From positions 1 to 44,122 of the forward strand of contig NZ_QMEA01000041.1 of the NCBI RefSeq assembly GCF_012912105.1: a stretch of DNA of 44,122 nucleotides, read 5' to 3'. Below the pieces are notes generated by a model. The model saw only the letters and a list, made by a program, of their open reading frames with translations, did no database searches and was not told where the DNA came from. The position numbers were made by a program, and so were the translations under genes. This document shows, piece by piece, positions 1-44,122 of the stretch. Numbering within the stretch: the stretch's first letter is position 1; each line of letters opens with the position of its first letter. Source of the stretch: Brasilonema sp. UFV-L1. Its GTDB lineage: Bacteria > Cyanobacteriota > Cyanobacteriia > Cyanobacteriales > Nostocaceae.

Positions 1-54
1 ACGGGGATTTGAGAAGCCCACACTGACCCGTTAGGGCAGTGTGTGGTAGTTCAC
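1..54 (+). mobile_element. IS200/IS605-type right end (3' remnant, enters from left)
   Basis: The sequence GAAGCCC is followed by a hairpin (CACACTG at 19-25 pairs with CAGTGTG at 37-43, and CCC 27-29 pairs with GGG 34-36 around a GTTA loop), then TAGTTCAC ending at 54. The same plan, GAAGCCC, imperfect hairpin, then TACTTCAC, is seen on the minus strand after the intact tnpB at 32408-33586. This is therefore most likely the right end of a tnpB-bearing element whose coding part lies left of the window. The right end of such elements also forms the scaffold of the guide (omega) RNA, so the guide would be read from base 55 on. Family assignment is inferred from structure; the upstream gene is not visible. 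Confidence 0.55.
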
Positions 55-410
55 TAGAATCCTATCGTCCCAAAGAAGGTTCTATGCGACTCAGCCGAAC
101 AATGATGCGAAAAATTCATAGAAGTTTGTTGTTTATTGCCGATACAACAGCTATTAGTAAAATTGAGACTAAAGAAACTGCTCAACTTATTCCTAGCCCA
201 TATGTCTGTATTGAAATTGGTTATGCTATTCAAAGTAAGCGGTCTGAGCAAATTTTACTAGCACAAATGCAGCGCTTAGATCTAGCAGGGCAGTTTCCTT
301 TTGACTTACCATCATCTCAAATTTTGCAATTTCAAGACAGTACAGAACTCAGTAAAATTTTGCTTCAAGCTATTGAAACTCAGCTTGCACGATTTAAATT
401 ATTTACTTAA
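55..410 (+). pseudogene. 3' fragment of a TIR-like/nucleotide-binding protein gene, cut by an IS
   Basis: An open frame runs into this stretch from the IS end and stops at 410. The protein part reads SLLFIADTTAI, then SPYVCIEIGYAI, then ILLAQM and PFDLPS. This order (hydrophobic strand ending in AD-T, a P-(N/Y)-V-x-x-E-x-G-Y-A helix, then a second strand and PFDL) resembles the C-terminal half of small bacterial TIR-like or predicted nucleotide-binding proteins. No start codon with a Shine-Dalgarno is seen after base 54 before the conserved part, and the N-terminal half is missing, so the gene appears truncated by the element at 1-54. The family call is from pattern memory and is moderate at best; function in defence would be a further inference. 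Confidence 0.4.
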
Positions 411-1168
411 ATAAGCTTACTTTCTACATAATTTTTAAAAAATAAAAGCTCACCCAGTCTCTAGTGCGGCGGTGTATTAGTCAACATCAATAAAGAATGA
501 ACAATGAACAGTACACAGTACACAGTGAAGGAGTCAGGAGTCAGGAGTCAGGAGCGGAGCCACCAGCCCTTCGGGTATGACCTGAGCCCTTCGGGCACGG
601 CTTGAGGCCGAACGGTCACGCTGCGCTAACACAGTCGCCTGTTGTCGGGAAACCCTACCAAGAGCGCTGCTTCACCGCAGAGCCTCCGGTCAGAATAAAA
701 GAGTTAATTGATTCTTCTATTCTGAATTCTGGATTCAGCAATACTGAATACTTCTTCAAACTGATAACTGATAACTGATAATTGACAAGGGAATTGGTCA
801 CGCATTTGGGTAAAAAACCAGGTTTGTTTGAGTTGAACTCACGAAAACTGAATCTTTCCAGCAAAAACCGGGTTTTTGAGATGAATATACCGGTGCTCTC
901 ATAGGAAGTCAAAGATGAATAACTCAATTTTGGCTAAATTCAACCAATTGTTTTATGAGTTGCTCTTTGAAAGAGATTATCATTAACATAAGTCATCTTT
1001 CTTGCTTTTTTTCTATTCCTTAATTCCAGCTTTTCACTAAAAAATCTGTACAAAGGTAGATGTAAGAGAAAGTCAAAATGAGAAGCATAAAATACTAGGG
1101 TAAAACATATAGTTTCCAGCAAACACCAAACATTACCGCGCTAGATAGATGCGGTTAAAAAGCCTTCA
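411..1168. repeat. Repeat-rich intergenic region without a supported gene
   Basis: This 758-base stretch contains direct repeats of GGAGTCA (about 529-552), CCCTTCGGG-type palindromes (566-597), a GTCGGGAAACCC motif at 644-655 whose reverse complement recurs at 18174-18185, and a CTGATAA run (760-783) preceded by CTTCTTCAAA; the same CTTCTTCAAACTGATAACTGATAACTGA string recurs near 12850. Open frames of 90 and 60 codons on the minus strand lack any recognisable protein and are built from these repeats. The promoter of the sensor kinase should lie near the right edge but no clear -35/-10 pair stands out. Confidence 0.6.
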
Positions 1169-4100
1169 ATGTTACAAGTCAACCGCTTGCGCCAACAAAG
1201 TTCACATCGAGTCTCTTCACATTCACTGGTTGCACAAGCTGCAAGTGCAATGACCATCTTGGTCGGCTGCTTAGTACTGCTTGGCTGGTGGCTGAATCTA
1301 GAGTCTCTCAAAAACTGCTTCTGGTTAAGTATCGTGGCCATGAAGGCAAATACAGCTATATGCTTGATTTTGTCTGGTATGTCCTTATGGTTGTCCCAAA
1401 CAAGAGCAGGGGAACAAATCAATTCAAAATCGCGTAGCGTTGCGTTAGCGGAGTGTGCCGCAAAGAGCGAAGCGTATCGCGCAGCGTGTCCCAAGGAAAC
1501 TCAGCAATCTCAAAATTCAAAATTAGAAATCTCTGCCTCGTCTGCCTCATTCTTGTCTAGAGTGTGTGCATCAACAATCGTCGTGATTGCTTTGCTTACA
1601 CTGAGTCAATATATATTTGGCTGGAACCTCGGTATAGATGAACTGCTATTTCATGACTCGCCAAACGCTTTGATGACACCCTATCCGGGACGAATGGGAT
1701 TGAACACAGCAGTGAATTTTTTAGTGATTGGTAGAGCGTTAGAACTTGTAGGAAAACCAAAAACTCACCGCAGCTTTTGGTACGCGCAAGTTTTCGCCCT
1801 GATTGCCGGTGTAATATGCTTGCAGGTTATTATCGCCTACGCTTACAGAGTTGAAATCCTTAACGATTTTCCCCCCTACACTACATCAATGGCGTTACAC
1901 ACAGCATTGACATTTATAGTGTTGTGTGCAGGTATCATGTGGACTCATCCCGAACAAGGGGTGATGCAGATAATTACAAGCGATACTTACGGCGGGATGC
2001 TAGCACGTCGGTTGTTATTGGCGGCGATCGCCGTACCTTTGGTACTAGGGTGGCTGATTTTGGAAGGACAAAGAGCAGGATTTTACAAGCCAGCATTCGC
2101 GGTAGCCCTGCTTGTGGTTGTGCTGATTGTGAGCTTCTGCGTTTTAATATGGGAAAGTGTCGCGGCGCTGGAACGGTTGGGAATTCAACGCGATCTCGTT
2201 AAAGAAGCTCTAAAAGCAAATGAAGAAAAACTCAATAGTTTTGTAGATGCTAACGTTATCGGCATTATTTTTGGCGATATTCATGGTAACGTCCGCAAAG
2301 CAAATGACGAATTTCTGCGGATGGTTGGCTACTCGCGAGAGGAGTTACAATCAGACAAAATTAGGTGGATTGACATTACACCAGCGGAATATTTACCTCT
2401 AGATGAAGAACGCATTGCTGAAGCTAAAGACAAAGGTGCTTGTACGCCCTACGAAAAAGAGTACATCCGTAAGGATGGTACTCGCGTTCCGATACTAATA
2501 GGTTACACGTTGGTAGGCGAAAAGCGCGAGGAGTCAGTCGCGTTTATCTTGGATTTGAGCGATCGCAAACAAGCAGAACAGGCGCTTAGCCAGAGTGAAG
2601 AACGATTTCGCCTGGCGCTTGATAACATCCCCGATGTTTTTGCAATTTACGATGCCCACAGGCGGTTGCAGTTTATTAATACAGCCGCATTACAGCGCAT
2701 TCAAAAACCAGTAGAGGAAATACTCGGACGAACTGACGAGGAGATTTTTCCTCCTGAAGCAACACAAGCTTATCTTTCCACTTTAATTAAGGCGCAAGAA
2801 ACACGCAGTTTACAAACAACAGAAGCCACAATCACCTTACCAAATTACGGCACGTTTACTACAGAAATCAAATATCTACCGCTGTTAGATAAAAAAGGTG
2901 AAATAGAACAAATTCTGGCATTTACTCACGACATTACAGAGCGTAAACAGGTAGAAGAAACACTCCGCAATCAGCAAAAATGGCTAGAAGATTTACTGAA
3001 TTTAATGCCAACTCCGATGCTGTTGATAGAACCAGAAACAGCAAAAGTCACTTTCGCGAACAAAACCGCTGACGAAGTTGCTGGCGGCAAATTTCCCAAA
3101 GCAGAATCAACCCAAGACTATAGCACTTATTATTACTCAACAGATGCAGCAGGAAATACAATTCCAGTAGAACAGTCTCCTGGGATACGAGTTGCTCGTG
3201 GTGAAAAAATTGAGGGATTTGAACTTGATTGGCATACTCCAGTAGGTGTCCGCTCTCTGTTGATGTTTGCCGATACCTTAAGCGCCATGCATGGTTATCC
3301 AGAAACCTGTGTTTTGGTATTTCAAGATATTAGCAATCTTAAGCGTGTGGAAAAAGCTCTTTCATTGGGATATAAAAGACTTCATTTGTTATTCAATACC
3401 GCAAGTGATTTACTCTCAAGTCAGCAACCTGTAGCATTGATTGATAGTTTGTTTAGAAAACTCTCAGAACAAATTCGTTTAGATGTTTACTTTAACTATT
3501 TAGTCTACGAAGATAAACAAGTCTTGCAACTCGAATCCTACAGTGGTGTAACAGAAGAACAGGTAAAAGAACTTGAATGGCTAAAGTTTGGTCAAGCAGT
3601 ATGCGGTACAACAGCACAAGAACGCCGTTCAATAGCTTTAGAAAATGTGCAAAACTCAACAAATCCAAAGACAAAATTTATCCGCGCTATGGGGATTACA
3701 GCATATTACAGCTACCCGTTAATAGCGCAGGGACAACTTCTGGGGACTCTTGCTTTTGGTAGCCGCAGCTTAGCTAGATTTACTCAAAATGAACTGGGGA
3801 TGATGCAAGCAGTGTGCGACCAAATTGCTATTGCAATGCAACGCGCTAGCTTGATTGCTTCTTTACAACAGCAAACTGAACAGCTTAGAGAAGCAAACCG
3901 TATGAAAGATGAATTTTTGGCAATCTTGTCTCACGAATTGCGATCGCCTCTCAATGCTATCCTTGGTTGGGCACAGCTGTTGCGTTCGGGCCGCCAACTC
4001 GATCAAACTAAAGTAGCCAAAGCATTAGAAACTATAGAGCGAAATGCGAAAGCGCAAACGCAGCTTATTGAAGACTTATTAGATATCTCGCGGATGATTA

Positions 4101-5263
4101 GAGGTAAGTTACGGCTTCGTGTCCAAATTTATGACTTAGTTTCCATCATCGATGCTGCACTTGAAACCGTACGTTTAGCCGCTGAGGCAAAGAAAATTGA
4201 TTTGAGTTTTTGTATTTTAGATCATGAGTTGAACCATACTGCGGAAAATTTAGAATTTTCTCATACTCAAAATTTCAATCAAAATTCTAAATTTGCGCCA
4301 ACACAACCTGATAATTTCAAAGGGAAAATTCAAAAACCGAAATTTCTGATTGCTGGTGATGCAGAACGCTTACAGCAGGTGATTTGGAATCTCCTATCTA
4401 ACGCCATCAAATTCACACCCCAAGGTGGGAGAGTACAAGTGCAACTTGGACTCGTGACAGAAGATAATAAAGGAGATAAGGAAGAAAAGACAGTGGTATC
4501 CCCCTCATCCTACACCCCACTCTATGCTCAAATCTTCGTCACAGATACGGGTATTGGGATTAGTTCTGATTTTCTTCCTTATGTTTTTGATCGTTTTCGT
4601 CAAGCTGATAGTTCCAGTACAAGAACACACGGTGGACTGGGGTTAGGGTTAGCAATTGTGCGTCATTTGGTAGAACTGCATGGTGGTACCGTCCACGTAG
4701 ACAGTCCAGGTACAGGACAAGGTGCAACGTTTACCTGTAAGCTACCGTTGGTGAATCACGCAGATCATACAACAGAACAAAGAGACAACCAAACAAGCGA
4801 AATTATTCAACAAGCATTCACAGATTCTGACTTTGAAATCTCAGAACCCCATATTTCCCTTGATGGTGTGCGCGTGCTGGTTGTAGATGACGAAGCTGAT
4901 ACTCGTGATTTTATTACCACTGTACTGCAACAATGTCAAGCCGAAGTGAAAGCAGTGGGGTCAGTACAAGAAGCACTCGACACTATGACACAATGGAAAC
5001 CAGATGTTTTGGTCAGTGATATTGGAATGCCTCAAGAGGATGGTTATTCTTTAATCCGCAAAGTGCGATCGCGCGAACGTAATGGAGAAATATCACTTTC
5101 ATCACACAAAGGTGGAAAGATTCCAGCAGCAGCATTAACAGCATATGCTAGACCAGAAGATAGAATGCGAGCTATTCAAGAAGGTTATCAGTTGCATTTG
5201 CCTAAACCTGTTGAACCGGCTGAGTTAGCTACAGTCGTTGCTAGTCTTGTTGGACGTACGTAA
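1169..5263 (+). CDS. Membrane hybrid sensor histidine kinase/response regulator (PAS-PAS-PAS-GAF-HisKA-HATPase-REC)
   Basis: This 1364-residue protein would sense a signal, autophosphorylate on His and pass the phosphate to its own receiver. Residues 25-330 hold about eight hydrophobic segments (a MASE-like membrane sensor region). PAS domains lie near 355-467, 475-596 and 600-733, and a GAF domain near 745-890. The dimerisation/phosphoacceptor site is SHELRSPL with His922. The ATPase domain (about 1055-1190) has the N box (NLLSNAIKF), DTGIGIS and GGLGLGLAIV. The C-terminal receiver (about 1233-1357) has VDDE, the phospho-Asp1284 in VSDIGMP, and a later KP. The start at 1169 gives the full first membrane helix. 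Two linkers (residues about 79-125 and 1023-1056) look like repeat DNA read in frame. The signal is unknown. A weak 6-bp stem (5299-5319) follows. Confidence in class is high. Confidence 0.95.
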   Translation: MLQVNRLRQQSSHRVSSHSLVAQAASAMTILVGCLVLLGWWLNLESLKNCFWLSIVAMKANTAICLILSGMSLWLSQTRAGEQINSKSRSVALAECAAKSEAYRAACPKETQQSQNSKLEISASSASFLSRVCASTIVVIALLTLSQYIFGWNLGIDELLFHDSPNALMTPYPGRMGLNTAVNFLVIGRALELVGKPKTHRSFWYAQVFALIAGVICLQVIIAYAYRVEILNDFPPYTTSMALHTALTFIVLCAGIMWTHPEQGVMQIITSDTYGGMLARRLLLAAIAVPLVLGWLILEGQRAGFYKPAFAVALLVVVLIVSFCVLIWESVAALERLGIQRDLVKEALKANEEKLNSFVDANVIGIIFGDIHGNVRKANDEFLRMVGYSREELQSDKIRWIDITPAEYLPLDEERIAEAKDKGACTPYEKEYIRKDGTRVPILIGYTLVGEKREESVAFILDLSDRKQAEQALSQSEERFRLALDNIPDVFAIYDAHRRLQFINTAALQRIQKPVEEILGRTDEEIFPPEATQAYLSTLIKAQETRSLQTTEATITLPNYGTFTTEIKYLPLLDKKGEIEQILAFTHDITERKQVEETLRNQQKWLEDLLNLMPTPMLLIEPETAKVTFANKTADEVAGGKFPKAESTQDYSTYYYSTDAAGNTIPVEQSPGIRVARGEKIEGFELDWHTPVGVRSLLMFADTLSAMHGYPETCVLVFQDISNLKRVEKALSLGYKRLHLLFNTASDLLSSQQPVALIDSLFRKLSEQIRLDVYFNYLVYEDKQVLQLESYSGVTEEQVKELEWLKFGQAVCGTTAQERRSIALENVQNSTNPKTKFIRAMGITAYYSYPLIAQGQLLGTLAFGSRSLARFTQNELGMMQAVCDQIAIAMQRASLIASLQQQTEQLREANRMKDEFLAILSHELRSPLNAILGWAQLLRSGRQLDQTKVAKALETIERNAKAQTQLIEDLLDISRMIRGKLRLRVQIYDLVSIIDAALETVRLAAEAKKIDLSFCILDHELNHTAENLEFSHTQNFNQNSKFAPTQPDNFKGKIQKPKFLIAGDAERLQQVIWNLLSNAIKFTPQGGRVQVQLGLVTEDNKGDKEEKTVVSPSSYTPLYAQIFVTDTGIGISSDFLPYVFDRFRQADSSSTRTHGGLGLGLAIVRHLVELHGGTVHVDSPGTGQGATFTCKLPLVNHADHTTEQRDNQTSEIIQQAFTDSDFEISEPHISLDGVRVLVVDDEADTRDFITTVLQQCQAEVKAVGSVQEALDTMTQWKPDVLVSDIGMPQEDGYSLIRKVRSRERNGEISLSSHKGGKIPAAALTAYARPEDRMRAIQEGYQLHLPKPVEPAELATVVASLVGRT
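1404..1545 (+). repeat. Dispersed intergenic-type repeat carried in frame within the sensor kinase gene
   Basis: Within the kinase gene, AATTCAAAA-type sequence flanks a core rich in GCGTAGCG, GTTAGCGGAG and GCGCAGCGTG. The same core words occur in non-coding DNA at 26530-26570 and 44030-44085, and the AATTCAAAATT words at 43980-44010. In this gene they encode a polar linker between membrane helices two and three (residues about 79-125, with SVALAECAAKSEAYRAACPK). The stretch keeps the reading frame and has no stop. Insertion, rather than shared ancestry of the linker, is an inference from the word match. Confidence 0.65.
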
Positions 5264-5592
5264 ACAATTCACGTATTCAAAAAACTAACAACTGCTCAGT
5301 CAGTCTTCTGTTTACTGACGAGACGCTTGACGATTGGCAAATACACAAACTCATTTACACTTACAAAAGCTATATCCGAAATAGACTCTCTAACAGTTGT
5401 ATTTAAAATTAGGTCGTTCAGAAGGTTATAAAAACTTCAGAAAATTCACTCTCTTGTGTGTCATTTAATCTATGACACACTCATTTGTTTTGCTATTTGT
5501 CATTGTCTGCAATATTATGCAGACAAAAAATGTACATATTTTCAACTCAAATGAATTGCAAAAACTATTGTAAAAAAAATAAGGTACATCCC
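5264..5592. other. Intergenic region between sensor kinase and LuxR-type regulator
   Basis: There is no coding sequence I can support here. It holds a weak stem (GTCAGT 5299-5304 with ACTGAC 5314-5319) after the kinase gene. From 5485 on, an in-frame extension of the regulator gene (36 codons) is open but is rich in Cys, Lys and Asn and has no Shine-Dalgarno, so I read it as leader. Confidence 0.5.
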
Positions 5593-6210
5593 ATGATCAC
5601 TACAAAAATATCGACAACATCGGGAGAAACACGAGTTCAACAAAAGATAAATGACATTGAGTTACATGATTCTCAGCGAGGTGATTTGTTCCAAGAAGTT
5701 ATTGAAGAGTTGCAAAATGGTCTTTTCCTCTTAAACGAGACGGGCGAACTCATTCACGCAAACACATCTGCATTTCGTATTTTTTCTCAAATTAATCAAG
5801 ATAGTTCCAATTCAGATTTTCTACCACCTGTTATCTGGTGCTTTTGCAAAAGCATACTAGAGAATCCTAGCATTTCGTCCAATAAAACTATTATTCTCTC
5901 TCATGAAATTAGAGTAAATAGGTCAAAAGTTTTTTGTGTTTGTGCAAAATGGCTTAATTTTGAGAAATTGCATCGCTCTTACTTATTAGTCATCATTGAA
6001 AATAAGTATGAGTTTTTAAAAAATATTGCACTTGCTGAAGTTAAAAAATACGACTTAACACCACGAGAAACAGAGATTTGGTGTCTTTATCGAGAAAAAT
6101 TTAGCTACAAAGAGATTGCTACCCAGCTTTATATTACTGTAAATACAGTAAAAAAGCACATGAGAAATATTCATGCAAAGCGCCAAGCATTTTTAAATTG
6201 TGAGATTTAA
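5593..6210 (+). CDS. LuxR-family transcriptional regulator with PAS-like sensor domain
   Basis: The protein (205 residues from this start) has an N-terminal PAS-like half (about residues 25-135, with NGLFLLNETGELIHANTSAF) and a C-terminal LuxR/FixJ helix-turn-helix with LTPRETEIWCL, YKEIATQL and VNTVKKHMRNI. It should bind DNA as a dimer and respond to a small molecule or redox signal through the PAS part; the target genes are unknown. The ATG at 5593 was chosen because AAGG lies nine bases upstream and the PAS part follows soon after; the open frame continues upstream to 5485. No receiver domain or phospho-Asp is present, so it is not a classic response regulator. It lies behind a sensor kinase but 330 bases away, so a functional link is only possible. 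Confidence 0.85.
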   Translation: MITTKISTTSGETRVQQKINDIELHDSQRGDLFQEVIEELQNGLFLLNETGELIHANTSAFRIFSQINQDSSNSDFLPPVIWCFCKSILENPSISSNKTIILSHEIRVNRSKVFCVCAKWLNFEKLHRSYLLVIIENKYEFLKNIALAEVKKYDLTPRETEIWCLYREKFSYKEIATQLYITVNTVKKHMRNIHAKRQAFLNCEI

Positions 6211-6234
6211 GCTTTTTCGCAATCAAAATTCATG

Positions 6235-6280
6235 AGTGGAAAATAAAAAATGAATATTGGTTGATATTTTGCCTTCCACT
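6235..6280. terminator. Possible bidirectional terminator between convergent genes
   Basis: AGTGGAA (6235-6241) pairs with TTCCACT (6274-6280), extended by AAAATA/TATTTT with a bulge. It lies between the ends of the convergent regulator gene (ends 6210) and DUF4168 gene (ends 6339). T-rich and A-rich tracts flank the stem, but the loop is long, so efficiency is uncertain. Confidence 0.35.
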
Positions 6281-6338
6281 TTAAACTAATATAATTTGAT
6301 TTTTGCTCAAAAATAAAACTTGATATTTTCTTGAAGCT

Positions 6339-6821
6339 TTACTTACCACATTCTGGATTTTTTTGTAGGCAAATTAGCATATTGAACATCTTTCGTTCTA
6401 AATCTTTATTGCTTTGTAACTGTTGAGTAATCATGTTAAATTTATCAGTATCAAGACCATTCTCTTGAGCTACTGTTTGATAGCGTTTGCAGTAATTGAC
6501 AGCAATTTCTTTTGCTTTGCCAGGAAGACCATTTAAGCTATTGTTATCGTTACAAACAATCTTGGGAACCTCGCTACTCCCCATAATTTTTTTGATTTCA
6601 TCAAAAGCTTGTTGACGCTCAGGTTCCATTTTCAACATAGCTCTAGCATAATTTCTAAGTTCACCAGAGTTAACTGTTTGTTGAGCTTGTGCATCGATTT
6701 TAGAACTCAAAATGAAAGCATTAGAAACCAAACTTACAGTTGCAATAGTACCGACAAACAAAGACTGAGAAAGCATCCGAATTAAACTAAGTCGCACAAA
6801 GCGATGATAATATCTTTTCAT
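6339..6821 (-). CDS. DUF4168 domain secreted/periplasmic protein
   Basis: The 160-residue protein begins with basic residues and a hydrophobic stretch (about 14-38, LSQSLFVGTIATVSLVSNAF) followed by AQAQQ, which fits a signal peptide. The body carries the hallmarks of cyanobacterial DUF4168 proteins: NYARAMLKMEPERQQAFDEI, then IKKIMGSSEVPKIVCN, a short Ser/Asn stretch, and AKEIAVNYCKRY, with a final helix containing ITQQLQSN. Four Cys in the mature part (IVCN, NYCK, LICLQ, PECGK) could form two disulfides. Function is unknown; the family is probably periplasmic. Length is usual for the family. No Shine-Dalgarno is obvious at the start, and Met16 is a possible alternative. Confidence 0.85.
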   Translation of the reverse strand: MKRYYHRFVRLSLIRMLSQSLFVGTIATVSLVSNAFILSSKIDAQAQQTVNSGELRNYARAMLKMEPERQQAFDEIKKIMGSSEVPKIVCNDNNSLNGLPGKAKEIAVNYCKRYQTVAQENGLDTDKFNMITQQLQSNKDLERKMFNMLICLQKNPECGK

Positions 6822-6962
6822 TTGTTTGGTTTTATGAAATAACTACAGTCGGGATACCTTAATCACTGTGAATTATTTTAAGAGTGAGAAGTTCCAGAAA
6901 ACACTCAAACCATCAAATGTTTGTTTTTCTTGTTAAAATCCTGCAAATATTTGTTGTTTTTG

Positions 6963-7949
6963 TTAAGTTCTTTGACATACTTGACAAAGCTCTATGACTT
7001 TAGTTTGTAGTGCTGACATCTCTGAGGCTCCTTGTTTGAGACTAACTTCTAAATCTAACAATATAGGTAAAGTGGCAATCAGTTGCTCTACAGAAACAGA
7101 TTGAATTTCTTTTTGTAGATAGTAAATACGATTGGGGTTGCCTATCTCAAGAGCTTTGGCAATAACTTGTGGATTGCGCTCTCCACTTTCTACCATGAGC
7201 TTAACCCATAACCAAGTACGAAATTGACCAATAAGCGTCGCAACGACTCGTAAAGGTGGCTCACAAGCATTGATAATATCGGTTAATATCGCTAAAGCTT
7301 TAGCTGTATCGCCTGTTCTGATTGCTACTGCTAGTTGTAGGTTATTTTGAGTTGTATTTCGGACTAACTGAGCAACAGCGTCCGTGTTCAAAGGTTGATT
7401 GCTGCCTTGCGCGTAAAGCCGTAATTTTTCTAATTCATTGTAGAGCAAACGTGTATTATTGCCTACAGCATCAGTCAACATCTCTACACTTGAGTGAGTC
7501 AATTTCACGCCTACGGTTTGAGCAGCTTGACTAACAGACTGAACTAAGAGTTCCGTTTTCCAAGGTGGAATTAAAGAGAATTCTCGAAATTCGGCAAATT
7601 TTTTCAAAATTTTAGTTGATTTCAAGCGTTCGTCTGGTTTACGACTGCTCGTGAGCAACAAATATGAATTTTCGGGGATAACTGGTACAGTTCGCTCCAG
7701 TTCAGATAACACATTATCTGAGCATTGCTGGCAAAGGCTAGTATTTACAAGCCATACTAAGCGTCCACCAGCGCCAAAAGGTGGTGTCATCACTTGATTT
7801 AATGCTTGGATTGGGGCATCAGGTAAATCTGGAGGTAGTACTGTGTAGTTAAAACTTGTCCATAGGGGATCTAGGATGCGATCGCGCACAACAGCGATCG
7901 CCTTTTCAATCGCAAAATCATCCTCACCCCAGTAAAAGTAGACTGGCAT
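6963..7949 (-). CDS. holA: DNA polymerase III subunit delta
   Basis: This 328-residue protein is the delta subunit of the clamp loader, which opens the beta clamp during DNA replication. It begins MPVYFYWGEDDFAIEKA, the usual HolA entry with a strand-helix around a degenerate nucleotide-binding site. It continues with LLLTSSRKPDERLKSTKILKK, then NNTRLLYNELEKL in the middle domain, and a helical collar domain at the C terminus (QLVRNTTQNN, LLDLEVSLKQG). The frame is open 23 codons further upstream, but the MPVYFYW start matches the family. It lacks a functional P-loop, as expected. It stands alone, divergent from the gene at 8119. Length is normal for cyanobacteria. Confidence 0.93.
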   Translation of the reverse strand: MPVYFYWGEDDFAIEKAIAVVRDRILDPLWTSFNYTVLPPDLPDAPIQALNQVMTPPFGAGGRLVWLVNTSLCQQCSDNVLSELERTVPVIPENSYLLLTSSRKPDERLKSTKILKKFAEFREFSLIPPWKTELLVQSVSQAAQTVGVKLTHSSVEMLTDAVGNNTRLLYNELEKLRLYAQGSNQPLNTDAVAQLVRNTTQNNLQLAVAIRTGDTAKALAILTDIINACEPPLRVVATLIGQFRTWLWVKLMVESGERNPQVIAKALEIGNPNRIYYLQKEIQSVSVEQLIATLPILLDLEVSLKQGASEMSALQTKVIELCQVCQRT

Positions 7950-8118
7950 AAGAAAACTCACTGTTATTCTTTGAGAGTAGGGAGAGCCGAGAAAGATAAG
8001 AATTTTGAATTCTCTCATACCCTACCACCTCACAAAAGCAAAATACTTTTGAAATTGCTTATTCAATGCAGGTCGTTTTGCCTACAATCAATAAGCGTGG
8101 AGTTCGAGGATATGAACA

Positions 8119-8910
8119 TTGGACGACAAATATCAAATTTACTTAAATCGTTTAGCCCGGATGACGCTACCAGAAGCGTACAGAACTCAAGTCCAGCATA
8201 TCCAGACATCTTCTAAATTTCAGCCGCATTTAGAGCAAGGAAGGCAAGCAGTACCTTTTCCTGGTTATACAGTCATCACCCCACCTTGGGAAGAAGAAAC
8301 AGACAACTCTACTTTCTACGCACACTTACAAGATTACCAACAGGAACTTTTACAACTAAGAGTCAACTCTGATTGGATTGTGCTTGTACCTCCTGCTAGC
8401 TTCCATTTGACTTTGGCGGACTTGATTTGGGATAGTGCTTACTATGATGCTCAAAGAAAAAATCCAAAATTTGAAGAACAGTTATGCTCTTGCTTTGCGG
8501 ATATCTTTGAGCAGTATCAACAATCCACGCAGGGGCAAACTCACCCCATTTGCTGGCAAATGCAGGGATTGGTTGTGATGTCAAGAGCTATAGGCGTTTG
8601 TTTAGTACCTCAAAATGAAGCGTCCTATGAGCAAATTATTAACTTGCGTCGAGCGATTTATCAAAATGCTAACCTGATAGGATTAGGGATTGAGCAACAT
8701 TATCACTTCACAGCTCATGTGACATTGGGCTACTTCGGGGAGATTGCACCCAATTTAGACTACGATTACCTTACAACTATGTTTTCTCAGTTAAATCAGC
8801 AATGGATGCACAACTCTCCAGAATTGCTCATACAACGTGCCGAACTACGGAAATTTGACGACATGACGCGCTATTATCGCGAACCAGACTGGCCAATTTT
8901 AAATTTTTGA
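8119..8910 (+). CDS. DUF1868/2H-phosphoesterase-like protein
   Basis: The 263-residue protein carries two H-x-T motifs: SFHLTLADL (about residue 93-101) and HFTAHVTLGYFG (about 194-205). Paired H-x-T/S motifs define the 2H phosphoesterase superfamily (2'-5' RNA ligase, cyclic phosphodiesterase, AKAP18-like), and cyanobacterial DUF1868 proteins have this layout. The substrate is unknown; RNA or nucleotide cyclic phosphates are likely by family. The start is a TTG with GAGGA eight bases before it; it keeps YLNRLARMTLPEAYR, which looks native, so I prefer it to the ATG at 8161. The stop codon lies inside the first copy of a 10-bp repeat array (8901-8940). Confidence 0.8.
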   Translation: MDDKYQIYLNRLARMTLPEAYRTQVQHIQTSSKFQPHLEQGRQAVPFPGYTVITPPWEEETDNSTFYAHLQDYQQELLQLRVNSDWIVLVPPASFHLTLADLIWDSAYYDAQRKNPKFEEQLCSCFADIFEQYQQSTQGQTHPICWQMQGLVVMSRAIGVCLVPQNEASYEQIINLRRAIYQNANLIGLGIEQHYHFTAHVTLGYFGEIAPNLDYDYLTTMFSQLNQQWMHNSPELLIQRAELRKFDDMTRYYREPDWPILNF

Positions 8911-8940
8911 AAATTTTTGAAAATTTTTGAAAATTTTGGA
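8901..8940 (+). repeat. Four tandem 10-bp A/T-tract repeats, phased with the helix
   Basis: Three perfect copies of AAATTTTTGA and one variant AAATTTTGGA follow each other. The first copy contains the stop codon of the preceding gene. A-tracts spaced by 10 bp are expected to give intrinsic DNA curvature. Confidence 0.9.
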
Positions 8941-8948
8941 AAACTCAC

Positions 8949-8960
8949 AGGACTTACGCA
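8949..8960 (+). repeat. Solo AGGACTTACGCA terminal-repeat motif
   Basis: This 12-mer is identical to the left terminus of the MITE-like element at 37789-37895 and to another solo copy at 36393-36404. No matching right terminus (TGCGTAAGT) follows within the spacer, so this is probably a remnant or a short insertion scar. Confidence 0.6.
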
Positions 8961-9056
8961 CGCTCTCAAATTGAGCATCATCTGAATAGCACGCTTGTTG
9001 TGAAGCTAAAAGTCTTGCACTGTCTCCTGGTTTGATAGGAGGCAGTGATGAATTGT

Positions 9057-9824
9057 TTATGAATTGTTGGACGGAAGTTCATCTGGGTTAATTCCCTGAG
9101 AGCGGAGATAAGATTCCAATCTATTTGCACGTTGACGTTCTTGCTCTGCACGTTGACGTTCTTGCTCTAACTGCTCTGTTCCCCACAACAGCAAGTTTCC
9201 ATTTTCATCCCACCAGCGCAACCAGTAGCCTGTTCGTTCTGCCTTAGTGCCGTACCACATCCCAAGATATAGATTCATTGAAGCAATCCAATAGCGCCCA
9301 TTTTCATCTGGCTGTTGCACTCGATACGCACCTTCCAGTAATTGCCGTATCTCCAGCGTTCCTCCCTCTGGCTCAAAGATGACATAAATAGGAACTTGCA
9401 AAATCCGTTCGTAGAACCAAAGCTTACCGTATGGGTAGAATGGACGAGCCGAATATTCCCCACCATCAGTTTCTGACAAGAACTCCATAACAACCGCGAG
9501 AATATCTCCTTCCACACGGGGAGTGTAGCTTCGACGCGTTCTTGGAGAATCTAGGAGGAGAACTCTTGGCACATAAAACCAATCTGGCGCTTTGACAATC
9601 GTTTTCCCATTCACTGTGGCACATATACCCAGGTTGGAAGCAACCAATCGTTCAGGAGTTAAAAATCCAATTAACTCCAAACTCTCCCGTAAGGCGGCAG
9701 CTAAGAGAGGTTGACTGGTATTCTCCACAGGTTCGTCTGATAAGGGATAATCCTCTGGAAGTTTCTCCCAACTCACCTGATAAGTTAGATGAGGGACTCC
9801 CGACTGGACTTGAGCGAAGGTCAT
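9057..9824 (-). CDS. Uma2 family protein (DUF820 restriction-endonuclease-like fold)
   Basis: The 255-residue protein has the features of the large cyanobacterial Uma2/DUF820 family: a core with VKAPDWFYVPRVLL, then GDILAVVMEFLSETDGGEYSARP with the likely PD-(D/E)XK-type acidic residues, then KLWFYERILQVPIYVIFEP with the Tyr/Val strand. The C-terminal tail is charged and contains two copies of EQERQRA, from a tandem DNA repeat, and probably forms a coiled coil. The biochemical role of this family is not established; many copies per genome are usual. The frame is open 26 codons upstream, but MTFAQVQSG is a more typical beginning. It lies next to another minus-strand gene at 9982 with 157 bases between. 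Confidence 0.85.
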   Translation of the reverse strand: MTFAQVQSGVPHLTYQVSWEKLPEDYPLSDEPVENTSQPLLAAALRESLELIGFLTPERLVASNLGICATVNGKTIVKAPDWFYVPRVLLLDSPRTRRSYTPRVEGDILAVVMEFLSETDGGEYSARPFYPYGKLWFYERILQVPIYVIFEPEGGTLEIRQLLEGAYRVQQPDENGRYWIASMNLYLGMWYGTKAERTGYWLRWWDENGNLLLWGTEQLEQERQRAEQERQRANRLESYLRSQGINPDELPSNNS

Positions 9825-9981
9825 GGCTAAAATCTCAAATTCGCCAATCAATCGGTTTTCAGCGATGAATCTGACAACCTTAGTATACAGCAATCTGCCC
9901 AAATCTAGTCTGAGTGAGGAACCTCAAATTGGTTTAAAGGTAGGACAAGTTTTAATCGTTAATGATGTCTAATTTCACAAA

Positions 9982-10302
9982 TTAGCCTTCGCCGATCGCG
10001 ATGAAATTGAAAGCCGACTTTTCTTTCCTAACTTCCAATTGTGAGGAAACTGCTCCGGATTGCTGTTTGAGTTCTAAATCCCATATAGAAATGTGGCATT
10101 TGTTTGCATCTACATCCTTAACAACAATTTGATTATCAGCTCCCCAATCTTTTAAAGTCGCCACTACAGATGGAGGAGTCACAAAAGCTTCTGAAAAAGT
10201 TATGACATATAATCCTGGTTCTGATAATTGAACTTCAAATCCTTCTCCACCCTGCTTTGTTCCGTCTTCGCTAACGGTTCCGTAAACAATTTTTTGTGCC
10301 AT
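9982..10302 (-). CDS. Small beta-rich hypothetical protein (H-type-lectin-like signature)
   Basis: The 106-residue protein starts MAQKIVYGTVSEDGT after AGGAGC a few bases upstream. Its middle reads GLYVITFSEAFVTPPSVVATL, and it then alternates beta-prone stretches. The F-x-x-x-F-x-x-P-P-x-V pattern is seen in H-type lectin domains and in some phage tail or matrix proteins, so a compact beta sandwich that binds sugar is possible, but no firm family can be given. There is no signal peptide or membrane segment. It has a free-standing position between the Uma2 gene and ndhN, with 368 bases upstream. Confidence 0.65.
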   Translation of the reverse strand: MAQKIVYGTVSEDGTKQGGEGFEVQLSEPGLYVITFSEAFVTPPSVVATLKDWGADNQIVVKDVDANKCHISIWDLELKQQSGAVSSQLEVRKEKSAFNFIAIGEG

Positions 10303-10670
10303 GTTTTTCTTGCTCCTATCTTATATATAGATACCTAAACAACTAGTTCTTTTTTCACAAATCACATTTTTTGAATAAGTTAATCTAAAATTAAACTCTT
10401 TTTGGCTGGAACAATCAAGTCTACAATCTCACAAATTGAGACTATGGAAAAGTAGGAAAAAAGTTTTCTGACTGTCTAACCTAATATCTTGCAACGAGCA
10501 TCGTCAATGTGATTTTTTAAATAAATTTTAAGAATTTTGGGAGTTGACAAAAATCAAAAAATGCCGACTCCATTGCCAACTGCATATCTACAGATAACTG
10601 TAACCTGTTCTTTGTTGTTCAAAGAACAGGTTACAGTTTTTCCCTGTCCCCTGTTCCCTGTGCTTTTGAG
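10303..10670. other. Intergenic region with strong hairpin, upstream of the 9982-10302 gene
   Basis: No gene is seen. The left part (10303-10560) is A/T-rich and should hold the promoter of the minus-strand gene starting at 10302. The right part holds the hairpin at 10596-10638 and a CCCTGTTCCCTGT-type low-complexity tract (10641-10665). Confidence 0.55.
10596..10638. terminator. Perfect 19-bp hairpin, likely terminator after ndhN
   Basis: AACTGTAACCTGTTCTTTG (10596-10614) pairs perfectly with 10620-10638 around a TTGTT loop. The T-run follows on the plus strand (TTTTT after the right arm), while the only gene running into it is ndhN on the minus strand. It may act on ndhN transcripts without a strong U-run, or be a mobile palindrome. 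Confidence 0.5.
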
Positions 10671-11147
10671 TTAACTAGCTAGAAGGGTCTTTTGTAAAGG
10701 TGTCCAACGAAAGGCGCGATCGCCACCCCTCTCAATCACCACTTTGACTCGTGGTTCTAAGCTGGGTAAGGTGGCTAAAAACTCAACTTCTTGATCACTA
10801 AGAACATGTCCTTCGATGATCCACAACACCAAGCCCTTTGATTTGGGTGGAAGCTGTTCAAGTTGAGAGCTAACAATCGGCGGTACATAATACACATAAC
10901 CGACTGCCGCACCAGTACTAGTGCTTTTTTTGCCAAGATGAGGAGGTCTAACACCATGAACTCCTGTAAGATAGGCAGCTACATCGCCTAATCCCTTTGC
11001 ACTCAGATCGAGAGTGACATAACCTGTTGCACGCAGTCGGCGTCTGTAGCGACCTTCAAAACCTCCTTCTGGAGGTACGTAAACACCAAGAGCGCCAAAT
11101 TTCTCCAAATCTCGAATTAAAGCGTTGCCAGTGGTAATGAGTGCCAT
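10671..11147 (-). CDS. ndhN: NAD(P)H-quinone oxidoreductase subunit N
   Basis: The 158-residue protein is a peripheral subunit of the photosynthetic NDH-1 complex (subcomplex with NdhL, M, N, O), which passes electrons from ferredoxin to plastoquinone in cyclic flow and respiration at the thylakoid. It matches NdhN throughout: MALITTGNALIRDLEKFGALGVYVPPEGGFEGRYRRRLRATGY, then LTGVHGVRPPHLGKK and VGYVYYVPP, ending FRWTPLQKTLL. The start is unambiguous and the length is usual. It is divergent from the ribosomal cluster, separated by a 904-base region that must serve both. Confidence 0.96.
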   Translation of the reverse strand: MALITTGNALIRDLEKFGALGVYVPPEGGFEGRYRRRLRATGYVTLDLSAKGLGDVAAYLTGVHGVRPPHLGKKSTSTGAAVGYVYYVPPIVSSQLEQLPPKSKGLVLWIIEGHVLSDQEVEFLATLPSLEPRVKVVIERGGDRAFRWTPLQKTLLAS

Positions 11148-12051
11148 AAATTGATTTTTGTTCTATCCCACTTCGATATCTCTATTATTGACTATTATTG
11201 ACTTTGACACTCCCATCACGAAAAATGGATGGAGATTTCCGCAAGGAGAGTTAAATGAAGCAGATGGGAAAAGGTACGTCTGTACGCTAAATAGCCAAAA
11301 AAGTTCTACATAACGAGCACCAAAAACCCTTGAAACAAATTTATAGACAAAGATAAATCAATGAGCTATACTACTGGATCGTGACCAAAGTTTAATAACT
11401 AACCATTTGAATTGCCATTTTTAGCTAGTATTAGCATCAAAAACTGATGACTAAGTTCCATGTGGATAAACTAGCAAAAGTTGATGAATAAGTGGTAAAC
11501 TAGAAAGACTGCGATGACAAGTTAAGGAGTGGTTGGTTAAACAATCAATGCCAACCTTGAAGGTAAACTGCATTCACTCCTAAACCTCAAGGCAACAAGG
11601 TAAAACTTTCAAGAAGTTTAAACGGCTGTTTGAGGTGGTTAAAGTAGGAGTTTCGCAGTTGTGTTGATTTGTAGCATTGCACAAATCTCAGCCAACGGAT
11701 ACTGGGCAGCTTGCTACCCAAGTCCTACTACAACGTGCCAGAGCAATTGCTGAAACGAAGGCATTGCTGCACAAAACGCAAAGCATCATCGCCTTGCACA
11801 AAGTTCAAAAGTTGTCCCTTTCAAGAAGGGAGGCGCTTTTGGATTTTCTGGTAACGAGTACAACGTAAACGGATTCATCTGTACAGACCCTGAGTGAAGA
11901 CCCAAAGAAGTTGTAGCTGTTATCACCTGAGCAGTTCGACTTCAGAGGTCAGTCCAAAAAACTTGGAATTCGCCCTGAGGAGCGTTCACAAAGTGTGTCC
12001 TAGAGAATCTGATGTCAACAAAAAGCAAATAAATAAGGAGAGCCAGTAACT
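11148..12051 (+). promoter_or_regulatory. Long divergent regulatory region and putative leader of the ribosomal cluster
   Basis: This 904-base stretch lies between ndhN (minus) and rplC (plus) and has no recognised gene. It holds a well-placed Shine-Dalgarno (AAGGAGAG at 11243-11250) before a mini frame MKQMGKGTSVR at 11255-11290, two near-repeats GTGG(A)TAAACTAG around 11466 and 11494, the alternative stems at 11526-11651, a hairpin GGGCAGC/GCTACCC near 11702-11719, and the rplC Shine-Dalgarno at 12035-12040. A 63-codon frame at 11677-11868 (TTG start) has no recognisable protein. Such a long spacer before rplC suggests a regulated 5' leader. Confidence 0.55.
11526..11651 (+). promoter_or_regulatory. 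Candidate RNA switch: overlapping alternative stems upstream of rplC
   Basis: CACTCC (11575-11580) can pair upstream with GGAGTG (11526-11531), with GGTTGG (11531-11536) and CCAACC (11551-11556) as an inner alternative. The overlapping ACTCCTA (11576-11582) can pair downstream with TAGGAGT (11645-11651), supported by ACCTCAA (11584-11590) with TTGAGGT (11630-11636) and an inner AAACTT/AAGTTT stem (11603-11619). The two folds cannot form together. Function as an attenuator or ribosomal-protein binding site is inference. Confidence 0.45.
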
Positions 12052-12693
12052 GTGTCTGTAGGTATTCTCGGCACCAAGCTGGGCATGACCCAAGTGTTTG
12101 ACGAAGCAGGAGTAGCCATTTCTGTAACCGTCATTCAAGCGGGACCATGCACCGTGACCCAAGTAAAAACAAAACAGACCGACGGTTACTCCGCCATCCA
12201 AGTAGGTTATGGCGAAGTCAAGCCAAAGGCGCTGAACAAACCACTGTTGGGACATCTTACCAAATCGTCTGCCCCAGCATTGCGTCACTTGAAAGAGTAT
12301 CGCATAGATAACGAGAGTGAATATGCGTTAGGTCAACAAATTAAAGCGGATATTTTCAGTATAGGTCAAACTGTAGACGTCATCGGTACAAGTATTGGTC
12401 GCGGTTTTGCTGGTAACCAAAAACGCAACAACTTTGGTCGAGGACCGATGTCGCACGGTTCAAAAAACCATAGAGAGCCAGGTTCGATTGGTGCGGGTAC
12501 AACTCCCGGTCGTGTTTATCCAGGTAAAAGGATGGCAGGACGTTTGGGTGGTAGCCGCGTCACAATCCGCAAGCTGACTGTGGTACGAGTAGACCCAGAA
12601 CGCAACTTAATACTTATCAAGGGAAGTGTTCCTGGTAAGCCAGGTGGTTTACTAGATATTGTCCCTGCAAATATAGTTGGTAAAAAGTCGTAA
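12052..12693 (+). CDS. rplC: 50S ribosomal protein L3
   Basis: L3 (213 residues) is a primary binder of 23S rRNA domain VI and initiates large-subunit assembly. The protein begins [15 protein letters not shown] and contains the diagnostic loop [20 protein letters not shown] and [14 protein letters not shown], which reaches toward the peptidyl-transferase centre. The start is GTG with AAGGAG at 12035-12040. It is the first gene of the cluster; rpsJ is absent here, as is normal for cyanobacteria. A long structured leader precedes it, and a 216-base repeat-filled gap separates it from rplD. Confidence 0.97.
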
Positions 12694-12909
12694 CTCATGA
12701 GTCATTAAAACAGTACACAGTAAACAGTGAACAGGGAAGGAGCGGAGCAAGGAAAGCTCCGCCTCCGGTCAGGAGTCGTGACGTCAGTCGTCAGAAGTCG
12801 GAATTCTTTATTTCTTCCTTGTGAATACTGAATTCACCGATTCTGAATTCTTCTTCAAACTGATAACTGATAACTGACTCAACTTTGGACTAATGACTAA
12901 GGATTAAAA
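12694..12909 (+). repeat. Repeat-filled spacer between rplC and rplD
   Basis: The spacer contains ACAGTAAACAGTGAACAG-type repeats, a GGAGCGGAGC/GCTCCGCCTCC imperfect palindrome (about 12738-12765), and a copy of the CTTCTTCAAACTGATAACTGA string found at 752-783. These are dispersed non-coding repeats seen elsewhere in this window; no gene or promoter is evident. Confidence 0.7.
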
Positions 12910-13542
12910 ATGTTTGAGTGTATAGTCAAAAATTGGCAAGGAGAACAAGTCGGACAAAAAACGTTCGACTTCAAAGTTGCCAAAGAAGAAACGGCATCTC
13001 ATGTCGTACATCGAGCCTTGGTAAGACAAATGGCTAATGCTCGCCAAGGAACAGCTAGTACTAAAACCCGTTCCGAAGTCAGAGGTGGCGGTCGCAAACC
13101 TTGGCGGCAAAAAGGAACTGGTCGTGCGCGTGCTGGTTCTATTCGTTCACCGTTGTGGCGTGGTGGTGGTGTCATCTTTGGACCAAAACCGCGAAGCTAT
13201 GAGCTAAAGATGAACCGCAAAGAACGGCGTTTAGCTTTGCGAACAGCTTTTGCTAGTCGGATTGACGATTTAATTATCGTTGAAGAATTTGGAGAACAGA
13301 TTCAGCGTCCGAAGACGAAAGAGTTGGTGGGAGCGATCGCCCGTTGGGGGTCAGAACCAGAAAAGAAAACCTTGTTGGTCCTGTCTGAACGCACAGAAAA
13401 CGTCTATTTATCAGCTCGTAACGTAGCCAATTTAAAGCTGATTAAAGCTGATCAGTTAAATGTTTACGACCTGCTGCACGCCGACAAGATTGTTGTGACA
13501 GCATCAGCTCTCGAAAAAATTCAGGAGGTCTACAATGACTAG
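12910..13542 (+). CDS. rplD: 50S ribosomal protein L4
   Basis: L4 (210 residues) binds 23S rRNA domain I and lines the exit tunnel. Seen are the globular start ([19 protein letters not shown]), the extended tunnel loop with [38 protein letters not shown] and [15 protein letters not shown], and the C-terminal Rossmann-like half. In enterobacteria L4 represses its own operon by binding the leader; whether that holds here is not shown, but the long structured leader before rplC makes it worth asking. The last 8 bases overlap rplW. Confidence 0.97.
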
Positions 13543-13849
13543 ATTTGACCCCCGCAACCTTCCCGATCTTGTGCGTCGCCCAATACTGACAGAAAAAGCG
13601 ACCATCTTAATGGAGCAAAATAAATACACTTTTGAAGTGATTCCAAAAGCAACAAAGCCACAAATCAGAGCGGCAATTGAAAATTTATTTGAAGTTAAAG
13701 TCGAAAAAGTCAACACCACAAGACCACCACGCAAACAGAAGCGCGTTGGTAAGTTTCTTGGTTACAAACCCCAATATAAAAAAGCCATTGTGACAGTGGC
13801 GTCTGGGGATGTAGAGAAGATTAGACAAGTTCTATTCCCAGAGGTTTAA
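13535..13849 (+). CDS. rplW: 50S ribosomal protein L23
   Basis: L23 (104 residues) sits at the tunnel exit and docks trigger factor and SRP. It contains [24 protein letters not shown] and the basic loop [28 protein letters not shown]. An ideal AGGAGG (13523-13528) lies six bases before the ATG, inside the end of rplD, and the coding regions overlap by 8 bases, so translational coupling to rplD is likely. Confidence 0.97.
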
Positions 13850-13853
13850 AAAA

Positions 13854-14717
13854 ATGGGTACTCGTTCTTATCGTCCTTATACCCCTAGTACTCGCCAAGT
13901 TACAGTTTCTGACTTCTCGGAAATTACCAAAACTGAGCCAGAAAAATCGCTGACAGTATCGCGTCATCGTCCCAAAGGTAGAAATAATCAAGGGCGGATC
14001 ACAGTTCGCCACAGAGGTGGTGGACACAAACGTCTGTACCGGATCATCGACTTTAAAAGAGATAAGCGTGGTATTCCTGCTAAAGTCACAGCGATTGAGT
14101 ACGACCCCAACCGGAATGCCCGGATTGCCCTTTTACAATACGAAGACGGCGAAAAGCGTTATATCCTTCAACCCAACGGTGTAAAAGTAGGGACAACACT
14201 AGTTGCAGGTCCAGAAGCTCCCATCGAAAATGGTAATGCTTTACCTCTGTCCAACATTCCCTTGGGTACCAGCGTTCACAACGTGGAACTCAAACCTGGT
14301 AAGGGCGGTCAAATTGTTCGCTCTGCTGGTGCTACTGCCCAAGTTGTGGCAAAAGAAGGTAGTTACGTAACACTCAAGTTGCCTTCTGGAGAAGTCCGGA
14401 TGATCCGCCGTGAGTGCTACGCCACCATTGGGCAAGTTGGTAATCTTGATGCCAGAAACCTGAGTGCAGGTAAAGCAGGTAGAACTCGCTGGAAAGGTCG
14501 CCGTCCTCAAGTTAGAGGTAGTGTCATGAACCCAGTTGACCACCCACATGGAGGTGGTGAAGGTCGGGCACCCATCGGAAGACCGGGACCTGTCACACCT
14601 TGGGGTAAACCTGCTTTAGGTTTGAAGACACGCAAACCCAAGAAAGCCAGCAGCAAATTTATTGTACGCCGTCGCCGTAAATCTTCTAAGCGCGGTCGTG
14701 GTGGTCGTGAATCATAA
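13854..14717 (+). CDS. rplB: 50S ribosomal protein L2
   Basis: L2 (287 residues) is needed for subunit joining and peptidyl-transferase activity. It begins [21 protein letters not shown], has the OB-like and SH3-like domains ([19 protein letters not shown], then the strand-rich middle), and the C-terminal [17 protein letters not shown] with the conserved His near the catalytic centre. The tail is rich in basic residues. It starts 4 bases after rplW, so it is in the same transcript. Confidence 0.98.
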
Positions 14718-14811
14718 AGCTGAAAATGAAACAATATTCTTAGCTATCACGCACGCAACCACTGAACTCTTCTGTTTTCTTCATTTTTGAACTTTGAATT
14801 TTGAATTGCTT

Positions 14812-15090
14812 ATGGGTCGTTCTCTAAAAAAAGGTCCTTTTGTTGCGGATCATCTCCTAACAAAAGTTGAAAGGCTCAATGACGCCAACAAAAAGGAAGT
14901 TATTAAAACTTGGTCACGGGCTTCGACAATTTTGCCCCTCATGGTAGGTCATACCATCGCAGTTCATAACGGACGCCAACACGTTCCGATTTTTATCACT
15001 GACCAGATGGTAGGACATAAACTGGGCGAGTTTGCCCCCACGCGCACTTACAGAGGTCACGCCAAGAGTGACAAAAAATCCAGTAGGTAG
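14812..15090 (+). CDS. rpsS: 30S ribosomal protein S19
   Basis: S19 (92 residues) sits in the 30S head next to S13. It reads [15 protein letters not shown] and later [21 protein letters not shown], then [20 protein letters not shown]. The open frame continues to a TTG at 14794, but that extension is made of the TTTGAATT repeat and 14812 gives the standard protein. The 94-base gap to rplB holds no gene and includes the TGAATTTTGAATT tract. Confidence 0.97.
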
Positions 15091-15096
15091 TCAAAA

Positions 15097-15121
15097 GTCA
15101 AGACTCAAATTGAGTCTTGAC
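15097..15121 (+). promoter_or_regulatory. Palindrome just upstream of rplV ribosome-binding site
   Basis: GTCAAGACTCAA (15097-15108) and TTGAGTCTTGAC (15110-15121) form an almost perfect palindrome separated by one base. It fills over half of the rpsS-rplV gap and ends about five bases before the GGAG of rplV, so it could form an RNA hairpin that influences rplV translation, or be a DNA-binding site. Confidence 0.6.
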
Positions 15122-15135
15122 AAATGGAGAGAAAT

Positions 15136-15498
15136 ATGGTAAGCGAGACAAGGACTGAAGTAAAAGCGATCGCCCGTTACGTACGTATGTCACCGTATAA
15201 AGTGCGTCGCGTACTTGACCAAATTAGAGGGCGTTCCTATCGAGAAGCGCTCATCATTCTAGAATTTATGCCTTATCGCTCGTGTGATCCGGTATTGAAA
15301 GTTCTCAGAAGCGCTGCAGCCAATGCGGAACATAACGCAGGGCTAGACCGAGGTGAGCTTGTCGTTACTCAAGCTTACGCGGATCAAGGTCCCGTACTGA
15401 AACGGTTCCAACCTAGGGCGCAAGGTCGTGCTTACCAAATTCGCAAGCCGACATGTCATATCACTGTGGCCGTTGGTGCTGACCCCGCCGCTCAATAA
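15136..15498 (+). CDS. rplV: 50S ribosomal protein L22
   Basis: L22 (120 residues) binds all domains of 23S rRNA and its hairpin lines the exit tunnel. Seen are [36 protein letters not shown], and the loop [23 protein letters not shown] chose the ATG at 15136, which has GGAGAG at 15126-15131 in front; an in-frame ATG at 15124 lacks such a site. A palindrome precedes it. Confidence 0.96.
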
Positions 15499-15552
15499 AG
15501 AAGAAATTGCGTACAGATACACGAAAAGAATTTTTATTTAGAGGAAGCATTT

Positions 15553-16338
15553 GTGGGACAGAAGATACATCCAGTCGGCTTTCGCTTGGGAGTAACCCAA
15601 GAGCATCAATCCCGATGGTTTGCTTCACCAAGCCGCTATCCAGAACTTCTACAAGAAGACCACAAACTTCGTCAATATATAGAACGAAAACTGGGTAGAT
15701 ACGCACAAAACAACGCCGGAATTTCAGAAGTGCGGATTGATCGTAAAGCAGACCAAATTGATTTAGAAGTACGTACAGCTCGACCTGGTGTTGTCGTCGG
15801 TCGAGGCGGACAAGGTATAGAAGCTTTACGTACAGGTCTTCAGCAACTGTTAGGTAGCAATCGTCAGATTCGCATTAACGTTGTTGAAGTTCAACGAGTT
15901 GATGCTGATGCTTACCTGATTTCTGAATACATTGCTCAACAACTAGAACGTCGCGTTTCCTTCCGGCGGGTGGTACGTCAAGCCATTCAACGTGCCCAAC
16001 GTGCTGGTATACAAGGCATCAAAATTCAAGTCAGTGGACGGCTGAACGGCGCAGAAATTGCCCGGACAGAGTGGACTCGTGAAGGTAGAGTACCTTTACA
16101 CACCTTACGGGCTGATATTGATTACGCATACTGCACAGCAAAAACAGTTTACGGCATTCTCGGTATTAAAGTGTGGGTCTTCAAGGGAGAAATTATTCCA
16201 GGACAGGAACAAACACCTCCCCCAGCAATGCGTGATCGTGATCGCGATCGTGATCGTGATCGCGATCGCGATCGCCCCCCCTCTCGCCGTCAACAACGCC
16301 GTCGTCAACAATTTGAAGACCGCTCAAATGAAGGATAA
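15553..16338 (+). CDS. rpsC: 30S ribosomal protein S3, with unusual Arg-Asp repeat near the C terminus
   Basis: S3 (261 residues) lies at the mRNA entry channel and has helicase-like roles. It starts [22 protein letters not shown] (GTG start, GAGGAAG in front), has the KH domain with [15 protein letters not shown], and the C-terminal domain with [20 protein letters not shown] and [10 protein letters not shown]. Before the usual basic tail ([16 protein letters not shown]) there is a tract of seven Arg-Asp pairs (bases 16231-16272), encoded by overlapping GCGATCGC-like words. Such a tract is not part of S3 as I know it and looks like repeat expansion in frame. Confidence 0.97.
16231..16275 (+). 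repeat. Tandem CGTGAT/CGCGAT hexamers with overlapping HIP1 octamers, in frame in rpsC
   Basis: Seven hexamers (CGTGAT or CGCGAT) run in tandem. Two overlapping GCGATCGC octamers occur at 16262-16269 and 16268-16275. They encode the (RD)7R tract. HIP1 octamers are common in many cyanobacterial genomes, but stacked copies in a ribosomal gene are unusual. Confidence 0.9.
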
Positions 16339-16474
16339 AGAATCGGTGAATCCACCAAGCCAGAAGCCAGGAGATGGAATTCAGCATTTCCTCCTGACTA
16401 CTGACCGGAGGCGGAGCGTCTCCGGCTCCGCTCCTGAATCCTGACTCCTGACTCCCAACTTCTATTTTTTTGTC
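16339..16474 (+). repeat. Palindromic repeat in the rpsC-rplP gap
   Basis: The gap holds GCGGAGC ... GCTCCGC as a stem (about 16411-16434, extended by GGA/TCC) and CCTGAATCCTGACTCCTGACTCCC repeats. The same kinds of words occur at 525-555 and 12738-12775. No gene is present. Confidence 0.75.
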
Positions 16475-16900
16475 ATGCTAAGTCCAAGAAGAACGAAATT
16501 CCGCAAACAACAGCGCGGGCGAATGAATGGTCTAGCCCATCGGGGTAGCGACCTGAATTTTGGGGATTTTGCTTTGCAAGCTTTAGAACCCTGCTGGATC
16601 ACCTCTCGTCAAATTGAGGCTTCTCGTCGAGCAATGACTCGTTACATCCGCCGGGGTGGTAAAATCTGGATTCGGATTTTCCCTGATAAACCAGTCACTA
16701 TGCGTCCTGCAGAAACCCGGATGGGTTCCGGTAAAGGTTCACCCGAATATTGGGTTGCAGTTGTCAAACCAGGACGAATTTTGTTTGAAATTGCAGGCGT
16801 TTCCGAAGAAATTGCTCGCGAAGCAATGCGCTTGGCTGCTTTCAAATTACCCATCAAAACTAAGTTCATCACACGCTCACAAGAGCAACAACAGGTGTAG
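16475..16900 (+). CDS. rplP: 50S ribosomal protein L16
   Basis: L16 (141 residues) lies near the A site. It begins [19 protein letters not shown] and contains [27 protein letters not shown] and [19 protein letters not shown] with the conserved Arg that is hydroxylated in some bacteria. No clear Shine-Dalgarno precedes the ATG; the leader is a T-rich repeat tail, so initiation may depend on upstream structure. Length is normal. Confidence 0.97.
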
Positions 16901-16903
16901 GTT

Positions 16904-17134
16904 ATGCCTCTTCCCAAAATTTCCGAAGCAAGAGTTTTAACTGACGAACAACTCGATCACGAAATTACAGCTGTCAAAAAGCAACTCTTTGCATTGCGCT
17001 TGCAACAAGCAACCAGACAGCTAGACAAACCCCACAAGTTCAGACATGCTCGCCACCGTCTGGCTCAATTAATGACTGTAGAAGCAGAGCGCAAACGCGC
17101 TACCTCAAGTCAAAGCGTGAAAGAATCAGAGTAG
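16904..17134 (+). CDS. rpmC: 50S ribosomal protein L29
   Basis: L29 (76 residues) is a small two-helix protein at the tunnel exit. It shows [18 protein letters not shown], then [29 protein letters not shown]. It starts 3 bases after rplP, so coupling is likely. The C-terminal extension ([16 protein letters not shown]) is modest and charged. Confidence 0.95.
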
Positions 17135-17140
17135 GAGATT

Positions 17141-17398
17141 ATGGCAGTTAAAGAACGAGTTGGCTTGGTCGTGAGCGACAAAATGCAAAAAACGGTGGTA
17201 GTCGCCATCGAAAACCGCGCTCCCCATCCAAAATATGGCAAAATCGTCGTGCGAACCCAGCGCTATAAAGTGCATGATGAAGAAAATAAGTGCAAAGTAG
17301 GCGATCGCGTTCGTATTCAGGAAACACGACCCCTCAGTAAAACTAAGCGCTGGAAAGTTACAGAAATCCTGAATTCTAAATTTAGCTCAAGTTCATAG
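17141..17398 (+). CDS. rpsQ: 30S ribosomal protein S17
   Basis: S17 (85 residues) is an OB-fold protein binding the 16S 5' domain. It reads [51 protein letters not shown], then [20 protein letters not shown] precedes the ATG, six bases after rpmC. Confidence 0.97.
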
Positions 17399-17437
17399 TT
17401 GTTAGGTCACTAACAACACAAAAAAGGGAGAACAGTT

Positions 17438-17806
17438 GTGATTCAGCCCCAAACTTACCTTAATGTCGCAGATAATAGCGGTGCCCGCAAACTCATGTGC
17501 ATTCGCGTATTAGGAGCAGGTAACCGCCGTTACGGCTTCATCGGTGATCGGATTATTGCCGTTGTCAAAGACGCTCAGCCAAACATGGGTGTGAAGAAGT
17601 CTGATGTTGTAGAAGCAGTCATCGTCCGCACTCGTCATCATATCAATCGAGATAGCGGTATGAGTATTCGTTTTGACGACAATGCCGCAGTCATCATCAA
17701 CAAAGATGGTAACCCCAAAGGAACACGGGTTTTTGGACCAGTAGCACGGGAACTGCGTGATAAAAACTTTACCAAAATTGTGTCTTTGGCTCCGGAGGTG
17801 CTGTAA
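17438..17806 (+). CDS. rplN: 50S ribosomal protein L14
   Basis: L14 (122 residues) sits at the subunit interface and binds the translation factor region. It has [42 protein letters not shown], and [27 protein letters not shown]. The start is GTG with GGGAG in front. Its stop overlaps the rplX start by one base. Confidence 0.97.
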
Positions 17807-18159
17807 TGGCAAGCAAGAAAAAAGAGCAACCAAGATTTTTCAAAATGCACGTCAAAACCGGAGATACTGTGCAAGTCATTGCTGGGAAAGACAAAGGCAA
17901 AGTTGCTGAAATTATCAAAACACTTCCCCAAGAAAGTAAAGTTCTTGTCAAAGGTGTAAATATGAAAACTAAGCACGTCAAACCTCAGCAAGAAGGAGAA
18001 TCTGGGCGTATTGTAACTCAGGAATACCCAATCCACAGTTCCAACGTCATGCTCTATTCCACCAAGCAAAACGTTGCCAGCCGCATCTGCTACACTTTTA
18101 CCGCAGAAGGTAAGAAAGTGAGGATGCTGAAAAAAACTGGCGAAATTCTAGATAAATAG
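17806..18159 (+). CDS. rplX: 50S ribosomal protein L24
   Basis: L24 (117 residues) is an early assembly initiator. It shows the KOW motif ([21 protein letters not shown]) and [29 protein letters not shown]. The start overlaps the stop of rplN (TAATG) with GGAGGTG in front. A 186-base spacer follows, longer than most in this part of the cluster. Confidence 0.97.
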
Positions 18160-18345
18160 TGAGTCCGGTGGGCGGGTTTCCCGACTTGTAGACGCCCTCT
18201 GGGCGGCTTCCCGTAGGATAGCACAAGCACGTCAAGTGGCAAACCCATAGGATCATTGGTCATTAATAGAAAAACAAAAGACAATAGATTTAGACTTTGG
18301 ACAATCATCCCTGACCAAGCCCAGGGATAAAAAGGACAAAAAACT
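18160..18345 (+). repeat. Repeat-derived spacer between rplX and rplE
   Basis: It contains GGGTTTCCCGAC (18174-18185, inverse of 644-655) followed by a GCCCTCTGGGCGGCTTCCCGTAGG palindromic block. These blocks occur scattered in cyanobacterial intergenic DNA. No gene is seen; AAAGGA precedes rplE. Confidence 0.65.
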
Positions 18346-18894
18346 ATGGCAACAACAAGACTGAAAACTCTATATAAAGAGACAATTGTCCCGAAACTGA
18401 TGCAACAGTTTCAATACGCCAACATTCATCAAGTGCCGAAGTTGGTGAAAGTCACTGTTAACCGGGGTTTAGGGGAAGCATCTCAAAATGCGAAAGCGCT
18501 GGAAGCATCTTTAAGTGAGATCGCGCTGATTACCGGTCAAAAACCAGTTGTGACGCGAGCGAAAAAGGCGATCGCGGGCTTCAAAATTCGTCAAGGCATG
18601 CCAGTTGGTATCATGGTGACCTTAAGAAGCGAAAGAATGTATGCCTTTCTTGATCGTCTCATAAATCTGTCACTACCAAGAATCCGAGACTTTCGCGGTA
18701 TCAGTCCCAAAAGCTTTGATGGTCGCGGCAATTATACTTTAGGCGTCAGAGAGCAACTCATTTTCCCAGAAATTGAGTATGACAAAATTGACCAAATTCG
18801 TGGTATGGATATTTCCATCATCACCACGGCAAAGAATGACGAAGAGGGCCGCGCTTTACTTAAAGAAATGGGAATGCCTTTTCGGGATCAATAA
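18346..18894 (+). CDS. rplE: 50S ribosomal protein L5
   Basis: L5 (182 residues) binds 5S rRNA and contacts P-site tRNA. It has [18 protein letters not shown], then [42 protein letters not shown], and [20 protein letters not shown]. The length is usual. It is followed 20 bases later by rpsH. Confidence 0.98.
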
Positions 18895-18914
18895 GTTCAT
18901 CTAAAGAGGAAACG

Positions 18915-19316
18915 ATGGCGGTTAACGACACAATTGCAGATATGCTCACGCGCATCCGCAATGCGAACATGGCGCGGCATCAAACGACACAAGTGCCATC
19001 CACAAAAATGACTCGTAGCATCGCAAAAGTCCTGCGGGAAGAAGGTTTTATTGGTGAGTTTGAAGAAGCAGGAGAAGGAGTGAAGCGCAATCTGGTGATT
19101 GCTTTGAAATACAAGGGCAAAAATCGCCAGCCTCTGATCACTACCCTCAAGCGAGTAAGTAAACCTGGTTTGCGCGTTTACTCCAATAAAAAAGAACTAC
19201 CAAGAGTACTAGGCGGTATCGGTATTGCCATTATTTCTACATCAAGTGGCATTATGACTGACCGGGAAGCACGGCGTCAGAACTTGGGTGGTGAAGTACT
19301 GTGCTACGTTTGGTAG
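18915..19316 (+). CDS. rpsH: 30S ribosomal protein S8
   Basis: S8 (133 residues) binds the central domain of 16S rRNA. It starts [21 protein letters not shown] and ends [33 protein letters not shown] precedes the ATG. In E. coli S8 is the repressor of its operon; no copy of that binding site could be recognised here by eye. TCATTAG heptamers begin directly after its stop. Confidence 0.97.
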
Positions 19317-19396
19317 TCATTAGTCATGAATGATTGACTTTTCGACTTAAGACTTAGAACTCAGGATTCAAGACTCACAAGAAAGGACACAAAGTT

Positions 19397-19945
19397 ATGT
19401 CTCGAATTGGTAAACGCCCAATTACAATTCCTGCTAAAGTGCAAGTGACCATTGATGGCACAAAAGTGCTTGTCAAAGGTCCTAAAGGAGAACTTTCTCG
19501 CGATTTGCCTCCCCATGTCATCGTCTCCCAAGAAGGAGAAATCTTGCAGGTCAACCGTCGCGATGAATCTCGCACCTCTCGCCAAATGCACGGTTTATGC
19601 CGCACTTTGGTCGCCAATATGGTTGAGGGAGTTTCCAAAGGGTTTCAACGTCGTTTGGAAATTCAAGGGGTTGGCTACCGGGCACAAGTTCAAGGTCGTA
19701 ACCTGGTTTTGAACATGGGCTATAGCCATCAAGTGCAAATCCCACCACCTGAAGGAATTCAGTTTGCTGTGGAAAATAATACTAACGTTATTGTCAGCGG
19801 CCATGACAAAGAAGTGGTAGGCAACACAGCAGCTAGAATTCGCGCTGTACGCTCACCAGAGCCTTACAAAGGCAAAGGTATTCGTTACGCTGGTGAAATG
19901 GTCAGACGTAAAGCTGGTAAGACTGGTGGTAAGGGCAAGAAGTAA
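19397..19945 (+). CDS. rplF: 50S ribosomal protein L6
   Basis: L6 (182 residues) sits near the factor-binding base of the stalk. It has [20 protein letters not shown], the duplicated fold, and the C-terminal [36 protein letters not shown] precedes the ATG. The gap to rplR is 2 bases. Confidence 0.98.
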
Positions 19946-19947
19946 AA

Positions 19948-20310
19948 ATGAAAAGTACTCGTAAAGAATCTAGGGAGCGTCGTCAGAGACGGATTCGTGG
20001 CAAAGTTGATGGTTCTAGTGAGCGTCCACGGTTAGCGGTATTTCGCTCCCACCAACATATTTATGCTCAAATCATAGATGATACCAAGCATCACACCTTG
20101 GTAGCAGCTTCAACTTTAGAACCAGAGTTGAAATCTAAATTAACTGCGGGTTCAAACTGCCAAGCTTCAGTAGAAGTCGGCAAATTGATCGCAGTTCGCT
20201 CTTTAGAAAAAGGTATCACCAAAGTCGTCTTTGACCGAGGTGGGAACCTTTACCACGGTCGCGTCAAAGCACTAGCAGAAGCAGCTCGCGAAGCTGGTTT
20301 GGAGTTCTAA
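19948..20310 (+). CDS. rplR: 50S ribosomal protein L18
   Basis: L18 (120 residues) binds 5S rRNA with L5. It shows [32 protein letters not shown] and [27 protein letters not shown]. It starts 2 bases after rplF. The following spacer holds a five-copy heptamer array. Confidence 0.97.
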
Positions 20311-20315
20311 GTGAG

Positions 20316-20350
20316 TCATTGGTCATTAGTCATTAGTCATTGGTCATTAG
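20316..20350 (+). repeat. Five tandem heptamers TCATTRG after rplR
   Basis: TCATTGG, TCATTAG, TCATTAG, TCATTGG, TCATTAG follow each other without gaps, starting five bases after the rplR stop. AAATGACTATTGG further on can pair back with them. This is the short-tandem-repeat class known from filamentous cyanobacteria. Confidence 0.92.
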
Positions 20351-20419
20351 TAAAAAAAGGACAAATGACTATTGGATTTTGAACAAAGGGCAATTGACTC
20401 ATAACACGAGGTAATTAAA

Positions 20420-20944
20420 ATGGCAACTGGTCGTCGTAAAGCTAACCGTACAAAAAAAGAAGAAATCACCTGGCAAGAGCGGGTTATCCAAATCCGACGA
20501 GTCAGCAAAGTCGTTAAGGGAGGTAAAAAACTAAGCTTCCGCGCGATTGTTGTTGTGGGTAACGAACGCGGTCAAGTTGGCGTAGGAGTCGGCAAAGCCT
20601 CAGATGTGATTGGTGCTGTAAAAAAAGGCGTCGCTGACGGCAAAAAGCATCTCATTGAAATTCCTATGACCAAATCCAATTCTATACCCCATCCGATTAA
20701 TGGCATTGGTGGTGGTGCTAAGGTGATTATGCGACCGGCTGCACCAGGTACTGGAGTTATTGCCGGTGGTGCTGTCCGTACAGTACTGGAATTGGCAGGA
20801 GTTCGTAATATCCTCGCTAAGCAACTCGGCTCAAATAATCCTCTCAATAATGCAAGAGCTGCTGTTAATGCCCTATCTACTTTGCGGACTTTTGCAGAAG
20901 TTGCTGAAGATCGGGGCATTCCTGTTGAAAATCTCTATATTTAG
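20420..20944 (+). CDS. rpsE: 30S ribosomal protein S5
   Basis: S5 (174 residues) lies at the mRNA entry and affects fidelity. It has the double-stranded-RNA-binding fold start ([30 protein letters not shown]), [20 protein letters not shown], and [30 protein letters not shown] precedes the ATG. Its stop TAG directly touches a three-copy heptamer run (20945-20965). Confidence 0.98.
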
Positions 20945-20965
20945 TCATTGGTCATTGGTCATTAG
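20945..20965 (+). repeat. Three tandem heptamers TCATTRG abutting the rpsE stop
   Basis: TCATTGG, TCATTGG and TCATTAG begin at the base right after the TAG stop. GACTAATG about 20 bases on is complementary to CATTAGTC, so a stem can form in the transcript. Confidence 0.9.
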
Positions 20966-21024
20966 TCCTAAGTAGATGACAAATGACTAATGATTAATCA
21001 CAAATTCTACATAAGGTTTCGACT

Positions 21025-21471
21025 ATGAGACTCACTGATGTTCGTCCTCAAAAAGGCTCAAAAAAACGTCCCCGTCGTTTAGGTAGAGGTGTTTCTGCCG
21101 GTCAGGGTGCTAGTGCTGGTAAAGGTATGCGTGGTCAAAAAGCACGTTCAGGCGGCAGCACACGACCCGGATTTGAAGGTGGTCAACAGCCATTGTACCG
21201 CCGGATACCCAAGTTGAAGGGCTTCCCTCTGGTTAATCGTAAGAAGTACACTACGATTAATGTAGAAAAGCTAGCTTCCCTCCCTGCAAATACAGAAGTC
21301 ACACTGACCTCGTTAAAAGAAGCAGGTATCCTGACTGCTAGTCGAGGACCTTTGAAGATTCTAGGGGATGGAGAATTGAGCGTTCCGCTCAAGGTGCAAG
21401 CAGCAGCTTTTACAGGTACAGCTCGTAGCAAAATTGAGGCGGCGGGTGGAAGTTGCGAAGTATTAGAGTGA
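21025..21471 (+). CDS. rplO: 50S ribosomal protein L15
   Basis: L15 (148 residues) is a late assembly protein. It starts [22 protein letters not shown] and has [42 protein letters not shown]. It ends with the usual [13 protein letters not shown] precedes the ATG. secY follows after 71 bases. Confidence 0.97.
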
Positions 21472-21542
21472 GCTAGAACAGCACACCTATGACAAGTCCT
21501 ACTCCAATCTAGCGCCTTACTTAACTAGCAAGGTAGCCCTTT

Positions 21543-22856
21543 ATGATCAGTCGAGACAAAGCCCCAACGGCTCAAGAAACTTTTATGCAGATGGCGCAAG
21601 CAGCAGGGCTGCGAGGCCGACTGCTTGTGACTCTGGGTATTTTATTTTTGATTCGTCTGGGTATACATTTGCCAATACCAGGTATTAATCGAGACGAATT
21701 TGCCAGAGCTATCCAGAGTGATAACCAAATCTTAAGCTTTTTGGATATCTTTTCCGGAGGCGGACTTTCTGCTTTGGGAGTCTTTGCCTTAGGTATTTTG
21801 CCTTACATTAATGCCTCAATCATTATCCAATTGCTCACCGCTGCTATCCCAGCTTTAGAAAATTTACAGAAAAATGAAGGCGAAGCAGGACGGCGGAAGA
21901 TTTCCCAAATTACACGCTATGTTTCTTTGGGTTGGGGGATTGTTCAAAGCGTCTTCTTGGCGTCGTTCTGGCTTAAACCTTTTGCCTATAGCTATGGACC
22001 GATTTTCATTATTGAGACGGCGCTGGCTCTGGTAGCTGGTTCGATGTTCGTCATGTGGGCATCAGAAGTAATTACAGAGCGAGGCGTTGGTAATGGAGCA
22101 TCTTTGTTGATTTTTGTCAATATTGTAGCAACATTGCCAAAATCTTTAGGCGACACAATCGATTTTGTACAAAGCGGAAACCGGGAAACAGTAGGTCGAG
22201 TTATTGTGCTACTGCTGCTTTTCTTAGTGACGATTATTGGTATTGTGTTTGTACAGGAAGGAATCCGCCGTATCCCAATTATTTCAGCCCGTCGCCAAGT
22301 TGGTAGACGAATTTTTGCAGAGCAGCGTAACTACTTACCCTTGCGACTCAATCAAGGGGGCGTGATGCCAATTATCTTTGCTGCTGCAATTTTGAGTTTG
22401 CCACTGTTGGCACAGAACTTTATCAATAATCCAGAATATTCGAGAATTGTTAACACTTATCTCATACCTGGCGGTTCTGGGGCTTGGGTTTATGCCCTTG
22501 TTTACCTGGTTTCTATCGTGTTCTTTAGCTACTTCTATTCTTCTTTGATTGTCAACCCAGTTGATGTAGCTCAGAACCTGAAGAAAATGGGTTCTAGTAT
22601 TCCTGGTATTCGTCCAGGAAAAGCAACAAGCGAGTACATTGAGCGCGTTCTGAATCGATTAACTTTTCTAGGTGCGATCTTTTTGGGCTTGATTGCTATT
22701 ATTCCTACTGCGGTTGAAAGTGCTTTAAATGTACGAACCTTTAGGGGACTAGGCGCTACCTCTTTGTTAATTTTGGTTGGTGTCGCAATTGATACGTCTA
22801 AGCAAATTCAAACCTACGTTATCTCTCAGCGCTATGAAGGAATGGTGAAACAGTAG
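21543..22856 (+). CDS. secY: Preprotein translocase subunit SecY
   Basis: SecY (437 residues) is the channel of the Sec translocon in plasma and thylakoid membranes. Ten hydrophobic helices can be followed, beginning [27 protein letters not shown] (helix 1) and [21 protein letters not shown] (plug/helix 2 region). Cytoplasmic loops carry QEGIRRIPI and [25 protein letters not shown], which bind SecA and the ribosome. The stop overlaps the adk start by one base. Confidence 0.98.
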
Positions 22857-23410
22857 TGACACGAATCATCTTCTTGGGACCACCTGGAGCTGGTAAAGGA
22901 ACTCAAGCGAAAACCTTAGCTGACGATTGCAATATTCCTCATATTTCTACAGGTGACATACTGCGTCAGGCCCTCAAAGACCAAACTGCTTTGGGTGTTA
23001 AAGCTCAAAGTTATATGGATAAAGGCGAGTTGGTTCCCGACGAACTTGTGCAAGAAATGGTGCAGGAACGTCTGAGCCAAGTTGATACGAAATCAGGTTG
23101 GATTCTTGATGGCTTTCCCCGCACTGTTAGTCAAGCAGTTTTTTTAGAGGAATTACTGCGAAAGCTCAACCAGCATGGTGAAAAAGTCATCAATCTGGAA
23201 GTACCAGATGAAACTGTGATCGCGCGATTGCTAGAACGAGGTCGAAAAGATGACTCACAAGAGGTTATCCGTCATCGCTTGGAAGTTTACCGCTCACAAA
23301 CGGCACCCTTGATTGACTTTTACAGCAGTCGCCAGACTCTCGTCAGTATCAACGGTAATCAGTCCCTAGAAGAAGTCACTGCTGAATTAAAAAAGGTCAT
23401 TGCATCTTAG
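22856..23410 (+). CDS. adk: Adenylate kinase (short form)
   Basis: The 184-residue enzyme converts ATP and AMP to two ADP. It has the P-loop [18 protein letters not shown] (AMP binding), [14 protein letters not shown], and a short lid ([21 protein letters not shown]) without the zinc-finger insert of the longer type. The start is GTG overlapping the last base of the secY stop, so the pair is translationally coupled. A 202-base gap separates it from infA. Confidence 0.96.
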
Positions 23411-23612
23411 AACGGGGGAGTAGGTGACAGGTTAAAGGTGACACGCTTTTTTCAATTCCTTGTACCCAGCACCCTATTCCCTCCTCAGCAGATGTATGTC
23501 AATCTTGGATAAGATATATTAATAGACTGTTGATATATTCTCCGAAATATGTTCATCTGCAAATGACGAGTGGCTGTAACAAAGTCGGAGACTGTTGAGT
23601 TGAGGAAAAAAC

Positions 23613-23837
23613 TTGTCTAAACAAGATTTGATAGAAATGGAAGGCACGGTCACCGAGTCCCTGCCAAACGCAATGTTTCGTGTTGATTTAGATAACGGCT
23701 TCAATGTCTTAGCTCACATTTCTGGCAAGATTCGCCGTAACTATATCAAAATATTACCTGGCGATCGCGTCAAAGTGGAGCTCACGCCTTACGATCTGAC
23801 AAAAGGCAGGATTACTTATCGACTGCGTAAGAAATAG
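23613..23837 (+). CDS. infA: Translation initiation factor IF-1 (TTG start)
   Basis: IF-1 (74 residues) is an OB-fold protein occupying the A site during initiation. It reads [73 protein letters not shown] across the mature protein in pieces (start [12 protein letters not shown]; end [10 protein letters not shown]). The start is TTG with GAGG seven bases before. No in-frame ATG or GTG would keep the conserved first residues. The rare start could make its synthesis sensitive to initiation fidelity, which is only an inference. Confidence 0.96.
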
Positions 23838-23949
23838 GTCACTTTCAAACTCTTCTTGGGAGGTTCAACAAAACTATGTAAAAAATATTACCATAAAATC
23901 TGTTTTGAGATTTAACAACCATTTTAATGATTAATTAATCAGAAGATGT

Positions 23950-23955
23950 TATAAT
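23950..23955 (+). promoter_or_regulatory. Possible -10 box (TATAAT) upstream of rpmJ
   Basis: A perfect TATAAT lies 28 bases before the rpmJ start in an A/T-rich gap of 145 bases. The -35 region (about 23926-23932, AATGATT) is weak. An internal promoter for rpmJ-rpsM-rpsK-rpoA is possible. Confidence 0.35.
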
Positions 23956-23982
23956 TAACCATTTGGAGTCAAAAGAAAAAGC

Positions 23983-24096
23983 ATGAAAGTCAGAGCTTCT
24001 GTCAAGAAAATCTGTGAAAAGTGTAACGTGATCAGACGTCGTGGTCGCGTCATGGTGATTTGTGTGAATCCCAAGCATAAACAGCGCCAAGGGTAA
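23983..24096 (+). CDS. rpmJ: 50S ribosomal protein L36
   Basis: This 37-residue gene starts [15 protein letters not shown] and continues [20 protein letters not shown]. The zinc ligands are CEKC, a further Cys and the final His (C-x2-C ... C-x4-H), so this is the zinc-binding C+ type of L36. GGAG lies upstream at 23965-23968. It occupies its usual place between infA and rpsM. Confidence 0.97.
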
Positions 24097-24195
24097 CACA
24101 ACGAAAAACGAACAGTCATCCGGGAAAGTCATCCAAATAACTGCTGACTGACAAAAGATACACTATTAGCTTTAAGGAATAGGGAGACACGAGTT

Positions 24196-24576
24196 GTGGC
24201 ACGTATTGCCGGAGTAGACCTTCCACGTGACAAGCGCGTTGAAATCGGTCTAACTTATATCTATGGAATTGGATTATCTCTGTCAAAGGAGATTTTAGCA
24301 GCCACGAGTGTCAACCCTGATACTCGTGTCAAAGACCTGAGCGACGCTGACGTAGCAGCCCTGCGGGCAGAAATAGAAGAAAACTACCAAGTTGAAGGTG
24401 ATCTAAGGCGCTTGGAAGCATTGAACATCAAGCGCTTAATCGAGATTGGCACTTACAGGGGTCGTCGCCACCGCATGGGCTTACCAGTGAGAGGACAAAG
24501 AACTCGTACCAATGCCAGAACTCGCCGAGGAAGACGGCAGACGGTGGCTGGTAAGAAGAAAGCCCCATCCAAGTAA
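24196..24576 (+). CDS. rpsM: 30S ribosomal protein S13
   Basis: S13 (126 residues) bridges to the large subunit at the head. It begins [25 protein letters not shown] and ends with the basic [25 protein letters not shown] and a Lys-rich tail. The start is GTG with GGGAG in front. Confidence 0.97.
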
Positions 24577-24624
24577 TTCTTTCTACGTTAAAGCAATACT
24601 TATCCTAATTTAATTAAGTGCGAT

Positions 24625-25023
24625 ATGGCGCGACAACAAAGCGGTAAGAAACCCGGAAGCAAAAAGCAGAAACGCAATGTTCCAAATGGGGTTGCCTACA
24701 TCCAGTCTACTTTCAACAATAGCATTGTTACCATTAGCGATCAAAACGGAGATGTCATCTCCTGGGCAAGTGCTGGGTCTAGCGGTTTTAAGGGAGCAAA
24801 AAAGGGTACTCCTTTTGCGGCTCAGACCGCAGCCGAAAGTGCAGCACGTCGAGCAATCGACCAAGGAATGCGTCAAATAGAGGTCATGGTGAGTGGTCCT
24901 GGAGCTGGTCGAGAAACTGCGATTCGGGCACTGCAAGGAGCAGGACTGGAAATTACATTAATTCGTGATATTACCCCGATTCCTCATAACGGCTGTCGTC
25001 CGCCCAAACGCCGCCGAGTCTAA
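24625..25023 (+). CDS. rpsK: 30S ribosomal protein S11
   Basis: S11 (132 residues) lines the platform near the E site. It has [56 protein letters not shown], and the C-terminal [18 protein letters not shown]. No strong Shine-Dalgarno is visible before the ATG. The 353-base spacer to rpoA is the longest with strong structure inside this half of the cluster. Confidence 0.97.
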
Positions 25024-25376
25024 AGACAATTTGTGAAGTAGTGAGGGTAGTTAACAAACCAGAATCATCCAAAGCGAATCGTAGTCATCCGACAAACCCC
25101 AGACGACCTGCAAAGGTAAACGTTATCTCGGTCATAACACCTGTAAATGCTTGGCGGTTTAAGCTGTTGTTGCTTGCAGTTAAAAAGATGAAATTCATAG
25201 TGTTTAAGTCAGTGCTGCAAGCCAAAGGCGCCGAGATAACTTGTCGAGGCAAACATTACTTAGCAATAAGGATGATTGAAGAAATCATGTCTAATATAGT
25301 TTTCACCAAAATTTAGTGTCGGTCAAAATCATAAATTTGTCTGCTAGCAGGACTTGAGATGAAGGGAGGCTACCCC
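25024..25376 (+). promoter_or_regulatory. Structured spacer between rpsK and rpoA
   Basis: GTTATCTCGG (25122-25131) is exactly complementary to CCGAGATAAC (25231-25240). Inside, GCTTGCAG (25172-25179) pairs with CTGCAAGC (25215-25222). The two stems nest. The 91-codon open frame over this part (GTG at 25041) has no recognisable protein and crosses both arms, so I do not call it a gene. The right end holds the rpoA Shine-Dalgarno (AAGGGAGG). Could be a regulatory RNA fold or an old palindromic insertion. Confidence 0.55.
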
Positions 25377-26324
25377 GTGGCGCAGTTTCAAATTGAATGT
25401 GTAGAGTCAAGTACTGAGGATAATAGAAGTAACCACAGTAAATTTGTCATAGAACCTCTAGAACGCGGTCAAGGAACAACAGTTGGCAATGCTCTCAGAC
25501 GCGTATTACTTTCCAACCTGGAGGGGACAGCAGTCACAGCAGTTCGGATCGCAGGCGTCACACACGAGTTCGCCACCGTTCCGGGTGTACGGGAAGACGT
25601 GCTAGAAATCCTGATGAAAATGAAGGAAGTTATCCTCAAAAGTTACTCCTCTCAACCCCAGATTGGTCGATTACTCGTTACAGGCCCAGCAACAGTAACT
25701 TCGGCACATTTTGATTTGCCTAGTGAAGTCGAAGTCATCGATCCAACCCAGTATGTAGCGACTATCGCTGAAGGTGGGAAGCTGGAAATGGAATTTCGGA
25801 TTGAGAGAGGCAAAGGATATCGCACTGTAGAGCGAGGTCGTGAAGAAGCGACATCTTTGGACTTTCTCCAAATCGACTCAGTATTTATGCCAGTGCGGAA
25901 AGTCAACTATAGCGTTGAAGAAACTCGTGGAGATAGTGGGATTCCAAAAGACAGATTACTTTTGGAAGTTTGGACAAATGGTAGTCTCAACCCCCAAGAA
26001 GCGCTTTCCTCTGCCGCTACCATACTGGTGGATTTATTTAATCCGTTGAAAGATATATCACTTGACACACCAGACGTAGGCGCAGTAATTCCAGAGGACC
26101 CAACAGCTCAGATTCCTATCGAAGAACTGCAGCTTTCTGTAAGAGCTTATAACTGTCTCAAACGGGCACAAGTGAACTCTGTTGCTGACTTGTTGGACTA
26201 TACCCAAGAAGACCTGTTAGAAATAAAAAACTTTGGTCAGAAGTCAGCGGAAGAGGTCGTTGAAGCTCTACAGCGACGTTTGGGAATCACCTTAGCGACT
26301 GAAAGAGCTAACAAACACACCTAA
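25377..26324 (+). CDS. rpoA: DNA-directed RNA polymerase subunit alpha
   Basis: Alpha (315 residues) dimerises to start RNA polymerase assembly and its C-terminal domain binds UP elements and activators. The N-terminal domain has AQFQIECVESS, RGQGTTVGNALRRVLLSNLEGTAVTAVRI, and EEATSLDFLQIDSVFMPVRKVNYSVE. The C-terminal domain has LSVRAYNCLKRAQVNSVADLL and LLEIKNFGQKSAEEVVEAL. I chose the GTG at 25377 because GGGAGG sits seven bases upstream and the protein then has the standard cyanobacterial length. An ATG at 25359 is in frame but has no site. Confidence 0.97.
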   Translation: MAQFQIECVESSTEDNRSNHSKFVIEPLERGQGTTVGNALRRVLLSNLEGTAVTAVRIAGVTHEFATVPGVREDVLEILMKMKEVILKSYSSQPQIGRLLVTGPATVTSAHFDLPSEVEVIDPTQYVATIAEGGKLEMEFRIERGKGYRTVERGREEATSLDFLQIDSVFMPVRKVNYSVEETRGDSGIPKDRLLLEVWTNGSLNPQEALSSAATILVDLFNPLKDISLDTPDVGAVIPEDPTAQIPIEELQLSVRAYNCLKRAQVNSVADLLDYTQEDLLEIKNFGQKSAEEVVEALQRRLGITLATERANKHT

Positions 26325-26738
26325 AACTGGTTATTAGTTAGTGGTGAGTGGTTAGTAAAACAACCCTTCGGGTATGCCCAGTAGGTACGACCGGGAGCGA
26401 TCGCCGCAATTATTCGCAGCGTCTTTAGAGGGAGCGCGTGTAGGTTTGCGATAAATGCGGACACACGTTAGACAGGGATTTGAACGCTGCAATTAACTTA
26501 TCGCGCAGGGCTTTGGCGTGAATGCTTGTCGTTAGCGCAGCGGCGCGTTAGCGCGGGATAGCCGCTCCCATGCTCCCGATGAAACAAGAAATAAAGTCTA
26601 GGTTTGTCTAGGTTTTATATAGCAGATACAGACACACTACACGAACGACAAACGCCAGTTACTACAACGGGAGGAACCCTCCAACGCACTGACTCACTAA
26701 CAACTAACAACTAACAACTAACACGAGTAAGAAAGACT
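26325..26738 (+). other. Spacer rpoA-rplQ with insertion remnants
   Basis: The 414-base gap contains a tnpB tail fossil (26444-26521), palindromic GC-rich words (CGTTAGCGCAGC, CGCGTTAGCGCG at about 26547-26558), a repeated TAGGTTT pair (26599-26616), and four AACTAAC repeats (about 26698-26721). No other gene is evident. It separates two genes that are normally close. Confidence 0.6.
26444..26521 (+). pseudogene. Fossil C-terminal end of a tnpB (IS200/IS605 family)
   Basis: Reading this frame gives VCDKCGHTLDRDLNAAINLS and then RRALA and a TGA. The second half of a zinc ribbon (C-x2-C) directly followed by D-R-D-x-N-A-A is the hallmark end of TnpB proteins. A stop (TAG 26441-26443) lies just upstream and the rest of the protein is absent, so this is a deletion remnant. 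Confidence 0.75.
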
Positions 26739-27089
26739 ATGCGTCACCGTTGTCGGATCAACAAACTCAGCAAACCAGCGGACCAACGCCGCGCTCTATT
26801 GCGATCGCTAACCACTGAATTAATCCGTCATGGACGGATTACTACCACTTTAGCTCGAGCTAAGGTGTTGCGCTCTGAAGTGGAGAAAATGATTACTCTT
26901 GCAAAAGAAGGTTCTTTACCAGCACGCCGTCAAGCTCTCGGCTACATATACGATAAACAACTCGTTCATGCTCTGTTTGAGCAAGCTCCCACGCGGTATG
27001 GTAATCGCCAAGGTGGTTATACCCGCATTCTGCATACTATACCGCGTCGGGGAGATAATTCTAAGATGGCAATTATCGAACTCGTTTAA
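26739..27089 (+). CDS. rplQ: 50S ribosomal protein L17
   Basis: L17 (116 residues) lies near the tunnel exit. It begins [29 protein letters not shown] and has [28 protein letters not shown] and the C-terminal [21 protein letters not shown]. Its Shine-Dalgarno is weak (GAGTAAG). It follows a spacer with insertion remnants. Confidence 0.97.
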
Positions 27090-27109
27090 ACAGATGAAGC
27101 CAGAAGGTA

Positions 27110-27137
27110 GAAGGATAAAATTTTTATCTTATCCTTC
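27110..27137 (+). repeat. Hairpin GAAGGATAA/TTATCCTTC between rplQ and truA
   Basis: GAAGGATAA (27110-27118) pairs with TTATCCTTC (27129-27137) around an A/T loop, and an alternative inner pairing GATAAA/TTTATC exists. No U-run follows, so it is more likely a dispersed palindrome or mRNA stabiliser than a terminator. Confidence 0.55.
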
Positions 27138-27161
27138 AAACTTCAGCCTCTGATTGATTCT

Positions 27162-27992
27162 ATGTTAGATAGCCACCAGCCGACACAAACTTATCGAGTT
27201 GCCTTGGTCATTCAATACCTGGGCACTCATTTTCATGGCTGGCAGAGGCAACTGCAACATCGCACTGTCCAAGAAGAGATAGAAACAGCTATTTCTAAGG
27301 TAGTAGGTCATCCAGTCACACTGTACGGCGCAGGGCGGACTGATGCTGGAGTTCATGCAGCTGCTCAAATGGCACACTTTAACGTCACAAGTGTGATACC
27401 AGCTCACAAATGGGCAACAATTCTTAACGGCTATTTGCCCAAAGATATACTAATTCGAGCTTCAGCAAAAGTAAGTCAAAATTGGCACGCTCGTTTTAGT
27501 GCCACATACCGACGGTATCGTTACACACTTTATAATAAAGAGCTACCAAATTTGTTTGCCAGCCCTTTTAGTTGGCATTATTATCACGCACATCTGGATG
27601 AATCTCTGATCCAAGATGCACTGAAGCCTCTGATTGGACGTCATCACCTAGCTGCTTTTCACCGCGCGAACTCAGGACGCCAGCATTCTTGGGTAGACGT
27701 ACAAGCAGCAGAGTGTGATCGCAACGGACCATTTATCCATATTGAAATTCAAGCAGATGGGTTTTTGTATGGTATGGTGCGGTTATTAGTGGGGATGTTG
27801 GTGCAGGTTGGTTCCAGACAACGGACACTGACTAACTTCACCGACCTTTGGAAACACGAACAACGCCAAGAAGTGAAATATGCCGCGCCCCCTCACGGCT
27901 TATGCTTGTTGCGAGTTGGCTATCCTGATTTCCCCTTCCCCCCAGAGATTTGGTTTGACGCCCAGCCTAAGTTAGTCTTTGGTCAATACTAA
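27162..27992 (+). CDS. truA: tRNA pseudouridine(38-40) synthase
   Basis: TruA (276 residues) isomerises uridines 38-40 in the anticodon arm. It shows YLGTHFHGWQRQ, LYGAGRTDAGVHAAAQ with the catalytic Asp, RFSATYRRYRYTLYN, and FLYGMVRLLVGMLVQVG. It lies in its usual position between rplQ and rplM. Spacing of 41 bases to rplM, in which AATGACCAAAG-type repeats occur. Confidence 0.96.
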   Translation: MLDSHQPTQTYRVALVIQYLGTHFHGWQRQLQHRTVQEEIETAISKVVGHPVTLYGAGRTDAGVHAAAQMAHFNVTSVIPAHKWATILNGYLPKDILIRASAKVSQNWHARFSATYRRYRYTLYNKELPNLFASPFSWHYYHAHLDESLIQDALKPLIGRHHLAAFHRANSGRQHSWVDVQAAECDRNGPFIHIEIQADGFLYGMVRLLVGMLVQVGSRQRTLTNFTDLWKHEQRQEVKYAAPPHGLCLLRVGYPDFPFPPEIWFDAQPKLVFGQY

Positions 27993-28033
27993 TGACCAAA
28001 GACTATTAATAAATGATTAAGGACTATTGACAA

Positions 28034-28495
28034 ATGACAACAAACAAAACATTCCTTCCTCCAGTGGATACTCTAGAGCGCGATTGGTACGTTGTAGACG
28101 CTACCAACCAACGCCTTGGTCGCTTAGCAAGCGAAATCGCCATGATTCTCAGAGGGAAAAAGAAATCCCACTACACCCCTCACATGGACACAGGTGATTT
28201 CGTAATTGTTGTAAATGCTGAAAAAGTGGAAGTCACAGGTAAAAAGCGGACACAAAAACTTTACCGTCGTCACTCCGGTCGTCCCGGTGGAATGAAGACA
28301 GAAACCTTTGACAAACTACAACAACGTTTGCCAGAACGAATTGTAGAACATGCTGTCAAAGGTATGCTACCGAAAAATAGCTTGGGACGGCAGTTGTTTA
28401 CGAAGCTAAAAGTCTACACTGGACCGACTCATCCCCATGCAGCACAAAAACCAAAAGAGTTAAAGATTCAGACAATTCCAGGAGCACAAGACTAA
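28034..28495 (+). CDS. rplM: 50S ribosomal protein L13
   Basis: L13 (153 residues) is one of the earliest assembly proteins. It has [67 protein letters not shown] in pieces, for example [19 protein letters not shown] and [17 protein letters not shown]. Its stop overlaps the rpsI start (TAATG). Confidence 0.98.
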
Positions 28496-28911
28496 TGCAA
28501 GCAGTAGATAACACTAGCGGTCGTGCCATGTACTGGGGTACGGGTCGTCGTAAATCCGCGATCGCACGGGTTCGCTTAGTTCCCGGAACCGGACAAATGA
28601 TTGTCAATGGCAAACCAGGAGACCTTTACTTTCAATTCAACCCTAACTACATTTCCGTTGCCAAGGCACCCCTAGAAACCCTAGGTTTGGAAAACGAATA
28701 CGACATTCTCGTAAAAGCTGAAGGCGGTGGTTTAACCGGACAATCAGATGCAGTTCGTCTGGGAGTTGCTCGCGCCCTATGCCAACTCGATCCAGCAAAC
28801 CGTCCACCTTTAAAAATTGAAGGCTACCTCACCCGCGATCCACGGGCGAAAGAACGCAAAAAATACGGTTTGCACAAAGCCCGCAAAGCACCTCAGTACT
28901 CCAAGCGTTAA
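28495..28911 (+). CDS. rpsI: 30S ribosomal protein S9
   Basis: S9 (138 residues) reaches the P-site tRNA with its C-terminal tail. It contains [38 protein letters not shown], and ends [24 protein letters not shown] with the terminal Lys-Arg. AGGAG lies inside rplM before the start, so the two are coupled. A second ATG at 28528 exists but the longer form matches the family. Confidence 0.98.
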
Positions 28912-29057
28912 TCAGACAGTTGCTGAGTATAAAGTCACGAGTGATGAGTGGGTTGACGAGTCAGTCTACTCAGTACTCATGACTTGGAGGTTCTCACAGC
29001 GTTAAGAACCTGAAGCCAAAAGTTATAATATACAATAGATAGACCACGACAAGAAAA

Positions 29058-29297
29058 ATGGCGAAACCAGAGATTCACCCCCAGTGGTATCCAGAAGCAA
29101 AAGTTTACTGCAACGGTCAACATGTGATGACCGTTGGCTCCACTAAGCCAGAATTGCACGTAGATGTTTGGTCTGGAAACCACCCATTCTATACCGGAAC
29201 TCAAAAGATTATTGACACTGAAGGTCGCGTAGAACGCTTCCTCCGTAAATATGGTATGGTTGAAGGCCAATCCAAAGGCAGCAGAAGGAAAAAGTAG
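29058..29297 (+). CDS. rpmE: 50S ribosomal protein L31 (zinc-less type)
   Basis: L31 (79 residues) spans the subunits at bridge B1. It reads KPEIHPQWYPEAKVYCNGQ and DVWSGNHPFYTGTQKIIDTEGRVERF. Of the zinc-binding Cys set only the one in VYCNG is left; the CS-CHPFYTG Cys are replaced by Ser/Asn, so this is a C-minus form, which I believe is usual in cyanobacteria. A terminator-like hairpin follows. Confidence 0.95.
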   Translation: MAKPEIHPQWYPEAKVYCNGQHVMTVGSTKPELHVDVWSGNHPFYTGTQKIIDTEGRVERFLRKYGMVEGQSKGSRRKK

Positions 29298-29316
29298 CGG
29301 ATTGGCTTTAGCTTTT

Positions 29317-29355
29317 AACAACGACCCAGCAAAAGCCGGGTCGATTGTTGTATTT
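29317..29355 (+). terminator. Rho-independent terminator-like hairpin after rpmE
   Basis: AACAACGACCC (29317-29327) pairs with GGGTCGATTGTT (29338-29349) with GC/GC flanking an AAAA loop. It is followed by GTATTT. It lies between rpmE and prfA and may end part of the long transcript. Confidence 0.6.
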
Positions 29356-29401
29356 AATGCTCAAGCCAATTTGCTATTTTTAAGGAGCGACTGTACTGAT
29401 C

Positions 29402-30502
29402 ATGGCTGAAACATACCTGCTGGAGAAATTAAAATCCGTTGAACAAACTTTTCATGAATTGACTCGTCGCCTTGCTGATCCTGATACTGCCAAAAACCCT
29501 GATGAGTATCAAAAAGTAGCAAAGGCACGCTCTTCTTTAGAAGAAGTTGTAGATACCTACGAAACCTGGAAAAACGCCCAGGAAGAATTGGTAGGGGCGC
29601 GTCAGGTACTCAAAGAATCTCAAGGTGACCCAGAACTACAAGAAATGGCAGGCTTGGAAGTTCAAGAACTTGAGGAAAAAATAGAACACTTAGAAAATCG
29701 CTTAAAGATATTGCTATTACCCCGTGACCCCAACGATGATAAAAACATCATGTTGGAAATTCGTGCAGGTACTGGTGGTGATGAAGCAAGTATCTGGGCG
29801 GGAGATTTAGTACGATTGTACTCACGCTATGCTGATACCCAAGGTTGGCGCGTGAAGTTGGTGAGTGAGTCTTTGGCGGAAATGGGCGGCTTTAAAGAAG
29901 CCATTTTGGAAATTCAAGGCGATAGCGTATACAGCAAGCTAAAGTTTGAAGCTGGAGTACATCGCGTGCAGCGTGTACCAGTCACCGAAGCTGGGGGACG
30001 AGTTCATACTTCAACCGCAACTGTGGCGATCATGCCAGAGGTGGATGATGTAGAAATCCACATTGATCCGAAGGATATTGAAATGAGTACTGCCCGTTCT
30101 GGTGGTGCAGGTGGACAAAACGTCAACAAAGTGGAAACAGCAGCTGACTTGTTCCACAAACCGACTGGTATCCGTATTTTCTGTACAGAGGAACGCAGCC
30201 AGTTGCAAAACAAAGAACGGGCAATGCAGATCTTGCGGGCAAAGCTGTATGAAATGAAGTTACGCGAACAACAGGAAGCTGTGACTTCTATGCGGCGATC
30301 GCAAGTAGGTACAGGTTCGCGTTCTGAAAAGATTCGCACTTATAACTACAAAGATAACCGCGCTACTGACCACCGCCTAAATCAAAACTATTCACTTAAC
30401 GCAGTTCTAGAAGGCGAACTTGAAGACATTATTCAAGCTTGTATTTCTCAAGATCAGCAAGAACGTTTAGCGGAACTCGCTGCTTCTGGTGCTAATAGTT
30501 AA
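29402..30502 (+). CDS. prfA: Peptide chain release factor 1
   Basis: RF1 (366 residues) reads UAA and UAG and releases the finished chain. It has the GGQ loop in [17 protein letters not shown], where the Gln is the methylation target. The anticodon-like tripeptide region lies in the middle ([19 protein letters not shown]). AAGGAG is 14 bases upstream. It is the last gene of the cluster. Confidence 0.98.
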
Positions 30503-30616
30503 TCTTTAAAAGATGAAACTGTAACTTAATTTCTCGACAAAGCTACCTATTGCTACTGATGTTTGGGTAGCTTTGTGGTATTCTTTCGGTTTTTAAGACT
30601 TACAAATGGTCTTTTG

Positions 30617-31051
30617 ATGGTCACAATTAGATCAGATAGTGAAAAAGATTTATGTCACAAAGAATATCGATGGTTTAAAGTACTGTTGACTCAGCAAGAG
30701 TTAGACAAGCTTCAAGCTTATGCTAACAGTCAAGGTTGGAACATGTCGCAAACATTTCAAGAATGGATTAAAGGTATCCCATTAGAGAAAATTATGAGTG
30801 AGATTGTGAACTCCGAAGAATTAAAGTATCCCGAACAAGTCGAACAAGATAAGTTACAAGAACCTAGTATTGAAAACAACAATAACAAAAAAGATAACGC
30901 TTTAATAGAAACTGCTGAGCTACTAAGTGCAGTAGGTGATTTGACGCATGATGCCTATATCAATACAGTACGCCAAGCACGGTTTTTTGTTAAGTTTCTA
31001 CACAAACAAATCAAACCATCCCAAGAAGAAGGCGATCGCTCTAAGAGTTAG
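30617..31051 (+). CDS. Conserved hypothetical protein (possible RHH-like N terminus)
   Basis: This 144-residue protein is not recognised. The start at 30617 (MVTIRSDSEKD) is preferred to an open extension to 30563 that is hydrophobic and poorly placed. WFKVLLTQQELDKLQAYAN followed by GWNMSQTFQEWI has the beta-helix-helix spacing of ribbon-helix-helix proteins, but the match is loose. The middle is Asn/Glu/Lys-rich (ENNNNKKDN) and probably disordered; the C terminus is helical and basic. It lies 68 bases before a DUF29 gene on the same strand, and they may be cotranscribed. Confidence 0.6.
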   Translation: MVTIRSDSEKDLCHKEYRWFKVLLTQQELDKLQAYANSQGWNMSQTFQEWIKGIPLEKIMSEIVNSEELKYPEQVEQDKLQEPSIENNNNKKDNALIETAELLSAVGDLTHDAYINTVRQARFFVKFLHKQIKPSQEEGDRSKS

Positions 31052-31119
31052 AGAGAATGTTTTTTGCAGCGCCGAAAATCCGCCACAATAGAAGTTGCCC
31101 AACAATTGAGGCACTGGTT

Positions 31120-31548
31120 ATGGAAGAATTACTAGAGTTAAAAGATTTGTTGCTCAAAGGAGATGTTCAAGGGGCGTTGGTCATTGTTGAAGAATTAGAA
31201 GAGATGAGCCGTAACGATATAATCAAGACAATTCGTAGCTATGCCGTAATTCTGCTGTTGCATTTGGTTAAACAGCAAGCTGAAAATCGCACAACTCGCT
31301 CTTGGGATGTCTCTATTCGTAATTCAGTTCGGGAAATTCAAAGGGAAAACAAGCGTCGCAAAGCAGGCGGTTATTATTTAACTACTGAAGAATTGCTGGA
31401 AACCTTACAAGAAGCTTACTTAAATGCAATTGATGAAGCTTCCCTAGAAGTAGAAGAAGGACGTTATCAACCAGAAGAATTAGAACAACTAATTAACCGA
31501 GAAGAAATTATAAATCGCGCAACAGCTTTGATTTCACCACAAGAGTAA
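31120..31548 (+). CDS. DUF29 family protein
   Basis: The 142-residue protein starts MEELLELKDLLLKGD and has ALVIVEELEEMSRNDIIKTIRSYAVILLLHLVKQQ, then RTTRSWDVSIRNSVREIQRENKRRK and a YYLTTEELLETLQEAY C-terminal helix. This is the DUF29 pattern, common in cyanobacteria and of unknown role. The open frame extends to 31057, but the MEELLEL start fits the family. It is 6 bases from the TTG start of tlyA, so the two are probably in one operon. Confidence 0.85.
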   Translation: MEELLELKDLLLKGDVQGALVIVEELEEMSRNDIIKTIRSYAVILLLHLVKQQAENRTTRSWDVSIRNSVREIQRENKRRKAGGYYLTTEELLETLQEAYLNAIDEASLEVEEGRYQPEELEQLINREEIINRATALISPQE

Positions 31549-31554
31549 AGATAA

Positions 31555-32391
31555 TTGGTTAAAAAACGACTCGATACACTCTTAGTAGAACTTAATTTAT
31601 GTTCTTCCCGCGCCCTAGCACAGCGACTTATTCAAGCGGGGGAAGTGACTGTTGATAGTCAGATAATTGACAAGCCAGGTACAGAAGTTGATCTTGCGGC
31701 GCAAATTCAAATTAAAGAGCGATCGCGCTTTGTTTCCAGAGGCGGAGAGAAGTTAGCAAAAGCATTGGAAGTGTTTGCTATTCCTGTGGAAGGGCGCATT
31801 TGTTTTGATGGTGGTATTTCTACAGGTGGTTTCACTGATTGTCTTCTGCAAGCTGGCGCAAAGCTAGTTTACGGCGTTGATGTCGGTTATGGACAAGTTG
31901 ACTGGGGTTTACGAAATGATTCTCGTGTGATTTTGAAGGAACGCACGAATTTACGGTATCTAAAGCCAGAAGAGTTGTATGGTGTACCCCCCCTAACCCC
32001 CCCTTATAAAGGGGGGGAATCTGCTGATTTGGCGGTGGTGGATGTGTCGTTTATTTCCTTAACCAAGATTTTGCCTGCTTTGTGGCAGCTGCTGCAATCT
32101 CCCCGTGAAGCTGTGTTGTTGGTGAAACCCCAGTTTGAAGTGGGAAAAAATCGCGTTGGTAAAAAAGGCGTTGTGCGTGATTCTAAAGACCAAGCCGAGG
32201 CAATTTTTCAGGTGTTGCAAGCGGCTGGTGAATTAGGATGGAAGTACAAAGGTTTAACTTGGTCACCTGTGACTGGTCCTGCTGGGAATATAGAGTATCT
32301 GTTATGGCTGGGAATGGAGAGTGAAACTTCAGCGCCTGATTTAGAAACTGTTCATCAGATAACGATATTAGCTGCATCTAAGTTGCGGTGA
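31555..32391 (+). CDS. tlyA: TlyA-family rRNA (cytidine-2'-O)-methyltransferase/hemolysin A homologue
   Basis: The 278-residue protein has an N-terminal S4 RNA-binding domain (KKRLDTLLVELNLCSSRALAQRLI, AGEVTVD) and a SAM-binding FtsJ-like domain (FDGGISTGGFTDCLLQAGA, VYGVDVGYGQV, DLAVVDVSFISL, VLLVKPQFEVG). It should 2'-O-methylate cytidines in rRNA. The start is TTG. An insert PPLTPPYKGG near residue 145-155 is encoded by a common palindromic repeat (31985-32020). The stop TGA (32389-32391) lies inside the right end of an adjacent IS (TTCAC on the minus strand), so the last codons may be changed. Confidence 0.9.
   Translation: MVKKRLDTLLVELNLCSSRALAQRLIQAGEVTVDSQIIDKPGTEVDLAAQIQIKERSRFVSRGGEKLAKALEVFAIPVEGRICFDGGISTGGFTDCLLQAGAKLVYGVDVGYGQVDWGLRNDSRVILKERTNLRYLKPEELYGVPPLTPPYKGGESADLAVVDVSFISLTKILPALWQLLQSPREAVLLVKPQFEVGKNRVGKKGVVRDSKDQAEAIFQVLQAAGELGWKYKGLTWSPVTGPAGNIEYLLWLGMESETSAPDLETVHQITILAASKLR
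31985..32020 (+). repeat. CCCCCCTAACCCCCCCTT-type palindromic repeat, in frame within tlyA
   Basis: CCCCCCCTT (31997-32005) pairs with AAGGGGGGG (32009-32017) around ATA, preceded by another C-run and TAA. This is a well-known kind of cyanobacterial intergenic palindrome. Here it is read in frame as PPLTPPYKGG, between the SAM-binding strands of TlyA. Confidence 0.85.
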
Positions 32392-32440
32392 AGTACCCCT
32401 AGTTCCGCTACGGAACACTCGGGGCTTCCTGCCCTGAACC
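32388..32440 (-). ncRNA. Putative omega RNA scaffold/right-end of the tnpB element
   Basis: In IS200/IS605 elements the guide RNA comes from the 3' end of tnpB and the right end. Here the imperfect hairpin 32396-32422 and TTCAC terminus fit. A guide, if made, would be the minus-strand sequence just beyond 32388 (about 32368-32387), which is antisense to the 3' end of tlyA. RNA production is not shown by sequence alone. Confidence 0.45.
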
Positions 32441-33586
32441 AGTACTCCGGTTCATACCTAGTCTTTCAACTAGCTGGTCAGGCGTAAATTTCTCCTCTTC
32501 CAGGAGTATTTTTGATTCAGAGAACAGCATGAGATTGAGGGCGGCGTTCACATCTCTATCCCAAACTATTGAGCATTCTGGACATTCCCATTCACGAATA
32601 GCAAGAGTTAGATCCTCCTTAATGTAGCCACAATTAGAGCATCGTTTAGAACTGGGGAAGAACCTGTCTACATAGTGAATTTCACATCCGTAGATATCAC
32701 CTTTGTACTCCAACATGGTCAGGAAATTTCCCCAAGCTACATCACTAATCTGTTTTGCTAACTTACGGTTCTTTACCATTCCCTTGATATTAAGACTTTC
32801 GGCTGAGATTGTTTGATTCTCACAAGTCAGCTTTAGACTTATTTTGTGTTGATAATCTTGCCTTTGGTTAGCAACTTTCTCATGAATTTTAGCAACAGTT
32901 AATCTAGTTTTAGCACGATTGTTAGAATCTTTCTGCTTTCTGCTTAACCTCCTTTGTCTTATTTTTAGTCTGCGTAATGACTTTTGAAAATATCTAGGGT
33001 TCTCAAACTTTTCACCCTTTGATGTAATAGCAAAATCTTTCAGTCCTAAATCAAGACCTATCTTGCTCCCATTCAACGGTGAATGATGTATATCTTGTTC
33101 GGTAACTATTGAAGCGTAGTATTTACCAGATGGTGTTTTAGATATAGTTACATTCTTTGGTGTACCCAATAGCTCCTGATGAATCACCATCTTGATAGGT
33201 GTCATCTTTGGTAGTCTGATAAAACCGTTCTCATCTATTGAGAAATGCTGTGGTACTCTAAACGATTGCCGATTACTTTTCTTCTTAAAATTTGGGAATC
33301 CTCCTAGCTTTTTAAAAAATCTGACAAATGCTGACTCTAAATCTTTGAGGGTTTGTTGTAGTGATTGGGAATTGACTTCTTTAAGCCATTCAAATTCAGA
33401 CTTGAGAGCAACCAAAAGTTTTGCCCATTCTTTATATCGCAGAGATTTTTTAGACTCTGCGTAAACATCAGTGGTCACTCTCAAAAAATGGTTGTATACA
33501 AATCTGGAGCAACCAAAGCACTTTGCCAAAAATACTGATTGCTCATTGTTCGGATAGATTCTAAATTTGTACGCTTTATTTCCCAT
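32408..33586 (-). CDS. tnpB: TnpB, RNA-guided endonuclease of IS200/IS605 family
   Basis: The 392-residue protein has the full TnpB plan: an N-terminal helix-turn-helix start (KAYKFRIYPNNEQ, CSRFVYNHFL), a wedge region, then a RuvC core with Asp179 (IGLDLGLKD), Glu263 (AESLNIKG), a zinc ribbon (CSNCG ... CPEC), and Asp345 (DRDVNAA). All three catalytic residues are kept, so it may be an active RNA-guided nuclease. The last residues (STGSGQEAPSVP) are encoded by right-end sequence. No tnpA accompanies it, so movement would need a partner in trans. Confidence 0.93.
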   Translation of the reverse strand: MGNKAYKFRIYPNNEQSVFLAKCFGCSRFVYNHFLRVTTDVYAESKKSLRYKEWAKLLVALKSEFEWLKEVNSQSLQQTLKDLESAFVRFFKKLGGFPNFKKKSNRQSFRVPQHFSIDENGFIRLPKMTPIKMVIHQELLGTPKNVTISKTPSGKYYASIVTEQDIHHSPLNGSKIGLDLGLKDFAITSKGEKFENPRYFQKSLRRLKIRQRRLSRKQKDSNNRAKTRLTVAKIHEKVANQRQDYQHKISLKLTCENQTISAESLNIKGMVKNRKLAKQISDVAWGNFLTMLEYKGDIYGCEIHYVDRFFPSSKRCSNCGYIKEDLTLAIREWECPECSIVWDRDVNAALNLMLFSESKILLEEEKFTPDQLVERLGMNRSTGSGQEAPSVP

Positions 33587-33609
33587 AGTTTGGATTCTAC
33601 AACACTTAT

Positions 33610-33845
33610 CTTTTTCGTGTCAGCGTCTGCAAAACGAACACTTACACGAGTCAATGCTAAATCGTGCTGAAGCAGAACATCCTACACAGACAGATGCTAT
33701 GACTCAAGAAGAAGCACGGGAGTTGATGGTACAGCAACGTCATCATGAAAAACACTTGCATGAGTCAATGCTGAACCGTGCGGAAGCTGAGGTCGGATTG
33801 CTTGGTGATAACACTAACTTTTCTCAAGAGTGTAGTCTTCATTGA
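33610..33845 (+). pseudogene. Gene fragment with duplicated HLHESMLNRAEAE motif
   Basis: The plus-strand frame carries NEHLHESMLNRAEAE twice (about 33637-33681 and 33744-33792), separated by TDAMTQEEARELMVQQRHHEK. Such a repeat looks like a real small protein family, but its beginning would lie in or before the tnpB element, and the first codons found in frame are IS sequence. An ATG at 33699 could start a 48-residue product. Not a known family to me. It overlaps the 3' end of the GTPase gene by 7 bases in convergent orientation. Confidence 0.45.
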
Positions 33846-35209
33846 CGAACAGATGTACGGTTAAAAGAAAACTCCAACTCTTGCCGCAAACGATACAAAA
33901 TTGTATTTGGTTCCACCTCGGAGAGTATTTCTTGAATGACTGTACTTGCTCCTAATTGTCCCCAAGAGCAACCTCTTTCCAGATAAACCTGCGCTGCTTT
34001 TCCCACAGCGTATGCCCCATAACCTGCAATACCACCTTGGGTGATTGCAGTTCCAGCATAAGCAGTGATATTTATTGGGTTTTCTCCAGAAGCAATTGCA
34101 GCAGTACTTTTACCAAAACCTAACAGTAAACTGCTACCTAGTTCTCCCAGCAGTAAGCCACCAGAACTCAATAAAATCGTTTTTAAAATCTTTCCTGCTT
34201 GGTAGCTAGTTATCGGTAAGCCATACAGGCGTGCTAGCGAGCGAATTAAAGCTAAATCGGCAATAGTTCCGCCTAGGATATCTAAGAAGGCGATGGGATT
34301 TAGTCCTACTGCTAAAGCTTTGTATTTGGTATATTGCCAAATTAAGTCTTCTGCTTGTTGTTGGCGTAAGTCGAGAGTTTTTTGGGCGATCGCCTCTTGT
34401 GCATCCCGTGCTTGGATGAGTGCGTTTAAAGCCAAGAGCGATCGCCCTTCACGATTAAGAATTTTAAGAATTGTTTCTTTGAGTTCGTCTATTTGTGGCG
34501 GTAGAGTCTCCCATTCATGTGCAACACCACCATCAGACCATTCTACACGCACTTCCATCGGTGCAGGTTCCGCCGCCACCATGACAATTTCATCCGGTTG
34601 TAAGGGTTTTCCTTGGGGATTTCCTGCGCCCAACTGTTGTAAATTATTGTAAATTGCTGTTTTATCTGTATCTGGGTAAAGGTCTATTTTGTTAAAAACC
34701 AAAATCAGAGGTTTCTGCGCCTCACGTAATTCACACAGCATCTGATACTCAGTGCGAGTGATATCACCAGACACGACAAATAAAATTAAATCTGCCTGAC
34801 GCATAACTTCTCGTGCCATTTGTGCCCGAGATTCACCCTCAATTTCATCTAATCCTGGTGTATCAATTAACTCTACCTGCACCTTACCACTAGGATTCCA
34901 GCGTACAGAACGAGGATACTGAGTCACACCGTTAAGGGGACCAGTTTGTAATATCTTTTGTCCCAGTAAAGCATTCAACACCGCTGACTTTCCACGACTC
35001 ACCAAACCAAACGCAGCGATACGAATCACGTTATAGTCTAGTTTGTTGAGTGTTGAGGTCAAAACCTCTAATTCTGGTTTGACCAAACCTGCTAATTGTG
35101 AGTTGGATGACGACTGTCCTGGTTTGCGAAGATTTCCATACCAAGACAGTGCTTGCCTAAGACTAGCACGCGCACGGTTTAAGTGAGTTTCTTGCAGGTT
35201 CTTTGACAC
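33839..35209 (-). CDS. Dynamin-like GTPase with DUF697 domain
   Basis: The 456-residue protein has GTPase motifs: P-loop GLVSRGKSAVLNALLG (about 68-83), Thr in the NGVTQYPRSVRW switch, DTPGLDEIEG (G3), and VFNKIDL (G4). The C-terminal half has long hydrophobic helices (PIAFLDILGGTIADLALIRSLARLYG, LLSSGGLLLGELGSSLLLGF, AYAGTAITQGGIAGYGAY), matching the DUF697 membrane-linked region. It probably acts at membranes. The start is GTG. Function of these cyanobacterial GTPases is not settled. Nearby genes give no operon link. Confidence 0.88.
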   Translation of the reverse strand: MSKNLQETHLNRARASLRQALSWYGNLRKPGQSSSNSQLAGLVKPELEVLTSTLNKLDYNVIRIAAFGLVSRGKSAVLNALLGQKILQTGPLNGVTQYPRSVRWNPSGKVQVELIDTPGLDEIEGESRAQMAREVMRQADLILFVVSGDITRTEYQMLCELREAQKPLILVFNKIDLYPDTDKTAIYNNLQQLGAGNPQGKPLQPDEIVMVAAEPAPMEVRVEWSDGGVAHEWETLPPQIDELKETILKILNREGRSLLALNALIQARDAQEAIAQKTLDLRQQQAEDLIWQYTKYKALAVGLNPIAFLDILGGTIADLALIRSLARLYGLPITSYQAGKILKTILLSSGGLLLGELGSSLLLGFGKSTAAIASGENPINITAYAGTAITQGGIAGYGAYAVGKAAQVYLERGCSWGQLGASTVIQEILSEVEPNTILYRLRQELEFSFNRTSVRQ

Positions 35210-35320
35210 TGAGTTAGGTTGAGTTAAAGCTATATCAATTTTAGATTTTAGATTTCAAATTGGAAAAATCAAGCTAAAGGTCATCCTGGAAGAGCAAACG
35301 ATTTTGTGGTCGGGAGGCGG

Positions 35321-35701
35321 TTATCCCGGAACAGCAGGCACCTCTCGAAGTAAGTCAGGTTCGTTGTGTACAAATGTAATTTGCAATGTCCCTACGAGTT
35401 CTTTCTCTTTCAGTCTTGAATCATTAGCAGGCATGAGTTGTTCTAGGCTTTCTTGGCTCAAATGCAGACCAGTCTCTTGCAAAAATGCAGCGAGTTTGTC
35501 CAAGTTGGCGATCGGCACCTCAAAGTTGATACAGGTTAAGATGTTCGAGTACAGGTGGAAGTCAGTAATCCAACCTCCTGCACGGGTTATCGCCTCACTC
35601 ACACAAGCAGTCATCCCAATCCGTTCTGCTTTGGTAAACCCATCCAGGCGTAGAAACTTTTGCTCAAACACAAGGTAACCTCCGAAGTGAATCAGCTCCA
35701 A
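35321..35701 (-). CDS. Conserved hypothetical protein
   Basis: This 126-residue protein is not assigned. It starts LELIHFGGYLVFEQKF from a TTG; GGAGG followed by a GTG at codon 11 (35671) is an alternative start with an excellent Shine-Dalgarno. The middle reads MTACVSEAITRAGGWITDFHLYSN, with a mixed alpha-beta look, and ends VHNEPDLLREVPAVPG. No motifs for catalysis or metal are seen. It is 44 bases downstream of the P-loop gene on the same strand and could share a transcript. Confidence 0.6.
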   Translation of the reverse strand: MELIHFGGYLVFEQKFLRLDGFTKAERIGMTACVSEAITRAGGWITDFHLYSNILTCINFEVPIANLDKLAAFLQETGLHLSQESLEQLMPANDSRLKEKELVGTLQITFVHNEPDLLREVPAVPG

Positions 35702-35745
35702 TATAGGGAAGTGACAACAGAGTCGTCTTCATCCTGTAAGGTCAC

Positions 35746-36264
35746 CTACTTGGGTGATATTAATTCAAAAAATTGCTCTATCTGTTTAGTCTGACGAATG
35801 TGATAAACACTTTTGATGCTTTGAGCCTGCTTGATATACTCACGATATTTTGGGGTCAAATTTTTGTGACACAACCAAAGCACGCGGTAGCTAGTAAGCG
35901 AACTCTTCAATATTGGACTCTTAGACGGCCAGCCTTCTGGCGGTTTAAAGTAACCTGTGATTAGTCGTTTAGTTACCCACCATCCATGCACGTATAGCGG
36001 TAGATCGACAAAAACCAGAGTATCCGCCTCGTTCAGTCGTAGCCAAAGGGTTTCCATGCAACCAAACCCGTCAATAATCCATCGGTCAGTAGCTAAAATT
36101 TGCTGATGGGCGCGCTTATAGTCTTCATGTGGAACCTCAATGCCCCCTGATTGATATTGAATCTTGTCCAAGATGTAAAGTGGTAAACCAGTGATTTGGG
36201 ATAATCTCTTGCTTAGAGTTGATTTACCGCCTCCAGTATTGCCAAACACCGCTACTTTTTTCAT
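35746..36264 (-). CDS. P-loop NTPase, adenylate-kinase/topology-modulation-like
   Basis: The 172-residue protein begins MKKVAVFGNTGGGKSTLSKRLSQITGLPLYILDKIQYQ. The P-loop GNTGGGKST and the later WIIDGFG and LVFVDLP follow the small-kinase layout (as in FlaR/topology-modulation proteins and AAA_17 kinases). Substrate unknown; a nucleotide or small molecule is possible. I chose the ATG at 36264, with GGAGAG in front, over the GTG two codons earlier. Confidence 0.8.
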   Translation of the reverse strand: MKKVAVFGNTGGGKSTLSKRLSQITGLPLYILDKIQYQSGGIEVPHEDYKRAHQQILATDRWIIDGFGCMETLWLRLNEADTLVFVDLPLYVHGWWVTKRLITGYFKPPEGWPSKSPILKSSLTSYRVLWLCHKNLTPKYREYIKQAQSIKSVYHIRQTKQIEQFFELISPK

Positions 36265-36692
36265 CGCCACTCTCCTTTGAGTGCAATCAAGTCACTTGGT
36301 AAACTAGATTTCGTTATGAAATCCAGCAATCCCAGTCTTTTGAATGTCATGCTCATGGCAAATAATCGTTATTCCCAAAGTTTAACTTTATCAGGACTTA
36401 CGCAATTGTCACAGGCGATCAACAGCAAGAGCTATACTGAAGACATGGAGATGGCGGGATGTTTCAGTTGTTGAATTAAATAGTTTGAAAGTATCCTTAA
36501 TTTCATTGTATAAATAGTACATGAAGCTGGTTATGAAGTTTTGATTTGGAAGAATGAAAGTTCTGTTTATCAAATTACAAGGTATGACAAGATTGTCTGA
36601 GTTATAAAATATTTAACTCCAAACATAGACTGATGAATCATTTTTTTCATGAAATTTCACTTAATGTGCTCAACTATTTGGAGTTCTTGTAA
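36265..36692. other. Intergenic region between P-loop gene and bestrophin gene
   Basis: No complete gene is supported. It contains a solo AGGACTTACGCA (36393-36404) and a short coding relic (36514-36600, plus strand) that reads VHEAGYEVLIWKNESSVYQI and then TRYDKIV and a stop, with a stop codon just before it. The promoter of the bestrophin gene should lie near 36600-36680. Confidence 0.45.
36514..36600 (+). pseudogene. Short gene relic of unknown family
   Basis: A 28-codon frame without a start codon reads IVHEAGYEVLIWKNESSVYQ and TRYDKIV before TGA. The strand-turn-strand look (YEVLIWKN, VYQITRYDKIV) is that of a real small protein, but an in-frame TAA at 36511 cuts it. No family recognised. 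Confidence 0.3.
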
Positions 36693-37700
36693 ATGAAACA
36701 CTCAAATTCCAATACATTGGAAAGGTGCAAAAAGTTTTTCAGCAAGGCAAAAAATTCGTTTACAGGAAAGTATCAGGTTTACACAGGCGAAAAACTGAAT
36801 TGGTTTCAGGTAATTTTCCGACTAGAAAAATCAGTTCTTCCAGTCATTCTTCCTTGGGTCATACTTTGTGGTGCTTATGGTTTGTTAGTATCATCACTAT
36901 ATTATTTTGGATTTCCCATAGGATTTCCAAATAAGAGCGGTGTCCTGACCAATGCTATCTTGACTTTTAATGTTGGCTTTACTTTGTTATTAGTATTCCG
37001 GACAAATACGGCGAATGAGCGGTTTTGGGAAGGTCGTAAACTCTGGGGTTCTTTAGTCAATACAGTCCGTAATTTGGCTCAGGGAATTTACATTGTCGTT
37101 AAAGAGCAGTCACCTCAAGATAAAGTAAAAAAAGAGGCGACAATCCGGCTATTAGTTGCTTTTGCAGTTGCGATGAAGTTACATCTAAGAGCAGAGTGTT
37201 TGGATAAGCAAGTAGAGTCATTGATGTCTGAAATCCAATATTTTAAGCTCAAAGAGACTTATCATCCGCCTCTACAAATTGCCTTCTGGATCAGGGATTA
37301 TTTACAGCATCAGCATGATCGTAATTGTCTAAATATCTATCAATTGACTGCCCTACATAACTTAGTGGATAATTTGGTAGATATTTTGGGTGGTTGTGAA
37401 CGCATTTTGAAAACACCACTGCCCATAATATATAGTATTAAGCTCAGACAATTGTTGTTGATTTTCTGTTTGCTGTTGCCTCTTGAAATAGTTAGTCATT
37501 TAATTTGGTGGACTGGTTTAATTACGGCTTTTGTGAGTTTCACTTTATTAAGTATCGAAGAAATTGGCTCGCAAATGGAAGAACCTTTTGGACATGATCC
37601 AAATGACCTACCTTTAGATGCCATTTGCAACACAATGCTACATAATATAGAAGAATTAATTATGCTCGCTCCTAGTAGTGAGCATGACTGGCAAGTTTAA
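36693..37700 (+). CDS. Bestrophin-family anion channel (UPF0187)
   Basis: The 335-residue protein has four main hydrophobic helices, with LPWVILCGAYGLLVSSLYYFG near residue 53, ILTFNVGFTLLLVFRTNTANERFWEGRKLW (conserved F-x-x-N-x-x-x-x-R-x-W-E-x-R), LLLIFCLLLPLEIVSHLIWW, and GLITAFVSFTLLSIEEIG ending in EEPFGHDPNDLPLD. These are the landmarks of bestrophins, which form pentameric chloride or bicarbonate channels. GGAG precedes the ATG. It stands alone. A role in thylakoid or plasma-membrane ion balance is inferred from the family. Confidence 0.9.
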   Translation: MKHSNSNTLERCKKFFSKAKNSFTGKYQVYTGEKLNWFQVIFRLEKSVLPVILPWVILCGAYGLLVSSLYYFGFPIGFPNKSGVLTNAILTFNVGFTLLLVFRTNTANERFWEGRKLWGSLVNTVRNLAQGIYIVVKEQSPQDKVKKEATIRLLVAFAVAMKLHLRAECLDKQVESLMSEIQYFKLKETYHPPLQIAFWIRDYLQHQHDRNCLNIYQLTALHNLVDNLVDILGGCERILKTPLPIIYSIKLRQLLLIFCLLLPLEIVSHLIWWTGLITAFVSFTLLSIEEIGSQMEEPFGHDPNDLPLDAICNTMLHNIEELIMLAPSSEHDWQV

Positions 37701-37788
37701 CACTAATTGACATCCTACCATCCCTCCACTTGCGTTAAAGGGGTGGGATTCCAAAACATCACTGCTTCAGAAAAATGACAACAAAGAC

Positions 37789-37895
37789 AGGACTTACGCA
37801 AAAGTTACTCGGTTAAGAGGAAAAATCAATCGTCTGTTTCGCAACCAACTACGAACTCACCAAACCAGGTTTTTAGCAGATGGTGCGTAAGTTCT
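37789..37895. mobile_element. MITE-like element with 12-bp imperfect terminal inverted repeats
   Basis: AGGACTTACGCA (37789-37800) and TGCGTAAGTTCT (37884-37895) are inverted repeats with one mismatch. The 107-base element has no coding capacity. Two solo left ends occur at 8949 and 36393. No clear target duplication is visible. It lies directly beside an IS right end starting at 37902. Confidence 0.7.
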
Positions 37896-37901
37896 ATCTA
37901 G

Positions 37902-38127
37902 GTGAAGTACCCGCCACCAAAACGGAGTACCGTTTATGGTGGGGGCTTCCAGTTTCATTCGTCGATGCCACGTTGGGGATCCCTATTGCTAGAGTATCCG
38001 ACACTAAAGTCGGTGATGGTCTTACTCGGCGTCCGGAGGTTTGAGACTCGCTCCTTACTCCCATACACTCGTGTGTATCCTGGCAGCGACCCGCCTTCCG
38101 CAGGTCGTTTAATTGTTTTTCGTACAT
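37902..38127 (-). mobile_element. Decayed tnpB-type IS: right end and C-terminal remnant
   Basis: On the minus strand the sequence ends with GGAAGCCCCC, a hairpin (CCACCA/TGGTGG with AAACGG/CCGTTT around AGTA), and TACTTCAC ending at 37902, the same terminal plan as the intact element at 32388. The frame leading into it (to about 38127) reads LRKAGRCQDTHECMGVRSES and later NVASTNETGSP, which looks like the variable tail of a TnpB. The catalytic domain is gone. Confidence 0.6.
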
Positions 38128-38404
38128 TCTAGTGTGGCTTATTTTTTACCGCTTTCGTAATGGAGCGAACCAGTGACCAAAATCTTTCCCCCTTTCTCAC
38201 GCTCTTAGTCGAGGCTGCGCATATTACTGCTACTGTCGCCGGTTGTTGTGAGTCGTGTGGGTGGGTCAGCAACCAATAATAGTATACAACATTAACTTCG
38301 TGAATTCCGCAGAGATTAGCAACTCCGCATGCATCTTTTTTCTTCTTTTACCTGCGGTAAAAATTAGTCCTAGATGCAATTGTCGTTGCGACGCAAAGTC
38401 AGCG

Positions 38405-38506
38405 AAAAAATCGGGCAGGCTTAATAAAAACGAGTACCCGACTACGACGACAGATCAACAAACGTTTGCGTAGCGCCCCCTTCGGGGCTAGCCTGCCCGA
38501 TTTTTT
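38405..38506. repeat. 17-bp perfect inverted repeat enclosing about 68 bases
   Basis: AAAAAATCGGGCAGGCT (38405-38421) and AGCCTGCCCGATTTTTT (38490-38506) are exact complements. A smaller stem (GCCCC/GGGGC near 38475-38488) lies within. The T-run after the right arm makes it terminator-like on the plus strand, and the A-run makes the mirror image work on the minus strand. Confidence 0.75.
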
Positions 38507-38599
38507 TACGTGTTAGACCCCCGTACCGTCTTATATCCCGCCGCTAAACGGAGTACCCTTATAGCGGGGGACTTACGACGAACCTGTTAAAACTAATGA

Positions 38600-38736
38600 A
38601 AGCTGGTACCGCCGAGATTGGGTGACTGCAAGAAACAAAAGACAAGTAACACCCAATGTTGGAACCAGCTTGCAAAGGTTAACGTCTCCGAAGACAAGGA
38701 GGATGCTGCACAAAGTACAACGAAGACCTTTAACCT
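38600..38736. ncRNA. Two adjacent stem-loops, possible structured RNA
   Basis: Stem A: AAGCTGGT (38600-38607) with ACCAGCTT (38664-38671), and inside ATTGGGTG (38617-38624) with CACCCAAT (38650-38657). Stem B: AGGTTAA (38676-38682) with TTAACCT (38730-38736), enclosing GTCT-CCGA-AGAC (38684-38695). These pairings in an intergenic stretch suggest a folded RNA, an element end, or the 3' UTR of the minus-strand gene at 38808. Strand is unknown. Confidence 0.4.
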
Positions 38737-38807
38737 AATTTAATTGAGTTGGAGATGTGTTGGAGGTAGGATGCAGATGACAGTTAGTTATGGCTGTACT
38801 GAAGCTG

Positions 38808-39002
38808 TCATCGTGCCAGGACAAGTTGAGATGAAAGTGGACGGTTTTGAATACGCCTGTGAGTTAAAAAGTCTTGCTGATAAGCCTGTAAAAGCGGGAC
38901 TTCTTGCCTACACGATTGACAAAACCAGTAAACTCCGGTGTGACGCACGTGACGCAGTAAAGAACCACTGCAACACGGACAACCATACGTTGTCGTTTTC
39001 AT
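38808..39002 (-). CDS. Small zinc-ribbon protein
   Basis: The 64-residue protein starts MKTTTYGCPCCSGSLLRHVRHTGVYWFCQSC and continues RQEVPLL. Two C-x2-C pairs (CPCC and CQSC) form a zinc ribbon. AAGGAG lies five bases before the ATG at 39002, which decides this start. Similar short proteins with a LRH-YWFC pattern are widespread in cyanobacteria without a known function. It ends right before the structured region and starts 37 bases from the end of the glycosyltransferase gene on the same strand, so they may be cotranscribed. Confidence 0.8.
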   Translation of the reverse strand: MKTTTYGCPCCSGSLLRHVRHTGVYWFCQSCRQEVPLLQAYQQDFLTHRRIQNRPLSSQLVLAR

Positions 39003-39039
39003 TTTTTCTCCTTTGCACTGAAAGCTGATCATGGCAGCT

Positions 39040-40128
39040 TTACTTCACAAAAGCGATTGATTCGAGTGAGTTTCTCAAAGCATGAAGCAACCCATTCCTT
39101 GGAGTACGTCCTCTAAGGATTTGTTCGTAGACTGCTTCATACCCATCTACCATTTGGCTAACCGTAAACCTGCTTTCCACATATTCTCTACAGGTTTGAC
39201 GATCTAGTTCCAATGCAGCCGGAATCATTTGTGCCATTTGCTCGTAGCTGTCGCAAACAAAACCTGTTTTTCCGTGGGCAACAACTTCTGGTACTGAACC
39301 CATGTTAATCCCAATAACTGGTGTCCCAGTTGCCATTGATTCAATCATGACTAAGCCAAAAGGTTCTCTCCAGGTGATGGGAAACAGAGTGATTGATGCG
39401 TTCCCCAACAATTCTACTTTGGCTGCATGATCGACCTCACCCAGGAATTCTATTTGCTCACCATCAATAAATGGGGCTATTTCTTTTTCAAAAAATTCTG
39501 TGTCTACAACATCTACTTTCCCTGCCATTTTCAAGTGCCAACCGGCTTGTTTCGCGATGGCGATCGCATGTTGTGGTCCTTTTTCTGGCGAAAATCTACC
39601 CAAAAACACCATATATGGCGGTTCTTTTGGTTGTGCTACAAATGGGTAGTCTTCGATTTTAATGCCATTGTAAACCGTGCTGACGTAATTCAACTCTGGT
39701 TGACGCTGGGCATCGCTAATGCTGATGTATGGTTGCGTTCTATGAAGAGTGTATACTCTACTGCTTTCATCCGTAAAAGAACCATGCAGAGTATGCACTG
39801 TAGGTGTTGACGCAATACTTGCTAATTGCAACGTCCATACCCCTACATGAGAATGAATAATGTCGAATTCCTCCGCTTGTTGGTAAACTTGGCTAGCTCC
39901 TAGCATTTCGTACATAATACCCTCTTTTACATTTGGGTCTAAGCGCAATGCACGAGGATGAACTGCTTCCAGCCTAGCTAGTGTTTGCGAATCACCAGAA
40001 GCGAACAAAGTGACATCATGACCGCGACGCACTAGTTCGTCTGTTAGGCAACTCACTACGAGCTCAATACCTCCGTAAGTTGAAGGTGGAACTCGTTCCC
40101 ACAAGGGGGCAATTTGAGCGATTTTCAT
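39040..40128 (-). CDS. Glycosyltransferase family 4 protein
   Basis: The 362-residue protein has the two-Rossmann GT-B layout. The N-terminal domain starts MKIAQIAPLWERVPPSTYGGIELVVSCLTDELVRRGHDVTLFASG. The C-terminal donor-binding domain has MVFLGRFSPEKGPQHAIAIAK, FLGEVDHAAKVELLGNAS, and FPITWREPFGLVMIESMATGTPVIG, the E-x7-E motif of GT4. It should transfer a sugar from a nucleotide or phospholipid donor to an unknown acceptor (glycolipid or exopolysaccharide). No membrane segment. Probably linked in transcription to the small zinc-ribbon gene. Confidence 0.92.
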   Translation of the reverse strand: MKIAQIAPLWERVPPSTYGGIELVVSCLTDELVRRGHDVTLFASGDSQTLARLEAVHPRALRLDPNVKEGIMYEMLGASQVYQQAEEFDIIHSHVGVWTLQLASIASTPTVHTLHGSFTDESSRVYTLHRTQPYISISDAQRQPELNYVSTVYNGIKIEDYPFVAQPKEPPYMVFLGRFSPEKGPQHAIAIAKQAGWHLKMAGKVDVVDTEFFEKEIAPFIDGEQIEFLGEVDHAAKVELLGNASITLFPITWREPFGLVMIESMATGTPVIGINMGSVPEVVAHGKTGFVCDSYEQMAQMIPAALELDRQTCREYVESRFTVSQMVDGYEAVYEQILRGRTPRNGLLHALRNSLESIAFVK

Positions 40129-40574
40129 ACGTTTTCTTGGTTCAGCTGGTTAAAAAAGTGGTCGTTAAACAAGGGTTAAGATACTTTTTCTTCTGGTATT
40201 GATACCTCCTTTAGCTGAAGTTGGAATTTACCAAACTTCCTGTGAACAAGGTATTTTCTTGTCATTTTTGCACCCTTTGAGCGCCACCTCCAACATTTGT
40301 GCTGACCAGCCATAGTTCAGCTACTATTGAAACTTTAGTACCAATTTCTTTCACCTCACATCTATCTTGAGGACGATATAAATAATTCAAATATTTCAAA
40401 TCATAATTCACAAGATCAACTTCCAATGGATAGTTATATTGTGTCAATCAGCATTTAATAGCCATATGACGAATAATCGCTGTTGATGTTAGAATAAAAG
40501 TAGAATTTGGTGTCTTCTAAATTTGCAATAGCTCTTGAAAACTGATTGATTCGCACTAAACTGCTAAAATTGTC
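40129..40574. other. A/T-rich intergenic region without supported gene
   Basis: This 446-base stretch should contain the promoter for the minus-strand glycosyltransferase gene (right of 40128). A minus-strand open frame (40262-40447) starts with TTG, has no Shine-Dalgarno and no recognisable family. No strong palindromes were noticed. Confidence 0.5.
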
Positions 40575-40961
40575 TTAACGTTCATAAATCTCAAGAGGTA
40601 GATGATCTGGGTCTTGAAAAAATGTAAATTTATTGCCAGTTATTTCATCCACTCTAATATCTTCTACCTCTATGTTTTTCGACTTTAAATAAGCAACTGT
40701 TTGCTCAATATCATCAATTTCAAAAGCTAAATGCCTTAAACCACAAGCTTCAGGATGACTGACTCTCTCTGGAGGATTAGGAAAAGAAAATAACTCAATT
40801 TGGTGATTTTCTCCAACTCGTAAATCTAACTTATAAGAATTTCTCTGAGGTCGGAAAGTCTCATTAATAATAGAAAAACCTAAAATTTCAGTATAAAAAT
40901 TTTTCGAGCGTTCATAATCAGAACAAATAATAGCGACATGATGAATTCTAGTAATTCTCAT
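40575..40961 (-). CDS. VOC-family (glyoxalase/bleomycin-resistance-like) protein, YaeR/GloA2 type
   Basis: The 128-residue protein starts MRITRIHHVAIICSDYERSKNFYTEILGF and shows KLDLRVGENHQIELFSFPNPPERVSHPEACGLRHLAFEIDD and FTFFQDPDHLPLEIYE. The metal-ligand pattern of VOC enzymes (His in HHVAI, Glu in QIELF, His in LRHLAF, Glu in PLEIYE) is complete. It closely follows the E. coli YaeR plan. Substrate unknown; methylglyoxal is one possibility. The frame is open 17 codons upstream, but MRITRIHHVA is the family start. Confidence 0.9.
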   Translation of the reverse strand: MRITRIHHVAIICSDYERSKNFYTEILGFSIINETFRPQRNSYKLDLRVGENHQIELFSFPNPPERVSHPEACGLRHLAFEIDDIEQTVAYLKSKNIEVEDIRVDEITGNKFTFFQDPDHLPLEIYER

Positions 40962-41014
40962 TCTTTTTCTGTTGCGTCCTCTCTTGTTTGGTGTGGTTTG
41001 TTTATTTATCATGA

Positions 41015-41035
41015 GGGCAGGCTTTTTGCCTGCCC
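41015..41035. terminator. GGGCAGGC-TTTTT-GCCTGCCC hairpin between VOC and VWA genes
   Basis: GGGCAGGC (41015-41022) pairs exactly with GCCTGCCC (41028-41035). It sits directly after the VWA gene end (41042, minus strand). The core GGGCAGGC is shared with the inverted repeat at 38405. It may terminate or attenuate VWA transcription or be a dispersed palindrome. Confidence 0.5.
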
Positions 41036-41041
41036 CACAAC

Positions 41042-42289
41042 TTAAGAATCCTGCAAAACAGTTTTGGACACGATTCTAGTTTTCTTGCGATCGCTCTCGG
41101 ATAACTCCTCACCAGCTTGTAGACGGGTTGCAGAAGTTTGCAGCACCGTTGCTGCACTTTTATCTCCCATTTGCAGCGCGGTTTTGGCAGCAGTTTGTAA
41201 CATTGTCGCAGCACCAGCGCGATCGCCCTGTTGCAATTTCGCTTCTGCTAGTTGCGTTTGCCGATATTTGGCTAATGCCAAAATGTGCTGTTGTACTTGA
41301 GCATCAGGGGATGGTTGATAGACTCGCACTACATTTGCCTCCACAGGAATATTTTCTGAAAGTAATCCTGTTTTATTTTGTGCTGGATCATCGTAGCGGA
41401 CTTGCAATCTTGCGATCGTCTGTCTACCTTCTGGCAAGTTTCCTAAGTAAATATTTGCCAGAACAACCCGTTCCACATCTTTCATCAAATCTCCCAAACG
41501 TACAGCAAAACGTCCATCAGCTTCTAACTGAAATGGTAATTCTATTGTGTCTGGGGCAACTTGGGCGATAGGTTTTAGTTCTGCAAACCGTACATTAGGT
41601 ACCAGAGAAAATAGTAGATAAGCATTCGTTAATCCTACTGTTTGAATACGGTTGAAAAGGCGACTAAATTCATCTATCGCTTGTTCTGGTTGCTGAATGT
41701 AAGACAAAGTACCACTACCAGCATCAGCGATTTTTTCCAGAACATCCTGGTTCCAATTGTCTCCAAATCCTAACGTGTTCAAAGTCAAATTATAGCCAGC
41801 AGCCAATTGAGCAAATTTAAGACAGCGGTTATTGTCACCGTGTTCATTTTCACCATCAGTTAAGAGAAAAATTTGAGAAACTGTTTCTTTTTTTCCCTTT
41901 GCTAATTCCTCAATACCCAAGCGCAAGCCTTCATCAATAGAAGTTCCGCCATCAGCAGAAAGACGATTAATTTGCTGTTTGATTCGTTCAGGGTTTTCAA
42001 TCGTTTGATTGGGGACTAAAACCTTTGCACGGTGATCAAAAACAACAATGCTTAGGCGATCGCCAGGATTTAGTTTGTCAACAAGACGGATTGCCGCTTT
42101 TTTAACAATTTCTAAAGGTCGCCCATTCATCGAACCACTATGATCGAGGACTAGGCATAAATTCAGTGGGACATTACGATCCAGATTTTCGGCGATCGCA
42201 GAAATGGAAATTCCCAACTGACGCTGACTGTTGAGTTGATTGACATCCAAACTGCCATCATTGAGAGCAGGCTTCAAATTAACCTTCAT
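41042..42289 (-). CDS. von Willebrand factor A domain protein
   Basis: The 415-residue protein has a VWA domain (about 40-215) with an intact MIDAS site: DHSGSMN, then GGTSIDEG, and LLTDGENEHGD. The middle is beta-rich, and the C-terminal 80 residues are helical and Ala/Gln-rich (AKYRQTQLAEAKLQQGDR, AATMLQTAAKTALQMGDKSA). There is no signal peptide, so it should be cytoplasmic; VWA proteins usually hold protein-protein contacts through Mg2+. Partner unknown. The start is ATG with a GGGGGG tract before it. Confidence 0.9.
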   Translation of the reverse strand: MKVNLKPALNDGSLDVNQLNSQRQLGISISAIAENLDRNVPLNLCLVLDHSGSMNGRPLEIVKKAAIRLVDKLNPGDRLSIVVFDHRAKVLVPNQTIENPERIKQQINRLSADGGTSIDEGLRLGIEELAKGKKETVSQIFLLTDGENEHGDNNRCLKFAQLAAGYNLTLNTLGFGDNWNQDVLEKIADAGSGTLSYIQQPEQAIDEFSRLFNRIQTVGLTNAYLLFSLVPNVRFAELKPIAQVAPDTIELPFQLEADGRFAVRLGDLMKDVERVVLANIYLGNLPEGRQTIARLQVRYDDPAQNKTGLLSENIPVEANVVRVYQPSPDAQVQQHILALAKYRQTQLAEAKLQQGDRAGAATMLQTAAKTALQMGDKSAATVLQTSATRLQAGEELSESDRKKTRIVSKTVLQDS

Positions 42290-42564
42290 AACCCCCCAAG
42301 ATTCCTACACGAGCCATACATATTTATAAATAACTTCAAGGTACAGTATTCAGACTTCGGAAAAGTCATCTAACAAAAACTTTAAAATAATGTTCTCAAT
42401 AAAGTAGGCTAGAAAATAGCCAAGAAAATACTTTTTTGTATTTTCCTTTATACCCTAACTCCTTTGAACCCCTACACTCTAGCGAGAAATCCACACCTCC
42501 AACAGAGCAAGCATCGCGCTAGGATGTACTACAGTTAACGGCATAAATTTAGGCAACAGTTGCT

Positions 42565-43263
42565 ATGGAAAATTCCATCATCAAGGCTGTGCAAGCGTCT
42601 TACTACGGCGACAGCTTCTACCGTACACCGCCGCCGGATTTACCTTCTCTATTGTTAAAAGAACGTATCATATACTTGGGTTTGCCCTTAGTTTCTCCGG
42701 ATGAGTATAAACAGCAACTGGGAGTAGATGTCACAGAACTTATTATTGCTCAGCTTCTGTACCTGCAATATGAAGATCCAGACAAGCCCATATCTGTCTA
42801 CATTAACTCCACGGGCACTTCTTGGTACACTGGTGATGCCATAGGTTCTGAAACAGAAGCTTTTGCCATCTGTGACACCATTAAATACATCAAGCCACCA
42901 GTTAATACCATCTGTCTTGGTTACGCTATGGGTACAGCAGCAATGATTCTCTCTTCTGGAACGAAAGGATCTCGTGCTAGTCTACCAAACGCGACTATTG
43001 TTCTGCACCAAGCAAAACGTGGTACTGGCTACGCTCAGGCAACAGATATTCAGATACAAGCACAAGAAGTGCTAAAAAACAAGCAAATGATCTTAAGCAT
43101 TCTCTCAAGCAATACAGGGCAGCCCGTGGAGAGAATTGCCAAAGATATAGATCGCAAGCTCTACATGACACCTCAAGAAGCCAAAGAATATGGCTTGATT
43201 GACCGGGTTTTAGAAAGCACTAAAGACCTTCCTCAAGCACTAGCTGCTGCAATTCCTCGTTAA
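42565..43263 (+). CDS. clpR: ClpR, inactive ClpP paralogue
   Basis: The 232-residue protein has the ClpP fold but not the catalytic triad: the position of the nucleophilic Ser is Gly123 (GYAMGTAAM instead of AASMGS), His148 is kept, and the Asp position is Lys198 (DRKLYM). In cyanobacteria ClpR forms mixed rings with a ClpP partner (ClpP3) in an essential protease working with ClpC. It carries an N-terminal extension (about residues 1-20). The clpP gene lies 54 bases downstream on the same strand, so they form an operon. Confidence 0.93.
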   Translation: MENSIIKAVQASYYGDSFYRTPPPDLPSLLLKERIIYLGLPLVSPDEYKQQLGVDVTELIIAQLLYLQYEDPDKPISVYINSTGTSWYTGDAIGSETEAFAICDTIKYIKPPVNTICLGYAMGTAAMILSSGTKGSRASLPNATIVLHQAKRGTGYAQATDIQIQAQEVLKNKQMILSILSSNTGQPVERIAKDIDRKLYMTPQEAKEYGLIDRVLESTKDLPQALAAAIPR

Positions 43264-43267
43264 ATTT

Positions 43268-43297
43268 GATTTTTCACGATTTTTCACATTTTTCGCT
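43268..43297 (+). repeat. Three 10-bp phased T-tract units between clpR and clpP
   Basis: GATTTTTCAC, GATTTTTCAC and ATTTTTCGCT follow at 10-bp steps in the short gap. As at 8901-8940, this spacing may bend DNA or merely be slippage-born repeat. Confidence 0.8.
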
Positions 43298-43317
43298 AAA
43301 AACAAGAGAATCCTACT

Positions 43318-43908
43318 ATGCCGATTGGTATTCCCAGAGTCCCTTTCCGTTTTCCTGGAGATTCTTACACCCAGTGGATTAACATTTACGAACGCCTTGC
43401 TTTAGAACGCATTATTTTCCTGAGTGGAGAAGTCAGCGATGGTATGGCTAATGCCATCATTGCCAGACTACTCTACATGGATTCCGAGGACCCAAGCAAA
43501 GACATCAGTATCTACATCAACTCTCCTGGGGGTTCGGTGACAGCAGGTCTTGCCATCTATGATACAATGCAGCACATCAAAGCAAATGTGGTCACCATCT
43601 GTGTAGGGATGGCAGCTTCTATGGGTTCATTCCTACTCGCAGCTGGCACCAAAGGCAAACGTCTTGCCTTACCTAATACCCGAATCCTCATTCACCAACC
43701 TCTAGGTGGTGCTCAAGGACAAGCAACCGATATTGAAATAGAAGCCAGGGAGATTTTGAGAATGCGGCAGCAACTTAATGAAATGCTAGCTGCTCGCACA
43801 GGTCAACCTTTGGAAAAAATTCAAAAAGATACAGATCGTGATTTCTGGATGTCTGCTCAAGAAGCAAAGGAATACGGTTTAATTGATCGTGTGATTGAAG
43901 AACGCTAG
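43318..43908 (+). CDS. clpP: ATP-dependent Clp protease proteolytic subunit
   Basis: The 196-residue protein has the full triad: Ser101 ([10 protein letters not shown]), His126 (ILIHQPLGG) and Asp175 (DRDFWM). It also has [17 protein letters not shown]. As the active partner of the preceding clpR it is most likely the ClpP3 member of the cyanobacterial mixed core, which assembles with ClpC. Spacing is 54 bases from clpR. Length is standard. Confidence 0.96.
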
Positions 43909-44122
43909 GAGTAAAGCTAAATGAGGGAGTATGGGAGTGAGAGAGTAATATCCCCCCACCTCCCCACTCGCTGCGCTCAAATTCAAAATTATCAATTCAA
44001 AATTCAAAATTAAAGAATCTTTTTTTGATAGCGCAGCGTGGCACGAAGTGCCATACTTTGAATTTTGTTAGCGCAGCGTGCCGTAGGCATACTTTGAATT
44101 CCCCCGGAGGGGGTCTCCCCAT
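43909..44122. repeat. Repeat-rich DNA after clpP
   Basis: It holds AATTCAAAATT words (43980-44010), then two units of GTTAGCGCAGCGTG/GATAGCGCAGCGTG each followed by a short GC-rich insert and ATACTTTGAATT (44028-44062 and 44068-44100), then a CCCCCGGAGGGGG palindrome (44101-44114). The same words occur in frame inside the sensor kinase. No gene is seen. Confidence 0.8.

Follow-up and report, generated by a model that had tools for sequence, protein, structure and literature searches.

A conserved, covarying hairpin with the S8-binding letters of 16S rRNA helix 21 heads the rplC gene cluster of cyanobacteria and probably serves S8 feedback

We found that the leader of rplC in Brasilonema sp. 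UFV-L1 contains a hairpin with the letters of the S8-binding core of 16S rRNA helix 21. The leader is conserved, the hairpin recurs ahead of rplC in nearly all loci examined from the class Cyanobacteriia, and its stems covary. Our preferred reading, to which we give a probability of roughly 0.83 from sequence comparison, is that this is an S8 autoregulatory leader in which the helix 21-copying hairpin would sense surplus S8 and lower expression of the fused S10-spc cluster. It provides a compact RNA target, open to direct testing, in front of the main ribosomal gene cluster of nearly all class genomes examined, and would represent the same protein-RNA contact as in E. coli, placed and built differently.

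The S8-core hairpin and its ribosomal counterpart

The window, meaning the whole stretch of DNA analysed, is 44,122 nucleotides long (contig NZ_QMEA01000041.1). Three of its features are central to the proposal:

11697..11725, + strand: S8-core hairpin P3, GGAUACUGGGCAG..CUACCCAAGUCC, identified by core letters, presence counts and covariation
12052..12693, + strand: rplC (L3), first gene of the cluster, an open reading frame whose protein was matched in 40 of 40 relatives
18915..19316, + strand: rpsH (S8), gene of the proposed regulator, an open reading frame in the same gene run as rplC, matching solved S8 chains

The hairpin, GGAUACU...AAGUCC, lies about 50 bases past a pair of alternative stems proposed in the initial annotation of this leader. 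Its U11700, A11701, C11702 and U11703 correspond to 16S positions 641-644, and A11720, A11721, G11722 and U11723 correspond to 595-598. The E. coli 16S letters are AAGUC (595-599) and GAUACU (639-644), and those of a same-genus genome are CAAGUC and GGAAACUG; no 16S gene was found in the window's own assembly, and same-genus and same-family 16S genes were used instead. The S8 site of helix 21 is described in the accessible text of PMC4176348 as A595-(A596-U644), (G597-C643)-U641 and an invariant A642, with A+80-(A+81-U+11) as the counterpart in spc mRNA. Every one of these determinants can be read in the letters of 11698-11703 and 11720-11724, including the U or A of position 641, base triples as such not being visible in sequence. 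Of the 82 loci outside the family, 75 have U and 7 have A at position 641, and the 16S genes read likewise have one or the other there. The S8-core pattern matches the + strand of the window once, in the rplC leader, and a stricter version has a single match in the window's genome.

S8 targets in mRNA modelled on helix 21 have been described before, in the E. coli spc operon (PMC4176348, as far as its accessible text goes). At the start of E. coli rplE, numbering from the A of ATG, GAAACU occupies +6 to +11 and AAGUC +80 to +84, in agreement with the numbering in the available part of PMC4176348 if its +1 is that A, as we assume. The cyanobacterial leader shares with the spc site the copying of helix 21, in an mRNA that probably encodes S8 as well, and the order of the words, GA[N]ACU first and AAGUC last. 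Here GGA[U/A]ACU comes first and AAGUCC last, so that the loop connecting the two rRNA strands closes the opposite end, as in E. coli spc. In contrast, the E. coli site belongs to the start of rplE, within the spc operon, and separates its two words by 68 nt, whereas here the site occupies a separate leader, about 100-450 nt before rplC, heads a fused S10-spc run, and mostly has a short loop, placed within a junction or preceded by an A-rich stretch.

The protein encoded by rpsH in the window is 53% identical to E. coli S8 and retains S-T-S; one S8 sequence that it matched includes PDB entry 1s03, and the accessible text of PMC4176348 names 1s03 as an E. coli S8 complex. The gene lies on the strand of rplC within the same gene run, as checked in the window alone. 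For Synechocystis 6803, the available part of PMC3925133 describes rpl3..rps8..rpl15 as one operon whose main start lies 337 nt ahead of rpl3. A separate observation concerns the gap between rplX and rplE, which at 186 nt (18160-18345) is long for a tightly packed cluster; its + strand contains no S8 core.

Several known systems resemble this leader in part. The E. coli S10 leader is likewise a long structured leader before an S10-type operon, but its ligand is L4, the accessible text of PMC10931766 mentions no S8 core in it, and its first gene is rpsJ, not rplC. Published ribosomal leader motifs (PMC7247131, in its available part; Rfam 15) belong to the same class of cis-acting, rRNA-mimicking leaders. 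In contrast to these, our leader has no match at Rfam gathering scores, and the string "cyanobact" is absent from the main text of PMC7247131. The rps8 target proposed for Synechocystis in PMC3925133 (accessible text) involves the same regulator, operon and kind of feedback, but that speculation concerns the spacer before rps8, whereas the site described here is in the rplC (rpl3) leader. On the regulation of the spc operon by S8, a 2024 review (PMC10931766, parts available) remarks that phylogenetic studies "have not been advanced" and that nothing is known of such control beyond the gamma-proteobacteria. Within the open literature searched, in part available as partial text (including PMC7247131, PMC10931766, PMC4176348 and PMC3925133, with a term search in PMC4734099 that yielded nothing), no earlier report was found of an S8 site in the rplC leader, of its architecture or of its near-general cyanobacterial presence. 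As far as that literature goes, the helix 21-copying S8 mRNA site is thus known, and its place in the rplC leader, its architecture and its near-general presence in cyanobacteria are new.

Distribution and covariation of the hairpin

Weak model matches in the rplC leaders of other families pointed to P3, and GAUACU...AAGUC was present about 240-310 nt before rplC in all six outgroup loci (L026-L031). A pattern search of 292 genomes of the phylum returned the core in 68, with the reversed pattern in 17 rows by our own count. Thirty of the matched loci were fetched; in 28 of them the core stood on the strand of rplC, 206-363 nt ahead of the gene, and the other 2 had no rplC in the fetched stretch. 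The core was upstream of rplC in 102/102 Nostocaceae loci, most of which were chosen by leader similarity, and in 82/86 other loci. When 80 loci were fetched by rplC protein alone, the core was present in all 79 that were usable (23 of these seen before), one contig being too short.

Within the class but outside the family, GA[N]ACT..AAGTC was found in 76/80 stretches upstream of rplC, compared with 1/80 antisense stretches and 85/4000 shuffles. With at least 3 inner pairs demanded, these counts were 63/80, 0/80 and 9/4000, respectively. By eye, the four class misses comprised one core whose loop spans about 95 nt (L216), one partial core (L214) and two loci with none or a fragment (L236 and L255). 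Nine of ten members of one family with genome sizes of 1.7-3.0 Mb, probably the picocyanobacteria, had the exact core, and the tenth had CAGTC for AAGTC. Of two further loci, L258 had the core and L257 did not. Core carriers include Thermosynechococcus, Picosynechococcus PCC 7117, Crocosphaera watsonii WH 8501 and Acaryochloris. Outside the class, 0/10 loci of the phylum had the core. In three loci from another class of the phylum (L269, L270 and L275), rplC follows what looks like the end of rpsJ, and the S8 core was not seen; the origin of the S8 leader may coincide with rplC becoming the first gene of the cluster.

The core letters served as search anchors, so part of their invariance in the counted sets follows from the way these were assembled; neither the covariation nor the controls are affected by this. 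Where a locus had several hairpin candidates the best-paired one was counted, which introduces a small upward bias, and the set used for the rplC-tree null also admits CAGTC.

Both helices flanking the core were evaluated against shuffles in the 82 loci outside the family. Outer pair 1 was GC, AU, GU or UA in 82/82 loci (shuffle maximum 72), outer pair 2 was paired in 60 (45 for shuffles), and each of the six inner pairs exceeded every shuffle. Outer pairs 3 and 4 showed no pairing in these loci. Against a null built on the rplC tree (108 loci), the observed pairing of 0.874 was reached in 0/500 simulations (null mean 0.724, maximum 0.809). Pair by pair, the null reached the observed value in 3 and 165 of 500 simulations for outer pairs 1 and 2, and in 55, 5, 0, 1, 2 and 10 for inner pairs 1-6, respectively. 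The flanking helices are thus kept by compensatory change, with 6/8 pairs at no more than 10/500, outer pair 2 not significant and inner pair 1 weakly so.

Leader architecture in Nostocaceae and the alternative stems

The hairpin and the alternative stems lie in a 907-nt divergent spacer between ndhN (10671-11147, minus strand) and rplC (from 12052, plus strand). This spacer recurs in Nostocaceae. The elements recognised in the window's leader are as follows:

11344..11372, + strand: predicted promoter TAGACA-17-TATACT (10/12 matches), transcription start expected near 11379
11381..11389, + strand: GTGACCAAA box right after the predicted start, found with a degenerate regular expression in 65/102 Nostocaceae loci
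11488..11502, + strand: conserved -10-like box, consensus AGACTG.TAAACTA, from conservation over 102 Nostocaceae loci
11525..11581, + strand: upstream alternative stem, AGGAGTG/CACTCCT plus GTTGG/CCAAC, read in the sequence; 97.0% paired and mostly invariant in 11 relatives
11576..11651, + strand: downstream alternative stem, ACTCCTA/TAGGAGT plus ACCTCAA/TTGAGGT, read in the sequence; without covariation
11605..11636, + strand: Nostocaceae hairpin H1, consensus ACCUUAAAC..GUUUAAGGU, from the consensus fold of 102 sequences
11644..11731, + strand: three-way junction of P1 (GUAG 11644-11647/CUAC 11728-11731), P2 (about 11650-11692) and P3, the S8-core hairpin, from the consensus fold
11735..11842, + strand: hairpins P4 (GUGC..GCAC, 11735-11772), P5 (11778-11797) and P6, in the family only
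12035..12054, + strand: Shine-Dalgarno AAGGAG (12035-12040) and the GTG start of rplC (12052-12054), read in the sequence and conserved over 102 loci

The predicted promoter TAGACA-17-TATACT is upstream of all the alternative stems and would give a leader of about 670 nt, so that this stretch is probably transcribed, judging by promoter prediction. A start downstream of 11651 would have spoken against the leader proposed in the initial annotation; the predicted promoters all lie upstream of that position, the transcription start itself being a prediction. The strongly conserved box at 11488-11502, some 120 nt past the first promoter, marks a possible second start inside the leader. In the class, TAGACA-14..20-TAnnnT occurred upstream of the S8 core in 50/76 loci compared with 17/1520 shuffles; the predicted leaders of loci with this promoter measure 169-605 nt, and in ten of them the core begins 11-14 nt past the predicted start. 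The GTGACCAAA box resembles sequences in distant cyanobacteria, and in a Thermosynechococcus locus (L286) the S8 hairpin follows it directly, compared with a distance of about 300 nt in the window. We also noted a 63-aa open reading frame inside the leader (11677-11868).

A blastn search with 11380-12051 matched 155/192 genomes of the family Nostocaceae, and many weaker matches were confined to about 11655-11880, downstream of the alternative stems. The 121 loci collected were reduced to 108 by removing those with identical last 500 nt and to 102 by leaving out the six outgroup loci; most of the 102 were selected by similarity of leader DNA, and 24 (before duplicate removal) came from the rplC protein search. 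Their consensus fold consists of hairpin H1, the three-way junction (P1 GUAG/CUAC, P2 and P3) and hairpins P4-P6. In the window, the 5' arm of H1 is degenerate and its 3' arm lies at about 11628-11636. The 5' strand of P2 (11650-11655) reads GUUUCG in the window compared with GUUGAG, GCUGAG or ACUGAG in relatives, which weakens P2 here. Four loci (L014, L072, L086 and L093) have insertions of about 70-90 nt between CUAC and GUGCC, i.e., between the junction and P4.

For H1 and the junction (alignment A1), 93.6% of cells were paired and the covariation was 0.246, compared with 0.183 when shuffled and at most 0.096 when slid (56 sequences). The paired percentage is raised by the removal by hand of 16 loci with deviant or shortened structure, after which 61 diverse loci were taken and 56 aligned; seven of the 16 later matched model R1. 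The tree null for canonical pairs was reached in 1/200 simulations, and none of the pairs taken individually had p ≤ 0.05. For P4-P6 (alignment A2, 53 of 61 diverse loci aligned), 90.4% of cells were paired with a covariation of 0.139 (0.107 shuffled). Because the tree null was reached in 14/200 simulations, again with no single significant pair, the covariation support for P4-P6 is weak, and these hairpins rest mainly on conservation. A pairwise G-test against the tree null within Nostocaceae returned 0 significant pairs among 39 and 33, in or outside the structure. An order-wide search with model R2 found 28/291 genomes, all of them Nostocaceae, using filters that lose weak matches.

The initial annotation had described the upstream and downstream stems as mutually exclusive, and the letters bear this out. 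The segments are GGAGTG (11526-11531), GTTGG (11532-11536), CCAACC (11551-11556) and CACTCC (11575-11580) for the upstream fold, and ACTCCTA (11576-11582), ACCTCAA (11584-11590), TTGAGGT (11630-11636) and TAGGAGT (11645-11651) for the downstream fold. The predicted fold varies with the length folded: 11500-11680 alone gives the downstream stem and 11500-12060 gives the upstream stem. The folding energy of 11500-11680 is just mildly beyond chance (z -1.76; 8/200 shuffles equally good). TAGGAGT overlaps GUAG (11644-11647), the strand of the junction helix that partners CUAC (11728-11731). A possible helix UUCACU/AGUGAA near 11573 was spotted by eye.

The compensatory changes that the initial annotation had proposed to look for were absent from the downstream stem and nearly absent from the upstream stem. 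In the 11 close relatives (alignment A3), the upstream stem is 97.0% paired nearly entirely through invariance: 6/7 and 2/5 of its pairs never vary, and a double change occurs in 1/12 pairs (3 sequences). For the downstream stem, covariation was found in 0/14 pairs, and its 83.1% pairing in the same relatives equals the shuffled value. Simulations on the tree gave equal pairing in 37/200 and 55/200 cases for the upstream and downstream stems, respectively. Joint covariation of the two alternative stems, the mark of an attenuator, was found neither in the 11 relatives nor against the tree simulations. In the alignment of 102 Nostocaceae loci, this stretch belongs to the more weakly conserved portions of the leader, and by eye the first hairpin appears to be paired locally instead in many of the sequences.

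Proposed feedback and rival explanations

The interpretation that accompanied these stems in the initial annotation was an attenuator or riboswitch-type leader working through exchange of the CACTCC/ACTCCTA stems, possibly with L4. That this is a long, structured and conserved leader stands, and it is best read as a ribosomal-protein leader; the switch does not share in this, its downstream half lacking covariation. Both folds are possible and exclusive, their predicted use depends on the length folded, and the upstream stem is kept in the 11 relatives. Set against this are the downstream stem, the two tree nulls and the seemingly local pairing of the first hairpin in many other Nostocaceae, described above. 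Evolutionary comparison gives the switch no support, nor does it count firmly against it, the 11 relatives varying too little. The sequence offers no pointer to L4 as ligand, and the neighbouring conserved hairpin carries the S8 core. A terminator pattern scan of 11100-12100 found 0 intrinsic terminators, and Rfam 15 gave no leader match at gathering scores, on which ground a riboswitch or known RNA family was discarded; up to E 10, the one match was to a snoRNA model, at chance level and far under the cut-off. We consider the exchange model very unlikely.

Another ribosomal protein, e.g., L3, L4 or S11, could bind the hairpin, the likeness to helix 21 then being coincidental. L4 controls the E. 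coli S10 operon (PMC10931766, accessible text), and the cluster here opens with rplC and rplD; against this, every recognised S8 determinant is present in the hairpin, down to the U or A of position 641. The words AAGUC and GAAACU recur in E. coli 16S rRNA at about 59 and 128, so the pair is not unique to helix 21, but this second pair is absent from both cyanobacterial 16S genes read; we take the two E. coli words not to be helix partners. Mimicry of 23S rRNA (an L3 or L4 site) was discarded after a scan of the 23S copy of the window's genome with the conserved letters gave nothing convincing, and no such word pair was seen within range. Binding by a protein other than S8 thus seems quite unlikely to us. 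The hairpin might instead be an S8 site used mainly for something other than feedback, e.g., as a decoy for free S8 or an aid to nucleation. A conserved link from hairpin to ribosome-binding site was not found over 178 loci, as such uses would allow, but the hairpin is upstream of rplC in 76/80 and 79/79 loci with rpsH in the same run (checked in the window), and we hold a non-feedback role to be most improbable. That S8 acts at the 5' UTR of rps8, with the rplC leader serving another purpose, was a speculation of Dienst and colleagues from the 91-nt spacer before rps8 in Synechocystis (PMC3925133, accessible text). The corresponding rplE-rpsH spacer in the window is 20 nt (18895-18914) and has no S8 core, and the sole + strand core match is in the rplC leader; on this comparison, made in the window, such an arrangement is scarcely credible.

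We therefore return to S8 feedback through the rplC leader. A conserved, covarying S8-type hairpin heads the rplC cluster, set in a three-way junction in Nostocaceae and about 11-14 nt after the predicted transcription start in some other cyanobacteria. In all likelihood, S8 in excess of free 16S rRNA would bind this hairpin, and bound S8 would lower expression of the whole fused S10-spc cluster, rpsH included. We infer the binding, the negative sign and the route of control from the sequence. For the output, blocked rplC initiation with polar downstream loss or leader-dependent mRNA decay seem likelier than attenuation. A direct duplex between hairpin and ribosome-binding site was discarded, as its energy was near that of shuffled sequences (-0.27 kcal/mol over 178 loci) and showed no anti-Shine-Dalgarno signal. 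Terminator-like sites after the hairpin were in excess (32/178 loci compared with 116/1780 shuffles), yet they are not a conserved feature, and terminator-based attenuation was also discarded.

A broader scenario is doubtful: an early S8-sensing leader of oxygenic cyanobacteria, perhaps kept in some plastids, would control the entire fused S10-spc-alpha cluster, and the window's clade would have added the exchanging stems as a lineage-specific output switch. In it, UAGGAG would pair with ACUCCU, the junction CUAC or the S8-core UCC, coupling S8 binding to folding.

The last 30 nt before rplC in loci L177-L256 contain a GGGAGACCAGTTACT-like ribosome-binding region, often after a GTAGTGTGTA-like stretch. 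By eye, this region appears more conserved across the class than a plain Shine-Dalgarno sequence requires.
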